A DNA stretch of 64,000 bases. It comes from Pyrinomonadaceae bacterium. Lineage in GTDB: Bacteria; Acidobacteriota; Blastocatellia; Pyrinomonadales; Pyrinomonadaceae. A program made the translations under genes and the position numbers. The stretch covers positions 62,001 to 126,000 of the forward strand of contig JANWYH010000004.1 in the NCBI GenBank assembly GCA_025054715.1. The letters are read 5' to 3'. This document shows positions 1-64,000 of the stretch, piece after piece. Each line of letters begins with the position of its first letter. Within the stretch, counting starts at the first letter, position 1. The notes under the pieces were generated by a model. The model ran no database searches, was not told the origin of the DNA, and worked only from the letters and a program-made list of their open reading frames with translations.

Positions 1-1954
<1,954 letters not shown>

Positions 1955-1992
1955 CTACCAATAGAAAAACATTTTTGAGAAAATTTTGCAAA

Positions 1993-3000
1993 CTAATCAG
2001 AGCTTAACTCCAATCCGTTTCTTGAGAGCTTCCAATCTAATACCTTAACACCATCAACTTCAGAAAGTCGCCTTTCTAACTTCTCTTTATAGCCTTCCTT
2101 GCAAAAGAAAGCAACACATCCGCCGCCGCCCGCACCGCACACTTGCGCTGCGACCGCTCCGTTTCTAAAAGCCTCTTCTATTATTTCATCCATATGCTTT
2201 GTAGTAATGTTTTTAGATAGCCTTTTCCGTTGAGAATGAGAAAACCTTAAAATCTCAGCTACAGCATCCCAGTCTCTTTTGAGAAGAGCATCCTTCATGC
2301 TCAAGGAAGCGTCACGAATCTGCTCAAAGGCATCGAAAATTTCGCCTTCACCGTCAATATGACGCTTTGTTATCTCCCAATTATTTATGCCTGAATCCCT
2401 AGGCTCTCCGGTGTAGGCAATCACGAAGCGAGACTCTAAAGCTTCAAAGTCGGTTTCTATATGCTCATGAAATATACCGTCAGGGCGAAAGTGAATCGCA
2501 GAAACTCCTCCGTATTGAGCCGAATAATAATCTTGATAGCCTGTAGGCACTCTTATAACCTGACATTCAATAGCCGCTGCAATTGGAATAAAACGCTCTG
2601 ACGAATATCGTTCTCCCACAAGCCTATTCAAAGCCGCTATACAGGCAATGTTCAGAGTTGACGAACCAGCAAGCCCTGCTCCAGCAGGAACTTTCGATTC
2701 TACGGTCATCTCAAACCCAATTTCAGGCTTGAAAAAATAAATAAGCTTTGCAATTAGCTCGAGTCTCTTCTCATGTTTGAGCATTTGAAGCTGAGAAACC
2801 GAGCTTTCTAAAACTTCATTTCGATCAACGGATTCAACCAAAAATCTATCGTCTTTGCGTGTTTTTATACGACAATAAGCACGAAGACTTATGGCAAAGT
2901 TGATTGTAGATGCGCCTTCATGAAAAAGATAAAGGGGCGGTATGTCAATCGTTCCACCCGTAAGATCAACCCTCGTCGGAGCACTTGCTTCAATAAACAT
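1993..3000 (-). CDS. GHMP-family sugar kinase (heptose/fucose-type)
   Basis: ATP-dependent small-molecule kinase of the GHMP superfamily. Motif 1 near the N terminus is APTRVDLTGGTIDIPPLY; the phosphate-binding loop is PAGAGLAGSSTLN; the C-terminal glycine motif is CGAGGGGC. The layout is closest to D-glycero-D-manno-heptose 7-phosphate kinase and fucokinase-like proteins, which would fit LPS sugar supply (kdsA is in this window), but the substrate cannot be read from sequence. An upstream in-frame TTG at 3060 adds 20 Lys-rich residues and overlaps the DedA gene; I prefer ATG 3000 because the family starts just before APTR, although its Shine-Dalgarno is weak. About 336 residues, normal for the family. 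It follows dedA on the same strand. Confidence 0.85.
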   Translation of the reverse strand: MFIEASAPTRVDLTGGTIDIPPLYLFHEGASTINFAISLRAYCRIKTRKDDRFLVESVDRNEVLESSVSQLQMLKHEKRLELIAKLIYFFKPEIGFEMTVESKVPAGAGLAGSSTLNIACIAALNRLVGERYSSERFIPIAAAIECQVIRVPTGYQDYYSAQYGGVSAIHFRPDGIFHEHIETDFEALESRFVIAYTGEPRDSGINNWEITKRHIDGEGEIFDAFEQIRDASLSMKDALLKRDWDAVAEILRFSHSQRKRLSKNITTKHMDEIIEEAFRNGAVAAQVCGAGGGGCVAFFCKEGYKEKLERRLSEVDGVKVLDWKLSRNGLELSSD

Positions 3001-3040
3001 AAGTTTTTTGATTTTGTAACTTTTCTTTTCAATTTTCAAG

Positions 3041-3778
3041 TCAGTTCTTTCTCGTAGCAACGTTCTTTTTTTCCTTCTTTTGATCTTCGACGTCTCCCGA
3101 ATCGGTCAGATGGAGCTTTTCTGATAAAATGTGTAGTTTTTCGTGAGCAACTTCTTCAACCGTGTGCAGTTTTTCTTCTATCTTATGAATCAGCTCAGGC
3201 TCGGCCTCTTCAACTTTTCGCGCAATCCAAAAACGCTCAAGCATGTAGAAACAAATAACACCAACAATAGCAATCACGACCAAAACATAACCTATCTGAT
3301 GAAAATCACCTATGATTTTCGTAATAGCACCGCTGAAAAAATAACCGCTTCCGGCAAGAATTAAAACCCAAAAACCACAACTTATGGTATCAATAAGAAC
3401 AAATTTATGAAAAGGCATTCGACATGCACCTATTGAAATGCACATTGCAGTTCTTATTCCGTAGATGTATTTAGAAAGAACTAGAGCAAAAGCTCCAAAT
3501 TTGTTGGTTAGGCTATCTATTCTCGGCTTTGATCGCTGGTAGAAGGCTGTGTTTTTTATCGTATGATTGAAAAATCTTCCTATTAGATAGGCTACAGTAT
3601 CACCAACCACTCCTCCGAAAGTGCCTGCAATTAAGACTTTAATAAAGCTGTATTGCCCAAAAAAACCGTTATGGGCCATTAAACCCGATAAAATCAAAGT
3701 TAAATCGCCTTCAATGGCGCAAAGAGCAAACACCGCATATATCCCATAAGTTTCTATTAAGTGCGAAATATAGTCCAT
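3041..3778 (-). CDS. DedA/VTT-family membrane protein
   Basis: Inner-membrane protein of the DedA (SNARE-associated, VTT) family, some members of which move lipid carriers such as undecaprenyl phosphate across the membrane. Visible marks are the acidic pair in AIEGDLTLILSG near residue 25, the GGVVGDTVAYLIGR stretch, and LSKYIYGIRTAMCISIGA, the usual position of the conserved arginine loop. About four or five hydrophobic segments follow, then a charged, Lys/Glu-rich cytoplasmic tail of about 60 residues that may form a coiled coil and is longer than in typical DedA proteins. Start chosen at ATG 3778; a TTG 21 nt upstream is possible. It is divergent from rlmI, so 3779-3926 should hold promoters for both directions. 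Confidence 0.88.
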   Translation of the reverse strand: MDYISHLIETYGIYAVFALCAIEGDLTLILSGLMAHNGFFGQYSFIKVLIAGTFGGVVGDTVAYLIGRFFNHTIKNTAFYQRSKPRIDSLTNKFGAFALVLSKYIYGIRTAMCISIGACRMPFHKFVLIDTISCGFWVLILAGSGYFFSGAITKIIGDFHQIGYVLVVIAIVGVICFYMLERFWIARKVEEAEPELIHKIEEKLHTVEEVAHEKLHILSEKLHLTDSGDVEDQKKEKKNVATRKN

Positions 3779-3926
3779 TTCTTCGTTACACACCAACAAG
3801 AAAAGAGTAACTTTCTTTTCGTCACTCAGTCAAAGATAGAAACTTTTATCAGCTTGTTTCCTAAAACATTCAGTTTAGATCGTTCGGCTTTTACCTACTA
3901 CTTAAAGTAAGGCTAAAATTAGCTTT

Positions 3927-5087
3927 ATGTCCAAAGCTGTTGTTAATAATAGATGCAGCAAGCGAATTCGTAATGGACATCTCTGGGGCTATAAAGGCGA
4001 CATAAAACACATTGAGGCTTGCGGAGGAGACGTTGTATCGGTTTACGATGAAGCAAACAACTTCGTTGGAAAAGCCTTCTATTCAGATTCTTCTGAAATA
4101 GCTCTTCGCTTTTTCACGAGAAAGGACAAGAAAACAGATGAAAACTTTTGGAAAAGCCGAATTAGGCAAGCAATCAGCTTACGTGAAGGCTTAGTGAAAA
4201 ATTCAAACGCATTCAGGCTAGTTAATGCTGAAGGCGATCTTATCCCCTCTTTGATAGTTGATTACTACAATGAAGTTTTAGTCATCCAAACGCTCTCTCA
4301 ATCAACCGAAAAGCTTAAAAGCACATTCGTAGAAATACTAAAAGACGAGCTTAAACCCCGTTCAATAATCGAAAAAAACAACACTACCGTAAGACTTCTC
4401 GAAAACCTAGAGCTTAAGGAAGGCTTAATCTACGGTGAGAATGTAGAGGAAGTAACAATCAATCAAAACAATCTAAACTTTTTTGTTTCCTTTGGCACGG
4501 GTCAAAAAACCGGGGCTTTTCTCGATCAAAGAGAAAACTATCTAGCGGCAAGAAAACTCGCAAAAGGACGCGCATTAGACTGTTTCTGCTTCGCCGGCGG
4601 TTTTGCAGTAAACATAGCAGCAAATTGCCATGAAGTTCTAGCAGTTGACATTTCAGAAACGGCTATAGAACTAGCAAAGAGAAATGCACAACAAAACAAC
4701 TTATCAAATATAAGCTTTTACTGTTCGAACGCTTTTGATTTTCTAAAGGATCTCGATCGTGCAAAAGAGCGTTTTGACATTGTCGTATTAGACCCCCCAG
4801 CCTTTGCAAAAAATCGTCAGTCTTTGAAAAAGGCTATTCGTGGCTATAAAGAAATAAACCTGCGAGCGATGAAAATTCTCAATTCCAACGGGATTTTAGT
4901 TACCTGTTCATGCTCTCACCATTTTACGGAAGAACTATTTGCCGAAACCTTGCTTTCTGCTGCAAATGATGCTAAAAAACGAATTCACCTAATCGAAAAA
5001 AGATACCAATCCCCAGATCACCCAATACTTATGGGAATGCCAGAAACACTTTATCTGAAATGCTTTATTCTGAGAGTGTTCGGCTAG
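3927..5087 (+). CDS. rlmI: 23S rRNA (cytosine-5)-methyltransferase RlmI-type
   Basis: Class I SAM-dependent RNA methyltransferase of the RlmI/RlmK group, expected to make m5C in 23S rRNA (position 1962 in E. coli). Domain order is an N-terminal PUA domain (residues 1-75, with KRIRNGHLWGYKGDI), a small linker domain, and a Rossmann methyltransferase domain. SAM motif I is DCFCFAGGFAVNIA, the catalytic region is VVLDPPAFAK, and CSCSHH near the C terminus is typical of the family. Length 386 residues is normal. The stop overlaps the stop of the convergent S41 protease gene by 4 nt. Confidence 0.93.
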   Translation: MSKAVVNNRCSKRIRNGHLWGYKGDIKHIEACGGDVVSVYDEANNFVGKAFYSDSSEIALRFFTRKDKKTDENFWKSRIRQAISLREGLVKNSNAFRLVNAEGDLIPSLIVDYYNEVLVIQTLSQSTEKLKSTFVEILKDELKPRSIIEKNNTTVRLLENLELKEGLIYGENVEEVTINQNNLNFFVSFGTGQKTGAFLDQRENYLAARKLAKGRALDCFCFAGGFAVNIAANCHEVLAVDISETAIELAKRNAQQNNLSNISFYCSNAFDFLKDLDRAKERFDIVVLDPPAFAKNRQSLKKAIRGYKEINLRAMKILNSNGILVTCSCSHHFTEELFAETLLSAANDAKKRIHLIEKRYQSPDHPILMGMPETLYLKCFILRVFG

Positions 5088-6718
5088 CCAAAATTTTTAA
5101 GTATTCCTGTTCTTTCCGCTAGCTTTTTAGCTTCCGGCAAAACTTCAACAGCTTTTCGCACTTGTGGATCTATTTCCAAGAAAACCTGTGCGCCCGCTTC
5201 GCTAGAATAACTTGCCGTGACTATCTCCTGTCTTAACCGCACCTTTACGTAATCTAAATTTTTGTTTATTGTTTCAACTGTAAGTCCATCCAATTTATCC
5301 TTTTCTACAAATTCACGAAAGGCATTAAGAAGCTTTTCGGTAACTGGGAATTCACCAGGCTGAACAACAGAAATGTTCTTCTGACGTTCAACACGATAAC
5401 TTTCTAAACCTGCAATTTTACCTGCCACCAAAAGTCGCGTAAAGTAAAATATGGATTCATTAATCCGATAGCGTGTCGGATCAAATTCAAGCGGTTCAAC
5501 CTTTACGTCTGGTGTAATTCCACGTCCACTGTAAAAAGTTCTTCCATCAGCCGTTCTTATAATCTGTCCTTCATTGACCTTTTGTTCTTCATCTTCAAGA
5601 TGATGAACGTAGTAATCGTAAATCGAACCATTTGAGTAATCTCTCTGAAGCGAACGCCCAAAAGGCGTGTAATACCTAGCAGTTGTAAGCGTAATAGCTG
5701 CTCCCATGGGAAGTTCAAAAACTTTCTGAACAAGTCCCTTGCCAAAACTTTCCGTTCCGACAACAAGACCTCTTCCGTGATCCTGCACGGCTCCAGCAAC
5801 AATCTCCGAAGCAGAAGCCGAGGCACCATTTATCAAAACAACCAATGGAAATGTTTCAATTCTATCTCTTCTAGAAAGAAGGTCTTCTGAAACGGCATAT
5901 CTTGAACGACCTTTTACTGAGACAATAACCTTGCCTTTCGGTATAAACCTGCTAGCAACTTCTACTGCTTGAGGCAAAAGCCCGCCAGGATTATTTCTAA
6001 GATCGAGTATTAACTGTTTCATTCCTTGTTTCTTCAAGCTTTCTATGGCCTTGTCTAACTCTACAGCAGTCGTTTCCTGAAATCCGCCGATAAGGCCAAT
6101 GTAGCCAACATCATCTTTTAACATGAAATAATTTCTTATCGAAGGAAGAGGAACACCATCACGCACTATTTCGAATTCCAATGGCGTCGCCTCGCCAGCT
6201 CTTTCCATCTTCAGACGAACAGTCGTTCCACGCTCACCACGAACATTCTTAGAAACCTCCGCACTTGACCAACCAGTAGCATCTTTACCATCTACTTCCA
6301 AGAACTTATCTCCATACCTTAAACCTGCTTTTTCAGCTGGTGTTCCTGGTATAACCGATTGAATGTAAACACCATCACGATGACGAAGAATTGAAACTCC
6401 TATGCCAAAAAACCTAGAAGACTGCTCCTCACGAAGTCGCTTAAATTCCGCCCGATTCAAAAATGAAGAATGAGGATCAAGCGACCAAAGCATGCTCTGA
6501 ATTGAGCTTTCCGAAAGCTTTTCATAATCTATTGACCCAGCATAATTTTCTTCAATTACGCGTATTGCCTCTTTGTAGTCAGATTTAATCGTCTCAGCAC
6601 TAATACCACCCTCTTCCGTAAATGTTCCTGAGCTTGGAATCCTACCAAAAAAACCACCTATAAGAGAAGAAACCGAAACAACCAGAAAACCAAATATAAC
6701 TACAAACTTTCTATCCAT
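5084..6718 (-). CDS. S41 C-terminal processing peptidase (CtpA/Prc-like)
   Basis: Periplasmic serine protease of family S41. Residues 1-25 form a signal anchor. A PDZ domain follows at about 95-180 (FGIGVSILRH... GTPAEKAGLRYGDK), then the protease core. The catalytic Ser lies in NGASASASEIVAGA and the Lys in SFGKGLVQ, the Ser/Lys dyad of the family. The C-terminal 120 residues are a helical extension. At 544 residues it matches long CtpA proteins. It probably trims envelope proteins or peptidoglycan enzymes. It stands alone on the minus strand between the convergent rlmI and the divergent GT2-pdxJ-coaD operon. Confidence 0.93.
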   Translation of the reverse strand: MDRKFVVIFGFLVVSVSSLIGGFFGRIPSSGTFTEEGGISAETIKSDYKEAIRVIEENYAGSIDYEKLSESSIQSMLWSLDPHSSFLNRAEFKRLREEQSSRFFGIGVSILRHRDGVYIQSVIPGTPAEKAGLRYGDKFLEVDGKDATGWSSAEVSKNVRGERGTTVRLKMERAGEATPLEFEIVRDGVPLPSIRNYFMLKDDVGYIGLIGGFQETTAVELDKAIESLKKQGMKQLILDLRNNPGGLLPQAVEVASRFIPKGKVIVSVKGRSRYAVSEDLLSRRDRIETFPLVVLINGASASASEIVAGAVQDHGRGLVVGTESFGKGLVQKVFELPMGAAITLTTARYYTPFGRSLQRDYSNGSIYDYYVHHLEDEEQKVNEGQIIRTADGRTFYSGRGITPDVKVEPLEFDPTRYRINESIFYFTRLLVAGKIAGLESYRVERQKNISVVQPGEFPVTEKLLNAFREFVEKDKLDGLTVETINKNLDYVKVRLRQEIVTASYSSEAGAQVFLEIDPQVRKAVEVLPEAKKLAERTGILKNFG

Positions 6719-6832
6719 CTTTTTCTGAAAAAATCATATCACACGCCTACCTTAGATTGAAAAAATTTGAAGCTTCTAGAAAATTATTTTACACTTTGAA
6801 TTTTAAGTTTGAGTAAATCGAGACTCTTACAG

Positions 6833-7579
6833 ATGGACAATCTGATCTCAATTGTAATTCCAGCGTTCGACGAGGAAAACAGGCTAAACGTAACGGTTCG
6901 GAAAATTTTAGATTACATAAAAGAAAACAATTTAAATGCAGAACTGATAGTCGTTGATGACGGCTCATCAGATCGAACAAAAGAAGTTGCCGAAGCAGAG
7001 TTCAAAAATTTTCCTGAAATCGCCTGCAAAGTTATTCGTTACGAAAAGAACAGAGGCAAGGGCTATGCAGTAAGAATTGGCTTAATGCAGTCAAAAGGCA
7101 GTATTGCAATTTTTTCTGACGCTGACCTTTCGACACCAATAGAAGAAATGCCCAAGCTAATCGAGCCTATAAAAAAGGGCGAATTTGATGTAACCTTTGG
7201 CTCTCGCGCTCTTGATAGAAGCTTAATAGGAATCCATCAACCTTGGCGACGAGAACAAGGCGGAAAGATATTTAATCTTTTCGTTCGCCTGATTACTGGA
7301 TTACCCTTTTGGGATACGCAATGTGGATTTAAGGCTTTCAACATGATAAAGTTCCGACCACTGCTAGACTTGATGACAATTGAAAGATTCGGATTTGACG
7401 TTGAATTTCTTTATGTTGCTTACCATAATGGTTTAAGACTAAAGGAAATTCCAGTAAGATGGAATCATGACGAAAGAACCAAGGTTAACGTCTTTCGCGA
7501 TAGCCGCCGAATGCTAAAAGAAGTTATTCAAATCAAGCGTAATGCCAAACTTGGACTTTATAATGGAAAGAAAGTATGA
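6833..7579 (+). CDS. Family 2 glycosyltransferase (dolichyl/polyprenyl-phosphate sugar type)
   Basis: GT-A fold glycosyltransferase that most likely moves a nucleotide-activated sugar to a polyprenyl phosphate. It shows SIVIPAFDEENRL at the N terminus, the UDP-binding VVDDGSSD, the metal-binding DADLSTP, and TQCGFKAF, as in ALG5-like and DPM1-like enzymes. No transmembrane tail is visible (about 248 residues). ATG 6833 is chosen over the TTG at 6809 because homologues begin just before the SIVIP strand. The last codons overlap pdxJ by ATGA, so the two are translated as a unit. Confidence 0.88.
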   Translation: MDNLISIVIPAFDEENRLNVTVRKILDYIKENNLNAELIVVDDGSSDRTKEVAEAEFKNFPEIACKVIRYEKNRGKGYAVRIGLMQSKGSIAIFSDADLSTPIEEMPKLIEPIKKGEFDVTFGSRALDRSLIGIHQPWRREQGGKIFNLFVRLITGLPFWDTQCGFKAFNMIKFRPLLDLMTIERFGFDVEFLYVAYHNGLRLKEIPVRWNHDERTKVNVFRDSRRMLKEVIQIKRNAKLGLYNGKKV

Positions 7580-8343
7580 AGACAAGACTTAACGTAAACA
7601 TAGATCACGTTGCGACAGTTCGCCAAGCCCGTCGGACCATAGAACCAAGTATTGTCGCCGCCGCAGTCGCCTGTGAAAAGGCTGGAGCAGATGGCATCAC
7701 GGTTCATTTAAGACAAGACCGACGGCATATTCAGGATAGAGATGTTCGTCTTTTGAGAGAAATTCTAACGACTTACTTAAATGTCGAGATGGCTGTTCAT
7801 CCCGAAATGATTTCAATAGCTCTAGAAGTAAAACCCGATGCTGTTACGCTCGTTCCAGAAAAGCCTCAAGAAATAACAACCGAAGGCGGATTAAACATAG
7901 CCGAAAACTTTGATGAAGTTCAAAAAACGGTTGCAAGATTAAGAGACGCAGGAATTTTTACAAGTATATTCGTCGATCCAGACACTAAGCAAATAGAGCT
8001 AGCAAAAAGAGCAGGGGCAAATCAGGTGGAACTTTGCACGGCTCAATATTCCGAATTTACACTTCCAGGCAAATCAGTTCATGGTGAAGGCTTGATGAAG
8101 GCTAGAAGCGAATTAAGACGCTTAGCAGAAGCCGCTCGTCACGCCACCAATTTAGGGTTAATCGTTGCCGCAGGACACGGACTTACCTACAGAAACGTCG
8201 GTGCTATAGCCTCCATAAAAGAAATATCCGAACTTAATATCGGTCATAACATAATTGCACGTTCAATTTTTGTAGGTCTTGAACGTGCTGTCAAGGAAAT
8301 GCTCGAAGCAATAAGACGAGGGAAGCAAGAAGGAGCTATCTGA
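7576..8343 (+). CDS. pdxJ: Pyridoxine 5'-phosphate synthase PdxJ
   Basis: Last step of the DXP-dependent vitamin B6 pathway: condenses 1-deoxyxylulose 5-phosphate with 3-amino-2-oxopropyl phosphate to give pyridoxine 5'-phosphate. A TIM barrel of 255 residues, normal size. Signature stretches are LNVNIDHVATVRQARR at the N terminus, ADGITVHLRQDRRHIQDRD, and NIGHNIIARSIFVGL near the C terminus. The start overlaps the upstream glycosyltransferase (ATGA), and the stop TGA shares its last base with the coaD ATG (TGATG), so the three genes form one operon. Confidence 0.97.
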   Translation: MKTRLNVNIDHVATVRQARRTIEPSIVAAAVACEKAGADGITVHLRQDRRHIQDRDVRLLREILTTYLNVEMAVHPEMISIALEVKPDAVTLVPEKPQEITTEGGLNIAENFDEVQKTVARLRDAGIFTSIFVDPDTKQIELAKRAGANQVELCTAQYSEFTLPGKSVHGEGLMKARSELRRLAEAARHATNLGLIVAAGHGLTYRNVGAIASIKEISELNIGHNIIARSIFVGLERAVKEMLEAIRRGKQEGAI

Positions 8344-8843
8344 TGAAAATAAAACGCGCAGTTTTTCCCGGTTCATTCGATCCTCTTACAAACGGACACC
8401 TTGACATCATAAAAAGAAGCATTCCAGTTTTTGACGAAGTCATCGTAGCGGTTCTAAATAATCCTGATAAAAAGCCTATGTTTACTGTTGAGGAAAGATG
8501 CTCGATGATTTCGCTAGTTCTAAAACAGATAGAAACAGAAGACTGCAAACTTTCAGTTGACAGTTTTTCGGGTTTAACGGTCGATTTCGCTAGGAAAGTC
8601 AAAGCCACAGCCATTGTAAGAGGTATAAGAGCAATTTCCGATTACGAATACGAACTAAGAATGGCGCTTATGAACAGAAAACTAGCCCCAGAAATTGAAA
8701 CCGTTTTTCTGATGGCGGCTGTTGAATTCTCCTATATTTCATCAAATCTCGTAAAGCAGATATTTTCGCTAGGCGGCTCCATCGATAGTCTCGTTCCACC
8801 GCTGATAGAAACAAAAATGAAAGAAAAATTGCTCAATCCTTAA
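8343..8843 (+). CDS. coaD: Phosphopantetheine adenylyltransferase CoaD
   Basis: Penultimate step of coenzyme A synthesis: adenylates 4'-phosphopantetheine to dephospho-CoA. The nucleotidyltransferase HxGH-type motif is GSFDPLTNGHLDIIKR at the N terminus, and the second signature VRGIRAISDYEYELRMALMNR is close to the family consensus, as is the C-terminal EFSYISSNLVKQI. At 166 residues it is the standard length. The 3' end overlaps the 3' end of polA by 11 bp in a convergent arrangement, leaving no room for a separate terminator. Confidence 0.97.
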   Translation: MKIKRAVFPGSFDPLTNGHLDIIKRSIPVFDEVIVAVLNNPDKKPMFTVEERCSMISLVLKQIETEDCKLSVDSFSGLTVDFARKVKATAIVRGIRAISDYEYELRMALMNRKLAPEIETVFLMAAVEFSYISSNLVKQIFSLGGSIDSLVPPLIETKMKEKLLNP

Positions 8844-11529
8844 TCTCCATCCAATTATCGCCGGCTTTTATCTCAACAGTCAGAGGTACGGATAGTTCTA
8901 CCGCCGATTCCATCTTTTCTTTAATCACTCGCATCGCTTTTTCTACTTCTTCTTCAGGAGCTTCAAACAAAAGTTCGTCGTGAATTTGCATAATCATCTG
9001 TGTCTTAAATCCTCGTTCTTTCAAAGCCCTATCAGTTTTTATCATTGCAAGCTTTACTATGTCACTTGCTGTGCCTTGAATCGGCATATTTATTGCTTCT
9101 CTTTCAGCTCTTGCCCTTACGCTATGGCTCCGATCATTTATTGAAGGCAGATAGCGCCGTCTTCCAAATATAGAACTAACATAACCTTGCCGTCGAGCAA
9201 TTTCCGGAATCTCTTTCATGTATCTTCTTACGCCCTCGTAAGTTCTGTAATAATTTTCTATTAGCTTTTTTGCTTCAGTTCTCGTGATACCTACGCGCTG
9301 GGAAAGTCCGTAAGGTTCGACTGCATAGGCTATTGCAAAGTTTACAACTTTAGCCAAGCGTCGTTTTTCTTTTAGCTCTTCCGCCGTTTCAGCTCCAAAA
9401 ACCAGTCTTGCTGTTTTTGCATGTATATCTTCACCTTTACGAAAGGCATCTAGCATTACTTCATCTTGGGTCACATGAGCAAGTATTCTTAACTCAAGTT
9501 GTGAATAATCAGCAGACACTAATTTGTTACCTTTTTCTGGCACAAAAGCTTTTCTTATCTGCCGTCCCAGCTCTGTTCTTATAGGAATATTCTGAAGATT
9601 TGGATCTGAGCTACTAAGTCTTCCCGTCACTGTTGTAGTCTGATTCAAGTTAGTATGGATCCTGCCGTCATCATCAATAAGTTCCGGCAGGGCATCCGCA
9701 TAGGTGTCTTTTAACTTTTCCAGCTCTCTATACTCTACGATAAGCTTCGCGATTTCATATTCTGCAGCGAGCTCATTTAAAATGTCCTTACTTGTTGCAA
9801 TCTGCCCCGTAGCTGTCTTTTTCCCTGTTTGAATTCCTAAACTCTGCAAAACTTCAGCTACTTGCTTTGGAGAATTTATATTAAAACTTCTTCCAGCTAT
9901 TTCATAAATCTTTTGCGCAGTTTTTTTAATTTCTTCAGCGATAAACACTGAAAAATCATTTAGTGCTTTAACATCTACCTTTATTCCTGTAACTTCCATC
10001 TGATAAAGAATCGGCACTAGTGGCAATTCTATCTCTCGATAAACTCTTTCAAGATCGTGCTCTTTGATTTTTTCTTCTAACCTAGCAGCCAGCCGAAAGG
10101 AAAGATCAGCTTGTTCAGCCGTTTTATATTGATCTTCTGTCCAGCCCTCCGGAATAGTTCTTTGCATGTCTAAACCTAACTCCATCGAGGCTATGGTTCT
10201 AAGATCATACCTAGCACGCCCCGGTTCAAGCAAATAAGCTGCCAGCATTACATCATTTCTCAAACTTTCTACCTCTATACTAGCCTTTTTCAGAACAGCT
10301 AGATTTCTCTTGTAATCATAGGTAGCTTTTTCGAGAATACCATTTGAAAGAATATCACCAAGCAAAGCAATAGCCTTACCTTTATCACCATCGAAGTTTT
10401 GTATATCAACGTAACGAGAAACCCCTTCTTTCCAGCTGATCGCAACACCAAGCGGCGGCTTCTTCTTGTATGAGTTCTTATGATCAGAATTTGAATCATC
10501 AACCATAAAGCTCCAACCGTCATGTTCCCAAAGAATCCTAATGAGCTTTTCCAATCCTTCAACATTGCTTATCAGCTCGTAATCAAACTCATCACTTTCA
10601 ACACTAACTTCCGCTGGCTCAAACTCATGAACTAAGCTCGAAAACTCTAGTTCACGAAAAAGCTCGTAGGCTAATTTCCTGTTTGGTTCCTTCAACCGTA
10701 GGTTCTCAAGATCCAGTTCTATCGGCACGGAAGTATCAATTTTGGCAAGCTCTAGCGATTGCCTTATAAGAGCTTCATTAAGCTTTAGACTTTCCCTATA
10801 CCTTTTGTCTCTCACTTCATCGGCGCGCTTTATAGCCTCCTCTGCGGAACCAAATTGAAGAACGAGGCTCAAAGCACCTTTTTCGCCAATACCTTTTGCT
10901 CCCGGTATGTTATCTATTGGATCACCCATAAGTCCAAGAAGATCAACTATTTTTGATGGCGGCACCCCAAATTTCCTCTTAACCCAGGCCTCATCGCACC
11001 ACTCAATCGGCGGAACCGGCACTCGCCTTTTGATATTCTGTGGATTGTGTCTTAAACAGACTATCAAAGGGTCTTTCACAAGCTGGCAAAAATCTTTGTC
11101 ATTAGATACGATAACGGCTTGAACGCCTTTTTCTGCCGCTTTCACAGCAAGCGTTCCGATAATATCATCTGCTTCGTAGCCAGGCATTTTTATTACAGAA
11201 ACATTGAAAGCTTCACAAACCTTGAAAATGTAAGGCATTTGAGACGCAAGCTCTTCTGGCATTTCATCCCTATTAGCTTTGTAACTTTCGAAACTTTCGT
11301 GCCGAAAGGTTTTTTCCGCAGAATCAAAAACAACGGCTATATAATCTGGCTTTTCTGAAACAAGAAGTTTACGAAGCATGTTAGTAAAAATAAAAACCGC
11401 CTGCGTAACTTGTCCTTTTGAATTGCGAAGAGGCTCCTGGCGACCAGCTACAGGAGCAAAAAAGGCACGAAAAATATGTGACATAGCATCTATAAGAAAA
11501 AGTCTCTTCCGGCTTTGATTTTCCTCCAT
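8833..11529 (-). CDS. polA: DNA polymerase I
   Basis: Three-domain PolA for gap repair and primer removal. Residues 1-300 are the 5'-3' nuclease (EADDIIGTLA, SNDKDFCQLV, GDPIDNIPGAKGIGEKGA). Residues 320-510 occupy the place of the 3'-5' exonuclease, but the catalytic acids are not conserved: the ExoI region reads VDDSNSD with no DxE, the ExoII Asp aligns with Asn in DYKRNLAVL, and the ExoIII Asp aligns with Gln in AEQADL. The polymerase has motif A DYSQLELRI and motif C QIHDELLFE. The O-helix (9322-9342) reads NFAIAYA where E. coli has NFGLIYG. Start is ATG 11529; an in-frame GTG lies at 11547. It is probably active as a polymerase without proofreading. Confidence 0.95.
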   Translation of the reverse strand: MEENQSRKRLFLIDAMSHIFRAFFAPVAGRQEPLRNSKGQVTQAVFIFTNMLRKLLVSEKPDYIAVVFDSAEKTFRHESFESYKANRDEMPEELASQMPYIFKVCEAFNVSVIKMPGYEADDIIGTLAVKAAEKGVQAVIVSNDKDFCQLVKDPLIVCLRHNPQNIKRRVPVPPIEWCDEAWVKRKFGVPPSKIVDLLGLMGDPIDNIPGAKGIGEKGALSLVLQFGSAEEAIKRADEVRDKRYRESLKLNEALIRQSLELAKIDTSVPIELDLENLRLKEPNRKLAYELFRELEFSSLVHEFEPAEVSVESDEFDYELISNVEGLEKLIRILWEHDGWSFMVDDSNSDHKNSYKKKPPLGVAISWKEGVSRYVDIQNFDGDKGKAIALLGDILSNGILEKATYDYKRNLAVLKKASIEVESLRNDVMLAAYLLEPGRARYDLRTIASMELGLDMQRTIPEGWTEDQYKTAEQADLSFRLAARLEEKIKEHDLERVYREIELPLVPILYQMEVTGIKVDVKALNDFSVFIAEEIKKTAQKIYEIAGRSFNINSPKQVAEVLQSLGIQTGKKTATGQIATSKDILNELAAEYEIAKLIVEYRELEKLKDTYADALPELIDDDGRIHTNLNQTTTVTGRLSSSDPNLQNIPIRTELGRQIRKAFVPEKGNKLVSADYSQLELRILAHVTQDEVMLDAFRKGEDIHAKTARLVFGAETAEELKEKRRLAKVVNFAIAYAVEPYGLSQRVGITRTEAKKLIENYYRTYEGVRRYMKEIPEIARRQGYVSSIFGRRRYLPSINDRSHSVRARAEREAINMPIQGTASDIVKLAMIKTDRALKERGFKTQMIMQIHDELLFEAPEEEVEKAMRVIKEKMESAVELSVPLTVEIKAGDNWMEIKD

Positions 11530-11693
11530 CACAAAACGAATTATCACAGAATCTTGTCAAACTTGTAAACAGACTAAATTCAAAATTTCAGCAAGTAATC
11601 GGTTTAACTTAGATTTAAGGCCATTTTGAGAATGAGAAAATCTCGTTTCGCTATGTCATTTTTGCAAATTGTGATAATTTATTTCTAAACGCC

Positions 11694-13436
11694 ATGAAAG
11701 CTGCCAACTTTAAGATTGCTTTTTGGTTAATACCCTTTCTTTTCGCTTTCGTAAATAATCAGCCTGCTACGGGTTATCAAGAAGTTTCTCAAAGCATTGT
11801 AATCAGCCAGTTTTATGGAGGTGGAGGAGTTGCTGCAAACTCCCCCTATTCGCATGATTTTGTTGAGCTTTTCAATCGCTCAAGTCAACCAGTAAGCCTG
11901 AATGGCTGGTCAGTTCAGTATGCTTCTGCTACTGGAAGCAACTGGCTCGTCACGCCTTTACCTAATGTAACCTTGCAACCCGGACAGTATTTTCTCATTA
12001 AATATGCTGGAAACGGAGCAGGCGGAGCAGAACTGCCTTCTCCCGATCTAAACGCTCCACCAGTTACCGTAGGAACAAATACCTTTGTCCCTAACCTTTC
12101 CTCTACAAGCGGAAAATTAGCACTAGTAAACTCAACAGCTCAGCTACCTGCTTCTACATGCCCAGATTCTCCATCAATAGTAGATTTAGTCGGATATGGA
12201 AGTTCAGCCTCTTGCTTTGAAGGCGAAAGAACTGCTAACTTAAGCGCAACTACGGCAGGAATAAGAAATGGTGGCGGATGCGTTGATACTAACGTAAATT
12301 CATCCGATTTTACAATCTCAGCCCCATCACCTCGCAACAGCTCAAGTCCCACGAACCAATGCAATCTAAGTAGTAATCTTCAAGCAGGCGGTTCTGTCTC
12401 ACCAAATACAACTACACCCGGCGGCACAGTTTTATTCCGAGTAACTGTGTTTCCAGCTACTACTCCGCCAAGCACAGGAATTTCAGTTGTGGCAAACTTG
12501 AATTCAATCGGAGGCATACAAAATCAACCCTTCTTTGATGATGGAACAAATGGTGACACTACAGCTGGTGATAACGTCTTTTCTTTTCAATACACAATTC
12601 CTAACAATGCCACAGGCGGCCAAAGACAAATTCAAGCGCTCGTTACCGACGCTCAAGGACGTTCAGCAAGTCCAATAATAAACTTGAATATTTCAGCGCC
12701 ACCGCCAAATGACAATCCTCTCTTGCTAGGTAACCCCAGCAATGCTACTTCTGATGTCTCAAATGAAAATAACTACCTGATGATAAAGCCGCAATACACT
12801 CTTTCATATAATCGCAGTAGAGCAACACCGAACTGGGTTGCATGGAGGCTAGACCAAAGCTGGCTAGGTAGTGCCCCAAGGCAAGATGACTACCGTCCTG
12901 ATCCAGACCTGCCATCAAGCTGGTATCGAGTAGTTCCTGAGGATTATACAAACTCGGGATATGACCGCGGCCACATGTGTCCTTCTGGCGATAGAACCCG
13001 CTCTATCGCTGATAACTCCGCTACGTTTCTGATGACAAACTTCGTCCCACAACTTCCTGCAAACAATCAAGGCCCATGGGAAGACTTTGAAACTTACTGT
13101 AGGACGCTTGCAAACCAAGGATACGAGCTTTATATCTTCGCCGGAGTCTATGGCAGTGCTGGCACGATAGCCCAGGGTCGCATTGTGATTCCTCAGTTTA
13201 CATGGAAAGTAGTTCTAGTGCTTCCAAATGGCGATAACGATCTTCAAAGAATAAATAAAGCCACAAGAACAATCGCTATACTCGTCCCAAATCAGCCACC
13301 ACTGAATCAAAATGCACCATGGCGGCAGTTTCGCGTCACAGTAGATCATATAGAAGCTATCACAGGATACAATTTCTTCTCCAACGTTCCTAAAAACACT
13401 CAAGAAATAATCGAAAGAAGGAAGGATAACCTATGA
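11694..13436 (+). CDS. Secreted lamin-tail/NUC-domain nuclease
   Basis: Predicted exported DNA/RNA non-specific endonuclease. Residues 1-28 are a signal peptide (hydrophobic FWLIPFLFAFV). Residues about 35-190 are a lamin-tail (LTD) domain (IVISQFYGGGG, DFVELFNRS, LNGWSVQY), residues about 220-330 an Ig-like or choice-of-anchor beta domain, and residues about 350-575 a NUC endonuclease domain. The NUC catalytic motif is intact: YDRGHMCPSGDR, with His as general base, and a downstream Asn (TNFVPQ) for metal binding. The stop overlaps the next nuclease gene by ATGA. A secreted nuclease could release phosphate and nucleosides or remodel extracellular DNA; the exact role is inference. Confidence 0.9.
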   Translation: MKAANFKIAFWLIPFLFAFVNNQPATGYQEVSQSIVISQFYGGGGVAANSPYSHDFVELFNRSSQPVSLNGWSVQYASATGSNWLVTPLPNVTLQPGQYFLIKYAGNGAGGAELPSPDLNAPPVTVGTNTFVPNLSSTSGKLALVNSTAQLPASTCPDSPSIVDLVGYGSSASCFEGERTANLSATTAGIRNGGGCVDTNVNSSDFTISAPSPRNSSSPTNQCNLSSNLQAGGSVSPNTTTPGGTVLFRVTVFPATTPPSTGISVVANLNSIGGIQNQPFFDDGTNGDTTAGDNVFSFQYTIPNNATGGQRQIQALVTDAQGRSASPIINLNISAPPPNDNPLLLGNPSNATSDVSNENNYLMIKPQYTLSYNRSRATPNWVAWRLDQSWLGSAPRQDDYRPDPDLPSSWYRVVPEDYTNSGYDRGHMCPSGDRTRSIADNSATFLMTNFVPQLPANNQGPWEDFETYCRTLANQGYELYIFAGVYGSAGTIAQGRIVIPQFTWKVVLVLPNGDNDLQRINKATRTIAILVPNQPPLNQNAPWRQFRVTVDHIEAITGYNFFSNVPKNTQEIIERRKDNL

Positions 13437-15286
13437 GTTTCAAAAGATTTCCAATTCAGCTAGCTTTACTTCTTTTCGTATCTACTACCTCTTTTTCTCA
13501 AAGAGGTATCGTGCCAATTCATCAGATTCAAGGTGCAAGCAATATTTCTCCTTACGACGGCAGAACCATCACAACACGTGGAATAGTTACCTTCATAACC
13601 CAAAGAGGTTTTTTTATTCAAACACCAGATAACGAAGTAGACTCTGACCCGAAAACTTCTGAAGGCATCTATGTTTTTACGAATGATGTAATCCCGCAAG
13701 GCGTAGCTATCGGAAATCTGCTGGAAGTAACAGGCACTGTTACTGAATACCGTCCTCGAAACGAAAGATATGCTTTGACAATGACCGAAATAGTTAATCC
13801 TGGTATTAAAGTATTGTCTCGTAATAATCCACTTCCTTCTCCTATAAAACTGACTGCCGAAGACCTAAATCCACAAGGTAAAATCGATCAGATTGAGCGC
13901 TTGGAGGGCATGCGTGTAAAGGTTGACAGCCTAATAGTCGTAGCTCCGACCGGAGGATTTGAAGATAGAAAAAGTGGTTGGGTAGTTTCCGACGGTGTTT
14001 TTTACGGAGTTTTACCGGGCACACCTAGACCTTTTCGTGAGCCGGGAATAAGTCTTCTAATGTGGCTCATTGACAAACTACCACAAAATATCCCCTATTT
14101 TGACATGAACCCAGAATTACTACGAGTTGATAGCGACGCTCAAGAAGAAGCCAAACCAATAGATGTAGCCGTCGGAATGACCGTAAAAAATCTGGTTGGG
14201 GTCATTGATTACTCGCGTCGCGCTTATACGTTACTTGTTGATTCAAAAAGCGAGCAACCCATAGTAGAGGGCGAACGAAGTTTCATAAAAGCAAGTCCAG
14301 CAAGTTCTAAAGAAGCTACCATCGCCTTTTTCAACATGGAGAACTTCTTCGATGATGAAAAAAATTCCGACAATGTAAAGGAAGAAACCATTCTTCCAAA
14401 AGAAGTCTTCCAAGCTAGACTAAACAAAGCATCTTTAGCCATCCGTAACGTTCTCTCTATGCCGGATGTGTTAGGAGTAATAGAAGTCGAAAACATAAAG
14501 GTCCTCAGGAAACTGGCTGAAAAAATAAATAACGATGCTGTAAAAGCTAACCAACCAAATCCACAATATGAAGCCTTCCTTGAAGAAGGCAACGACGGAA
14601 GAGGTATTGACGTAGGATTCCTGATAAAAACTTCAAAAGTAAAAGTTTTAGAAGTCAGCCAGCTTGCTAAGAATGAGAAAATCAACTTCGGAAATGAAAA
14701 AGATCGTTACCTTTACGATCGTCCACCTTTGCTGATAAGGGTTGAAATACAAGACGAGAAGAAGCCAGTTTTCACGGTGATAGTCAATCATTTTAAGTCT
14801 TATCTCGGAATAGATGACCCTGAAAACGGTGAATCTATTCGCAACCGCCGACGCCTTCAGGCAGAATGGCTGGCAAACTACATAACAGAAAGACAAAAAG
14901 CAAATCCAGAAGAAATGATAGTCGTAGGCGGTGACCTTAACAGCTTCCAATTCAATGATGGCTATAACGACCTGATAGGAATTCTAAAGGGCACTCCTAG
15001 TCAGAATGTTCTCACACCATCGAAAAGCTCTTATCAAACCGGACTAGTTAATCTTGTTGATTTGATCGATCCTAGAAACCGATACTCTTATGTTTTTGAA
15101 GGCTCTGCCCAAGTTCTAGATCACATTCTGCTAAATAAGCCTGCACAAAAAAGAGCGCTAAAATTCGGCTATGCAAGACTAAACGCTGACTTCCCTAAAA
15201 TTTACTCAAACGACGCAAACCGACCAGAAAGATTGTCAGACCACGACGTTCCGATTGTTTACCTATCACTTGAGCCGCCTCAATAA
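13433..15286 (+). CDS. Secreted ExeM/NucH-like endonuclease (EEP fold)
   Basis: Second nuclease of the operon. It has a signal peptide (LALLLFVSTTSFSQ), an OB-fold domain at about residues 35-150 (GRTITTRGIVTFITQRGFFIQ), and an endonuclease/exonuclease/phosphatase domain from about residue 300. Catalytic features include FFNMENFFDD, the Glu in VLGVIEVEN, NHFKSY, GGDLNSF and the terminal SDHDVPIVY, all standard for metal-dependent EEP nucleases. This OB-EEP arrangement is that of extracellular nucleases such as ExeM. Translationally coupled to the LTD-NUC nuclease; a strong intrinsic terminator overlaps its stop codon. Confidence 0.9.
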   Translation: MSFKRFPIQLALLLFVSTTSFSQRGIVPIHQIQGASNISPYDGRTITTRGIVTFITQRGFFIQTPDNEVDSDPKTSEGIYVFTNDVIPQGVAIGNLLEVTGTVTEYRPRNERYALTMTEIVNPGIKVLSRNNPLPSPIKLTAEDLNPQGKIDQIERLEGMRVKVDSLIVVAPTGGFEDRKSGWVVSDGVFYGVLPGTPRPFREPGISLLMWLIDKLPQNIPYFDMNPELLRVDSDAQEEAKPIDVAVGMTVKNLVGVIDYSRRAYTLLVDSKSEQPIVEGERSFIKASPASSKEATIAFFNMENFFDDEKNSDNVKEETILPKEVFQARLNKASLAIRNVLSMPDVLGVIEVENIKVLRKLAEKINNDAVKANQPNPQYEAFLEEGNDGRGIDVGFLIKTSKVKVLEVSQLAKNEKINFGNEKDRYLYDRPPLLIRVEIQDEKKPVFTVIVNHFKSYLGIDDPENGESIRNRRRLQAEWLANYITERQKANPEEMIVVGGDLNSFQFNDGYNDLIGILKGTPSQNVLTPSKSSYQTGLVNLVDLIDPRNRYSYVFEGSAQVLDHILLNKPAQKRALKFGYARLNADFPKIYSNDANRPERLSDHDVPIVYLSLEPPQ

Positions 15287-15324
15287 AAAGGAAAAATTCC
15301 GCAAAAGCGGAATTTTTCCTTTTT
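15285..15324. terminator. Strong bidirectional intrinsic terminator
   Basis: A perfect 18-bp inverted repeat (15285-15302 with 15307-15324) around an AAAA loop, GC-rich at the tip and ending in five A and five T. It overlaps the stop codon of the second nuclease gene, so it terminates that operon. Read on the minus strand it has the same form and would also stop any transcript leaving the riboswitch region to the right. Confidence 0.92.
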
Positions 15325-15347
15325 TAGAGAAGACAGATCGGCAAAAT

Positions 15348-15373
15348 AAAAAAGGCGCGAAGAAGAATCGCGC
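15348..15373 (-). terminator. Expression-platform terminator of the c-di-AMP riboswitch
   Basis: On the minus strand GCGCGA (15368-15373), loop TTCTTCT and TCGCGC (15355-15360) form a 6-bp stem followed by C and TTTTTT (15348-15353). The left arm and loop (15358-15370) can instead pair with 15395-15407 just 3' of the aptamer: 13 consecutive pairs with a single G-U. This is a textbook antiterminator, mutually exclusive with the terminator. Confidence 0.85.
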
Positions 15374-15405
15374 TTTCGCTTGTGGAAAACTTATCGATCC
15401 TTCTT

Positions 15406-15581
15406 CGATGCTTACGAGGTTAGCTGTCGGGCTAGGAACGAAGAAGTTTCCCGCGTCACAAAGTGACGCTACGCCCCAGTGTTTTGCAATCAGCGGTTGC
15501 AAAACTTTTTGGGTCCCCCGTGTCGCCTTTCAAATACCTCAAGTTTAAACCCCTCTCTTGGGGCGGCGACTTCAGCGATCG
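15406..15581 (-). promoter_or_regulatory. c-di-AMP riboswitch (ydaO/yuaA type), orphan
   Basis: The minus strand carries the hallmark core of the ydaO class: GGGGGACCCA (15510-15519), a variable hairpin (15481-15505, 9-bp stem), TGGGGCG, a GCGTCAC/GTGACGC hairpin (15453-15469), GGGAAACTTC, and CAGCTAACCTCGTAAGC (15410-15426). P1 forms between CGATCGCT (15574-15581) and AGCATCG (15406-15412) with one bulge; P2 forms between GTCGCC and GGCGAC. An antiterminator and terminator follow. By analogy with known ydaO switches, ligand should favour termination. Downstream on this strand there is no gene, only the bidirectional terminator and then the antisense of the nuclease operon. The class call is firm from sequence; the function at this place is unknown. 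Confidence 0.9.
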
Positions 15582-15619
15582 CTTCGTGCTTTCAAAAAGC
15601 ACGAATAAAAGCCATCTTT

Positions 15620-15649
15620 AATATATCATTTGCTAAATATTTTTTGCAA
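15620..15649 (-). promoter_or_regulatory. Probable sigma-70 promoter for the riboswitch RNA
   Basis: On the minus strand TTGCAA (15644-15649), an 18-nt spacer and TATATT (15620-15625) lie just upstream of the aptamer. Transcription would start near 15613, giving an RNA of about 265 nt if it ends at the 15348 terminator. Sequence match only. Confidence 0.55.
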
Positions 15650-15808
15650 GATTTTTTCTTGAGAAATTAAATTAGTAGTAAGAAATTTCGACGTGCATCG
15701 TTTACTTAAGTCAGCATAGATTGGTTAAAAGCGCGCTTATTTTAAAATCTCAGCATTTAAAACGAATGAGTTTAGTTAAGACGCTTTTGCCTTCGGCATT
15801 TTTATTGC

Positions 15809-15838
15809 TTGGCATTCGCACTAGGTGCAGCTTATAAA
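15809..15838 (+). promoter_or_regulatory. Probable promoter of the 53-codon ORF
   Basis: TTGGCA (15809-15814), a 17-nt spacer and TTATAA (15832-15837; TATAAA with an 18-nt spacer is equally good). The start site would fall near 15845, only a few bases before the Shine-Dalgarno of the small ORF at 15856, so the leader would be very short. Sequence match only. Confidence 0.5.
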
Positions 15839-15855
15839 AAAAGTAGCAGGTAATA

Positions 15856-16017
15856 ATGACGGCACTTGAGTGCAGATTTGTAGTCTTCGAAAGGTTACGG
15901 CCGCAGCTAATTCAAAATTTGCAGACGATACTATTCAGCTTAACACTTCCAACACAAATCCGAGTTACTCTGGACGGTATTTCTGTTACGTGGCGAATTC
16001 CACTAGAATGCTTCTAA
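15856..16017 (+). CDS. Small hypothetical protein (53 residues)
   Basis: Unrecognised. An ATG at 15856 follows a Shine-Dalgarno-like AGCAGG (15845-15850) at normal spacing and a promoter-like element. The frame runs 53 codons and ends in a tandem TAA-TGA stop. The product begins MTALECRFVVFERLRPQL, continues with an amphipathic helix and then alternating hydrophobic residues (QIRVTLDGISVTWRIPL) that look like a beta hairpin. It has two or three Cys and no membrane segment. It lies alone between the divergent c-di-AMP riboswitch and the convergent gene at 16100. It could be a chance ORF in AT-rich DNA or a remnant; conservation would decide. Confidence 0.45.
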   Translation: MTALECRFVVFERLRPQLIQNLQTILFSLTLPTQIRVTLDGISVTWRIPLECF

Positions 16018-16099
16018 TGAAAGAGATTATTAGTTACTCTACTTCTGTAACTTCTTCGCTGACTTACATTTTCACCTTAACCTGCTAGCCTCTTAACAT

Positions 16100-17107
16100 C
16101 TAAGCCTTTGCCTCTACGTTTGATTCACTCATCAGTGCTTTAATTTTCTTAATAAGCTCTTCTTCACTTTCTTTATCTTCAAGGAAAAACATAAAGAACT
16201 CATAACCTATCTTGAAGCAAACAAGACCGTTGCCAAAAAGCCAAACTCCTTCCAAGACTGGATTACCTCTTAAAATCCAACTTATCGGCGCTCCCGTTAT
16301 CCTGCCGGGCGAGAAAATGTTAGCCCACATCATTGCTCCTGCGGCAAAAGAAAAAGAACCAAGAAGTGGAGCTCCAACATAACGCGCTATGTCTCGCTCA
16401 AATTTTATTCTTTCTCTTTCAGCAGTATCTAATTGTTCTTTTTGAAGCAGATTTTCTTGATTTTTCAGATAGTCTGTAAACTTCTCCCCTATCTTTCTTA
16501 AAGACCAAACTGGCAAAGCCGAATTAAAAAACCAGTGAGAACTTGCTATCGTCATTCCAGCACCCAACCCTGCGCCGATAACCATTGAAAATCCGCTCAA
16601 AACGGCATTCAGCGGATTTTCTGCTACCCAATTGGCAGTGCGTTTTACGGTTTTCATTGTTGAATTGAGCTTTCCCGCAAAGCTAGTTCCGTATTCAAAT
16701 TTTCTCGAAATTCTCTCCGCTGTTTGATTAAATTCTTCCTTTGTCTTACCAAAAGCCTCTCCCACCTTCTCCTTTGCTAAGTTGAAAACCTCACTTGCTT
16801 TCTCAGTCGCCTCTTCAGCTATGTGACGAATTGGCTCGCTCGTCTCCCAAGCAGACTTTGCAGTGTCGGATGCCACTTTAACTACGTCTTCAGCTAGCTT
16901 CACGGCTTGACGTCCAACTTCACTTTTCATGGCTTCGTCCTTTACACGATCAATCCCCTCGCGCAAACCCTCGGCTCCCTTTTGAGCGCTTTCTGCCAAA
17001 ATTTTCGCACTTTCTTCTATTTTCTCTTTCAATTTGTTGTCTATCTCCTCGAAAGTTTCCTTTGCCTTCTTCTGCCATTCTTCAAATTTTTCTTTATACT
17101 CGGTCAT
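16100..17107 (-). CDS. Amphipathic-helix membrane protein of unknown function
   Basis: Not recognised. Residues 1-140 are almost wholly charged, Lys/Glu/Ala-rich helix with repeating segments such as AEEATEKASEVFNLAKEKV and AKETFEEIDNKLKEKIEES, similar in feel to LEA or apolipoprotein-like 11-mer repeats. Residues about 155-195 hold a glycine-rich hydrophobic segment (LSGFSMVIGAGLGAGMTIA); a coiled-coil region at 210-240 is followed by two more hydrophobic segments (SFSFAAGAMMWANIF and VWLFGNGLVCFKIGYEFFMFF). It ends in an acidic helix. The start is supported by Shine-Dalgarno AGGTGA 6 nt before ATG 17107. Likely a membrane or stress-linked protein; no enzymatic motif seen. Confidence 0.8.
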   Translation of the reverse strand: MTEYKEKFEEWQKKAKETFEEIDNKLKEKIEESAKILAESAQKGAEGLREGIDRVKDEAMKSEVGRQAVKLAEDVVKVASDTAKSAWETSEPIRHIAEEATEKASEVFNLAKEKVGEAFGKTKEEFNQTAERISRKFEYGTSFAGKLNSTMKTVKRTANWVAENPLNAVLSGFSMVIGAGLGAGMTIASSHWFFNSALPVWSLRKIGEKFTDYLKNQENLLQKEQLDTAERERIKFERDIARYVGAPLLGSFSFAAGAMMWANIFSPGRITGAPISWILRGNPVLEGVWLFGNGLVCFKIGYEFFMFFLEDKESEEELIKKIKALMSESNVEAKA

Positions 17108-17225
17108 AATTTCACCTCATACTAGCAAACTAATAAAAGAAAAAGCTCACTTTTTCATATTACCATAACTGCACAAGTAGCTAGGCTAATTTTCACAAAA
17201 CTTAAAGAAAAACTTTAATTTTTGA

Positions 17226-17254
17226 TTGACACTTCCTTAAAAATCTTGTAAAAA
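17226..17254 (+). promoter_or_regulatory. Consensus-like promoter facing into comEC antisense
   Basis: TTGACA (17226-17231), 17-nt spacer, TAAAAA (17249-17254), the closest match to the sigma-70 consensus I noticed outside a gene start. Downstream on the plus strand there is no credible ORF; a transcript would run antisense through the 3' end of comEC. It may be chance in AT-rich DNA. Confidence 0.35.
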
Positions 17255-17300
17255 AGAAACTTCAAGCTAACAGAACTGAAGGGACGCTCTTGATAAGCCT

Positions 17301-19988
17301 TCATCTAAAGATTGCAGGTTTAGAGAAGGTGTCAAGTTTGATTTCTTCACCGTCGGTAACGAAGCTAATAGTTCCATTTTCGCCTGTAGTAAGCACAAAG
17401 GCTCCGTGTTTTCTCCATCTTTCGACAACTTGTTCGTCTGGATGCCCAAAAGGCGAGTTCTTCGGGGCAGATATAACTGCAAATTTTGCATTCACCGCCC
17501 TTATAAAACTTTCTGTAGAAGATGTCCTACTTCCGTGATGAGCAACCTTTACAACGTCAGCTCTCAGGTCCTCCTCTAACAAATCATACTCTGCTTGACG
17601 CTCAATATCTCCAGTTAAAAGAAAACAAACTCGACGATAGCACAACTTAATTACCAACGAAGCGTTATTGCCAGCAAGGTTTACATCTGATTCTCGAGGA
17701 TTCAGAATTTTAAATGTTACATTTTCGAATCTTAGCTCGTCTCCCTTTTTGATTTTTTCAATATTGACTTGCTTCTTAATTAAAACTTCATAAAGACTAA
17801 GAAAATCCTCGTTATCAAAAGGCATACTTGCAAAAAAAGCCGTCTTAACCTGGAAATTTTTAGCTACGTTCACTAGTCCTTGAATATGATCCGCGTCAGC
17901 ATGAGTTGCTATTATAAAATCAACTTTCGAATACCCTTTCTCCCACAAAAAAGGCGAGACAACCGTTTCCCCAATTCTTTTTATCTCCGGCTCAAAAGTC
18001 TCTATTTCCCCTTCTTCATTACCTACATAAAGCTTCCTGAGATTCTGTCTTCCGCCCCCATCTATTAAGAATGTCTCACCCGTAGGTAGCTTAATAAAAA
18101 TTGAATCTCCTTGCCCAACATCTAAAAATTCAACATGAAGAAGCCCATCGGCAGATGGTTTGCTAAATGGATGAAATAAAATCAAACCAGCAAAAACTAT
18201 GAAAGAAAGAAAAGAAAACAAAAGTCTCTTGTTCAAGGCATCTGAAGGCTTAAAAGGATTCCATTTATAGATTAGAAACGAAAGATAAGCCACAGGCAAA
18301 AAATACAAAAAATAAGCGGCTTTCATTAAACCTGAGTAGTGCGCTAATCTAAAAGCCGCTACATCACGAACAACAAAAAAGCGCGTCCCTTCTAAAATCA
18401 GAAAATTAAGAGCTTCAGTAATAAGAATGAAACTAAAGGCTAGATAGTAACTCACTTGAGAAATTAAAACAGAAGCAATTGCCGTCAAGCTCTCAAGCGA
18501 CATCAAAAACCCAGCCCAAAGGTTCAAAAATATGCCAGCAACTGAGACTCGATGAAAATAAACTGCCATTAATGGCAATAGCCATATCTGTATCGAAATT
18601 GTCACAACCAGAGCCTCAAACAGGTATTGCAGAATTTTTTGAAGTTTCAGATTTTCCAGCTTTTCTGCTAAAGGAGTTTTGAAAAGATGACAACTCCAAA
18701 CATTTTGTTCAACTTCATATCGCCATCTTTGTTGGCTCCAGTAAAGAGCCTCACAAAAAGCTTTCAATTGGTCTGAACAAAAAGGAGGACTTGGTGTCTC
18801 CTCACAAAGACGCCACTGACCTATTCGACGAAAGTTCTCAATCAGAGGCGAAGCCGTCCCAGCAATCCCCAAAACGCACAGAAAAGTCAACTGAAAAGAT
18901 GGATTAAACAAATCTAGCGGGTTCAAGACCAAAAGAATAAATCCAGATAAAGCAAGAAGATTTAGCATCGTTGACTGACGAAAGAAAACTCTTCCTAGCA
19001 AAACAACCGTCAACATCACAGCGGCACGCACAACCGGCTTTTCGTAAAAACCAACCGACAAAGAGTAAAGCCAAATGAAAACGCTTGCAACTAAAAACAA
19101 CAAAAGGCGATCTCTTATAAAAAAGCTCAAAATTAGAATTAGAGTCACTCCAATGAACATAACCTGCAAGCCGCTTACTACAAGCACATGATAAATGCCA
19201 CCCTCTAGAAATGCCTCTGAAGTATCCGCATCGAGAAAATAAGGATTGCCAAGAAGAGAAGCTACTAGAATACCTGCCGTCTTCACTGAAAAAATCCTTA
19301 GTGCTTCGTCAATTATAAAATCCCTTAACTTCAAGACTTCGAAAAACGGATTCCAAAAACTCAACTCATCCCTCTTTTCAACAAGTAACGGACTTTTCAA
19401 ACTACAAGTAGCATCTATGCCTTTCTGGTCTAGAATAAACCTTGTTGGAACGACTCCTTTATTTTTGAACTCGTCTTCTCGCTTTAATAGACAAAAAACA
19501 GCAATTCCCGAGCCATAATCTATTGAAAGCTTCTCATAATCAGCTATCATCTCGCGATTATGCGTTGGTAAAAAGATTCTAACAAACCCTGAAGTAATTA
19601 TTTCCTCACCTTTGAATATGACTTTGCTCGTATCTACGCCGAGAAAAAGACCATTTGGCGACTTTTCTTTTCTGACAACTGTACCAAAAATTTCCACAGG
19701 CTTGCCAGATTCAAGTTTCCCATCCTCATAAAGTCCTCGCAAGCTATCTAAAAGGTTTCTTTTTTCAACACAAAAACAGAACGCTCCAGCGCTAACAAAA
19801 CCGAAAACTAAGAAGACAACGACGAAAGAATTGCCCTTTTTCCAGAACCATGCCGACAGCAACAAAAATGCTGATGCGCTCAAAAGCCAAACCAGAAACC
19901 CGAAACCCGCATAACTTTCTAAAAGGATACCTAAAGCAAATGAAGCGAAAAGCCAAAGAAAAGGATTTAGAGAAAAGCTCGATGCCAT
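17301..19988 (-). CDS. comEC: ComEC/Rec2 DNA-uptake channel with MBL domain
   Basis: Polytopic inner-membrane protein that carries single-stranded DNA into the cytoplasm during natural transformation. Residues 1-200 are the DUF4131/OB-like region after two membrane helices; residues about 225-580 are the competence membrane domain (GGIYHVLVVSGLQVMFIGV is its signature); residues about 625-895 are a metallo-beta-lactamase domain with ATHADADHIQGL and, further on, KVAHHGSRTSS. At 895 residues it is on the long side because of an insertion at about 385-455 rich in Trp, Gln and Cys. It directly follows the comEA-like gene on the same strand (19 nt gap), forming a competence operon. Confidence 0.95.
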   Translation of the reverse strand: MASSFSLNPFLWLFASFALGILLESYAGFGFLVWLLSASAFLLLSAWFWKKGNSFVVVFLVFGFVSAGAFCFCVEKRNLLDSLRGLYEDGKLESGKPVEIFGTVVRKEKSPNGLFLGVDTSKVIFKGEEIITSGFVRIFLPTHNREMIADYEKLSIDYGSGIAVFCLLKREDEFKNKGVVPTRFILDQKGIDATCSLKSPLLVEKRDELSFWNPFFEVLKLRDFIIDEALRIFSVKTAGILVASLLGNPYFLDADTSEAFLEGGIYHVLVVSGLQVMFIGVTLILILSFFIRDRLLLFLVASVFIWLYSLSVGFYEKPVVRAAVMLTVVLLGRVFFRQSTMLNLLALSGFILLVLNPLDLFNPSFQLTFLCVLGIAGTASPLIENFRRIGQWRLCEETPSPPFCSDQLKAFCEALYWSQQRWRYEVEQNVWSCHLFKTPLAEKLENLKLQKILQYLFEALVVTISIQIWLLPLMAVYFHRVSVAGIFLNLWAGFLMSLESLTAIASVLISQVSYYLAFSFILITEALNFLILEGTRFFVVRDVAAFRLAHYSGLMKAAYFLYFLPVAYLSFLIYKWNPFKPSDALNKRLLFSFLSFIVFAGLILFHPFSKPSADGLLHVEFLDVGQGDSIFIKLPTGETFLIDGGGRQNLRKLYVGNEEGEIETFEPEIKRIGETVVSPFLWEKGYSKVDFIIATHADADHIQGLVNVAKNFQVKTAFFASMPFDNEDFLSLYEVLIKKQVNIEKIKKGDELRFENVTFKILNPRESDVNLAGNNASLVIKLCYRRVCFLLTGDIERQAEYDLLEEDLRADVVKVAHHGSRTSSTESFIRAVNAKFAVISAPKNSPFGHPDEQVVERWRKHGAFVLTTGENGTISFVTDGEEIKLDTFSKPAIFR

Positions 19989-20007
19989 CGCGTTGAAAGC
20001 CTTTACC

Positions 20008-20328
20008 CTACGGCTCTTTTCGATCTACCACCGTTACAAAATCTTTTATTTTTCTAAACTTTGCATCACTCATGCCCCTTACTAAAATCAAATGTTCTGC
20101 CCGTCGGAAATGCCCATAAACTTTACGATGCTCGACAATTCTTTCCGCAAGCTTCCTCCCGACGTGCGGAAGCTTTTCTAACTCATCTACACTCGCCGAA
20201 TTTATATCAATTGCTTTTATTGAATGCGTTTTAATTTCTCTTAATGTCTCTTTTGGCTTCTCAGACTTGTAACAGCCAGACAGAAAAACCGTAAAGATAC
20301 AACTCGCTAAAAGAATTTTTCGATGCAT
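20008..20328 (-). CDS. ComEA-like helix-hairpin-helix DNA-binding lipoprotein
   Basis: Small exported DNA-binding protein. The start at ATG 20328 gives a lipoprotein signal sequence ending in the lipobox LSGC; an ATG 27 nt upstream (20355) is also in frame. The C-terminal 65 residues are a double helix-hairpin-helix domain (DINSASVDELEKLPHVGRKLAERIVEHR), as in ComEA, which binds incoming DNA outside the inner membrane. Lipid anchoring replaces the membrane helix of classic ComEA. It lies just upstream of comEC, supporting a joint role in DNA uptake. Confidence 0.88.
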   Translation of the reverse strand: MHRKILLASCIFTVFLSGCYKSEKPKETLREIKTHSIKAIDINSASVDELEKLPHVGRKLAERIVEHRKVYGHFRRAEHLILVRGMSDAKFRKIKDFVTVVDRKEP

Positions 20329-20378
20329 ACAGAAGTGTGCAAAATGGTATGTCATGCCGAAATATCAATAATTTAGCC

Positions 20379-20432
20379 CTGTGGAAAACTTTTCTTCCAC
20401 AGGAGTTTTCCACAGATTTTGTGGAAAACTCC
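20379..20432. repeat. Overlapping inverted repeats with DnaA-box-like TTTTCCACA
   Basis: Two competing hairpins share TTCCACAGG: CCTGTGGAA (20379-20387) with TTCCACAGG (20395-20403), and a 13-bp repeat GGAGTTTTCCACA (20402-20414) with TGTGGAAAACTCC (20420-20432). Three copies of TTTTCCACA (20380-20388 minus, 20406-20414 plus, 20420-20428 minus) fit the DnaA-box pattern TTWTNCACA. It sits between the HAD gene and comEA. No T-tract follows, so it is not a simple terminator; a regulator or DnaA site is possible. Confidence 0.6.
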
Positions 20433-20450
20433 CTTTATTTTGAAAAATGA

Positions 20451-21149
20451 TCAGAACCTAGGAAAGACACGAATTATCGAGTCGGGGAACCACCCATTCA
20501 GATTTGCCGTTACGGCGTCTGCACCACAGGAACGTAGTGTATGTTCATCGAAAGTATTTTTAACTGCTAGAGTCTTCATGCCAATTGACTTAGCTGCCTC
20601 TATTCCCTGTGGAACATCCTCAATAACAAGGCATTCGTAGCGTTCTAAAGGCAGATGATTCCTTGATGAACGAATCTTGTCAATCTGCCGAAAGGCTTTC
20701 AAAAAACATTCCGGATTCGGCTTGTGATTTTTAACGTCTTCTGCTGAAATCACCACATCGAAATATTTTGCTAGACCAGTTTCATCAAGAACATAATTTA
20801 TCTCTTCGCGATTTGCCATGCTTACAAGTCCTAAAGAAAAGCGGTGACTGCACTTTTTAATAAAGTTTTCCACCCCTTCAAAAAGTGGAATCTCGTCACG
20901 CAGGCCTTCTCGCCATTTTCCAGTCTTTTCTTTTATAATTTCTTCCAGCTTTTCATCGCTTATTTTTTTGCCTGCGCGTCTAAACTGCTCTTTAACGAAA
21001 GCCCGATCATCCATGCCAGTGCATGAATAATAATCTTCCTCAGTAAGTTCGATACCTTCCCTTTTTAGACAATCAGCGTAAGCCTTCATCTGTAAAGGCT
21101 CATCATTGATTATCACACCGTTAAAGTCCATTAGAATCGCTTTTATCAT
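20451..21149 (-). CDS. HAD-superfamily hydrolase (beta-phosphoglucomutase-like)
   Basis: HAD subfamily IA protein with a C1 cap. Motif I reads MDFNGVIIND: the nucleophile Asp is present, but the usual second Asp (DxD, general acid/base) is Asn. Motif II is LVSMAN (Ser), motif III the Lys in KNHKPNPE, motif IV CLVIEDVPQGIEAA. The overall layout matches beta-phosphoglucomutase and phosphoglycolate phosphatase relatives; the substrate is unknown, and the Asn change may alter the reaction. Start at ATG 21149 with GGAG about 9 nt upstream; a GTG three codons earlier is possible. Separated from comEA by the inverted repeats. Confidence 0.85.
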   Translation of the reverse strand: MIKAILMDFNGVIINDEPLQMKAYADCLKREGIELTEEDYYSCTGMDDRAFVKEQFRRAGKKISDEKLEEIIKEKTGKWREGLRDEIPLFEGVENFIKKCSHRFSLGLVSMANREEINYVLDETGLAKYFDVVISAEDVKNHKPNPECFLKAFRQIDKIRSSRNHLPLERYECLVIEDVPQGIEAAKSIGMKTLAVKNTFDEHTLRSCGADAVTANLNGWFPDSIIRVFPRF

Positions 21150-21182
21150 AGCTCTCACTCCGATATTTTGTAAAAAGCCGCT

Positions 21183-22667
21183 CTAATCGAGAAACTTCGT
21201 ATCGAAAAGGTTTCCTCTGCCAAGAATCGCATTTGGATCGAATGTTTTCTTAAAGGCAACCATTTCGTTTATGTATCTTTCGCCCATTTGCATATAGAGA
21301 TATTTCCTCTTATGCTTACCGATACCATGTTCAGCTGAGATGGTTCCACCAAGCATTATTGCCTGAGCAACGAAGCGACCATAGACGTGCCTTGCTTTTA
21401 CGGCTTCTTCTTCTGTTTTCGGCAACAGATTAACATGAAGATGATTGTCGCCTATGTGTCCGAAAATCACGTAATCCAGTCTGCTTTCTTCTAACTTTAG
21501 TTTGTAGAACCTTAGAAGGCAAGCAAAATTCTCATCCGGCACAGCCATATCAGTTCCAACTTTGCGTTGATTGTATCTTGCAATAGTTTCGTTTACTGCG
21601 ACTGGTAATGCATGCCGAAAGTGGCGCATTCGATCTCTATCCTGCTCGTTCGTCGTAAACCAAGAATCTTCAAGCAAGGCATTGTGTTTTTCAAAAAGTT
21701 CTAGCCACATCTGAAGAAGCTTATCTTCGCTTTTTTCGGTAGTTTCCTGTTCGAAAAACAAAGCTGAGCAAGCTTTACCTGGAACTTCAGGAAACTTTTT
21801 GGCGATAAATCGAAGAGCTTGTCGGTCAAAGTATTCAAGAAGTGTTGCGTCTATACTATCAATCTCACCGCTTCTCGAAGCAAAAGAAAGATTGCGAGCC
21901 TCGTTCACACATGCTAAAAGATCGGTTTCTTCTTTGAAAAAGACTATTCCGCTGAAAAAAGCTTCGGGTTTGTCAATCAATTTAAGCTCCGCCTCAACAA
22001 CTAAACCAAGTGTTCCCTCACTTCCTATGAAAATATCTACAGCATCGACCTTATCCGCTGTGAAATAACCGCTTGTATTTTTACGCACCATAGGTTGACG
22101 ATACGTTGGTAGCTTCGCTCTTATGACATTACCTTTCGATGTTTCAAGCTCGATGATTCCGTTTTGAGAAAAGATTTTTCCTCTCTCTATATCTAAGATA
22201 CTGCCATCTGCCAAGACTATCTTGAGCCTTTGGACATAAGGACGAGTCGCGCCATATTTGAAGCTACGGGCGCCACTGGCATTGGTTGCGATATTACCTC
22301 CTATTTGGCAGCTCCATTCAGTCGGATCTGGCGGATAAAATAAACCTTCTGATTCGACGATTCTTTGAAAATCTTTCAAAATTAATCCGCTCTGAACTGT
22401 AGCTTTCTTATTTTTTCTATCTAGCTCGAGCAGTTTATTGAGCCGTTCGAGCGAGATAACATAACCGCCAAAAGGAACGGCACCACCAACAGTGCCAGTT
22501 CTTGCCCCTGCTATCGTTACAGGAATTCGATCAGCATTTGCTTTAGAAATGATTTCAATTATTTCATCCGTCGTTTCAGGAATAAACACTCTATCGGCAT
22601 AGCCAACTAAATTGCTTGCATCTTTTAGATAGCTCTCAAATTCGTCTTTGTAAGTTTTTACCTGCAT
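21183..22667 (-). CDS. FAD-linked oxidase (GlcD / D-lactate dehydrogenase-like)
   Basis: Flavoprotein dehydrogenase of the VAO/PCMH family. The N-terminal half is an FAD_binding_4 domain (IPVTIAGARTGTVGGAVP and CQIGGNIATNASGARSFKYG), the C-terminal half an FAD-oxidase C domain ending in GGTISAEHGIGKHKRKYL. This is the architecture of glycolate oxidase GlcD and of D-lactate or 2-hydroxyglutarate dehydrogenases. No GlcE, GlcF or Fe-S partner is adjacent and no CCG domain is fused, so the electron acceptor and exact substrate cannot be told. Length 494 is somewhat longer than the usual 460-480. Confidence 0.88.
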   Translation of the reverse strand: MQVKTYKDEFESYLKDASNLVGYADRVFIPETTDEIIEIISKANADRIPVTIAGARTGTVGGAVPFGGYVISLERLNKLLELDRKNKKATVQSGLILKDFQRIVESEGLFYPPDPTEWSCQIGGNIATNASGARSFKYGATRPYVQRLKIVLADGSILDIERGKIFSQNGIIELETSKGNVIRAKLPTYRQPMVRKNTSGYFTADKVDAVDIFIGSEGTLGLVVEAELKLIDKPEAFFSGIVFFKEETDLLACVNEARNLSFASRSGEIDSIDATLLEYFDRQALRFIAKKFPEVPGKACSALFFEQETTEKSEDKLLQMWLELFEKHNALLEDSWFTTNEQDRDRMRHFRHALPVAVNETIARYNQRKVGTDMAVPDENFACLLRFYKLKLEESRLDYVIFGHIGDNHLHVNLLPKTEEEAVKARHVYGRFVAQAIMLGGTISAEHGIGKHKRKYLYMQMGERYINEMVAFKKTFDPNAILGRGNLFDTKFLD

Positions 22668-22706
22668 AGTTCTATGATAGCTTCGACGATAGATTCTTTA
22701 CGAAAA

Positions 22707-24047
22707 TCACAAAAAGGCAGTTTCAAGCGTCTTTAGATGATTAAGCCATTCTTCCACCACTGAATCTTTCACTATAATGGTCTGTTCTCTTTCGGGTCCT
22801 GTAGAAATCACACCTACGTTAACACCTATTGACGTTGATATAAACTCTATGTAGTCTCTTGCTTCCTTCGGTAAATCTTCAAATCGCTTAATACCTAAAG
22901 TGCTAGTCCGCCAACCCCTTAAAGATTCATAGATAGGTTTTACGCTTCTAAGTTCATGAACCGAAGCAGGAAAATGATCTATTCTTTTTCCATTAAGCTC
23001 ATACCCGACGCAAACTTTTATTTCGTCTAACTCATCGAGAACATCAAGTTTAGTTAGCGCAATCGAGTCAAAGCCATTCAAGTTAGCGGCATATCTAGTG
23101 GCAACAGCATCGAACCATCCGCATCTACGAGGTCTTCTGGTCACAGAGCCATACTCATTACCACGCTGCCTGATAAGGTGAGCTATATGTTCCTCTTCTC
23201 CTAACATCTCAGTTGGAAACGGTCCTTCACCTACACGTGTCGCGTACGTGCGAACTATTCCTAAAACACCTGTAATGTAATGCGGTGGAATACCGGCTCC
23301 AACACAAGCCCCGCCTGCTGTAGGATTTGAAGAAGTAACATAAGGATAAGTGCCGTGGTCAACATCAAGAAGAGTAGCTTGCGCACCTTCAAGTAGTATT
23401 CTTTTACCTTCTTTTTTTGCTTTGGCAAGAAAATCAGCTGTTTCACAAACAAAAGGCCTCATTCTTTCTATAAGAGGCGAGACTTCATCAAAAATCTCAT
23501 TTGAGCGCAAAGGTTCTCTACCGAAGAGAACTATTATTCGATTAGCCTCTTCGAGATTTCTTTCAATCTTGCGGCGCAAAACTTCAGGCCAAAGAGCATC
23601 CGCCACACGAATACCGCGCCTGCCGGCTTTATCTTCGTAAGCAGGTCCAATTCCTCTTAAAGTAGTTCCTATTTTTTCATTTCCTAGCCGCTCCTCGCTC
23701 GTATGGTCAAGCGCCCGATGATAAGGCATTATTAGATGAGCACGACTCGATACCTTCAATCTTTCTGAAGTTATCGAAATACCTTGCTGCTCGAGCTGTT
23801 CTATCTCTTCAAAAAACGCTTTCGGGTCAATCACCATACCGTTGCCAAGCACACAAATCTTATCTTCATGGATTATACCGGAAGGAAGAAGCCTCAAAAC
23901 AAAAGACTTTCCACCAACATGAACCGAATGCCCGGCATTGTGACCGCCTTGGTATCTAACAACTATGTCAAACCTGTCAGAAAGCAAATCAACAACCTTT
24001 CCTTTGCCTTCGTCACCCCATTGAGCACCTATCACAACAACTATCAT
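22707..24047 (-). CDS. purA: Adenylosuccinate synthetase PurA
   Basis: GTP-dependent first step from IMP to AMP. N-terminal signature VVIGAQWGDEGKGKVVDLLS with the P-loop-like GDEGKGK; further QGGHNAGH, and GPAYEDKAGRRGIRVADL-like segment (GIGPAYEDK). Full length (about 446 residues). Start choice: ATG 24047 gives the usual N terminus; a GTG at 24053 overlaps the glgA stop (GTGA) and is nearer an AGGA Shine-Dalgarno, so either could be used. It is coupled to glgA upstream on the same strand. Confidence 0.97.
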   Translation of the reverse strand: MIVVVIGAQWGDEGKGKVVDLLSDRFDIVVRYQGGHNAGHSVHVGGKSFVLRLLPSGIIHEDKICVLGNGMVIDPKAFFEEIEQLEQQGISITSERLKVSSRAHLIMPYHRALDHTSEERLGNEKIGTTLRGIGPAYEDKAGRRGIRVADALWPEVLRRKIERNLEEANRIIVLFGREPLRSNEIFDEVSPLIERMRPFVCETADFLAKAKKEGKRILLEGAQATLLDVDHGTYPYVTSSNPTAGGACVGAGIPPHYITGVLGIVRTYATRVGEGPFPTEMLGEEEHIAHLIRQRGNEYGSVTRRPRRCGWFDAVATRYAANLNGFDSIALTKLDVLDELDEIKVCVGYELNGKRIDHFPASVHELRSVKPIYESLRGWRTSTLGIKRFEDLPKEARDYIEFISTSIGVNVGVISTGPEREQTIIVKDSVVEEWLNHLKTLETAFL

Positions 24048-24049
24048 CT

Positions 24050-25480
24050 TCACGGATTCCTACCTTTCGCCATCAAATATAATTCCAAGTATTTCCTCGC
24101 TGCGTTCTCCCAAGAATTGTCCTCTTTCATTCCATTTGTCTGGATTCTCTGCCAAAGCTCTTTGTCATGATAGAAGAAAAGAGCTTCATAAATTTTTTCA
24201 AGAAACGCAGCCGAAGTAAATTCGCGAAACTTAAATCCGTTCCCTGTGAAGTTCACGGCATCAAAATCTTCTATTGTATCATCAAGTCCGCCGACAGCGT
24301 GAACTATCGGCACAGTAGCGTAGCGAAGCGAATACATCTGATTAAGTCCGCATGGTTCAAATCTAGAAGGCATCAGGAAAATATCGGCCCCAGCCTCAAT
24401 TTTATGAGCTAGCTCTTCATTGTAACCTATGTATACGCCAACTTGATCTGGCATGTGATCTCGCAACTGTTGCCAAAAGTTTTCATATTGCCACTCACCC
24501 GAGCCAAGAGCAATAATATAAGCCCCAGTTGAAAGAATCTCACCTGACACATTCATTATCAAGTCTATTCCCTTTTGAGTAGTTAGTCGGCTTATGGAAG
24601 CAAAGACTGGTTTTTCTAGATTTGAGGGCAAACCGAAACTTTCTAAAAGCTTTTGCTTGCAGATGATTTTCCCGCTAAGATCAGATAATCTGTAATTTGC
24701 TGGTATTAACGGATCGGTCTCAGGATTCCAAACTTCGTAATCTATACCATTGACTATTCCAAAAAGTCTATCAGCTCGAAGCCTCAAAAAGTAATCAAGC
24801 CCGTGACCAAATTCAGGAGTTTGAATTTCAAGACTATATCTTCTTGAAACCGTTGAAAGTAAATCGGAAACTACTATTCCGGCTTTCATTGCTGAAGCAT
24901 ATCCGTTATAAAGAAAAGCATTTATTTCAAATTCTCTTCCGAACCCAAGCTTCCAAAGCTCATCTGCGTTGAAACCTCCCTGATAAGCAAGATTATGAAT
25001 AGAAAAAACTGTTCTTGTATTCTTCCAATAAGGATCAATGTGACGAAACAAGGCAAGCTTTACTGCTGCAAATCCAGTGTGCCAATCGTTCAGATGAACA
25101 ATGTCGGGTGGAGCGCCGAGTCTTTTAATTAGGCAAAGCGCTGCATAGCTAAAAAAAGCAAATCTTTCGTAATCTTCTCTAAAACCGTAGATCGAGGAAC
25201 GATGAAAAAACTCAGGGGCATCTATTAAAAACGTCGGCGAACCGTTTGCTTCTGAATAAAAGGCTTTTGCTCTATATCGAAAACCTCTCCAATCAACCCA
25301 TAAATCATCAATAGCAACGCTCCATAAATACTTACCCTTAGTTTGTAAATAACACGGCGTTATTAGAACAGAATCCAGACCTATCTTCTTAAGCGCCTTT
25401 GGCAAAGCTCCTGCAACGTCTGCCAAACCACCAGTTTTTGAGTAAGGGACGGCTTCAGCCGAAAGAATCGCAACACGCAT
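24050..25480 (-). CDS. glgA: Glycogen (starch) synthase GlgA
   Basis: GT5 ADP/UDP-glucose-dependent alpha-1,4-glucan synthase. The ADP-glucose-binding KTGGLADVAGALP motif lies at residues 15-27; HLNDWHTG and the C-terminal PSRFEPCGLNQMYSLRYGT-type signature (RFEPCGLNQMYSLRY) with VHAVGGLDDT complete the set. Length 476 is standard. It is the first gene of a unit with purA; other glycogen genes are not in this window. Confidence 0.96.
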   Translation of the reverse strand: MRVAILSAEAVPYSKTGGLADVAGALPKALKKIGLDSVLITPCYLQTKGKYLWSVAIDDLWVDWRGFRYRAKAFYSEANGSPTFLIDAPEFFHRSSIYGFREDYERFAFFSYAALCLIKRLGAPPDIVHLNDWHTGFAAVKLALFRHIDPYWKNTRTVFSIHNLAYQGGFNADELWKLGFGREFEINAFLYNGYASAMKAGIVVSDLLSTVSRRYSLEIQTPEFGHGLDYFLRLRADRLFGIVNGIDYEVWNPETDPLIPANYRLSDLSGKIICKQKLLESFGLPSNLEKPVFASISRLTTQKGIDLIMNVSGEILSTGAYIIALGSGEWQYENFWQQLRDHMPDQVGVYIGYNEELAHKIEAGADIFLMPSRFEPCGLNQMYSLRYATVPIVHAVGGLDDTIEDFDAVNFTGNGFKFREFTSAAFLEKIYEALFFYHDKELWQRIQTNGMKEDNSWENAARKYLELYLMAKGRNP

Positions 25481-25513
25481 AAAAACTCAGGAAATTATAA
25501 ACCAACCGCTCGT

Positions 25514-25540
25514 AAAAGAAAAATCCCGCCAAACGGCGGG
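25514..25540 (-). terminator. Intrinsic terminator downstream of rho
   Basis: Minus strand: CCCGCC (535-540 side), loop GTTT, GGCGGG, then ATTTTTCTTTT. A compact GC stem with a T-rich tail, about 180 nt after the rho stop. It would end the rho transcript or a separate small RNA lying between. Confidence 0.85.
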
Positions 25541-25718
25541 AAAGCTCTCATTTTAGGCGAACTATTCTAACCCGTAAAGCGTAAAACTTTTTGCTCGATC
25601 AGAGCTTTTAACCCTTCCACAGGCATGAGTTTGGGGCGTTCCAACCATAGCAGTTTGATTATCTGCAGCAATATCAGTGGGTCAAGCTAAAATTCATCTC
25701 TGCGTCGTTGTAGCAAAG
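25541..25718. other. Gap between rho and its terminator
   Basis: Some 180 nt without a convincing gene. On the minus strand ATTTTAG plus TGACCC near the 5' side can pair with GGGTTA plus CTAAAAT near the 3' side, and GCTC/GAGC forms an inner hairpin, so the segment may fold into a long closed structure ending at the terminator. A 28-codon ATG frame is present but lacks a Shine-Dalgarno. It is either a long 3' UTR or a small RNA. Confidence 0.4.
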
Positions 25719-27182
25719 TTAGTTTTGCATTGAGGCAAGAAATTCCGCATTGGTCTTGGTCTTGCTCAGTCTCTCTAAAACGACCTCCATCTGCTCAACG
25801 GGTGAAAGCGGATTTAGAACTCGTCTCATTACCCAGATTTTGTTTAGGTCTTCCTTAGGAATTAAAAGCTCCTCCTTGCGCGTTCCTGAACGCTGAATGT
25901 CAATAGCCGGAAACAATCGCTTATCACTTAAGCGCCTATCAAGGTGAATTTCACAATTACCCGTGCCCTTAAACTCTTCAAAAATCACATCATCCATTCT
26001 TGACCCCGTGTCAATTAGTGCTGTCGCAATTATGGTAAGCGAACCTCCTTCCTCGATATTTCGCGCTGCACCGAAAAATCTTTTAGGTCTTTGCAGTGCG
26101 TTTGCATCAATACCACCAGAAAGGATTTTTCCTGAAGGCGGAACAACCGCATTGTGAGCCCTAGCAAGACGAGTAATGGAATCAAGCAAAATTACTACAT
26201 CTCTTTTATGTTCGACCAAACGTTTTGCTTTTTCTATGACCATGTCAGCAACTTGAACATGGCGAGTAGGTGGTTCGTCAAAAGTGGAACTTATGACTTC
26301 ACCTTTGACGCTCCGCTGCATGTCTGTAACTTCCTCTGGTCTTTCATCAATCAGCAAAACTATCAAAATAACCTCAGGGTGATTTTGAGTTATTGAATTT
26401 GCTATCGTTTGAAGCAACATCGTCTTACCGGTTCGAGGCGGTGCCACTATCAAAGCGCGTTGCCCTTTACCAATAGGCGTAAGCAAATCAATAACTCTGG
26501 CAGAAATGTTATCAGGTGTCGTCTCCATCTTCAGTCTTTCACAAGGATAAAGCGGCGTGAGATTATCAAAGAAAACTTTATCCCTCGCATGCTCCGGAGC
26601 TTCGAAATTTATTGCTTCAACCTTGATCAGGGCAAAGTAACGCTCTCCTTCTTTAGGAGGTCTTATTTGCCCGCTGATAGTATCGCCTGTTCTTAAATCA
26701 AACTTACGAATCTGTGATGGACTAACATAAATGTCATCAGGTCCAGGCAGATAGTTGTATTCTGGTGCTCTCAAAAAGCCAAAACCATCAGGAAGTACTT
26801 CTAAAACACCCTCAGCAAAAATAAGACCACTTTTCTCCGTCTGCGCCGCAAGAATCTTAAAAATTAGCTCTTGACGACGCATGCTTGAAGCACCATCAAC
26901 TCCAAGTTCTTTAGCTACATTCGTAAGTTCTGAGATAGACATCTCCTTCAAAGTAGCAAGATTAAAAACAGGTCCCTCAACTTTAGCAGGCGCTTCCGTC
27001 TTAGAAGTGCTCGTTTTTTCTAAGACCTCCGTTCCATTAACAGAAACATCCTCGATAACTTCTTCTACTTTTTTCTCTTCAGCTTTAGGTTCTGTAGAAA
27101 TTTCCAGAGTATCAGCGTTGTTAATCCCATTTTCCGCTGCTTTTGTTTTTTTCGTTCTGCGTTTGGTCGTTTTGGTAGCCAT
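25719..27182 (-). CDS. rho: Transcription termination factor Rho
   Basis: Hexameric RNA helicase for Rho-dependent termination. Residues 1-80 form a low-complexity Lys/Glu/Thr/Ser-rich extension (starting [11 protein letters not shown]). Next come the Rho_N helical domain ([18 protein letters not shown]), the primary RNA-binding cold-shock-like domain ([20 protein letters not shown]), and the ATPase with Walker A APPRTGKT, the [15 protein letters not shown] stretch and the Q/R-loop region. At 487 residues it is about 70 longer than E. coli Rho because of the N-terminal extension. Shine-Dalgarno GAGGAAG precedes the ATG. Confidence 0.97.
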
Positions 27183-27211
27183 TTCTAACTTCCTCTTATA
27201 GAGAATTTTTA

Positions 27212-27240
27212 TAGATAAACTAGTTAGGAAAACTTGGCAA
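27212..27240 (-). promoter_or_regulatory. Probable rho promoter
   Basis: Minus strand TTGCCA (27235-27240), 17-nt spacer, TATCTA (27212-27217), about 30 nt before the rho start codon. Moderate match by sequence only. Confidence 0.4.
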
Positions 27241-27348
27241 GATTTCTAGAAAACACGACAGGAGTGCCGACCTGAAGCTTTCCCGAAAACCTCTCGGACA
27301 ACAACATAAGGTTAACTTATTTTGTCTAGAAAATCAAAACAACAAACA

Positions 27349-27921
27349 TTACCTTCTTACAGCCAAATTTATCTCCTGCCAAACCAAACTCTTGCCTTCA
27401 CCAGTAAAAGAAGAATAAGGAATTATCTTGCTTTCCGGAAAAGCCCGCTGAACATTTAGGAGGCTTTTCTGTAATTGGTTTTTAGAAATCTTATCTACCT
27501 TTGTAGCAACAATAATATGCGGTTTTTGATGAAAAATCAACCACTCATTCAACTTTTTATCAAGCTCGCTCGGCTCATGTCTTGCATCAACGAGATGAAC
27601 CGAAAGCTTTAGCTGACTTCTTTCTAAAAGGTATTCTTCCGCTATCCTTCCCCAAAGGTCACGCATCTTTTTCGATACCTTTGCGAATCCATATCCCGGC
27701 AAGTCAACGAAGTATAATTCGTTGTTTACTAAGAAGAAATTTATGCTTTGAGTTCTGCCAGGAGTATTTGATGTTCTTGCCAATCCTTTCTTTCCAGTCA
27801 AAGAGTTTATAAGTGAAGATTTACCAACATTAGAACGCCCTAAAAAAGCTATCTCAGGCTTTTCATCATTCAACCAATCTTTCTTTCCAAAGGCACTTCT
27901 GACGAAAACAGCGAAAACCAT
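27349..27921 (-). CDS. engB: Ribosome-biogenesis GTPase EngB (YihA/YsxC)
   Basis: Small TRAFAC GTPase needed for large-subunit assembly. G1 GRSNVGKSS, G2 TPGRTQ, G3 DLPGYG, G4 TKVDK and G5 SSFTGEG are all readable. Length 190 is typical. It begins one base after the lon stop codon on the same strand; a lon-engB pair is a common bacterial order, so co-expression is expected. Confidence 0.95.
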   Translation of the reverse strand: MVFAVFVRSAFGKKDWLNDEKPEIAFLGRSNVGKSSLINSLTGKKGLARTSNTPGRTQSINFFLVNNELYFVDLPGYGFAKVSKKMRDLWGRIAEEYLLERSQLKLSVHLVDARHEPSELDKKLNEWLIFHQKPHIIVATKVDKISKNQLQKSLLNVQRAFPESKIIPYSSFTGEGKSLVWQEINLAVRR

Positions 27922-27922
27922 C

Positions 27923-30352
27923 CTATTCTAAAGGAATAGAGACATCTGAGGTTTCTGCACCGCCTTCAGTCCAGATAGGTTCTCCAACCTCTAAAATATC
28001 ATCTTCTCTTTCAACATCCAAAGCCAAATCCAAAACTTCATCAATTGTTTCAACAAAATGAAGAAGCAAATCTTCACAAACTTCCTCAGGAACTTCTGAA
28101 AGATCCTTTTCGTTATCTTTTGGCAGAATAACAGCTCTAATCCCGAAGCGATGGGCAGCTAACAACTTCTCTTTTATACCGCCAACCGGCAAAACTTTTC
28201 CACGAAGCGTTATCTCACCAGTCATAGCTACGTCGTGCCTAACCTTCTTTGCCGTCAAAGCAGATACTATCGCTGTTGCCATAGTTATACCGGCGCTCGG
28301 TCCGTCCTTCGGTATGGCACCTTCCGGAACATGAATGTGTATATCTTTTTCGCTGAAATCCTTTTCATCAATACCAAGCTTCTCTGCTCTAGTGCGAACA
28401 CAGGTTAAAGCTGCCTTTGCCGACTCTTTCATTATATCTCCTAATTGACCAGTCAAAATCAATTCGCCTTTGCCCTTAACGGTAGTAGCCTCTACTTGTA
28501 ACACATCTCCACCTACTTCAGTCCACGCAAGCCCGTTAACAAGCCCTACTTCACTTTGTCTCGAAATATCCTGTTTGCGATAACGAATCTTCCCTAGTAG
28601 CTTTTGAACCTTATCAGCATCAATAACCTCAAGAAAGTTCTTTTTATTCTTTGCAACTACGTACTGTCGTGCAACCTTTCTCATGCAGGAAGAGATTTCG
28701 CGTTCCAAATTTCTTACGCCAGCTTCACGTGTATAATGACGAATTATTTCCAAGATTCCATCTTCAGTAAACTTTACTTTTTCTATTGTCAATCCAGTAT
28801 TTTCAGCTTGTTTTGGTATTAGATGCCGTTTTGCAATTTCTACTTTTTCACGCTCAGTGTATCCGGAAAGTCTCAAAATCTCAAGTCTATCTTGAAGTGC
28901 AGGTGGGATGGTGTGAAGAACATTCGCCGTAGCTATAAAGAAAACTTGAGACAGATCGTAATCGACATCAAGATAATGATCTCTGAAAGTGCAGTTTTGT
29001 TCAGGATCTAGAACTTCCAACAATGCCGCAGCAGGATCACCTCTAAAGTCACGACCTATTTTATCTATTTCGTCAAGTAGCATCACAGGATTCACAGTTC
29101 CAGCGCGCTTTAATAGCTGAATGATCTGCCCGGGCATTGAACCAATATAAGTCCTACGATGACCGCGAATTTCAGCTTCATCATGAACTCCTCCCAAACT
29201 TAAACGAACGAATTTTCTGCCCGTTGCTCTAGCAATGGATTTCCCTAGACTTGTCTTACCGACACCGGGCGCACCAACAAAGCAGAGAATTGTTCCTTTT
29301 GGTTTCTTAACAAGCTGACATACGGCTAAATACTCAAGTATTCGCTCTTTGATCTTCTCAAGCCCGTAGTGATCTTCATTCAAAATTCTTTCAGCTTCGC
29401 TTAAATCTTCTATTTCTTCGCTTCTATTTTTCCACGGAACACTGATAAGCCATTCAATATAAGTTCTGCAAACCGTGCTTTCAGCAGACATTGAAGGCAT
29501 AGCCTCAAGACGAGAAAGCTCCTGAAGCGCCTTCTCCTTAGCCTCTTCGGTCATGCCAGCTTCTTCTATTTTTTTCCTTAACTCCTCGAACTCAGCGCGT
29601 TCGTCCTTACGACCCAGTTCCTTCTGAATAGCTTTTATCTGCTCGTTCAAATAATACTCGCGCTGGTTCTTGTCCATTTGCTTTTTGACTCGGTTTTGTA
29701 TTGCTCTATCTATCTGCTTTTTTTCTATCTCTATCTCAAGGATTTCTATGAGTTTAACAAACCTTTCTTGAACCGAAAAAGTCTCCAGCAATTTTTGCTT
29801 TTCTTCAACCGGGATGCGGAGATGAGAAGCCATTGCATCGGCTACCTGAGCTGCTGAAAAACCTCGAAGCGAAGCCTGTAAAGCCTCAGTGTATGCATCT
29901 GGCGATAACCTAGCTAATTGCTCGACGAGGTTATGTAGTTTTTGCAAAAGGTTATCTGTTCGAATACCTGACTCGTCAATCGAAGAAATGCGTCGAACGA
30001 CTGCAAAAAAAACTCCATCCTTGCTAGTTTCAACCCGTAGAGAAACTGCCCGCTCTCTTCCCTCAACAATCACCTTTATCTGACCATTATCTTGCCTTTG
30101 TGCTTGAAGAATTTTGCCTACAGTTCCAACCTTGTAAATCTCCTCAGGCTTCGGCTCATCAATAGAAGCATCATGTTGAGTAGCAAGAAAAATAGTTTTA
30201 TCAGAATGCAAAGCATGCTCAAGTGCTAAAACAGACGTGGGTCTGCCAATCTTAAAGGCTACCTTTGTAAATGGAAAAATCACAACGTCACGGATAGGCA
30301 CCATTGGATACCTACCTATGTCTATCGGCATCTGGTCAGTGAATTCTTGCAT
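27923..30352 (-). CDS. lon: ATP-dependent Lon protease
   Basis: Cytoplasmic AAA+ protease. Domain order: LON substrate-binding N domain (residues 1-200, [20 protein letters not shown]), a coiled-coil segment, AAA+ module with Walker [10 protein letters not shown] and Walker [12 protein letters not shown], then the S16 protease with catalytic Ser in [10 protein letters not shown] and Lys in [12 protein letters not shown]. At 809 residues it is normal, with a short acidic Glu/Asp-rich tail. It leads engB in an operon. Confidence 0.97.
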
Positions 30353-30476
30353 TTTTTTCGTCTCTCGTCCTATGAAATTTGCTCCTTGAGAAATTGCCAG
30401 CTAATTTGATAATTGCATAATTTCATTCCTGTTACAAGATTTTTATTCAGATTTTATCACCTTCGAAAGCAAAGAT

Positions 30477-32021
30477 TTAACGATTTCTTCCGTATTTTTC
30501 ATGACTCGAAACCCAATCATTTGAAGAAATTGCGGAAGCTAAAGATATTTCACCTGCTAAAGCAACCGCAGTTATTATTTCGGCAAGCTTATTAACCTTG
30601 CCCTTGCCGTAACAACCTAAAATTTCCAAACATTCACGCTGTGTAGCAAGTCCGGTTCCGCCACCGTAAGTTGCAACAATGAGAGATGGAATTGTTAAGG
30701 AGATGTAAAGATCTTTCTCCGGCGTTAACTCAGTATAAACAACTCCTGCTGACGATTCAGCGACATTCGCAACGTCTTGTCCCGTCGCAATGAACATAGC
30801 TGTAACAGCGTTCGCAGAGTGACAGCCGTTGTTATTAGCACCTGAAAGAAACGAACCAACATTTGCTACTCCCCAGTGATAGACGAGTGATTCAGGCTCA
30901 ACGCGCATATGTTCAATTAAAACTTGTCTTGGAATTACGGCTTCTGCAGTCACACGTTTGCCACGAGTTCTCATTATATTCACTTGCGAAGCCTTCTTAT
31001 CCGTAGCAAAATTTGATTCAAGATAAAAATGCCTTATACCCTCGTAATTATCCAAAATCCAGCTACACGCCGCAAAAGTCGCACGACCAACCATGTTCTG
31101 CCCCGCCGCATCTCCTGTTCTGTAATTAAATCTCAAGTAAACAAACTTGTTAGCCGTGTAAGCTTCAATATCTTTCAGCTTTGCGACACTCGATGTAGCT
31201 TCTGCTTCTTCACGAATCTTGTCTATGTTATCCCAAACCCAAGAAACAAATTTTCTACCTGCTCTCGCATCATCAAAAACAAACACTGGCGCCCGTTGCA
31301 TAGCATCAGCAACGACCGTCGTCTTTACACCATTAGAAAGATTCAGGACCTTTATCCCGCGATTATACGAAGCAACAAGCGTCCCCTCGGTCGTTGCCAG
31401 AGGTACTAAAAATTCACCTTGTGCAAACTCTCCATTTACTTTTATTGGACCCGCAAAACCTATAGGAATTTGAGCTACCCCGGTAAAATTTTCTATGTTT
31501 CCCTTTGCAATATGTGGATCGAAAGAGTAATGGGTTATGTGTTTGAGCTTAACACCACTAAACCGCTCGACAAATTCCTGCCGTTTCCTAATAGCTTCTT
31601 CAGAATAGTCGTCTTCTTCGCTTCTTGGAACCTTAACCTCTAGCGTCCGAACCTCAGCAATTCCGTCTTCTACATCGAACTCCAACAAGCCATAATCCTT
31701 GACCTTAAAGGCTATTTCTATGTGATGCTTCCCATGATCTAGGTTTTCCATTTTGCAGTTTACGAGGACTACCTTTCTTAATGGAAATTTTATCGGCTCC
31801 TTGAGCTCATCAGCTCTTAAAAGTTTGCCATCGCCCCAATCTAGCAATATGTTCTCTTTGGCAATCTCTTTGCCGTTTATCTTAACAAATACAAGCTCTA
31901 AAAACTCTACGTCCATCAATCTATTCTTAATGGCAAACTGCACGCCATCAGCCGTATTCTTCAAGCTATTAAAAGTATAAAGCTGTCGGAGTAACATTCT
32001 AGGTATCTTCATTGAAAACAT
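30477..32021 (-). CDS. Class I-like HMG-CoA reductase with N-terminal extra domain
   Basis: NAD(P)H-dependent reduction of HMG-CoA to mevalonate, the committed step of the mevalonate pathway. The catalytic part starts near residue 135 and has the class I pattern: ENFTGVAQIPIGFAGP with the catalytic Glu, TTEGTLVASYNRG, the Lys in NFATDKKASQVN, the Asp in IATGQDVANV, and the terminal His in VSSHEKYGRN. The cofactor loop reads TGDAAGQNMV rather than the more usual DAMGMNM. Residues 1-130 form a soluble beta-rich domain with no membrane helices, unlike eukaryotic class I enzymes. Shine-Dalgarno AGGAG lies 8 nt before ATG 32021. No other mevalonate genes are adjacent. Confidence 0.93.
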   Translation of the reverse strand: MFSMKIPRMLLRQLYTFNSLKNTADGVQFAIKNRLMDVEFLELVFVKINGKEIAKENILLDWGDGKLLRADELKEPIKFPLRKVVLVNCKMENLDHGKHHIEIAFKVKDYGLLEFDVEDGIAEVRTLEVKVPRSEEDDYSEEAIRKRQEFVERFSGVKLKHITHYSFDPHIAKGNIENFTGVAQIPIGFAGPIKVNGEFAQGEFLVPLATTEGTLVASYNRGIKVLNLSNGVKTTVVADAMQRAPVFVFDDARAGRKFVSWVWDNIDKIREEAEATSSVAKLKDIEAYTANKFVYLRFNYRTGDAAGQNMVGRATFAACSWILDNYEGIRHFYLESNFATDKKASQVNIMRTRGKRVTAEAVIPRQVLIEHMRVEPESLVYHWGVANVGSFLSGANNNGCHSANAVTAMFIATGQDVANVAESSAGVVYTELTPEKDLYISLTIPSLIVATYGGGTGLATQRECLEILGCYGKGKVNKLAEIITAVALAGEISLASAISSNDWVSSHEKYGRNR

Positions 32022-32377
32022 AGTCGGCTCCTATACCTGAAACTCATCCACAATCATCTACAAGCGATTGTTTCCCATAAATTCTAGCACCAACTCAAAT
32101 CGTTTCAAAATATGGGCATGGCAATCCAATTGCTTATGGAGGCTGCCAATCCTGCCGTTGCAAGTAAACTTTTGAGAATTTGTTTTCTTTTTATAGAAAA
32201 TTCTTGCGTTTGAATAGATTCTAGCGAGTCGTGATTTGATAGCGGTTTTCTTCGCCATTATGACGTCATTTTCTATCAATCTTATTCAAGAAACAATTCG
32301 TTTTCCATCTTGTAGAAAAAGCTTGATTTAGTAAATAATAGAGAAGAAAATCGAGCTTATAGGCTTTTTAGAAGACA
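32022..32377. other. Divergent intergenic region without a convincing gene
   Basis: A 356-nt space between the HMG-CoA reductase and the divergent gene at 32378. The minus strand has an open frame (32058-32258 from ATG, 66 Lys/Arg-rich codons starting MAKKTAIKSRLARIY) with no recognisable domain and no Shine-Dalgarno. A 10-bp palindrome ATGACGTCAT is at 32260-32269. Promoters for both flanking genes should lie here; I see no clear sigma-70 match. Confidence 0.5.
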
Positions 32378-32908
32378 ATGGAAAAAGAAAAATTTTCTCA
32401 ACTACTTGGGCTTGCTCTAGTTTCTTTTTACGGCGGTTTCATAGTTTGGCTTTATCTAGCCAATCCTTCAAATCTTGAGGAGCTTACACGAAAGGCGCGA
32501 CTTACGGTCGAGCAAGCTTCTACAGGAGCAAAAATCTTGACGAATACTTACGAAGCCGATGAAGAAAACTTCCAAAAAGGCTTACAGGCTTTCCGTAATG
32601 AAAATTTTGTTCTAGCTAGAGAATTTTTTGATAGAGCTGACCCAGCAAAACGCAGTGCAAAAGTTCAATTTTACATTGCCTACAGCTTCTATCGTCAAGG
32701 CTGGGGTAAAATATCAAATGATGATCGACTATTTAAGAAAGGACTTGAAACTGCAGAACTTGTAATAAAACTTGATAGCAGCTTTCATACAGACGACCCA
32801 GACTTAAAGCTAAAAACTCCTTTTGAACTAAAACAAGAGCTTGAAGATGGCTTAAAAATAACGGCTTCAGACTTCAATCCATTAAAATTTTTTAGAGAAA
32901 GGAAATGA
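32378..32908 (+). CDS. Membrane-anchored TPR-like protein of unknown function
   Basis: Not recognised as a named family. Residues 10-28 (LGLALVSFYGGFIVWLYLA) are a single membrane helix near the N terminus. Residues about 60-130 look like one and a half TPR units (FQKGLQAFRNENFVLAREFFDRADP and AKVQFYIAYSFYRQGWG). The rest is charged helix ending in KFFRERK. Probably a bitopic protein with a scaffold role on one side of the membrane. The stop overlaps the next gene by ATGA, so the two products may act together. Confidence 0.78.
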   Translation: MEKEKFSQLLGLALVSFYGGFIVWLYLANPSNLEELTRKARLTVEQASTGAKILTNTYEADEENFQKGLQAFRNENFVLAREFFDRADPAKRSAKVQFYIAYSFYRQGWGKISNDDRLFKKGLETAELVIKLDSSFHTDDPDLKLKTPFELKQELEDGLKITASDFNPLKFFRERK

Positions 32909-33591
32909 AACAAGAAATAGAAAAGGCTAACCTTTCCCAGACATCTGAAATCAATAAAGTAGCACCTCAAAAAGTCTATGTTTTGATCCCGTTTCTTTTT
33001 TTAACAGTAACTTTGCTGGGCGGAATGCGTATCTCCGACAAAGGTTTTCTTTTCTTAAAACCAGATCTTGTGTTTTTCGTTCTCGCAGCTTTCCTCATAG
33101 CCTTATTTTTCAAGACAAATCTAATCAGCCTAGAAGACTGGCTCTTCGGACATTCCTCTCTTCTCAAAACGGTTTCAAACCTTGCTATCCTTGCAACTTT
33201 ATTTTCAGCCTCCATTCAAATTTTCAATTCTCTAACACCAGAAAATGGACTAGCCTTCTGGATAATTTCATTCTGCTTCTTCTGGGTCTTATGGAACAAT
33301 CTTTTCCTCGAGCTTTCACCGAAAAAGATGATTAGAAGTCTTGTAGCCCTTTTTAGCTTCGCCTTTGTGACGAAATACATTTTCCTAGCAAACCTCACTG
33401 CTCCAACTACAGAAACTTGGTGGCAGGCTTTGTTAGAAAATCCCGCAAAACAAACACTGACATGGCTTTTGGATTTACCAAGGTTTTCTCCGGCAACTGG
33501 ATATTTACAGTTTTTTAATCTAGCTATTTATCTAATAGCTTTATATCTGTTCCCAACTTCGACAAGGGAAACTCTTACTGCAAACTCCTAG
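32905..33591 (+). CDS. Polytopic membrane protein of unknown function
   Basis: Not recognised. After about 25 polar residues there are roughly five or six hydrophobic segments (VLIPFLFLTVTLLGG, LVFFVLAAFLIALFF, LAILATLFSASIQIF, LAFWIISFCFFWVLW, LVALFSFAFVTKYIF, and a C-terminal LAIYLIALYLF). A conserved-looking Trp-rich loop ETWWQALLENP lies before the last helix. No motif for transport or catalysis was seen. It is coupled to the TPR-like gene upstream; the 3' end overlaps the convergent kinase gene by 17 bp. Confidence 0.78.
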   Translation: MKQEIEKANLSQTSEINKVAPQKVYVLIPFLFLTVTLLGGMRISDKGFLFLKPDLVFFVLAAFLIALFFKTNLISLEDWLFGHSSLLKTVSNLAILATLFSASIQIFNSLTPENGLAFWIISFCFFWVLWNNLFLELSPKKMIRSLVALFSFAFVTKYIFLANLTAPTTETWWQALLENPAKQTLTWLLDLPRFSPATGYLQFFNLAIYLIALYLFPTSTRETLTANS

Positions 33592-34579
33592 AAAGTTTTT
33601 CTCTCAAAAACGGAAAGACTCCGAGAAGCTGACAAGCCCTTAAAACCACATTTATCATCGGCTTTATAAAGACTGAGTAACCCGATTTTCCGCGTAATGC
33701 TATTTGATAAGAAAATGTCCCGACCGCCTTCAGGCATCTTTGTATGCTTTGAAGATGAAACTCTTCGATAAAATCCTCTTCGTTCAAATCTTCAAAGCCG
33801 AGCTTTCTTCTTTCTTCAAGAAAAATCTTTCTTTTTTCTGAAAGCCATTTTTCCGACGGTATTTCAGTTATTCTATCCAAAAGAAGTGAAACAAGATCAT
33901 AACTTACAGAACCGATTCTAGCGTCTTGATGATCAATGATCTTGATTTCATCGTTAAAAAACATCAAGTTCGACAAATGGTAATCTCGATGAGTTAATAC
34001 CATAGCCCGAGCATCAAGCATACGAGAAAGCGATAAAAACTCTTCCGAAAGCTTCTCATCTTCTTCTTTTGAAAGAGGAGACTTGAGAAGGCTTGAAAAA
34101 TAGTGCGTTTTGAAAAAATTTAGTTCCCAAAATAGCTTTTCAGTATCAAACCTAAGGCGAGAAGCTACGGAGTTAAGTTCATGTGCTAGAGCTGTTGCTG
34201 CCTGTATTTTTGCTATCAAGGCTATGGCTTTATCGAAAATTTCTTCTCTTTCTTTTTCGTCGCTCAAATCCAACTTGTCGCGTAAAATCAAGTCTCCAAA
34301 ATCTTCATGAGCTATTATGAGACTGCTTTCGTCATAAGAAATAATTCTTGCAACCGGCAAATTAGCTTTCAGAAAAAGATTAGTAACATCCAGATAGGCA
34401 TTAAATTGAGTCCTCCCCAACTCATCATCAGGATATACGCAAACTATCACGGATACCGATTCAGTCCAAACTCTAAAAAACGACCTAGTAGAAGCATCCG
34501 GAGTCAAAGCTTCAATTCTCGACGCGATAAAGCATCGCTTTGAAAGGAAGTTCTCCAGTTTTCCTAGCATCCGGTTCAT
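33575..34579 (-). CDS. Aminoglycoside-phosphotransferase-fold kinase (AmgK-like)
   Basis: Small-molecule kinase with the APH/choline-kinase fold. The catalytic loop is THRDYHLSNLMF with the base Asp and metal Asn, and the DFG-equivalent is IIDHQDARIG. The order and 334-residue length resemble AmgK, which phosphorylates N-acetylmuramic acid or GlcNAc at the anomeric position in wall-sugar recycling. No MurU-type nucleotidyltransferase is beside it, so that role is only a suggestion. Its start overlaps the stop of the MBL gene by ATGA; it is the last gene of a seven-gene operon. Confidence 0.82.
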   Translation of the reverse strand: MNRMLGKLENFLSKRCFIASRIEALTPDASTRSFFRVWTESVSVIVCVYPDDELGRTQFNAYLDVTNLFLKANLPVARIISYDESSLIIAHEDFGDLILRDKLDLSDEKEREEIFDKAIALIAKIQAATALAHELNSVASRLRFDTEKLFWELNFFKTHYFSSLLKSPLSKEEDEKLSEEFLSLSRMLDARAMVLTHRDYHLSNLMFFNDEIKIIDHQDARIGSVSYDLVSLLLDRITEIPSEKWLSEKRKIFLEERRKLGFEDLNEEDFIEEFHLQSIQRCLKAVGTFSYQIALRGKSGYSVFIKPMINVVLRACQLLGVFPFLREKLSRSLQ

Positions 34580-35346
34580 AAAACCTGAAGGATCAATCCA
34601 TCCTTAGCTTCTACGACTTCACAGCCGGGTGAGAGTCTTTCAACCTGTTCTTGGAAAACAACTGCGTCCCACTCAGGATAAAAGTGTGTTAGCATTGCTT
34701 GCTTAGGCTCGGCACGCCTTACAAGATGTATTGCTTCTGAAAGCTGAAGATGTGTCTGAACGGGCTTCGATTCCACAAAAGAACACTCGAGTATGAAAAG
34801 CTCTGCCCGACGTGCGAAATCCGCCAGCTTAATATCGTATCCCGTGTCTGAAGTGAAAACGACTCTTCTACCGATCCGATCCCTTATGCTTATGGCAAGG
34901 CTTTCTTCGGTGTGAGGAGTTTTGAGCGCAACCGCCACGAGATCATCAGCAATTTGAAATTCCTGTAAGCTTTCAATCTCATGGATTTCAAGACTGAAAA
35001 CTTGTTCAAAAAGCCTGTAGTTATTCACAGAGTCAAAATTTTTAATCAGTCGTGTTAAGCCATATGGACCGAAGATACGAAGCGGCTTTTTTCTTGATTG
35101 AGTTTCAGGTGAATATTTTAAGCTGAAAAGCAAAGGTGCAAGCCCGCCTACGTGATCCAGATGAAAATGAGAAATCCAAATTGAATCAATCTCAAACCAC
35201 TTAAGATTTTCCTGTGGCATACGGCAGATTGCCGAAGGCGCACAGTCAATCAAAATTTTACTAGTCTCGCTTTCGATCCAATACGCCGAGCTTGTCCTCT
35301 TGGCATGAGGAACTGAACTCCCCGAACCCAATACAACTAACCTCAT
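34576..35346 (-). CDS. MBL-fold metal-dependent hydrolase (RNase Z-like)
   Basis: Metallo-beta-lactamase-fold hydrolase. N terminus [23 protein letters not shown] and the metal ligands HFHLDHVGG, with SDTGYD and HFYPEWD further on, place it with the RNase Z/ElaC and phosphodiesterase-like group rather than beta-lactamases. At 256 residues it lacks the long exosite arm typical of tRNase Z, so a tRNA role is doubtful; cyclic nucleotide or phosphoester hydrolysis is possible. Overlaps both neighbours by 4 nt. Confidence 0.85.
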   Translation of the reverse strand: MRLVVLGSGSSVPHAKRTSSAYWIESETSKILIDCAPSAICRMPQENLKWFEIDSIWISHFHLDHVGGLAPLLFSLKYSPETQSRKKPLRIFGPYGLTRLIKNFDSVNNYRLFEQVFSLEIHEIESLQEFQIADDLVAVALKTPHTEESLAISIRDRIGRRVVFTSDTGYDIKLADFARRAELFILECSFVESKPVQTHLQLSEAIHLVRRAEPKQAMLTHFYPEWDAVVFQEQVERLSPGCEVVEAKDGLILQVL

Positions 35347-36860
35347 TGACCATCTCCTTTTAAGATCGTAGGAAGCGTAAGCAAAATTATCTTTAAGTCA
35401 AGCCATAACGACCAGTTTTCAATGTAGTAGAGATCTATCTTTACCATTTCTTCAAAGCTTAAACGATTTCTGCCTGAAACCTGCCACAGACCTGTTATGC
35501 CCGGCTTCACATCTAGCCTTCTTCGATGCCAGAGACGATACGATTCAACTTCATAAGGTATTGGAGGACGCGGTCCAACTACGCTCATTTCTCCTTTGAG
35601 AACATTTAACAGCTGTGGCAACTCATCTATGCTAAAGCGGCGAAGTATCTTGCCAACTCTCGTAATTCTTGGGTCGTTTTTAACCTTACCGAAAACTGGT
35701 TTATTCTTATTCCCTGCGTTCGCCTCATCAAGCAAACCAGCAATGTTTTTTCGATAAACTTCCCTATGCAAAGACTCATCTGCATCAGCTTGCATAGTAC
35801 GAAACTTATAACAAAGAAATATCCTCCCGTCCATTCCAACCCTTTCTTGCTTGAAAAACACTGGGCCGCGTGAATCCAGCTTTATCAAAATTGCTGATAT
35901 CAACCAGACAGGTGAGGTGAAAAAAATACCGAACAACGAAAACAAAAGGTCAAAGCTTCGCTTGATAAACCTTTCTGCATCTGACAAAGGTTCGCAAAAA
36001 AGCCTTACCATCGGCAAAACGCCTACCTGCTCAATACTTGTCTTTTGTGGCATCATAAAAAGCGCCGGCGCAAATCGAAATTCTACACGCCGCTTCCTAC
36101 CTATTTGCATCATCGCCTCAAAAAGTCTTTCACTTGAAACCTTTTCATCCGTGATAATGACTTCCTGAATCTCAAGCTCTCGAATTAACTTAGGAAGACT
36201 CGATAAATTTCCAAGAACAGGAAAACCCAAAAAACGCCCTTTTTCTTCTCTTTTCAGAGAAACTACCCCTAGAATCTTGTAGCCCAATCTACTTTGCTTT
36301 GTAATCTCTTTAATAGTAGTAGCCGCCTTCTCGTTGGTTCCAACTATTAAAGTTGGTATTAAGTTTATACCCCTCGCTCTAAAAACTGTCTGCACGTATC
36401 TTATTAGAAGATGAAAAACGGAGTAAGCAATAAGCGCAAAAGCAAAGTCTAAAATAAAAATACCTCGAGAATAAGAAAACTCTCTATATGCAAAGCCTCC
36501 TCGAAATAGAAAAGTAAAGGCTATGAGAAAAAGCGAACCGACTGAAACAGCTTTCAAAATCTTTATGAGTTCAGCAAGGTAAGAAAATGCACCCTGAAAT
36601 CTATAAACTCCTTGATACGCTAGCATCAAAACGCGAATTGGAACGGCAAACAAAATCACACCAACATAGGGCAAAAACTCTCTTGCCCAGCCACCTTCAG
36701 AAAAAATCGGACGTCCTTCGCGAACAAAGTACGCCGTAGCGAAACAAGAAAAGGCTATTAAAGCATCAGCAAAAATTATTAGAACTTTCACCGAGGGCAA
36801 AACCCATCGAGGAACTCGATTCTCTGCCCTCTTAATCCTAACTCTTTTCTTTGTCTCCAT
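35343..36860 (-). CDS. Polyprenyl-phosphate glycosyl-1-phosphate transferase (WbaP/WcaJ type)
   Basis: Initiates exopolysaccharide or O-antigen assembly by moving a sugar phosphate to undecaprenyl phosphate. About four N-terminal membrane helices (residues 20-150), then a CoA-binding-like Rossmann domain ([18 protein letters not shown]), then the bacterial sugar transferase domain from residue 300 with [13 protein letters not shown], the hydrophobic re-entrant helix, YKFRTM, and [20 protein letters not shown]. Length 505 fits the PHPT family. No other capsule genes are adjacent, so its polymer is unknown; it sits inside the kinase-FHA operon. Confidence 0.93.
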
Positions 36861-37346
36861 TCAGTGATGAACCTTCTTATCCTTAATGAGGTTTATTGCA
36901 TGCAAAAGTATAGGCTTGATTATATCAAAACACTCCTGAACTGCTTTTGGCGAACCCGGAAAATTTATTATCAGCGTTCTATTACGAATTCCACAAACCC
37001 CGCGTGAAAGAATTGAGGTAGGCGTCTTCTCCATCGTTTTTAAACGAATTGCCTCGGCAATGCCAGGAATCTGCTTCTCCAAAATACTCAACGTCGCCTC
37101 TGGAGTATTGTCACGCGGGGCAATACCAGTTCCGCCAGTAGTCACTATCAGATCAATGTCGTCTCGGTTAGAAAAATCAACTAAAGTCCTTGAAATCTGT
37201 TCTACCTCGTCACGAATAATAACCTTTTCTACCACCTCCGCACCGATGGAAAGAAGTAGTCCAACCAAAGTAGTCCCCGACAAGTCATCCTCTTCATGGC
37301 GCGAATCACTAACTGTCACAACGACTGCCCTGATCGCATCCTCCAT
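36861..37346 (-). CDS. Molybdenum cofactor protein MoaB/MogA
   Basis: Adenylylates molybdopterin before molybdenum insertion (MogA/MoaB family). Signatures: VVVTVSDSRHEEDDLSGT at the N terminus, VTTGGTGIAPRDNTPEA in the middle, and LIINFPGSPKAVQE near the C terminus. At 161 residues it is the normal size. MogA and MoaB cannot be told apart here. No other Mo-cofactor gene is in the window. It lies 3 nt after the CoA-binding gene in the operon. Confidence 0.92.
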   Translation of the reverse strand: MEDAIRAVVVTVSDSRHEEDDLSGTTLVGLLLSIGAEVVEKVIIRDEVEQISRTLVDFSNRDDIDLIVTTGGTGIAPRDNTPEATLSILEKQIPGIAEAIRLKTMEKTPTSILSRGVCGIRNRTLIINFPGSPKAVQECFDIIKPILLHAINLIKDKKVHH

Positions 37347-37349
37347 AAA

Positions 37350-37778
37350 CTAAAATCTTCCTACTGAAAGAATTCCTTTTTTGTATTTAGCAAAATCTCT
37401 TGCCCAACACCTATCCATAACAACCATCAACCCGGCAGATTCAGCCCGCTTGGCTGCTATCCCGTCTATGACTCCTTCTTGCATCCACACAGCTTTCGCT
37501 CCAACCCTGATGGCTTCGTCAACCGTCTCACCAGCTTTCTCAGAACGACGAAAAATACTGACTAAATCAATCTTCTCCAACACTGAAGAAAGGTTCGGAA
37601 ACGCCTTCTCACCCAGCACCTCAATTTCATTTGGATTTACTGGAATGATACGATAGCCATTCTCTTTCATAAAGGCTGCAACGCTGTTAGACGGACGATA
37701 AGGATTCGAAGATAAACCAACAACAGCTATAGTCCTGCACTCTCTAAATATCTTCTCTATTGTCTGTATTTCATTCAT
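37350..37778 (-). CDS. CoA-binding domain protein (YccU family)
   Basis: Small Rossmann-fold protein of the CoA-binding type related to succinyl-CoA ligase alpha N-terminal domain. Visible marks are IAVVGLSSNPYRPSN, GYRIIPVNPNE, IDLVSIFRRSE and AVWMQEGVID, with VMDRCWARDF at the C terminus. Family members of this size (about 140 residues) bind CoA but their role is poorly known. The ATG directly follows the fhaA-like stop, inside the operon. Confidence 0.9.
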   Translation of the reverse strand: MNEIQTIEKIFRECRTIAVVGLSSNPYRPSNSVAAFMKENGYRIIPVNPNEIEVLGEKAFPNLSSVLEKIDLVSIFRRSEKAGETVDEAIRVGAKAVWMQEGVIDGIAAKRAESAGLMVVMDRCWARDFAKYKKGILSVGRF

Positions 37779-38720
37779 CTAGCCTCTAGGAGCCTGAATT
37801 CTTAAAAGATAACTACAAACCTTTATCATCATACCGGGAAATATTTGAACCTTTTGTCCTAGCGGAATCTGCTTGTTCTCTACAAATGTCGGATTTTTTC
37901 CTTCTGCTACAATGTAAAAGTTTCCGTTCTCATAAATTATTCTTAAATGATTACGACTAACTTCAAGATCACCTTGAAGAGCAACATCTACTGGTTTTGT
38001 GCGTGAGCCACGCCCAACTATTATTTCAGGCTGATATATCGGTAAAACATTTTGTCTTACGCCGTTCCACCATACTTCCAGCTTATAAAACTCTGTTATT
38101 CTTTTAGCTACTCTTGTTGCCTCATCATCCTCTTCCGGTTTAGATGAATCCACCAGAGTCGGCTCGACAGTTTCGGAAACAATAGTTGGCTTCTGCTCAA
38201 AGGCCCTAGGCTGAGGCGCCGAATGCACAGTTTTTGGTTTTATATCAGATTCGCTAATCACTTGAACGCCCCTTTGTCTAGCAAAAACGCTTGTATTTCC
38301 ACTTGAGCCATCATCCCAAGTGTGTTGAACTCTTATTTCTCCTTTTTCCAAAGAAGCGTCAACTCGAACATCTATCGTTAAACGTTTGGTTTCAATCTTT
38401 TTCCCTGCGGCGAGCTCCTTTGCTCTCCTACCCAAAATATAATAGAGGGCTTCCGTTAGAGCTTTTCTTTTTACTCCTCGCCATTCAGCATCGTCTTCTT
38501 TACTCATAAAAACCACATATTCGCTCGGTATAAGAATCGTACCTTGAGGAAGCCTTACAAGCTCACGGCTTATCACTTCTTCTATAGCACGCGCTATGCG
38601 CACAATGAACTCTTCAGACTGGCTTTTCGGATTAAGCTCAGATTCACGAATTACATTCTCCAAGGCCGTCTCTGCTTCTTCACCATCTATCCAACGCCTT
38701 ATTTTTTCTAGTAGTCCCAT
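37779..38720 (-). CDS. FHA-domain protein with FhaA-like N-terminal domain
   Basis: Signalling adaptor. Residues 1-140 (FIVRIARAIEEVI, LIPSEYVVFMSKEDD, RVDASLEKGEIRV) resemble the DUF3662 domain of actinobacterial FhaA; that match is by eye. A Pro/Thr/Glu-rich linker of about 60 residues follows, then a FHA domain at 225-310 with IIVGRGS, SRNHLRI and PTFVENKQI, which binds phosphothreonine peptides. It starts 2 nt after the Ser/Thr kinase gene, its likely phosphorylating partner. In mycobacteria FhaA links a kinase to peptidoglycan synthesis; a similar role here is inference. Confidence 0.85.
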   Translation of the reverse strand: MGLLEKIRRWIDGEEAETALENVIRESELNPKSQSEEFIVRIARAIEEVISRELVRLPQGTILIPSEYVVFMSKEDDAEWRGVKRKALTEALYYILGRRAKELAAGKKIETKRLTIDVRVDASLEKGEIRVQHTWDDGSSGNTSVFARQRGVQVISESDIKPKTVHSAPQPRAFEQKPTIVSETVEPTLVDSSKPEEDDEATRVAKRITEFYKLEVWWNGVRQNVLPIYQPEIIVGRGSRTKPVDVALQGDLEVSRNHLRIIYENGNFYIVAEGKNPTFVENKQIPLGQKVQIFPGMMIKVCSYLLRIQAPRG

Positions 38721-38722
38721 CT

Positions 38723-40129
38723 TTAACTATCTGATTTTATCTCAATATACTTCCCGTTAACCCATCCCCTATCAGCATCATTTTTGTCTCTTTTTGGACG
38801 ACTATATTCTATCACATCAATTTCATACCAGTTATCCTGACTACGAATTATCCTCACTTTTGAACCTTTCGGCACGACGCCTACGGGGGCTTCCCTAGTT
38901 CCGGGGCTTGGACGAATGTTAACGTCTGTCATTGCGATACCTTCTACTTTAGTAAGACTTTGCGTTTCTCTAGAAACAGGGAAAATTGTTTTCAGATAAA
39001 GCTGCACGGCAAAAAGAGCAACTGCAAAAATGGCTAGAAAAACGATCGCCTTTGCAATTTTTGCTAAAATGGGCTGTTTATTCTCCTCTTCGTAGCTCTT
39101 AAGTTGATGAATCGCTATAGGCTCAGCAGCCCCTTCTAAAGATGCGGTTTTGTTCATGTCATAAACTGTTTCAAATCGAGCAATCTCCGGTATAGTGTCT
39201 GTGTAGCCTGCAGACACTCTTTGACTAGGAATTAAATTAGCTGTAAGAGCCACTGTCTGCGTATTCATTCGGCAAAGCCTCGCCAGATCAGTCCAGAATT
39301 CTTGAACCGTTTGATAGCGGTCGCTAGGATTATCTTGCGTAGCCTTTTCTAAAATTTCTAAAAGCTTTAGATTAGTGCTTTCCTTACTGAATTCTTCGGG
39401 CAAACTGGTGATAGGTCTTAGGATGAACTCTCTAGGAGCTTTTCCTGTAAGAAGGACATAGGTCGTCTTTGCAAGTGAATAAATATCAGATGCAGGAGTA
39501 AGCTTTCCATCCGAAGACGCATTCTGATTAATCGGGCTATGCTCTGGTGGGGCATATAGATTAGTGCCAACCCTCGTTATGGGTGCAACATTTTCAGCAA
39601 ATCGGGCTACTCCGAAATCAGCTATCTTTACGGTTTCTCTGTCAGCTGTAAGCAATAGATTCTGAGGCTTTATGTCACGGTGAATTATGCCTTTTTCATG
39701 GGCTTTCATCAACCCAGCGCAAACCTGTTCAAGATAATAAAGAACTCGATGCAATGCTAATCCATTCGGTCGGCAAAGTTTCGACAAATCACCACCCGGA
39801 AGATACTCCAAAATTAAGTAATGAAAGTAGCGATTATTTCTATCTCGACTGGTTCCGTGCCCTAATCGGCTCACTATGTTCGGATGTCTGACTGCGTCTA
39901 AAATTCGCGCCTCTATTTCAAAGTTTTCCACCAAGGTTTTTATGAGGGCTTCATCAACATCTTCTTGAAGATAAGGATTCAAGGCTTTTATCACAACTTG
40001 AAAGTAAGGCGAACCTAAAGCAGCATATTTATCTCTAGCCACGTAAATTTCAGCATAGCTACCCCTTCCGAGTCTTTCTTCAACGATATATCGCTCGTTT
40101 AGTAGAACACCTCTTAGATCAAGCTCCAT
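38723..40129 (-). CDS. Membrane Ser/Thr protein kinase with C-terminal SH3b domain
   Basis: Hanks-type RD kinase. Residues about 1-270 are the kinase domain: P-loop LGRGSYAEIYVA, Lys in VVIKALN, HRDIKPQNLLL catalytic loop, DFGVARF, and a GTNLYAPPE segment. A linker is followed by one membrane helix (AKAIVFLAIFAVALFAVQLYL, here 340-365) and an extracytoplasmic bacterial SH3-like domain (TDVNIRPSPGTREAPVGVVPKGSKV). SH3b instead of PASTA suggests it senses peptidoglycan or peptides. First gene of the seven-gene operon ending at 33575. Confidence 0.92.
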   Translation of the reverse strand: MELDLRGVLLNERYIVEERLGRGSYAEIYVARDKYAALGSPYFQVVIKALNPYLQEDVDEALIKTLVENFEIEARILDAVRHPNIVSRLGHGTSRDRNNRYFHYLILEYLPGGDLSKLCRPNGLALHRVLYYLEQVCAGLMKAHEKGIIHRDIKPQNLLLTADRETVKIADFGVARFAENVAPITRVGTNLYAPPEHSPINQNASSDGKLTPASDIYSLAKTTYVLLTGKAPREFILRPITSLPEEFSKESTNLKLLEILEKATQDNPSDRYQTVQEFWTDLARLCRMNTQTVALTANLIPSQRVSAGYTDTIPEIARFETVYDMNKTASLEGAAEPIAIHQLKSYEEENKQPILAKIAKAIVFLAIFAVALFAVQLYLKTIFPVSRETQSLTKVEGIAMTDVNIRPSPGTREAPVGVVPKGSKVRIIRSQDNWYEIDVIEYSRPKRDKNDADRGWVNGKYIEIKSDS

Positions 40130-40284
40130 GCTTAAAATCCCGCTTATATTCTAAAATAAATCAAAAGAAAGCAAAAGCTTTCTTCAAAAATGAGATGCCA
40201 TCGGATAAAAGTAGCCCTGAATCGAAACCGATAAGAAAACTTTTGAAACGAGAAATTTTACTTCCGATTGAGATAGCCCAGATA

Positions 40285-40315
40285 AGGACTTTTGGCACAA
40301 GAAGCCAAAAGTCCT
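40285..40315. repeat. 12-bp inverted repeat after the S9 peptidase gene
   Basis: AGGACTTTTGGC (40285-40296), 7-nt loop, GCCAAAAGTCCT (40304-40315), a perfect repeat 4 nt beyond the stop of the minus-strand S9 peptidase. There is no T-tract after it on the minus strand, so it is a weak terminator at best or an mRNA 3'-end stabilising hairpin. Confidence 0.65.
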
Positions 40316-40319
40316 GTGT

Positions 40320-42656
40320 TTAGTTTTCTCTTTTTCCGGTAAAGCTAAGAGGCGGTAGCCCCGGAGCGGAAAGCGTGCCCTGTATCTTACCGCTTTCATC
40401 AATAAAAGCGTCAAATTCAAAATCTAAAGTTTGTCCCTGTAATTCAACCTTAAGATTCCCTTTCAGGTTTTTACCACTGACCTTGCCATTGTCGAGTCTC
40501 CCGCTACCAACCGCAGACGAAATAACTGCATCGAAGCGACTATCTTTCTGATTGATTTCAAGCGTGACTGAAAGCGTTTGTCCCATTGCATCTAGTGTAA
40601 CCAGCCATTTGCCGGTTGCATTAACATCGGCAGGCTTCGTAATATCCACAGTCTTTGGCATGGTGACCGTCTTTATGTCAACCGTAATCTCTTTAAGACG
40701 TTGCATAACCTCAGGTGGACCGCCTTGCTGATAACGCCCGCCTAGATACTTCGCTAGAAACTCCTCAGCGCGAGCATATAAAGCCATTGAATTTACTGGA
40801 CGCAAGAAACCATGCCCCTCATCGGGAGCAACTATGTATTCAACAGGATAGCCTCTTTCGCGAAGTGCAACAACGATTTGATCGGCTTCGCTCTTTTTCA
40901 CTCTCGGATCATTTGCACCGTGCGCAATAAGAAGTGGCGTCTTTATCTTATCAACATGTGTCAAGGGAGATTGTCTAATAAGCTGTGCTCGACCTTCCGG
41001 CGTTGACGGATCACCAACTCTTTCAAGAAAAATCGTTTTAACGGCGGCCCAATAAGGCGGTATCGTTTCAAGAAGCGTGATCAAGTTTGAAGGAGCAACG
41101 AATGCAACCGCTGCCGCATAAAGATCAGGCGTGAAAGTAACTCCAGCTAAAGTCGCGTAACCTCCATAGCTTCCACCCATTATTCCGACTCGCTTCGGAT
41201 CAGCTATACCTTCCTCTATCAGATACTTAACACCCCAAGTTATATCGTCCTGCATCAGATCGCCCCATTGCTTGTTTCCAGCATTAAGAAATTTCTTTCC
41301 ATAGCCAGTCGAACCTCTAAAATTTGGCTGAAGCACAGCATAACCGCGATTTGCAAGAAATTGAGCAATCGAATTATATCCCCAAACATCACGCGCCCAA
41401 GGTCCTCCGTGTGGAACAACAACTAAAGGTAGTTTTCTCGGTTCAACCCCCTTAGGCAAGGTCAGATAAGCAGGTATTTCCAAACCGTCCGATGATTTAT
41501 AGCGTATAACTTTCATCGGAGCAAGCGCCTCTCGTGGTAATCTTTCCCGAATACGATAAAGAGGAGTTACCTTTTTTGTCTTCCTATCGAAAAGCGCTGT
41601 TATGCCAGGCTCAGTGTCGCTATAGGCATTAACTATCATTAGATCCTCATCCTCAGTCATAGAAACAAAAGAAATGGCTTTATCGTCGCCAAAATACTTT
41701 TTAAGTAGCTTGTAGTCTTCTTCAAAACCTTTGTCCTTGAAGTAAACACGTGGTTTATCGTCAAAATAAGTTATTGATATAATCTCCTTTGTTTTGTTGG
41801 AGATTCCAACCGAACCTATGTCAACACGATTTAATGGGTCTTGTTCGACCAATTCTTCTTTTCCTGTTTCTAGATCGAGAAGAGAAAGTCTTGCTAGATT
41901 AACATCATCACCTCTATTTGTTATCACATAAAGACGCTTGTTGTCTTTGTGAAAGGCTAAGGCGGAACAACTTTCAAAAACATTGCAAGAATAGATTTTC
42001 TTCAAACTACCATCCGTTTGAATTGCTAAAATTTCAGTATCACCTTTTTCTGTGTTTCTTAAAGCCATCCTCAGCCTATCATTGTTGTCAAAAAGCCAGC
42101 CAGTTATTCGATTCTTGTTTTCGCTAATTAAGGTCTTATCGCCGGTAGAAATTTTGATTTTATAAAGATCGTGCCATGCTGGATCACGATCGTTTAACGC
42201 CACATAGATTGCGTCCCTTTCGCTTTTAGGAAGATGTATGATGATAGCTCGCGCCTTTTCTGCCTTAGTAAGATTTCTTGCGACAGGAATCTTCCCTTCT
42301 GCAGCTTCTGCTGGATTTACAGCATAAACATTGAAGTTTTCATCGCCGTCATTATCTTTGACAAAGAGAATGTATTTGCTGTCGAGACTCCAAAAGTAAG
42401 AAGTAATAGGACGCTTGGTTTCACTAGTTATTACTCTCGCTTTATCAAAGGGCTCGTCCTTTTCCTTTACCCAAATGTTCCTGACTCCGTTGTATGGCTT
42501 GATAAAGGAAACATACTTACCATCAGGTGAAATCTGTGCACCAACTATTTCCGGATTGCCGAAAAAAATTTCACGGTCAATCAACGGCGGCAATTGTGCA
42601 TCTAGTTTTGCGACAAACACCACTAGGAAAGTCAGCAAAACGGCTAGTCTTTTCAT
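40320..42656 (-). CDS. Secreted S9 family prolyl-oligopeptidase-like peptidase
   Basis: Exported serine peptidase. Signal peptide MKRLAVLLTFLVVFVAKLDA, a seven-bladed beta-propeller (residues 30-390), then an alpha/beta hydrolase domain (400-650). The catalytic Ser is in GGSYGGYATLAG, Asp in HGANDPRV, and His in DEGHGFLRP. A further C-terminal domain of about 120 residues (from KTVDITKPADVNATGKWLV to the end) is beta-rich and not part of standard S9 enzymes. Strong Shine-Dalgarno AAGGAGAG precedes the ATG. It probably degrades exogenous peptides. Confidence 0.93.
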   Translation of the reverse strand: MKRLAVLLTFLVVFVAKLDAQLPPLIDREIFFGNPEIVGAQISPDGKYVSFIKPYNGVRNIWVKEKDEPFDKARVITSETKRPITSYFWSLDSKYILFVKDNDGDENFNVYAVNPAEAAEGKIPVARNLTKAEKARAIIIHLPKSERDAIYVALNDRDPAWHDLYKIKISTGDKTLISENKNRITGWLFDNNDRLRMALRNTEKGDTEILAIQTDGSLKKIYSCNVFESCSALAFHKDNKRLYVITNRGDDVNLARLSLLDLETGKEELVEQDPLNRVDIGSVGISNKTKEIISITYFDDKPRVYFKDKGFEEDYKLLKKYFGDDKAISFVSMTEDEDLMIVNAYSDTEPGITALFDRKTKKVTPLYRIRERLPREALAPMKVIRYKSSDGLEIPAYLTLPKGVEPRKLPLVVVPHGGPWARDVWGYNSIAQFLANRGYAVLQPNFRGSTGYGKKFLNAGNKQWGDLMQDDITWGVKYLIEEGIADPKRVGIMGGSYGGYATLAGVTFTPDLYAAAVAFVAPSNLITLLETIPPYWAAVKTIFLERVGDPSTPEGRAQLIRQSPLTHVDKIKTPLLIAHGANDPRVKKSEADQIVVALRERGYPVEYIVAPDEGHGFLRPVNSMALYARAEEFLAKYLGGRYQQGGPPEVMQRLKEITVDIKTVTMPKTVDITKPADVNATGKWLVTLDAMGQTLSVTLEINQKDSRFDAVISSAVGSGRLDNGKVSGKNLKGNLKVELQGQTLDFEFDAFIDESGKIQGTLSAPGLPPLSFTGKREN

Positions 42657-42716
42657 CTTGTCTCTCCTTTTTGAAGGTTTTTCATTTACGTTTACGAAAA
42701 ACTTCTATTGTAAGTT

Positions 42717-43136
42717 TCAACATCCCAGCCATCTTTTCTTTTTGAATTTATCTTCACTGAAAAAATCCTTAATGAGTTTTATCTCCAATTTCGGATTCAA
42801 AACAATGCTCACCGCATCGTAACGAAATTTTACATCCTTTAATCCCATCAGTTTTCTATACATTTTCGCAGCACGAATTATCTGCCTTTGTTTTCTTACA
42901 TCAATAGCAGTTAAGGGCGACGCAAAATCTTCACTCTTTCTTGTTTTTACCTCGATAAAACAAAGGTAGTCTTCATCATAAGCCACAAGGTCTATCTCAG
43001 CCGTAACCGTTGCACCTTGGCGATTTCGCCCTACTACAACTTTGAAATTTGCACATACAACTCTGTAACCTTGCTTGCGCAAATGTTCGTAAGCAATTTG
43101 CTCCCCTATTTTCCCTAGGTCTTCAGTTAAAGTCAT
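42717..43136 (-). CDS. YraN/UPF0102 family nuclease-fold protein
   Basis: Small protein with the restriction-endonuclease-like fold of the UPF0102 family. Signature residues are GEQIAYEHLRKQGYRV, TAEIDLVAYDEDYLCFIEVKTR (Asp, Glu-x-Lys active-site type) and the helix following DVRKQRQIIRAA. Family members are thought to act on DNA, with no settled role. Length 139, normal but for a Lys-rich C-terminal tail. It lies 60 nt upstream of the S9 peptidase start and is divergent from the haem-binding gene at only 12 nt. Confidence 0.88.
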   Translation of the reverse strand: MTLTEDLGKIGEQIAYEHLRKQGYRVVCANFKVVVGRNRQGATVTAEIDLVAYDEDYLCFIEVKTRKSEDFASPLTAIDVRKQRQIIRAAKMYRKLMGLKDVKFRYDAVSIVLNPKLEIKLIKDFFSEDKFKKKRWLGC

Positions 43137-43148
43137 TGTTCAAACTTG

Positions 43149-43649
43149 ATGCTAGGTTTTCAGTTTATCATAATTGAAAGAGTGAAGTTAGGATTACGTA
43201 TTCTGTTTGGACTGATTTTCCTTATATTTGCGATCATTCAACTTATAAGACCAAGTTTCACAAACCCACAGACAGACGCATCCTTAAAGCTAGAAAATCA
43301 GATCAGTGTCCCTTCAGAAGTAAATTCCATCTTGGAAAGGTCTTGTAAGGATTGTCATTCAAACGAAACTGTTTACCCTTGGTATTCTAACATTCAACCT
43401 GTCGGCTGGTATCTTGCAAATCACGTCGAGGAAGGACGCCACGAACTCAACTTTTCAGAGTGGGGAACTTACTCACAGAAAAAGAGAAAGCACAAGCTAG
43501 AAGAAATCTGTGAACAAGTCAAAATAGGCGAAATGCCCTTACGTTCATATCTTCTCATACATCGAGAGGCAGTTTTGTCAGAGGAAGATAAAAGGATTCT
43601 TTGCGATTGGACAGACAATGAGATTTCAAAATTACCTTCGGAAGAGTAG
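43149..43649 (+). CDS. Haem-binding domain protein (Haem_bd family)
   Basis: Single N-terminal membrane helix (LRILFGLIFLIFAIIQLI) followed by an extracytoplasmic domain with one c-type haem motif CKDCHSNETVYPWYSNIQPVGW, the fingerprint of the Haem_bd family, in which the CxxCH Cys pair covalently holds haem. Likely a periplasmic cytochrome-like protein of unknown partner. The start is uncertain: ATG 43149 leaves only 12 nt to the divergent yraN, while GTG 43182 would leave more room for a promoter. Guanine deaminase follows 3 nt after its stop. Confidence 0.82.
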   Translation: MLGFQFIIIERVKLGLRILFGLIFLIFAIIQLIRPSFTNPQTDASLKLENQISVPSEVNSILERSCKDCHSNETVYPWYSNIQPVGWYLANHVEEGRHELNFSEWGTYSQKKRKHKLEEICEQVKIGEMPLRSYLLIHREAVLSEEDKRILCDWTDNEISKLPSEE

Positions 43650-43652
43650 CAA

Positions 43653-44132
43653 ATGGAAGACGAAAGAGACAAAAAATTCATGCTTCGCGCTATAGAGCTT
43701 GCTCGCCAAGGCGTTGATTCTAATCTTGGCGGTCCTTTTGGTGCAGTTATTGTTAAAGACGGAAGAATAATCGGTGAAGGATGTAATCGAGTAACTTCAA
43801 CAAATGATCCGACGGCGCATGCCGAGATAGTAGCTATAAGAAACGCTTGTCTTCAGTTGAATAGCTTTTCTCTTGAAGGTGCAGCTATTTATACATCTTG
43901 CGAACCTTGCCCAATGTGTCTTGGTGCGATTTACTGGGCAAGAATAAAGAAGATTTTTTACGCATGCACGAGAAAAGACGCTGCTTCGATAGGCTTTGAC
44001 GATGACTTCATCTACAAGGAAATTAACTTATTTCCAGAAAAAAGAAGCATCAAAGGCGTAAACTTTATGCGCGAAGAAGCCATGAAAGTCTTTAAGATGT
44101 GGGAAGAAAAACCTGACAAAATCCCTTATTAA
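43653..44132 (+). CDS. guaD: Guanine deaminase (GuaD-type nucleoside/nucleobase deaminase)
   Basis: Zinc-dependent deaminase of the CDA superfamily. Zinc motif: THAEIVAIRNA-type (here TAHAEIVAIRNA) and CEPCPMCLGAIYWARI. The stretches LGGPFGAVIVKDGRIIGEG and GFDDDFIYKEI match Bacillus GuaD closely, which favours guanine deamination to xanthine over tRNA adenosine deamination (TadA). Length 159 fits. Shine-Dalgarno GGAAGAG precedes the ATG. The stop region overlaps the convergent protease-TPR gene by 4 nt. Confidence 0.88.
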   Translation: MEDERDKKFMLRAIELARQGVDSNLGGPFGAVIVKDGRIIGEGCNRVTSTNDPTAHAEIVAIRNACLQLNSFSLEGAAIYTSCEPCPMCLGAIYWARIKKIFYACTRKDAASIGFDDDFIYKEINLFPEKRSIKGVNFMREEAMKVFKMWEEKPDKIPY

Positions 44133-45553
44133 GGTTGGAGAAGAATCAGCAGTTTATCAGCCCATTCAGAACGTTGACTTCTTAAGATTTCATATTGAAC
44201 TAAGGCTGATTCCCTGTTTCCTAATTTAAGATAAGTCCTACCAAGATTATAACGCGCGCGATCGAGCGAAGGGTCAAAGCTCAATGCGGAATTAAAAGCA
44301 TCTACGGCTTCACTCACTTTGTCCATCTCGAAATAGCACTCTCCAAGATAATTGTAAACGTAAGCATCTGGTTTATAGTTTTTCAATAACTCAAAAACTT
44401 GCAAAGCATCACTAAATTTTCTCCGTTTCAGATAGGCAAGACCTAATTTTTCAAGTGCATCTGTATGATCTGGTCTTATGGCGATAGCTCTCTTATATGC
44501 CAGCACTTCCTCATCCTGGCGATTTAACTTACTCAGAGCCAATCCGAGAGCATAAAAAGCGTCCGGATTTGACGGGTCGATCTTCGTAGCTTGCTTATAA
44601 GCCTCAGCGGCTTCTTTGAATTGTCCTAAAGCAAAGCTAGAAGTGCCAACATTCAACCACGCTTCAGCCCAATTTGGTTTTAGATAAACAGCACGCTTTG
44701 AAGCCTTTAAGGCTTCTTGATGCATCTTTAACATTCCGTAACAAAAACCAGCCTGATACCAAGCTTCAGCATACTCAGGGTCTATCTCCACAGCCTTTTC
44801 AAAAAAGGTTACCGCTTTTGCGTAATCGTCTAAAGAAAGCCTTGCCAAGCCTTGAGAGTATAAATTCTGGGCAGTTATGCGCTTGCTTTTTTGCATTTCG
44901 GCATTAAAAGAAGCAAAACTTTTTCCCGCCGATGGCTTAAGTTGTAAAATTCTCTCGCTTGGCACAGCAAAGTTTATATTTTGCCCTTCAACTGCTTGCA
45001 AGGTAGCAACCCCTATTACCTGACCACGCATATTAACAACTGGAGAACCAGACGACCCAGGTGAAATTGCCGCAGTTATCTGAATGATTTTCCCATAGCC
45101 GGGTATCTCTCTAATTGCTGAAACTATTCCGTTCGAAACTGAACCCTCTAAACCAAATGGATTACCTATGACGACGACCGATTCTCCTTCTTGCGGAGTA
45201 TTACGTTCTATAGGCAAAGGAAAAACCATTGATGCAGGAACTTCAACCTGCAAAAGCGCAAGATCGCTTTCTGCATCTACAGCTAAAATCGCCTTTACTT
45301 CAAATTTTCTGCCATTTAATAGACTAATCTGTGCGCTTGCCGATTTTTCAATAACGTGCCTGTTAGTAACTATCTTATCGTAAGCTATGAAAAACCCGCT
45401 TCCTCGTGAAACTAGGTTTCCCTTTTCGTCAAAAGTCTCTATCGCAACTGCAGATGGTTTTATTCTGCGAACAAGCTCAGGAAGATTATCTTGTGCTAAA
45501 ACAAAAGCCCAGAAGAATAACAGTAGAAAAGCTTTTCCTGCCTTTGCTTTCAC
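44129..45553 (-). CDS. Secreted trypsin-like serine protease with TPR repeats
   Basis: Residues 1-20 are a signal peptide. Residues 25-215 form a HtrA/trypsin-like domain with His in TNRHVI, Asp in ESDLALL and Ser in SPGSSGSPV, so the triad is intact. From about residue 235 to the end run six TPR units (YAKAVTFFEKAVEIDPEYAEAWYQ is the first type). No PDZ domain is present; the TPRs take its place. Start: GTG 45553 is chosen; an in-frame TTG is two codons earlier. It follows lipA by 41 nt on the same strand and could be part of that operon. Confidence 0.87.
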   Translation of the reverse strand: MKAKAGKAFLLLFFWAFVLAQDNLPELVRRIKPSAVAIETFDEKGNLVSRGSGFFIAYDKIVTNRHVIEKSASAQISLLNGRKFEVKAILAVDAESDLALLQVEVPASMVFPLPIERNTPQEGESVVVIGNPFGLEGSVSNGIVSAIREIPGYGKIIQITAAISPGSSGSPVVNMRGQVIGVATLQAVEGQNINFAVPSERILQLKPSAGKSFASFNAEMQKSKRITAQNLYSQGLARLSLDDYAKAVTFFEKAVEIDPEYAEAWYQAGFCYGMLKMHQEALKASKRAVYLKPNWAEAWLNVGTSSFALGQFKEAAEAYKQATKIDPSNPDAFYALGLALSKLNRQDEEVLAYKRAIAIRPDHTDALEKLGLAYLKRRKFSDALQVFELLKNYKPDAYVYNYLGECYFEMDKVSEAVDAFNSALSFDPSLDRARYNLGRTYLKLGNRESALVQYEILRSQRSEWADKLLILLQP

Positions 45554-45594
45554 TGTCAAAAATTATAAATCTTTTATCGAAATGCAACAAGCCT

Positions 45595-46509
45595 TTACAA
45601 ATTTCCTTGTGCTTGTTGTCTTGCATGGTAGGAGCTTCTCGTAAGTGGCGAAGACTCAACATGTTTAAAACCGAGACTTAATCCAATTTTTTTCCATTCA
45701 GCAAATTCTTCTGGCGTTACATATCTTTCCACAGGAAGCCTTCTTTCATACGGCTGCAAGTATTGTCCGATGGTCATTATGTCACATTTGACTCGCCTTA
45801 AGTCCTTCATCAATTCTACCACTTCCTCGAAAGTCTCTCCAAGCCCAACCATTATGCCGCTTTTCGTAAGCATGGAAGGACGATGACGATCACGCCAGCG
45901 GGATGCTCGCTCTAAAAGAGTGAGCGATTGCTGATAGTTTGCGTCAGGTCGAACTCGACGGTAAAGGCGGGCTATCGTCTCCATATTGTGGTTTAGAACA
46001 TCAGGTTGAGCCTCCAAAACCGTCATCAACGCTTGCTCATCCCCATTAAAGTCAGGAATTAGAACTTCAATCTTACATTCTGGGTTTAATTGCCTAACCT
46101 TACGAATTGTTTCAGCCCAGTGAGCTGCGCCTCCATCAGGCAGATCGTCTCGATTCACAGAAGTTATGACTGCATGTGCTAAATTCAGATACTTAACCGC
46201 TTGAGCAACATGAATAGGCTCTTGTGGGTCAAGCGGCTGCGGCTTCCCTTTCTTAACGGCGCAAAAACCACAATGACGTGTGCAAGTATCACCACCAAGC
46301 ATAAAGGTTGCCGTTCTATCACTCCAACACTCAAAAATGTTAGGACAGCGTGCTTCTTGACAAACTGTGTGAAGATTCAAACCTTGAATGAGTTTTAGAA
46401 CCTCGTTTTGATTTGCCGGATCACCAAGCCTTATTTTCAACCACTCAGGCTTTGGTAACCGGTTTTTCTTTCTTTCGACAAATCTCTGAATTAAAACCTT
46501 TTCTTCCAT
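45595..46509 (-). CDS. lipA: Lipoyl synthase LipA
   Basis: Radical-SAM enzyme inserting sulfur into octanoyl-protein to make lipoate. The auxiliary cluster motif CQEARCPNIFEC and the radical-SAM motif CTRHCGFC are intact, and the C-terminal RSSYHA motif supplies the Ser ligand. Start at ATG 46509 is favoured over an upstream TTG/ATG frame because AAGGAAG lies 5-9 nt before it and this avoids a 78-nt overlap with kdsA. About 304 residues, normal size. Lies after kdsA on the same strand. Confidence 0.95.
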   Translation of the reverse strand: MEEKVLIQRFVERKKNRLPKPEWLKIRLGDPANQNEVLKLIQGLNLHTVCQEARCPNIFECWSDRTATFMLGGDTCTRHCGFCAVKKGKPQPLDPQEPIHVAQAVKYLNLAHAVITSVNRDDLPDGGAAHWAETIRKVRQLNPECKIEVLIPDFNGDEQALMTVLEAQPDVLNHNMETIARLYRRVRPDANYQQSLTLLERASRWRDRHRPSMLTKSGIMVGLGETFEEVVELMKDLRRVKCDIMTIGQYLQPYERRLPVERYVTPEEFAEWKKIGLSLGFKHVESSPLTRSSYHARQQAQGNL

Positions 46510-46531
46510 TCTTCCTTCAATTTGAATTCTA

Positions 46532-47368
46532 TCATTTTGAAATTGAAAAAGCTTCTGCGCTACAAACTTGATGTATCTGCTTAAGCTGATTGATAAGTTT
46601 TTCAAGCCTCGCTAGCGGTAGCTGATTGGGTCCGTCCGAAGGAGCCTTCTCAGGATTATCATGAACCTCCATGAAGACAGCATCCACACCACAAGCAACG
46701 CCGGCCCTTGCAAGATACTCTATAAACTCAGACTGCCCACCAGTCGCCCTTCCAAGTCCACCCGGCAACTGAAGCGAATGCGTAACATCAAAAACGACAG
46801 GAACATCAAAAGAACGCATAATTGGAAATGAACGAAAATCAACCACGAGATTGTTGTAACCAAAACTTACTCCTCTTTCCGTTAGCAAAATTTTCTCTGC
46901 CCCGACAGAACGCAACTTTTCAACTATGTTTCTAGCATCCCAAGGCGCAAGAAATTGACCTTTCTTCACATTAACGGGCTTGCCCGTCCTAGCCGACTCA
47001 ACAAGCAAATCCGTTTGACGGCATAAGAATGCAGGAATTTGAATCACATCAACAACTTCAGCTACCCTTTCAACCTGCCATGTCTCGTGAACATCAGTAG
47101 TAACGGCAATATTTAGCTCTTTCTTAATCTCAGTCAAAACTTCAAGACCAAAGTCCATTCCCTTACCGCGAAAACTAGTAATCGAACTTCTATTAGCCTT
47201 GTCAAATGAAGACTTATAAATGAACTTCACATCAGCACGTTCACAAATACTCTTAATCTGCTGCGCCATAAAAAACGCATGCTCAAAGCTCTCTATGACG
47301 CAAGGGCCAAGTATAAACGCTAGTTCGCCTTCACCAAAGCTTATGTCCTTAACTTTGAATCCTTTCAT
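46532..47368 (-). CDS. kdsA: 2-dehydro-3-deoxyphosphooctonate aldolase (Kdo8P synthase) KdsA
   Basis: Condenses PEP with arabinose 5-phosphate to make Kdo 8-phosphate for lipopolysaccharide. The N-terminal FILGPCVIESFEHA carries Cys at the place of the metal-binding Cys in Aquifex KdsA, so this is the metal-dependent class (E. coli has Asn there). Other signatures: YKSSFDKANRSS, KKGQFLAPWDARN, VFDVTHSLQLPGG. At 278 residues it is standard. It is the second gene after pyrG, with a 90-nt gap; pyrG-kdsA is a widespread gene order in Gram-negative bacteria. Confidence 0.96.
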   Translation of the reverse strand: MKGFKVKDISFGEGELAFILGPCVIESFEHAFFMAQQIKSICERADVKFIYKSSFDKANRSSITSFRGKGMDFGLEVLTEIKKELNIAVTTDVHETWQVERVAEVVDVIQIPAFLCRQTDLLVESARTGKPVNVKKGQFLAPWDARNIVEKLRSVGAEKILLTERGVSFGYNNLVVDFRSFPIMRSFDVPVVFDVTHSLQLPGGLGRATGGQSEFIEYLARAGVACGVDAVFMEVHDNPEKAPSDGPNQLPLARLEKLINQLKQIHQVCSAEAFSISK

Positions 47369-47458
47369 AGCCCAATCTTACCGTAAGACTATCCAATCCC
47401 CAAATCTTTATCGCTAGCACTTTACCGAAAATTCGGATTCTTATACCAAAAGCCAACA

Positions 47459-49156
<1,698 letters not shown>

Positions 49157-49255
49157 TCATTTTGAGAATATACCGACATCAATCTTCTCGTTTTCAAGTT
49201 GAAAAGCCAAAAAAAAAGATGTATCTTATCGTTAAATTCTCATAGGAGGAGCAAT

Positions 49256-49684
49256 ATGCTGAGAAAAATTTTAATAGGCGGAGAAGATTCTATATCCGTC
49301 ATAGGGAATTTAGGCTTAACACTTCTTAGAGTTTTTACGGGAATTGGACTCATATCTCATGGATACACGAAGCTTCCACCAAAAGAACAGTTTGTTCAGC
49401 TAGTTGAAAGTATAGGGTTTCCCGCTCCAAGCTTTTTCGCGTGGGCTGCTGGACTTTCAGAAACCGTCGGTGGAGCGCTATTAATTCTTGGATTTTTAAC
49501 AAGACCAGCAAGCTTTTTTGTAGCAGTAACGATGATAACTGCTTTGATAGGAGTTCATCTAAACGATCCATTCTCAAAACAAGAGCTAGCATTTCTTTAT
49601 TTGTTTATAGCACTATGCTTCCTCCTTCTGGGTTCTAATTCTTGGAGCGTCGATGGCTTCCTTCGCAGAAAAGAAAACCTATGA
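49256..49684 (+). CDS. DoxX family membrane protein
   Basis: Four-helix inner-membrane protein of the DoxX/DoxD group. Residues about 20-140 hold helices around LTLLRVFTGIGLISHGYTKL, FAWAAGLSETVGGALLILG, FVAVTMITALIGVHL and LAFLYLFIALCFLLLG. The family is linked to redox and thiosulfate metabolism but most members are untested. ATG 49256 is chosen because AGGAGG lies 6 nt before it. The stop overlaps the ATP-grasp gene by ATGA. Confidence 0.88.
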   Translation: MLRKILIGGEDSISVIGNLGLTLLRVFTGIGLISHGYTKLPPKEQFVQLVESIGFPAPSFFAWAAGLSETVGGALLILGFLTRPASFFVAVTMITALIGVHLNDPFSKQELAFLYLFIALCFLLLGSNSWSVDGFLRRKENL

Positions 49685-50889
49685 AAAATATTGTCTGCAT
49701 AGCGAGTGAATTCAAAGGAAATGAGTTCTTACAAGAGTGTCACTCGGCTGGCTGGAATGTAATTCTCGTAACTAGAAATGACATAATTAACTCACCTTGG
49801 GCATGGGAAAGCATCAGCGAAGTAAGAACGGTTGAAAAAACAGCAACTCAAGAAGACTACATAAGAACCATCACAAACATCTTCGGAAGCAAAAAGATTC
49901 ATAAAATTGTTGGCTTGGATGAATTTGATATTCTAACAGCGGCAAGAGCTAGAGAACATCTACAGTTAGAAGGTCTAACCAGTAGCTATGTCTTAAGATT
50001 TCGTGACAAATTAAAAATGAGAAACCTTGCACAGAAAACAGGCATCCCGTGCCCAGAATTTACCAGTGTTTTCAACCAAGATGAGATAAACGAATATCTT
50101 GAAAGGACTACTCCACCGTGGATAGTTAAGCCTAGAACAGAAGTATCCGCCTTTGGCATTCGCAAATGCGAAACGAAAGAGCAAGTATGGAAAGTTCTTA
50201 TGGATTTAGACCAAAGGAACGTTTGGCGAGACCACCCTTCACAATACTTAATTGAAAGATTCATAGAGGGCGAAGTTTTCCATGTTGACTCAGTTGTTCA
50301 CAACGGTAAGATCGTTGCTGTTGGTATAGGCAAATATGGGGCTCCACCTTACAGAATCTCTCACTACGGAGGCGTATTTACAACATCGACACTCGATTAC
50401 GAAAGCACTGAAAGACAAAAACTCGAAATTCTCAATGAAAGTTTACTAAAAAACTTTAGCTATCAACAAGGCGTCACTCATGCTGAGTTCTTAAAGTCTT
50501 ATGAAACAGGTGAATTTTACCTGCTTGAAGTTGCTTGTCGTGTTGGCGGTGCTTATATTGCAAACATGCACGAATACGCAAACGGCTTCAACCTATGGCG
50601 AGAATGGGCAAAGCTCGAAATTGAAACAGAAGAAAGAAAATACGAGCCACCCAATTTGCGTAAAGAATATGCAGGAATTTGCCTTGCACTAGCGAAGGTC
50701 GAATATCCCGATACCTCCGATTACAAAGACCCAGAAATAGTTTTTCGCATAGATAAACCAAATCACATAGGTTTTATCTTCCAAACAAAAGAAAAAGATA
50801 GACTAGAAAAATTACTCGAGACTTACACGAAAAGAATCACTAATGATTTTCTTGCAGTTGCCCCCGCAAAGGAACATTACGACGATTAA
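49681..50889 (+). CDS. ATP-grasp ligase of unknown substrate
   Basis: ATP-grasp fold enzyme of about 402 residues. The N-terminal preATP-grasp part begins KNIVCIASEFKGNEFL; the ATP-binding part contains PPWIVKPRTEVSAFGIRK, YLIERFIEGEVFHVDSVV, and the metal/ATP motif EFYLLEVACRVGGAYI (Glu and the RxGG loop). This layout resembles carnosine synthase-like and carbamoyl-phosphate-synthase-like ligases that join an acid to an amine or amino acid. Substrate unknown. Translationally coupled to DoxX; gyrA follows 69 nt later with its own promoter. Confidence 0.85.
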   Translation: MKNIVCIASEFKGNEFLQECHSAGWNVILVTRNDIINSPWAWESISEVRTVEKTATQEDYIRTITNIFGSKKIHKIVGLDEFDILTAARAREHLQLEGLTSSYVLRFRDKLKMRNLAQKTGIPCPEFTSVFNQDEINEYLERTTPPWIVKPRTEVSAFGIRKCETKEQVWKVLMDLDQRNVWRDHPSQYLIERFIEGEVFHVDSVVHNGKIVAVGIGKYGAPPYRISHYGGVFTTSTLDYESTERQKLEILNESLLKNFSYQQGVTHAEFLKSYETGEFYLLEVACRVGGAYIANMHEYANGFNLWREWAKLEIETEERKYEPPNLRKEYAGICLALAKVEYPDTSDYKDPEIVFRIDKPNHIGFIFQTKEKDRLEKLLETYTKRITNDFLAVAPAKEHYDD

Positions 50890-50898
50890 AAATCGAAT

Positions 50899-50927
50899 TT
50901 GTAAAACATCGCATTTGCCGATAAAAT
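50899..50927 (+). promoter_or_regulatory. Probable gyrA promoter
   Basis: TTGTAA (50899-50904), 17-nt spacer, TAAAAT (50922-50927), 31 nt before the gyrA ATG, which has AGAAAGG as Shine-Dalgarno. Sequence match only. Confidence 0.5.
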
Positions 50928-50958
50928 CTAAGTTTAAGAACTTTCAGAAAGGTTTCTC

Positions 50959-53505
50959 ATGGAGATAATAAGTTACAACCAGGTGAATATCGAAGACGAA
51001 ATGAAACGCTCGTATCTCGATTACGCCATGAGCGTAATCATTGGACGAGCCTTACCTGATGTGAGAGATGGATTAAAGCCTGTTCACAGACGCGTTCTCT
51101 GGGCTATGCACGAGCTAGGCAATACACATAATAAACCTTACAAAAAATCAGCTCGCGTCGTCGGTGAATGTCTCGGTAAATACCATCCTCACGGAGACAT
51201 GGCAGTTTACGAAACGATAGTCCGAATGGCACAAGATTTCTCAATGCGTTATCCGCTAATTGATGGACAAGGCAACTTTGGCAGTATTGATGGTGATGCG
51301 GCGGCTGCTCAAAGATACACAGAAGTCAGAATGTCCCGCATAGCAGAAGAACTACTAGCAGACATCGAAAAAGAAACAGTTGATTTTCAACCAAATTACG
51401 ATAATTCACTATTAGAACCTAAGGTCTTGCCGGCACGCTTCCCAAATCTTCTAGTAAACGGCTCGGAAGGTATCGCTGTAGGAATGGCTACCAAAATTCC
51501 TCCTCACAATCTTTCAGAGATTATTGATGCAACAATCGAACTAATTAAAAATCCGAATATTACAATTGACGAACTCATTAAATACATTCCAGGACCTGAT
51601 TTTCCTACAGGTGGATTCATCTACGGTCGCGAAGAAATATACAAGGCCTACCGTGAAGGTCGTGGCGTGATACAGCTTCGAGCTCGTGCTGCTATCGACC
51701 GCATCGGGCGAGGAAGTAGCGAAAGAGACGCTATCGTAATAACGGAGATTCCATATCAAGTGAATAAGGCTAAACTCATTGAAAAAATTGCAGAACTAGT
51801 GCAAGAGCGAAAATTAGAAGACATTGCTGAGATACGAGATGAATCAAATCGTGAAGGAATGAGAATTGTTCTAGAACTTAAAAGATCGGCTGTGCCGCAA
51901 GTGATTCTAAATAAGCTATACAAATTAACTCCTATGCAATCAAGCTTCGGAATAATTAACCTCGCACTGGTAAATGGGCAGCCGAAAATTTTAAACTTAA
52001 AGCAACTTTTAGAGGCTTTCGTTAATTTCAGGCGTGAAGTCGTAAAAAGAAGAACAGAATACGAGCTCAAGAAAGCGCGTGCAAGAGCACATATTCTTGA
52101 AGGTTTAAACAAAGCGATTGATGCACTCGATTACATAATCCCTCTCATAAGAAACTCCCGATCGACGGAGGAAGCTAAAAATTGGTTAACAGCTGATTTT
52201 TCAACACTTTATGAGGTTAGAAACTGGCGTGGCATCCCGCAAAACAAAACGCTTGCAGGTTTTTTGAGAGAATTACAAAAGAAGATATCCGAACTAGGTT
52301 TCTCCGAAGCTCAAGCACAGGCAATTCTGGATTTGCAACTTAGAAGGCTGTCTCAACTTGAGCGTCAGAAAATAATCGATGAGTTAGAAGGACTTCTTAA
52401 ACAAATATCCGAATATGAAGCAATCCTATCAAGTGAAAAACTGCTCAGACAAGTCATCATCAAAGAATTACAGGAGGTAAAGAAACAATTTGGTGATACC
52501 AGAAGAACTCAGATAGTTGATGCCGGCGTTGAAATTAAAATTGAAGACCTGATACCGGATGAAAACGTTGTCATAACGGTTACCAAAATGGGCTACGTGA
52601 AACGCACGCCCGTTTCATCCTACTCAAGACAAGCCAGAGGAGGAAAGGGTCGCTTCGGAGCAAAAGCGAAAAATGATGATTTCGTTGAGCATCTTTTCAT
52701 AGCATCAACACACGCTTACCTGATGATTTTTACTGACGATGGGCAGGTTTACAAAATCAAAGTTCACGAAATCCCCGAAGCTGAACCTTCAGCAAGAGGA
52801 AAAGCTATTGTAAATCTAGTGGCTATTCCTTCCGACAGAAAAGTCGTTTCTGTAGTCGCGGTGCGCGATTTTCCTGAAGATAAATACCTTACTTTCGTCA
52901 CAAAACAAGGTATCATAAAAAAGACCTCTCTTTCCGAATATCAGAACATCCGTTCAACAGGGATAAATGCCATAAACATTGACGAAGGAGATGAACTAAT
53001 AAAAGTCATTGAAACTGACGGCAAAAAGCAGATTTTTATAGCAACGAAAGACGGAATGGCTGTTAGATTTAACGAAGATGAGGTAAGACCAATGGGACGT
53101 TCGGCAAGAGGCGTCCGTGGCATATCTTTGCGCGAAGGAGACTTTGTAGTTTCAGCCTGTGCTTTATCTACGGAGGGAGAAGAGAAAATTTTATCAATTT
53201 CAGAAAAGGGCTATGGCAAACAAACTCATGTTGAAAACTATCGCCTAACAAAACGAGGTGCTTATGGCGTGATAAACATGAAAACCACAGAAAAAACAGG
53301 AAAGGTTGTAGCTGCTTTTCCCGTTGACGAAAACTCTGAGGTGATGATAATCACAAAACAAGGCAAATTAGTCAGGCTCGGAGTTGACAAAATTCGTGAA
53401 ACAGGGCGTAGCGCACAGGGCGTAACTCTCATTCGCACCGATGATGATGATGTAGTAACCAGTGCCTCCGTTCTCAAAGAAGAAGAAGAAGAAGAAGAAG
53501 AATAA
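50959..53505 (+). CDS. gyrA: DNA gyrase subunit A
   Basis: Breakage-reunion subunit of gyrase, introducing negative supercoils with GyrB. The catalytic Tyr is Tyr120 (AAQRYTE, 51316-51318). Residues 1-500 are the winged-helix/tower core; the C-terminal beta-pinwheel has a GyrA-box variant QARGGKG at 52630-52650 (canonical QRRGGKG), which supports gyrase rather than topo IV. In the quinolone pocket [13 protein letters not shown], the residues matching E. coli Ser83 and Asp87 are Met81 and Glu85. The protein ends in eight glutamates encoded by a GAA repeat. Length 848 is normal. Confidence 0.96.
53479..53502 (+). repeat. (GAA)8 microsatellite at the end of gyrA
   Basis: Eight consecutive GAA codons giving a Glu8 tail directly before the TAA stop. 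Acidic GyrA tails are known in other bacteria and modulate supercoiling in E. coli. The pure repeat could vary in number by slippage. Confidence 0.9.
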
Positions 53506-53507
53506 TT

Positions 53508-53966
53508 TTAACCTGACTGTTCGGAAGAAAGTATTTGCTCAACTTCTTTCTCTTCTCTTACTCTTGGATCGGTAGTTTCTATCTTAGATTTTTCTTTGAT
53601 ATATAAGGGAGGGCGCGCAAATGGATCAATTTCAGGTAGCCCATCCTTTTCGAGTCTATCAGTAATTATCATAGCTAAAAGTTTCTGCTCAAAATCTGTT
53701 ATGTCTAGAAACTTCGCTCCTATACCTTTGCCAGGAAACTTGTATAAAGCACGCGCCTTAAGTGGAAGAAAATTCCCCCTTGGTAAGGGAATCTCCAAAC
53801 GAAATTCATCACCAACGAAAATGTCGTCACTCCAACCGACTAAGCATCCACCTAGACTTATCTGGTGAATTAAAATTGGAATTTTTTCTCCTCTTTCGCT
53901 CCTGCGAATTGCCGGTATATCGAGCGAAAATCTTAAATATCGCCTTTGCGGAACCTCAGCAGACAT
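53508..53966 (-). CDS. PilZ domain protein
   Basis: Probable c-di-GMP receptor. The first binding motif is RRYLRF (RxxxR type) at residues 8-13, and the second ISLGGCLVG fits the [D/N]xSxxG pattern only in part, with Gln before Ile. Later segments EFRLEIPLPRG and GIGAKFLDI complete the PilZ barrel. A charged C-terminal tail of about 45 residues follows. ATG 53966 is chosen; an in-frame TTG lies 60 nt upstream. It is the last gene after PBP1A on the same strand, about 60 nt downstream, so it may be cotranscribed with the elongasome genes. Confidence 0.85.
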   Translation of the reverse strand: MSAEVPQRRYLRFSLDIPAIRRSERGEKIPILIHQISLGGCLVGWSDDIFVGDEFRLEIPLPRGNFLPLKARALYKFPGKGIGAKFLDITDFEQKLLAMIITDRLEKDGLPEIDPFARPPLYIKEKSKIETTDPRVREEKEVEQILSSEQSG

Positions 53967-54026
53967 TGTTAAATCCCAAACGGAGAAACTTAAGCCTATT
54001 TTACAGATTTTAGTTTCAGAAAACAA

Positions 54027-56585
54027 TCAATAATTATCGTTCCCGCGTTTATCTTTCTTTTCTTGCCTTTCTGGCTCGTTTTTCTTTACTGGCGGTGGTT
54101 CTGTAACCAAAGGTTTATCAATAGGCTTTAGAAGCTCAGGTTTAGTTTTCTCCTCGGTTTGCTGTTTCTTCTGCTCCTCTGTGTTTTGCGTTGGAGTGGA
54201 ATCTTGAGCATCAATTTGTTCTTGCAAAACTTCACCTGTCTTTGTCATTTTCTCGTCAAGTCCTAATTTTGCCGCTTCTTCTTGAGCTTTCTCAAGTCTT
54301 TCCAAAGCTTCGCGTTTACGAAGCTCAACTATTGCACGTATCTCCACTGGCATTGGTGGTGGCTTCGGAAAGCTTTCCTTTTCTTTATCCTTCATAAAAG
54401 GAATCATAAATGCGTTGAAGAATGGCACAGCTGCAACTCCACCCGTCATTCCCTTACCAAGAGAGGTTTTTCTTTGAGGATTTCCCATCCAAACGCCTGT
54501 AACATAGGTTGGAGTAAAACCTATAAACCATACGTCTGTATGATTATTAACTGTCCCAGTTTTACCTGCTAAGGGATGCCCGCCTGCACTCGCATTAGAA
54601 GCAGTTCCGCCAGGTCTTACAACATCTTGCATCATGTCAACCATTGTTAAGGCAACGTATTCACTTGTAACTCGCGAAGTTGTTTGTTGCCATTCCTCAA
54701 GCACTTTTCCATCTCTATCTAATACTTTTCTAATCAGATGCGGTTCTACTCTAACGCCCCTATTTGGGAATGCTGAATAAGCCGAAACCATCTCTATAAG
54801 CGGGACTTCCGTCGCCCCAAGAGCTGACGGAAGATACGGAGCCATCGGATTGGTTATACCGAAACGACGAACCATCTGAGCAACAGTTTGAATACCAACC
54901 TGATCCATCAGATGAACAGCCGCAATGTTATAAGATTTTGCCAATGCAACTCTCATCGGAACGTTCGGGTGACTTAATGAACCGTCGTAGTTTCTGGGCT
55001 GCCAACCACCACGCTTAATTGGCGCACCGCTGACGAGCATGTCAGGTGTCATTCCCCATTCAAGCGCTGCAGCATATACAAAGGGCTTAAATGCTGAACC
55101 AGTTTGCCTCATCCCTTGAGTTGCATTGTTAAATTTGTTAGTAGCAAAATCATAACCTCCAACCATTGCAACGATTTCGCCTGTCTTCGCATTAAGACAA
55201 ATCAAAGCGGCTTGCACCTCGGGAACTTGCGAAAGTTCGACTTTAAGTTTTTGATTCTCTTTATCAACAGCCTTTATCTCAAATTCAGCCAAATAGCCGG
55301 GCTTTAACTCATCTTTTGGCTTTCTCCGACTACGCCCCATGTCTTTTTCCGTAACCACTGCAGTATATTTGCCAAATCGGATTAAAGCCTCGTCACGTTG
55401 TGCATCAACCGACATGACTAAACCTTTAATAAATTCTCCCTCTTCATAATCATTCCCATACCAATCAGGATGCTTATATGCCTCTAATCTTCTTTGAATT
55501 TCTCTAGCGTCAGTTATTGGACTATTATTTTCATCAACCAAAATGTTCTGATAATCAGAGCGCCACGGTCTTGAGCGATCGTATCTTCTCAATCCCTCTC
55601 TTATTGCCTTTGTAGCAAGTTTTTGAGCTTCAACGTTTATAGTAGAGTAAACCTTAAGTCCACCTTGAGCGACTCTTGTGGTGTATTTCTCTTCCAGATA
55701 TTTGCGTATTTCTTCCATCGGATAATCCCATGCTGTGGACTTCGGCATATCCCGATAATAAGCCGTATCTGCTAATTTTATAGGTTTTGCCTTTGCTGCT
55801 TCTATGGCCTCGGCTGGATATTTCTCAGGAAAATACTTTCCCATCTGATCAAGAACGATGTTACGCCTTTCTAAGGCTTTTTTCATGTTTCTTGTAGGAG
55901 AATACTCAGGTGACTTAGGAATCGCGGCAAGTAATGCAGCTTCCTCCAAAGTTACATCCTTCAGAGGCTTACCGAAATAGGTTCTGGCACCAGCTTCAAA
56001 CCCGTAAGAACCAGCCCCAAGAAAAACGTAATTTATATACATTTCCAAAATCTGCCGCTTTGTATAAAAACGCTCTATCTGAAGTGCCATTAGCCATTCA
56101 GTAACTTTTCTGGAAATGGTTTGTTCGCGAGAAAGAAACAGATTCTTTGCAAGCTGCTGTGTAATCGTGGATGCACCTTCGACTCTTCCTGTGGTTATGT
56201 TTTTTATAGCTGCACCGACAATTCTGTAGGGATCAATTCCTATGTGGTCGTAAAACCTAATGTCCTCAATGGCAAGCAAAGCATCTTCGACTACTGGTGG
56301 AATATCCTTTTCTTTTATCGGAATTCTTTTTTCAAGCGCAAATTCTGCGAGAACGGTTTCACCATCATCAGCATAAACAACCGTAACTTCCGGCGGGCGA
56401 TACGTCGCAAGAGCAGAAACTTCGACAACTATGTTTGAGTTATTCATCTGATAAGCAATAAAAATTCCTGTTAACAAACCAGCCGATAAAACCAGTGTCA
56501 AAGCACAAAAGAATTTTGTTAGCCCACTTAATTTTTTATCGCCACTGAAAGCTTCTATTTCTTTAAGTTTTTCGTTCGACCCCAT
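54027..56585 (-). CDS. mrcA: Class A penicillin-binding protein 1A
   Basis: Bifunctional peptidoglycan synthase. A short cytoplasmic part, one membrane helix (FFCALTLVLSAGLLTGIFIAY, residues 24-45), a GT51 glycosyltransferase with EDIRFYDHIGID and GASTITQQLAKNLFLS, an OB-like linker, and a transpeptidase with SxxK in GSAFKPF, SxN in KSYNIAAV and KTG in AGKTGTVNN. The C-terminal 110 residues are a low-complexity Glu/Lys/Pro/Gln tail. ATG 56585 is chosen; an in-frame TTG at 56606 overlaps the rodA stop. It joins the mre-mrd operon directly after rodA. Confidence 0.94.
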   Translation of the reverse strand: MGSNEKLKEIEAFSGDKKLSGLTKFFCALTLVLSAGLLTGIFIAYQMNNSNIVVEVSALATYRPPEVTVVYADDGETVLAEFALEKRIPIKEKDIPPVVEDALLAIEDIRFYDHIGIDPYRIVGAAIKNITTGRVEGASTITQQLAKNLFLSREQTISRKVTEWLMALQIERFYTKRQILEMYINYVFLGAGSYGFEAGARTYFGKPLKDVTLEEAALLAAIPKSPEYSPTRNMKKALERRNIVLDQMGKYFPEKYPAEAIEAAKAKPIKLADTAYYRDMPKSTAWDYPMEEIRKYLEEKYTTRVAQGGLKVYSTINVEAQKLATKAIREGLRRYDRSRPWRSDYQNILVDENNSPITDAREIQRRLEAYKHPDWYGNDYEEGEFIKGLVMSVDAQRDEALIRFGKYTAVVTEKDMGRSRRKPKDELKPGYLAEFEIKAVDKENQKLKVELSQVPEVQAALICLNAKTGEIVAMVGGYDFATNKFNNATQGMRQTGSAFKPFVYAAALEWGMTPDMLVSGAPIKRGGWQPRNYDGSLSHPNVPMRVALAKSYNIAAVHLMDQVGIQTVAQMVRRFGITNPMAPYLPSALGATEVPLIEMVSAYSAFPNRGVRVEPHLIRKVLDRDGKVLEEWQQTTSRVTSEYVALTMVDMMQDVVRPGGTASNASAGGHPLAGKTGTVNNHTDVWFIGFTPTYVTGVWMGNPQRKTSLGKGMTGGVAAVPFFNAFMIPFMKDKEKESFPKPPPMPVEIRAIVELRKREALERLEKAQEEAAKLGLDEKMTKTGEVLQEQIDAQDSTPTQNTEEQKKQQTEEKTKPELLKPIDKPLVTEPPPVKKNEPERQEKKDKRGNDNY

Positions 56586-56602
56586 AATGCTCTGACCCTT
56601 TG

Positions 56603-57727
56603 TCAATAGTTTACAAACCTTCTCATTCTAACACTTAAGACGAACCCTATTGCTATAAAAGTTGAAAGTATCGAAGAAAGTCCTGCACTCATAAGTGGTA
56701 GCGGAACTCCAATAACAGGCACCATTCCCATGGTCATCCCGACATTTATAAATATCTGAAAAGTAAGACCACCTACAAACGCCATTATGAAAAGCATACT
56801 CGCCCTGTCGGGAGCATATCTTGCGCCCATTATCAGTCTCGAGATCAAAAGCGCGTAGGCTAAAAGTAACGATACACAACCTACAAATCCTGTGTTTTCT
56901 GCAGTTACAGCAAATATAAAATCTGTATGTGGCTCTGGTAAAAACTTCAAAGCACTTTGTGACCTTTCCGTATCCCCTTTGATGCCAGTTATCCCACCTT
57001 GACCTATTGTAATCATTGATTGCAAAGTATGATAACCGTATCCCCTCGGATCAGCACTTTCCGGGTCTAAAATTACATTTATTCTTTCAACCTGATATTG
57101 CTTAATTTTGCCAGTCTTCACCCCGATATAAAACCCCAAAGGCAAAAGAATCAAGCAAGCAGCAATTGACAAGATTACATATCTTATCTTTATGGAGGAC
57201 AAAAAAAGCACGACTGCAAGAAGCGGCATATAAGTCAAGGCTTGCCCCGCATCAGGCTCAAGCAAAATCAATCCTACGGGTAAAGCGATAATAGCTACAC
57301 CAACCAAGGTTTCTTTGATAGTTAAAGGGCTGAACTTATTTCTCTCGTTAAAGTATTTAGCAAACATCAGCAATACTGGTATCTTGACGAATTCAGAAGG
57401 CTGAAACTGTCCAACTAAAGGCAGTTTAAGCCAAGCCTGTTGTCCTTTGACCTTCACCCCTAAAGGTGTAAGAACTAGTATCAGCAAGATGATTCCTATA
57501 ACGTAAAAAACGGGAGCATAATAAACCAAAACCCGATAATCAATAAAAGCAACCAAAATTGCGAGAAAAAGTGCTAAAATCAAACCTATTATCTGCTTTT
57601 GCCAATAAATTTCTGTAGGCTGAGCGTTATAAATTTGCCAGATACCAAAACAAACAATAGAAACTGCTAGTGTAAGCAAAAGCCAATCAAATTCCCTAAA
57701 ATTCCTCTTTTCTACTATTGCCATCAT
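56603..57727 (-). CDS. rodA: Peptidoglycan polymerase RodA
   Basis: SEDS-family glycosyltransferase that polymerises lipid II for cell elongation, with PBP2. About ten membrane helices; signature loops LLEPDAGQALTYMPL (with the catalytic Asp) and the C-terminal PLPLMSAGLSSIL. Length 374 is standard. The ATG overlaps the mrdA stop (ATGA), so translation is coupled to PBP2, its partner. Confidence 0.95.
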   Translation of the reverse strand: MMAIVEKRNFREFDWLLLTLAVSIVCFGIWQIYNAQPTEIYWQKQIIGLILALFLAILVAFIDYRVLVYYAPVFYVIGIILLILVLTPLGVKVKGQQAWLKLPLVGQFQPSEFVKIPVLLMFAKYFNERNKFSPLTIKETLVGVAIIALPVGLILLEPDAGQALTYMPLLAVVLFLSSIKIRYVILSIAACLILLPLGFYIGVKTGKIKQYQVERINVILDPESADPRGYGYHTLQSMITIGQGGITGIKGDTERSQSALKFLPEPHTDFIFAVTAENTGFVGCVSLLLAYALLISRLIMGARYAPDRASMLFIMAFVGGLTFQIFINVGMTMGMVPVIGVPLPLMSAGLSSILSTFIAIGFVLSVRMRRFVNY

Positions 57728-59583
57728 AATCGCTCATCTTGTTTGCCAAGAATCGAAGGATGATATTTTCTGAGATAAGCTTCATAAACTCCTTTCACAG
57801 CAGGTGCGGCATGTTGAGCACCAAAGCCTGAGTTTTCAATTATTGCCATCACAGCAATTTCCGGTTTGTAAGCAGGCGCAAAACTTACAAACCAAGCATG
57901 GTCTTTTGGTCCCTTTGTTCCCAAAGCTGCGTTTTGTGCTGTTCCGGTCTTACCTGCAATGTCAAAGCCGGGGATTCTAATTCCACTTGCTGTTCCACCA
58001 GCATTTACAACTCCCCACAATCCCTTCATAACTAATTCTTCCTGCTCACGCGTCATTTTTATGATTTTGGGTTCAGAGATTTCGTAAACAACACCAGGTC
58101 TAGCTGGGAAATCTCCAACTTGTCCGATTGGCTTTATTTCTTTCATCAAATGAGGAACATACATCTTGCCATGAACTCCTATCGCAGCAATAGTTCGGAG
58201 CATAGCAATCGGGGTAGCCTCTACTGTGTCCTGCCCTATAGAAGCGTAAACAGTGCGAATGTCACTCCACTTACCTTCCCTTCGTTCCACGTAAGGTTTC
58301 CAGTATTTTGGGGTCCGGGTAGCCTTTTCATTAGGTAGATCAATACCTGTAGGCTTATCATACTCGAACTCCTCAACCATTTTTATTATTCCATCAATAC
58401 CCATCTTCAACCCCAAACGATAGTAGTAACCGTCGCAGGATTTAGTTATTGCATAGTCTAGAGCAGGAAATCCATGATTACCCATACAACGTGTAAACTT
58501 ATTACCTATTGTTATTCCACCACCACAAGCTATTCGAGATTCTTTTACCGTTATTACATTCTGCTGAAGTCCTGCAACCGAGAGCGGTATCTTCCAAGTA
58601 GAACCCGGATGATACCGACCCTGTATAGCTCTATTTAACAGAGGGCGATTTTCGTCTGTGTAGTATTCTTCGATTTTCTTCCTACCTTCAGCCGTTCCAA
58701 TGCCTCTTACGAATACATTTGGATCAAAAGAAGGCGAAGAAGCCATGGCAAGTATTTCACCATTATTTGGGTCCATGGCAATTATTGCGCCTCGCTTCGT
58801 AACAGATTTTTCTAGCTGTTGCTCTGCTGCAATCTGAAGGTCTATATCTATCGTTGTAACCAAATCCTGACCAGCTTGAGGTTCTACGACTTCTAACTCT
58901 GCTTGTATTCTACCTCGACTATCCACTAAAACTTTCCTGTATCCCGGCACTCCTCTCAAATACCTGTCATAATAACGCTCAAGCCCTGCCTTGCCGATTA
59001 TATCACCCGGCTTCAAATCAGCATATTCAGCCTTTTCTAACTCCTTCGGGCTTATCTCGCCAACATAACCTAGAACGTGAGCCAGCACTTCTCCATAAGG
59101 ATAAAATCTCTGCGGTCTCAACTCAACCTGCAGCTCGGGAAATTCGAGATTATGAGCTTCAACCCAAGCAATATCTTCAATCGTAGCGTTCTCCTTTATA
59201 ATCATCGTTTCAAAACCGGGTTGCTTTCTTATTAGATTCAGGCGTTCTATCAAATACTGCTTATCCAGTTTAAGCCCTCTGGCGTAATCATCTACTCGCT
59301 CATAAGGATTTATTCTTTTTATCTCCTCAGCAGATAGAGTGATTATGTATGTTGGACGCGAGTCAACTAAAATTCTACCGTGTCGGTCAAGGATTGCACC
59401 ACGAGGTGCAGGTATCTTAATCAACTTTACTCTCTGACTCTCAGCCCTTTCGCTATAATAATCTCCTTTGATTATTTGAAGGTAAAATAGTCTCACCCCC
59501 AAAAGAAAAAGCACCAGATAAGCGATCACCTGAATAATCGCTATCCGCAATGCAAGGTTTTGCGAGTAATCAACTATCTTCAT
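57724..59583 (-). CDS. mrdA: Penicillin-binding protein 2 (elongasome transpeptidase)
   Basis: Class B PBP that cross-links peptidoglycan during elongation. N-terminal membrane helix (residues 12-32), dimerisation/pedestal domain with PRGAILDRHGRILVDSRP, then transpeptidase: SxxK in PGSTWK, SxD in KSCDGYYYR, KTG in AGKTGTAQN. Length 619 fits MrdA. It lies between mreD (about 70 nt upstream) and rodA (4-nt overlap). Confidence 0.95.
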   Translation of the reverse strand: MKIVDYSQNLALRIAIIQVIAYLVLFLLGVRLFYLQIIKGDYYSERAESQRVKLIKIPAPRGAILDRHGRILVDSRPTYIITLSAEEIKRINPYERVDDYARGLKLDKQYLIERLNLIRKQPGFETMIIKENATIEDIAWVEAHNLEFPELQVELRPQRFYPYGEVLAHVLGYVGEISPKELEKAEYADLKPGDIIGKAGLERYYDRYLRGVPGYRKVLVDSRGRIQAELEVVEPQAGQDLVTTIDIDLQIAAEQQLEKSVTKRGAIIAMDPNNGEILAMASSPSFDPNVFVRGIGTAEGRKKIEEYYTDENRPLLNRAIQGRYHPGSTWKIPLSVAGLQQNVITVKESRIACGGGITIGNKFTRCMGNHGFPALDYAITKSCDGYYYRLGLKMGIDGIIKMVEEFEYDKPTGIDLPNEKATRTPKYWKPYVERREGKWSDIRTVYASIGQDTVEATPIAMLRTIAAIGVHGKMYVPHLMKEIKPIGQVGDFPARPGVVYEISEPKIIKMTREQEELVMKGLWGVVNAGGTASGIRIPGFDIAGKTGTAQNAALGTKGPKDHAWFVSFAPAYKPEIAVMAIIENSGFGAQHAAPAVKGVYEAYLRKYHPSILGKQDERL

Positions 59584-59652
59584 CTTACCGTAAAATTAGA
59601 CGTCAAAGACTTATTAAGCCAACTTAGAGAATAAGGCAGGAGATCGATAATT

Positions 59653-60207
59653 TCAAACTTTTCTTCCTAATCGAATGGGATTTCTCCTTCTAGCCTGCCG
59701 ACGCGAGCTGAAAAAGTCAGTTTTCCTTGCTTCTCTTAATTTTTCAATCGTTAAGTTATCAAGTATCAAAAAGACTGGAAGCCCTGCAATCAAAGTCATA
59801 AAAACCATATAAGGCAGAAAATTAAAAACCTCATCAGAAAAAGCCTGTCCTAACAATCTGTGCGAAAGATAGTAAATGAGCACACTTAAAGCGCTGGCTC
59901 CTGCAAGTGTTAGAAGCTTAAGCAAGATGTTCTCAAGATAAACTCGCCGAGCAATCTCCGAAATTAGATAAGCTACTAAGGTTTTTGAAAAACCACTAGC
60001 GCCTAAGAGTCCACCACTTAAGGCATCTACTGCTATTCCTGAAATCGTGGCAAAAAGAAGAGCACGAATTGTATTACCTTGCAAAGCCGTGTAAACTACA
60101 ACGATTAATGGCAAATCCGCGAGAGCTAAAGGCTCAGCTACACTTCGAGCAATCCACTGGTAAAGTATCGCAAGAACCAAAGCTATCGTTGTTCTGGTTT
60201 GGTCCAA
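59653..60207 (-). CDS. mreD: Rod shape-determining protein MreD
   Basis: Small integral membrane protein of the elongasome with about five helices (IALVLAILYQWIA, ALLFATISGIAVDALSGGLLG, LLTLAGASALSVLIYYL, LPYMVFMTLIAGLPVFL). The family has little sequence signature; identity rests on helices, size (184 residues) and position between mreC and mrdA. The start is TTG 60207, directly after the mreC stop, supported by a strong AAGGAGGG about 8-10 nt upstream. The C terminus is very basic (SSRRQARRRN). Confidence 0.9.
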   Translation of the reverse strand: MDQTRTTIALVLAILYQWIARSVAEPLALADLPLIVVVYTALQGNTIRALLFATISGIAVDALSGGLLGASGFSKTLVAYLISEIARRVYLENILLKLLTLAGASALSVLIYYLSHRLLGQAFSDEVFNFLPYMVFMTLIAGLPVFLILDNLTIEKLREARKTDFFSSRRQARRRNPIRLGRKV

Positions 60208-61101
60208 CTATTTTCGCCCTCCTTTTCCTTCTGCTCCTTGCAAAATCTCTTCATCTAACTTTGGTGGCTCATAAAGCAAAACAGCGACTTCTTTTATCGA
60301 ACTTAAATCAGCCGTCGGCTTGACAAAAATCAGATGCGGAGTAGTTGTCGAGCCCTTTACTATGTCAACGACCTCACCAATTTTTAGACCGTGAGGATAA
60401 ATCCCGTCTTGCCCGCTCGTATAAACCGAATCGCCTATGTTTACCTCAACACTTCCAGATACATAGCGCATTTCAAGCAAATCTCGCTTACCAGTTCCCT
60501 TTATCACCCCAAGAGCGCCTGTTTTACCTAACTCAACTATCAAGGCCCCAGCACCCGACTTCTCATCCGTTAAAAGCATAACTTGCGAGGTAAGTAAAGT
60601 AACTGTTGTTACTCGACCTACAACTCCACCGCTTGTTATTACTGGCATATTAACCTTGACACCGTCAGAGCTTCCCCTATCAATTATGAGGGTTCCAAAC
60701 CACTTCAGAGGATCACGTGCTATAACATTAGCCATTCTAATTTGGTATTTTCTGCCTTCTTTCAGTTCTAAAAGCTTTTTTAGTCTTTCATTTTCAGACA
60801 CCAAAAGTTCATTTTCCTGCAAGCGCATTTCCAACTCATGAAGCCTTTGTTTTAGCAACTCGTTTTCACTAGCAGCGCTCCGAAGCCTTAAGTAAGAATC
60901 CACATAATCGTTAACCCTTGTAACGATAAACGCAACTGGAGACTGAACAAAAGATGCAAAAGACTGAATCCAAACTCGAAGTATTCTTTGATTGGACTCA
61001 GTTCTTGCATCCCATGCCATCAGTATAAAATTTGCTATGAGAAGCGAGATAGCAAGCCAAGGTGAGATTCGCCATATCTCCTTTTGGCTTCGTTCGACCA
61101 T
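60208..61101 (-). CDS. mreC: Rod shape-determining protein MreC
   Basis: Periplasmic scaffold of the elongasome that activates PBP2-RodA. An N-terminal membrane helix (LAISLLIANFILMAW), a coiled coil (residues 65-110, ASENELLKQRLHELEMRL), then two beta-barrel domains with WFGTLIIDRGSSDGV and VITSGGVVGRV, typical of MreC. The C terminus is short and basic. Its ATG is one base past the mreB stop. Length 297 is normal. Confidence 0.95.
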   Translation of the reverse strand: MVERSQKEIWRISPWLAISLLIANFILMAWDARTESNQRILRVWIQSFASFVQSPVAFIVTRVNDYVDSYLRLRSAASENELLKQRLHELEMRLQENELLVSENERLKKLLELKEGRKYQIRMANVIARDPLKWFGTLIIDRGSSDGVKVNMPVITSGGVVGRVTTVTLLTSQVMLLTDEKSGAGALIVELGKTGALGVIKGTGKRDLLEMRYVSGSVEVNIGDSVYTSGQDGIYPHGLKIGEVVDIVKGSTTTPHLIFVKPTADLSSIKEVAVLLYEPPKLDEEILQGAEGKGGRK

Positions 61102-61102
61102 A

Positions 61103-62149
61103 TTACAAGCCCGTTATCAAGGAGCTTTCACATTTTACCCGCTTTAATAGTTCAAAATCTGAAAGCATCTTTCCAGCACCCAAAACCACAGAAGACAAAG
61201 GGTCATCAGCTATTACAACCGGCAAACCAGTTTCTATTGAAAGACGCTTATCTAGATTTTTTAAAAGCGCACCACCGCCAGTCAAAACAATGCCCCTTTC
61301 AACAATATCAGCCGAAAGCTCAGGAGGAGTTCTCTCTAACGCCACTCTAACCGCATTAACTATTGTAGCAACACAATCTGAAAGAGCTTCTCTAACCTCT
61401 TCATCGGTTATAGTTATCGTTTTTGGAATTCCTTCAATTAAGTTTCTACCTCTCACCTCCATCGAAAGTGGCTCATCAAGCGGAAAAGCCGAACCTAAAG
61501 CAATTTTTATAGCTTCAGCAGTCCTTTCTCCTATCAAAAGATTGTATTTGCGTTTAATGTATTGAGTTATAGCCTCGTCCATCTCATTTCCAGCTACTCT
61601 TACCGAACGAGAATATACTATGCCGGACAGAGAAATAACCGCTATATCGGTTGTTCCGCCTCCTATGTCAACAACCATGTTTCCGTGAGGCTCAGTTATC
61701 GGCAAGCCCGCTCCAATTGCTGCCGCCATAGCTTCTTCAACAAGATAAACCTCTGAAGCCTTCGCCTTGTAAGCAGAATCTTCCACAGCACGACGTTCAA
61801 CTTGAGTAATCTCCGAAGGTATGCCTATAACCACGCGAGGACGCACCCAAGTTCTGCCGTTGTGAGCCTTGCGAATGAAATGCTGAAGCATCTTTTCGGT
61901 AACTTCAAAATTCGCTATAACGCCATCTTTCATCGGACGAATCGCAACAATGTTGCCGGGCGTCCTTCCTAACATTTCCTTCGCTTCTCGCCCGACTGCT
62001 TCAACTTCATTTGTTATCTTATTTATTGCTACGATCGAAGGCTCTGATACGACTATACCACGACCTTTAGCATAAACGAGTGTATTAGCCGTTCCTAAAT
62101 CTATCGCCAAATCACTGGAAAAAAAACTAAACAAAGACCTAAGTGCCAT
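61103..62149 (-). CDS. mreB: Rod shape-determining protein MreB
   Basis: Bacterial actin that guides the elongasome. Signatures: [19 protein letters not shown] (phosphate 1), [17 protein letters not shown] (phosphate 2), and [18 protein letters not shown] (adenosine). Length 348 is standard. N-terminal [11 protein letters not shown] is a short amphipathic membrane-binding helix as in other Gram-negative MreB proteins. First gene of the operon mreB-mreC-mreD-mrdA-rodA-PBP1A; Shine-Dalgarno AGAAAGG lies upstream. Confidence 0.97.
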
Positions 62150-62262
62150 TTGACCTTTCTCTTTTGTAACTGAATATACTTCAAACTTTTAGGATACAAC
62201 GAAATCAAACCGATTTTCTAGCTAAAAATAAACGCCCTCTAGAAAAATTTTTTCTGCGAAAG

Positions 62263-63315
62263 CTACCTTTCGATGAGATTCCAAAAGTAACCATCAGGAG
62301 CTACAAATGTAAAGCTTTTTTCTCCGAATTCATTTCTTAAAATGTCTGTGACGTTTTGAGCTTTACTGCTCTTGACCTTCTGATGATAAAAATCTATTCC
62401 ATTGACGTTGTAAGTATAAAGCGAATAACCGAGGCTGCCAGGACGACTGTAATCTAATTTATTATCTAGCTTTGATTCAGGCGAAAACCAAATTATTTTC
62501 AGTCTTCCTGATAAAGCTTTCATCGGGTCTTTTGAGCTTTTTGGATTATCAAAGTCTGTAACTCCGTAACGCTGATGCTTTTCTAGTTCAAAAATAGCTC
62601 TTGCTGAAGCATCCTCATAACCAGACTCGTAATCAGAACTCTCACGAACTTTCAAAAGCCCTAGAACCTCTCCGTAAAAATCTATGTTTTCCTGATTGCG
62701 ATAAACAACCAAACCAAAATGCGTAATCTGAGAGGATTTGAAAAAGGAATTAGGATTTATTTTTCCGTAAAAAGGCAGCTCATATCCAAAGCGCTGAAAA
62801 ATTATTTGTCTTGTAAGAGGCTGAATAAGACACATTTCCCGCACGACTGCATAATTTTCCAAAAAAGGAATCGGTCTTTTTTCAAGCTTATAAATTTCTG
62901 CTCTTTGAGGCGGCACGTAACGAATCGGATAACCTTGTGCTATGGCTTCCTCAGTGTGATTTTGAATATTGTAAATATCAGCCGTCATCATCGCACCCCA
63001 ACGATTACCTATGACTCGCATCGAAGCAAGACCTAAACCTTCATTTAGCGGTTTGTCCCAAACCATTATGCGAATCAATCCATGATCGGCATCTTGATGA
63101 TAAAGTCTTATTGAACGCAGTTTCGATCTTACGCCATACAGCGCTTCGGCGGCCTCTTCGTTCAAGTTTCCGCTTTCTCCAACTCTATAACCAAACCTTT
63201 CAAAATATGCAATCAGAGGCTTCTCATCAATCGCACCGATGCAGACTTCGTAAACACCACTTATGCTCTGCCCCATAACTACCCCCGCAAAAAACAGAAT
63301 CAATACCGCTTTCAT
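62263..63315 (-). CDS. Secreted double VOC (glyoxalase-fold) protein
   Basis: Exported protein of about 350 residues. Signal peptide MKAVLILFFAGVVMGQ. Two glyoxalase/bleomycin-resistance-like VOC units: the first about 25-140 (VYEVCIGAIDEKPLIAYFERFGY) and the second from about 205 (ITHFGLVVYRNQENIDFYGEV) to FTFVAPDGYFWNLIE. VOC folds bind metals and act as lyases, dioxygenases or binding proteins; a clear pair of metal ligands is not obvious, so activity is unknown. ATG 63315 with GAGG 6 nt before is preferred over TTG 63327, which overlaps the recJ stop. A CGAAAG/CTTTCG hairpin overlaps its stop. Confidence 0.8.
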   Translation of the reverse strand: MKAVLILFFAGVVMGQSISGVYEVCIGAIDEKPLIAYFERFGYRVGESGNLNEEAAEALYGVRSKLRSIRLYHQDADHGLIRIMVWDKPLNEGLGLASMRVIGNRWGAMMTADIYNIQNHTEEAIAQGYPIRYVPPQRAEIYKLEKRPIPFLENYAVVREMCLIQPLTRQIIFQRFGYELPFYGKINPNSFFKSSQITHFGLVVYRNQENIDFYGEVLGLLKVRESSDYESGYEDASARAIFELEKHQRYGVTDFDNPKSSKDPMKALSGRLKIIWFSPESKLDNKLDYSRPGSLGYSLYTYNVNGIDFYHQKVKSSKAQNVTDILRNEFGEKSFTFVAPDGYFWNLIER

Positions 63316-63323
63316 AAGAAACC

Positions 63324-64000
63324 TCAATCAGAAAATCTCAAATCTTTTATCTGTAACTGAATTTTGTCTAGCCCATTCCACCTATTAAGTCCAACGTCAT
63401 AAACAATATCTATTTTCTTCTTCATCAGAGAATTTTCTCCATCAAATCCTCTATGCCCGCGACAAATAGCTTCAACCTTTTCAACTCCATTCCAAAAAAC
63501 AGCTTCATGAACACCAAGACCCTTAACATCAACTAACCTAAACTTCAGGTGTTTTTCTTTCATTATTTTCACACTTTCGGCTGAAACTTTGCTAGTTAGA
63601 AACAAGGGTTTCGGATTTCCTTGACCAAAAGGCTCAAAATTTTTAAGCTCGTTAAGTAACTGATAGTCTATAGTTGAGAACTTAACTAGCGCTTCAACAT
63701 CAAGTCTGCAGGAATAATCCAGGTTATTTTCGTAAGCATATTTAATTAACTTCTCCTCCAAGATAGGTATGTTTTCGACTTTGATCTCAAAACCTGCAGC
63801 TGACTTGTGCCCACCGTATTTTTCCAGAATGTCAGAACAGTATTCCAGAACAAGCTTTGCATCAACGGACGCAGTGCTTCTTACAGAGAATCTAGCTTTT
63901 CCATTTTCCAAACAACCAACCATCGCAGCTCGATTGTACTTTTCCATCAGCTTCGACGCAACCAAACCTGCAACGCCCAAATGAATGTTTTCAGAATAGA
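63324..64000 (-). CDS. recJ: Single-stranded-DNA exonuclease RecJ (5' part outside window)
   Basis: C-terminal part of RecJ, a DHH-family 5'-3' exonuclease for recombination and repair. The frame is open to the window edge and reads NIHLGVAGLVASKL, matching the RecJ motif before the DHHA1 domain. GGHKSAAGFEI is the DHHA1 signature; the OB-fold follows (FEPFGQGNPKPLF, FRLVDVKGLGVHEAVFW). The DHH catalytic domain lies outside. Its stop is a few bases before the VOC gene on the same strand. Confidence 0.94.
   Translation of the reverse strand, partial: YSENIHLGVAGLVASKLMEKYNRAAMVGCLENGKARFSVRSTASVDAKLVLEYCSDILEKYGGHKSAAGFEIKVENIPILEEKLIKYAYENNLDYSCRLDVEALVKFSTIDYQLLNELKNFEPFGQGNPKPLFLTSKVSAESVKIMKEKHLKFRLVDVKGLGVHEAVFWNGVEKVEAICRGHRGFDGENSLMKKKIDIVYDVGLNRWNGLDKIQLQIKDLRFSD

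Follow-up and report, generated by a model that had tools for sequence, protein, structure and literature searches.

The DNA analyzed here, a 64,000-nt stretch of contig JANWYH010000004.1 from a soil-type Pyrinomonadaceae bacterium (the window), carries on its minus strand what is likely a stand-alone small regulatory RNA controlled by c-di-AMP, the long form of which would act in trans. Several parts of this picture are shown, namely the match to the aptamer family, the anatomy of an antiterminator and two terminators (T1 and T2), a conserved promoter motif, conservation as a single copy, the absence of a linked gene, and relocation of the locus with retention of the RNA. Ligand binding, control of termination, the identity of the active form and the action in trans are inferred.

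The aptamer is represented by a cmscan match to RF00379 (c-di-AMP/ydaO aptamer) at 15394-15555(-), which spans the full length of the model (positions 1-134) with 61.5 bits (E 7.7e-12) at a gathering score of 38 bits. This full-length, above-threshold match makes the locus a member of the family; binding of c-di-AMP by this particular RNA remains an inference. The core strings of the aptamer, P1 and the internal hairpins are all found at the locus, and the 334-nt RNA folds 6.5 standard deviations below its dinucleotide shuffles. A search of the 2.45-Mb window genome returned this aptamer as its sole RF00379 copy. A diadenylate cyclase gene (PF02457) is present in all ten genomes tested, the window genome among them, so that the presence of c-di-AMP can be assumed. 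The window also contains an ordinary cis riboswitch, a TPP riboswitch (RF00059) at 1851-1956(-) with 70.7 bits, placed directly before a thiC gene (3-1859(-)) that leaves the window, and offers in this way a contrast to the stand-alone RNA.

Upstream of the aptamer, a promoter scan found a sigma-70-like promoter at 15620-15649(-), composed of TTGCAA (15649-15644), an 18-nt spacer and TATATT (15625-15620), with TG before the -10 element. From the position of this promoter we infer an RNA start near 15613, on which the lengths of both predicted forms rest: a short form of ~266 nt ending near 15348(-), and a long, read-through form of ~329 nt covering 15285-15613(-), as delimited by the promoter, aptamer and terminator positions. 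The promoter motif and the terminators are conserved; a discrete transcript and its short and long forms are predicted from sequence only. Sequence and alignment place a 5' hairpin, UUCGUGCUUUUUGAAAGCACGAA, at 15583-15605(-) in the window member only; relatives carry UGUUGAAAA at that place.

Within the aptamer, the pseudoknot 5' strand CUUCUUCG at 15439-15446(-) is able to pair with CGAAGAAG at 15400-15407(-). The hexamer AAGAAG is invariant across the 45 members of the alignment. The 5' strand of the antiterminator (15395-15408(-)) overlaps the 3' strand of the pseudoknot and forms a 13-pair duplex of about -19.4 kcal/mol with the antiterminator 3' strand at 15358-15370(-), which lies within T1. 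CGAAGAAG is thus common to the antiterminator and the 3' pseudoknot of the aptamer. T1 itself (15343-15373(-), terminator scan) consists of a GCGCGA/UCGCGC stem at 15355-15373 followed by the tail CTTTTTTATTTT. The locus meets the criterion for an expression platform, as the 13-pair antiterminator overlaps both T1 and the pseudoknot strand. In relatives, the counterpart of the antiterminator pairing is present in 88% of cells, without covariation, and the U-tract of T1 is less clean in many of them.

Beyond T1, the alignments reveal a linker element, UCUGUCUUCUCUAAA, at 15323-15337(-), with the consensus GACAUCCGGUCUUCUCAAAG in relatives. It is followed by T2 (~15285-15324(-)), a palindromic terminator of 18 pairs and about -24.8 kcal/mol that is stronger than T1 and is common to the RNA and the opposing nuclease gene. 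The 3' arm of T1, the linker, the element and T2 together form a 3' module, located at 15287-15371(-) by a covariance model match (R2, described below). Much of this anatomy had been proposed by a sequence-only reading of the window, and every feature it described held: the ydaO-class core, P1, P2, the hairpins, the promoter, the antiterminator and two terminators are all on the minus strand where that reading had placed them. The RF00379 search it had suggested as a check gave the significant match reported above. Its 13-pair antiterminator, its second strong terminator at 15285-15324 lying 24 nt beyond the RNA, and its RNA of ~265 nt with a read-through form ~65 nt longer agree with our positions, the two lengths again counted from the inferred start.

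Riboswitches are defined by their action on the gene directly behind them. A cis element should accordingly lie upstream of, and in line with, the coding region it controls, and the locus fails this criterion: T2 intervenes, and the gene downstream is an opposing one in the window, in a sister genome and in most relatives. In the window, this neighbor encodes an ExeM/NucH-type extracellular nuclease (13433-15286(+), identified with Pfam/NCBIfam), and no conserved open reading frame was found between the RNA and the stop of the nuclease gene at 15286. On the minus strand just one long frame is present (15266-15502, 78 aa); it has a TTG start inside the aptamer, gives no Pfam match and has no counterpart in relatives. 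Across the 13 gene-less members of the RNA group described below, no open frame or frame position is shared, be it in the T1-T2 interval or over the RNA as a whole. The sequence-only reading had claimed that no reading frame fits between the RNA and T2 and that no target gene lies behind the switch. Both claims held, with the opposing gene lying beyond T2.

The surroundings of the RNA in the window show further features. The first gene upstream of the RNA, which lies on its strand (16100-17107(-), 335 aa), has an apolipoprotein-like helical match that is weak and stays below threshold, and NCBIfam gives no match for it. Two adjacent secreted nucleases, an Endonuclease_NS with a lamin-tail domain and the ExeM/NucH type, occur within the region 11694-20355, near ComEC (17301-19988(-)) and a ComEA-like HhH protein (20008-20355(-)), and a role in DNA scavenging and uptake is possible. 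A perfect short (AAG)8.7 tandem repeat is located at 53477-53502. No plasmid match was found. On present evidence the opposing nuclease is not part of the function of the RNA, as the sister genome and other relatives have different neighbors.

The distribution of the switch allows for a comparison of copies with and without a target gene. RF00379 matches were detected in 34 of 60 relatives, amounting to 57 copies with that of the window included, and they are of two sorts. The ordinary sort comprises an aptamer, usually one terminator, and an in-line gene, mostly for a large permease-like transporter; one of these genes matches the potassium transporter KimA (E 3e-153). Several relatives (loci L045, L070, L071 and others) harbor two to five c-di-AMP riboswitches, some placed on one contig before neighboring permease-like genes and others before very different genes. 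The second sort, represented by 13 copies including the one in the window, has a constant layout of promoter, aptamer, T1, linker and T2, with no in-line gene before T2. In one of these (genome G009) an in-line gene begins only after T2. In a tree built from the aptamer alone, the 13 gene-less copies form a single clade with a support of 0.979.

A covariance model (R1) was built from the 3' module, with the window and sister copies in its training set. It detects exactly one copy apiece in 65 of the 119 family genomes, distributed over 10 of 29 genera, and the module is absent from all 43 further genomes of the class that were searched. The family carrying the RNA belongs to the Acidobacteria, with many genomes deposited as Pyrinomonadaceae. 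A second model, R2, built without the window genus, still matches at the expected place both in the window (37.1 bits, E 1.4e-5 in 80 kb) and in the sister genome (40.7 bits, E 2.8e-6). When module loci were scanned with Rfam, the aptamer lay upstream in 20 of 20 (one of them cut by the locus end), and no other RNA family appeared. Named genomes were also scanned with a sequence pattern, which brought the joint set to 47 with members whose records bear the labels Pyrinomonadaceae, Acidobacteria, Blastocatellia, Chloracidobacterium and Aridibacter famidurans. The RNA is uniform in length, 267-327 nt in relatives as delimited in our analysis. In nearly all members with enough flanking sequence it lies just downstream of COX3 and DUF420 genes on the same strand. 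A convergent M1 peptidase gene follows in many members, though not in all, and some genomes have another, in-line gene after T2.

Between T1 and T2, the gene-less copies share a near-invariant element, gUCUUCUCaAAg. Searched as the motif [AG]TC[TG]TCT[CT][AT]AA at 76-100 nt past the aptamer core, it is present in 12 of the 13 and absent from all 41 other switches tested. The mean column identity among the 13 independently collected members is 94% for the element, 72% for the aptamer and 50% for the 100 nt after T2. Since TCTTCTC was part of the pattern used to scan named relatives, we rely on these independent copies alone for the conservation of the element. The joint set adds a linker consensus, UUUUUCAACA...CAGACAUCCGGUCUUCUCAAAG, before T2, and in 44 of its 47 members a promoter-like sequence immediately precedes the aptamer (TTG, ~17 nt, TGTGnTATAnT, followed by GTTGAAAA). 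Covariation is seen in T2, where 9 of 13 pairs have changed on both sides among 37 members.

We considered whether the element might form part of an intramolecular switch and rejected this: the sequence around AAGAAG with which it could pair is variable, so such pairing does not account for its invariance. Near-invariance of the element in spite of variable possible partners within the RNA points to a probable reader outside it, either an mRNA or a protein. A separate helix between the 5' end and the linker (UGUUGAAAA with UUUUCAACA) is paired in 93% of cells in relatives versus 42-52% in slid controls of the whole structure. This helix shows almost no covariation and is absent in the window member, which has the local 5' hairpin instead, so that its reality is no more than a possibility. 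In the 45-member alignment (A2; for example L062:4809-5116), UGUUGAAAA and the linker UUUUCAACA are complementary, frequently within a small hairpin loop, and this pairing could conceivably shield the 5' end or give rise to a pseudoknot. Many members also have a hairpin about the linker loop, which was set aside, being not clear of shuffles.

Comparison with the sister genome of the same genus (G001) offers a view of the RNA in a second setting. That genome also has one RF00379 match, and its RNA faces a convergent gene of the histone-deacetylase family, with a carboxyltransferase gene upstream. The two RNAs are 79% identical over 238 columns, an alignment that extends into both terminators, while the DNA of three protein-gene regions is 66-71% identical between the two genomes. 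Nothing on either side of the RNA can be aligned between the two. Hence the RNA is better conserved than the compared genes, and its two settings are unrelated. In both genomes (G000, that of the window, and G001) the RNA is sited away from the COX3 locus and the M1 peptidase gene, and neither genome yielded a second copy of it. Either the RNA or its neighbors moved at least once, perhaps twice, with the RNA retained, and such retention through relocation argues against a function tied to the neighbors.

For an action on distant targets, conservation independent of neighbors is observed, but no complementary mRNA site was found. The complement of 16 nt of the element, with up to two mismatches, gave 42 matches in eight genomes, eight of them the locus itself (11 for a reversed-pattern control), and no recurring site or cluster near start codons emerged among the loci inspected. 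An 18-nt complement returned nothing above control in the window genome, and a 12-nt complement followed by ATG, sought in 118 genomes, mainly recovered the RNA locus itself, the remainder being scattered. The potassium transporters Kup (PF02705) and TrkH (PF02386) were tried as displaced targets and rejected for the window genome and its sister, neither gene being detected there.

We propose the following mechanism, in which the switching steps are inferred from the anatomy and the known logic of the class. Transcription would start at the RNA's own promoter. With c-di-AMP bound, the pseudoknot between CUUCUUCG (15446-15439) and CGAAGAAG (15407-15400) would hold the latter strand and block the antiterminator, T1 would form, and the short RNA would be released. 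At low c-di-AMP, CGAAGAAG would instead pair with the T1 arm, allowing read-through to T2. The resulting long RNA would gain the conserved element, (g)UCUUCUC(a)AA(a/g), together with T2, and may act in trans, most likely through pairing of the element with an mRNA or its binding by a protein. Weighing against this explanation are the lack of RNA-seq, binding or genetic data, an antiterminator without covariation, and the absence of any mRNA target in our searches.

Several other explanations deserve consideration. The locus could be a relic, a once ordinary cis riboswitch left behind when its target gene disappeared or moved elsewhere, with the platform persisting by inertia. Two genomes of one genus, each with a switch facing a convergent gene, would on their own look just like this, and the window genome has no other c-di-AMP riboswitch. 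However, 65 genomes from 10 genera each retain a single conserved copy of the RNA, and the gene-less copies form one clade, so the loss of the target would have to predate the clade and the platform would then have been maintained without purpose. A relic would also be expected to decay, whereas here a near-invariant element and T2 persist beyond T1 and identity within the genus exceeds that of gene DNA. We regard this explanation as very unlikely. A small peptide encoded downstream under riboswitch control can be all but excluded: the 78-aa frame does overlap the locus in the window, but it begins inside the aptamer, finds no Pfam match, and nothing like it is shared among the 13 members.

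A local regulator in cis, with read-through running antisense to, or colliding with, the convergent gene, or with the RNA serving as a 3' UTR element of the cox operon, is harder to dismiss, yet remains unlikely. It gains support from the fact that most copies stand immediately behind COX3-DUF420, in the same orientation, and that many face the M1 peptidase gene. Against it, T2 is strong, covaries and precedes the convergent gene; the downstream gene varies, in some genomes even running in the same direction; and neither usual neighbor is kept in the window genome or its sister. The cox-operon synteny upstream in nearly all other members nonetheless leaves room for a local role there. Finally, the RNA could work as a c-di-AMP sponge or as a protein-sequestering decoy, in the manner of Rli55 and EutX, rather than by base pairing. 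This remains possible and overlaps with our preferred explanation, being a special case of trans action. The near-invariance of the element alongside varying internal pairing partners speaks for it, as does the lack of a complementary mRNA; no known protein-binding RNA element is recognised, though, with Rfam giving the aptamer only, and a pure sponge would need neither T1, the element nor T2.

The trans-acting small RNA thus remains the preferred reading, and it bears on two alternatives left by the sequence-only reading, that the target had been lost or moved, or that the RNA itself is the product. The comparison of the locus in relatives, which that reading had suggested, shows exactly one copy retained in each of 65 family genomes, the 13 gene-less copies united in one clade with their own promoter motif and 3' module, and survival of the RNA through relocation in the window's genus; it favors the RNA as product. 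The second alternative is hence supported and can be extended to a conserved RNA gene of the clade, with ligand response and trans function still inferred. A bolder version, toward which we lean only slightly, holds that the clade possesses a single-copy, dedicated c-di-AMP-sensing sRNA without any cis target, in which the level of the messenger would choose between short and long RNA and the 3' module would regulate distant mRNAs or a protein. A whole bacterial clade then seems to have made a second-messenger riboswitch into an independent RNA gene. If true, c-di-AMP would be able to reach distant genes with no protein receptor in between, and the many natural sequence variants would serve the study of how such RNAs evolve and what they target. 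For annotation, the locus cautions that an RF00379 match is not automatically the leader of the nearest gene.

In the literature we searched, which left subscription papers mostly outside, neither a stand-alone riboswitch RNA for c-di-AMP nor any account of one in this family turned up. Trans-acting riboswitch RNAs in general are described as rare examples (PMC7266159). On present evidence the RNA behaves like a riboswitch-controlled sRNA; with transcript and target inferred, its membership of that group is unproven. Compared with RF00379 (ydaO/yuaA leader) switches, it shares the aptamer family over the full model and the antiterminator/terminator platform typical of the class. Other copies in this bacterial family precede in-line genes, often for transporters, whereas the 13 clade copies have no in-line gene before T2 and carry an extra conserved module after T1. 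The closest resemblance in logic is to the vitamin B12 riboswitch-controlled sRNAs Rli55 of Listeria (PMC8079631) and EutX of Enterococcus (DebRoy 2014, cited in PMC7266159), in which the ligand leads to an early RNA end and its absence to a longer RNA with an extra functional element. The ligand differs. In Rli55, near the eut genes, the element is an ANTAR-like site bound by EutV, and no such site is recognised in the stand-alone RNA. SreA, a SAM riboswitch of Listeria (PMC8079631), is similar in that its terminated RNA has a further effect on an mRNA elsewhere, but SreA additionally controls the operon directly behind it, and the stand-alone RNA has none. AspocR, a B12 riboswitch-controlled antisense RNA of Listeria (PMC8079631), shares the combination of a riboswitch with a non-coding product; it is a 1.4-kb antisense to pocR, whereas T2 halts the stand-alone RNA before it reaches its neighbor.
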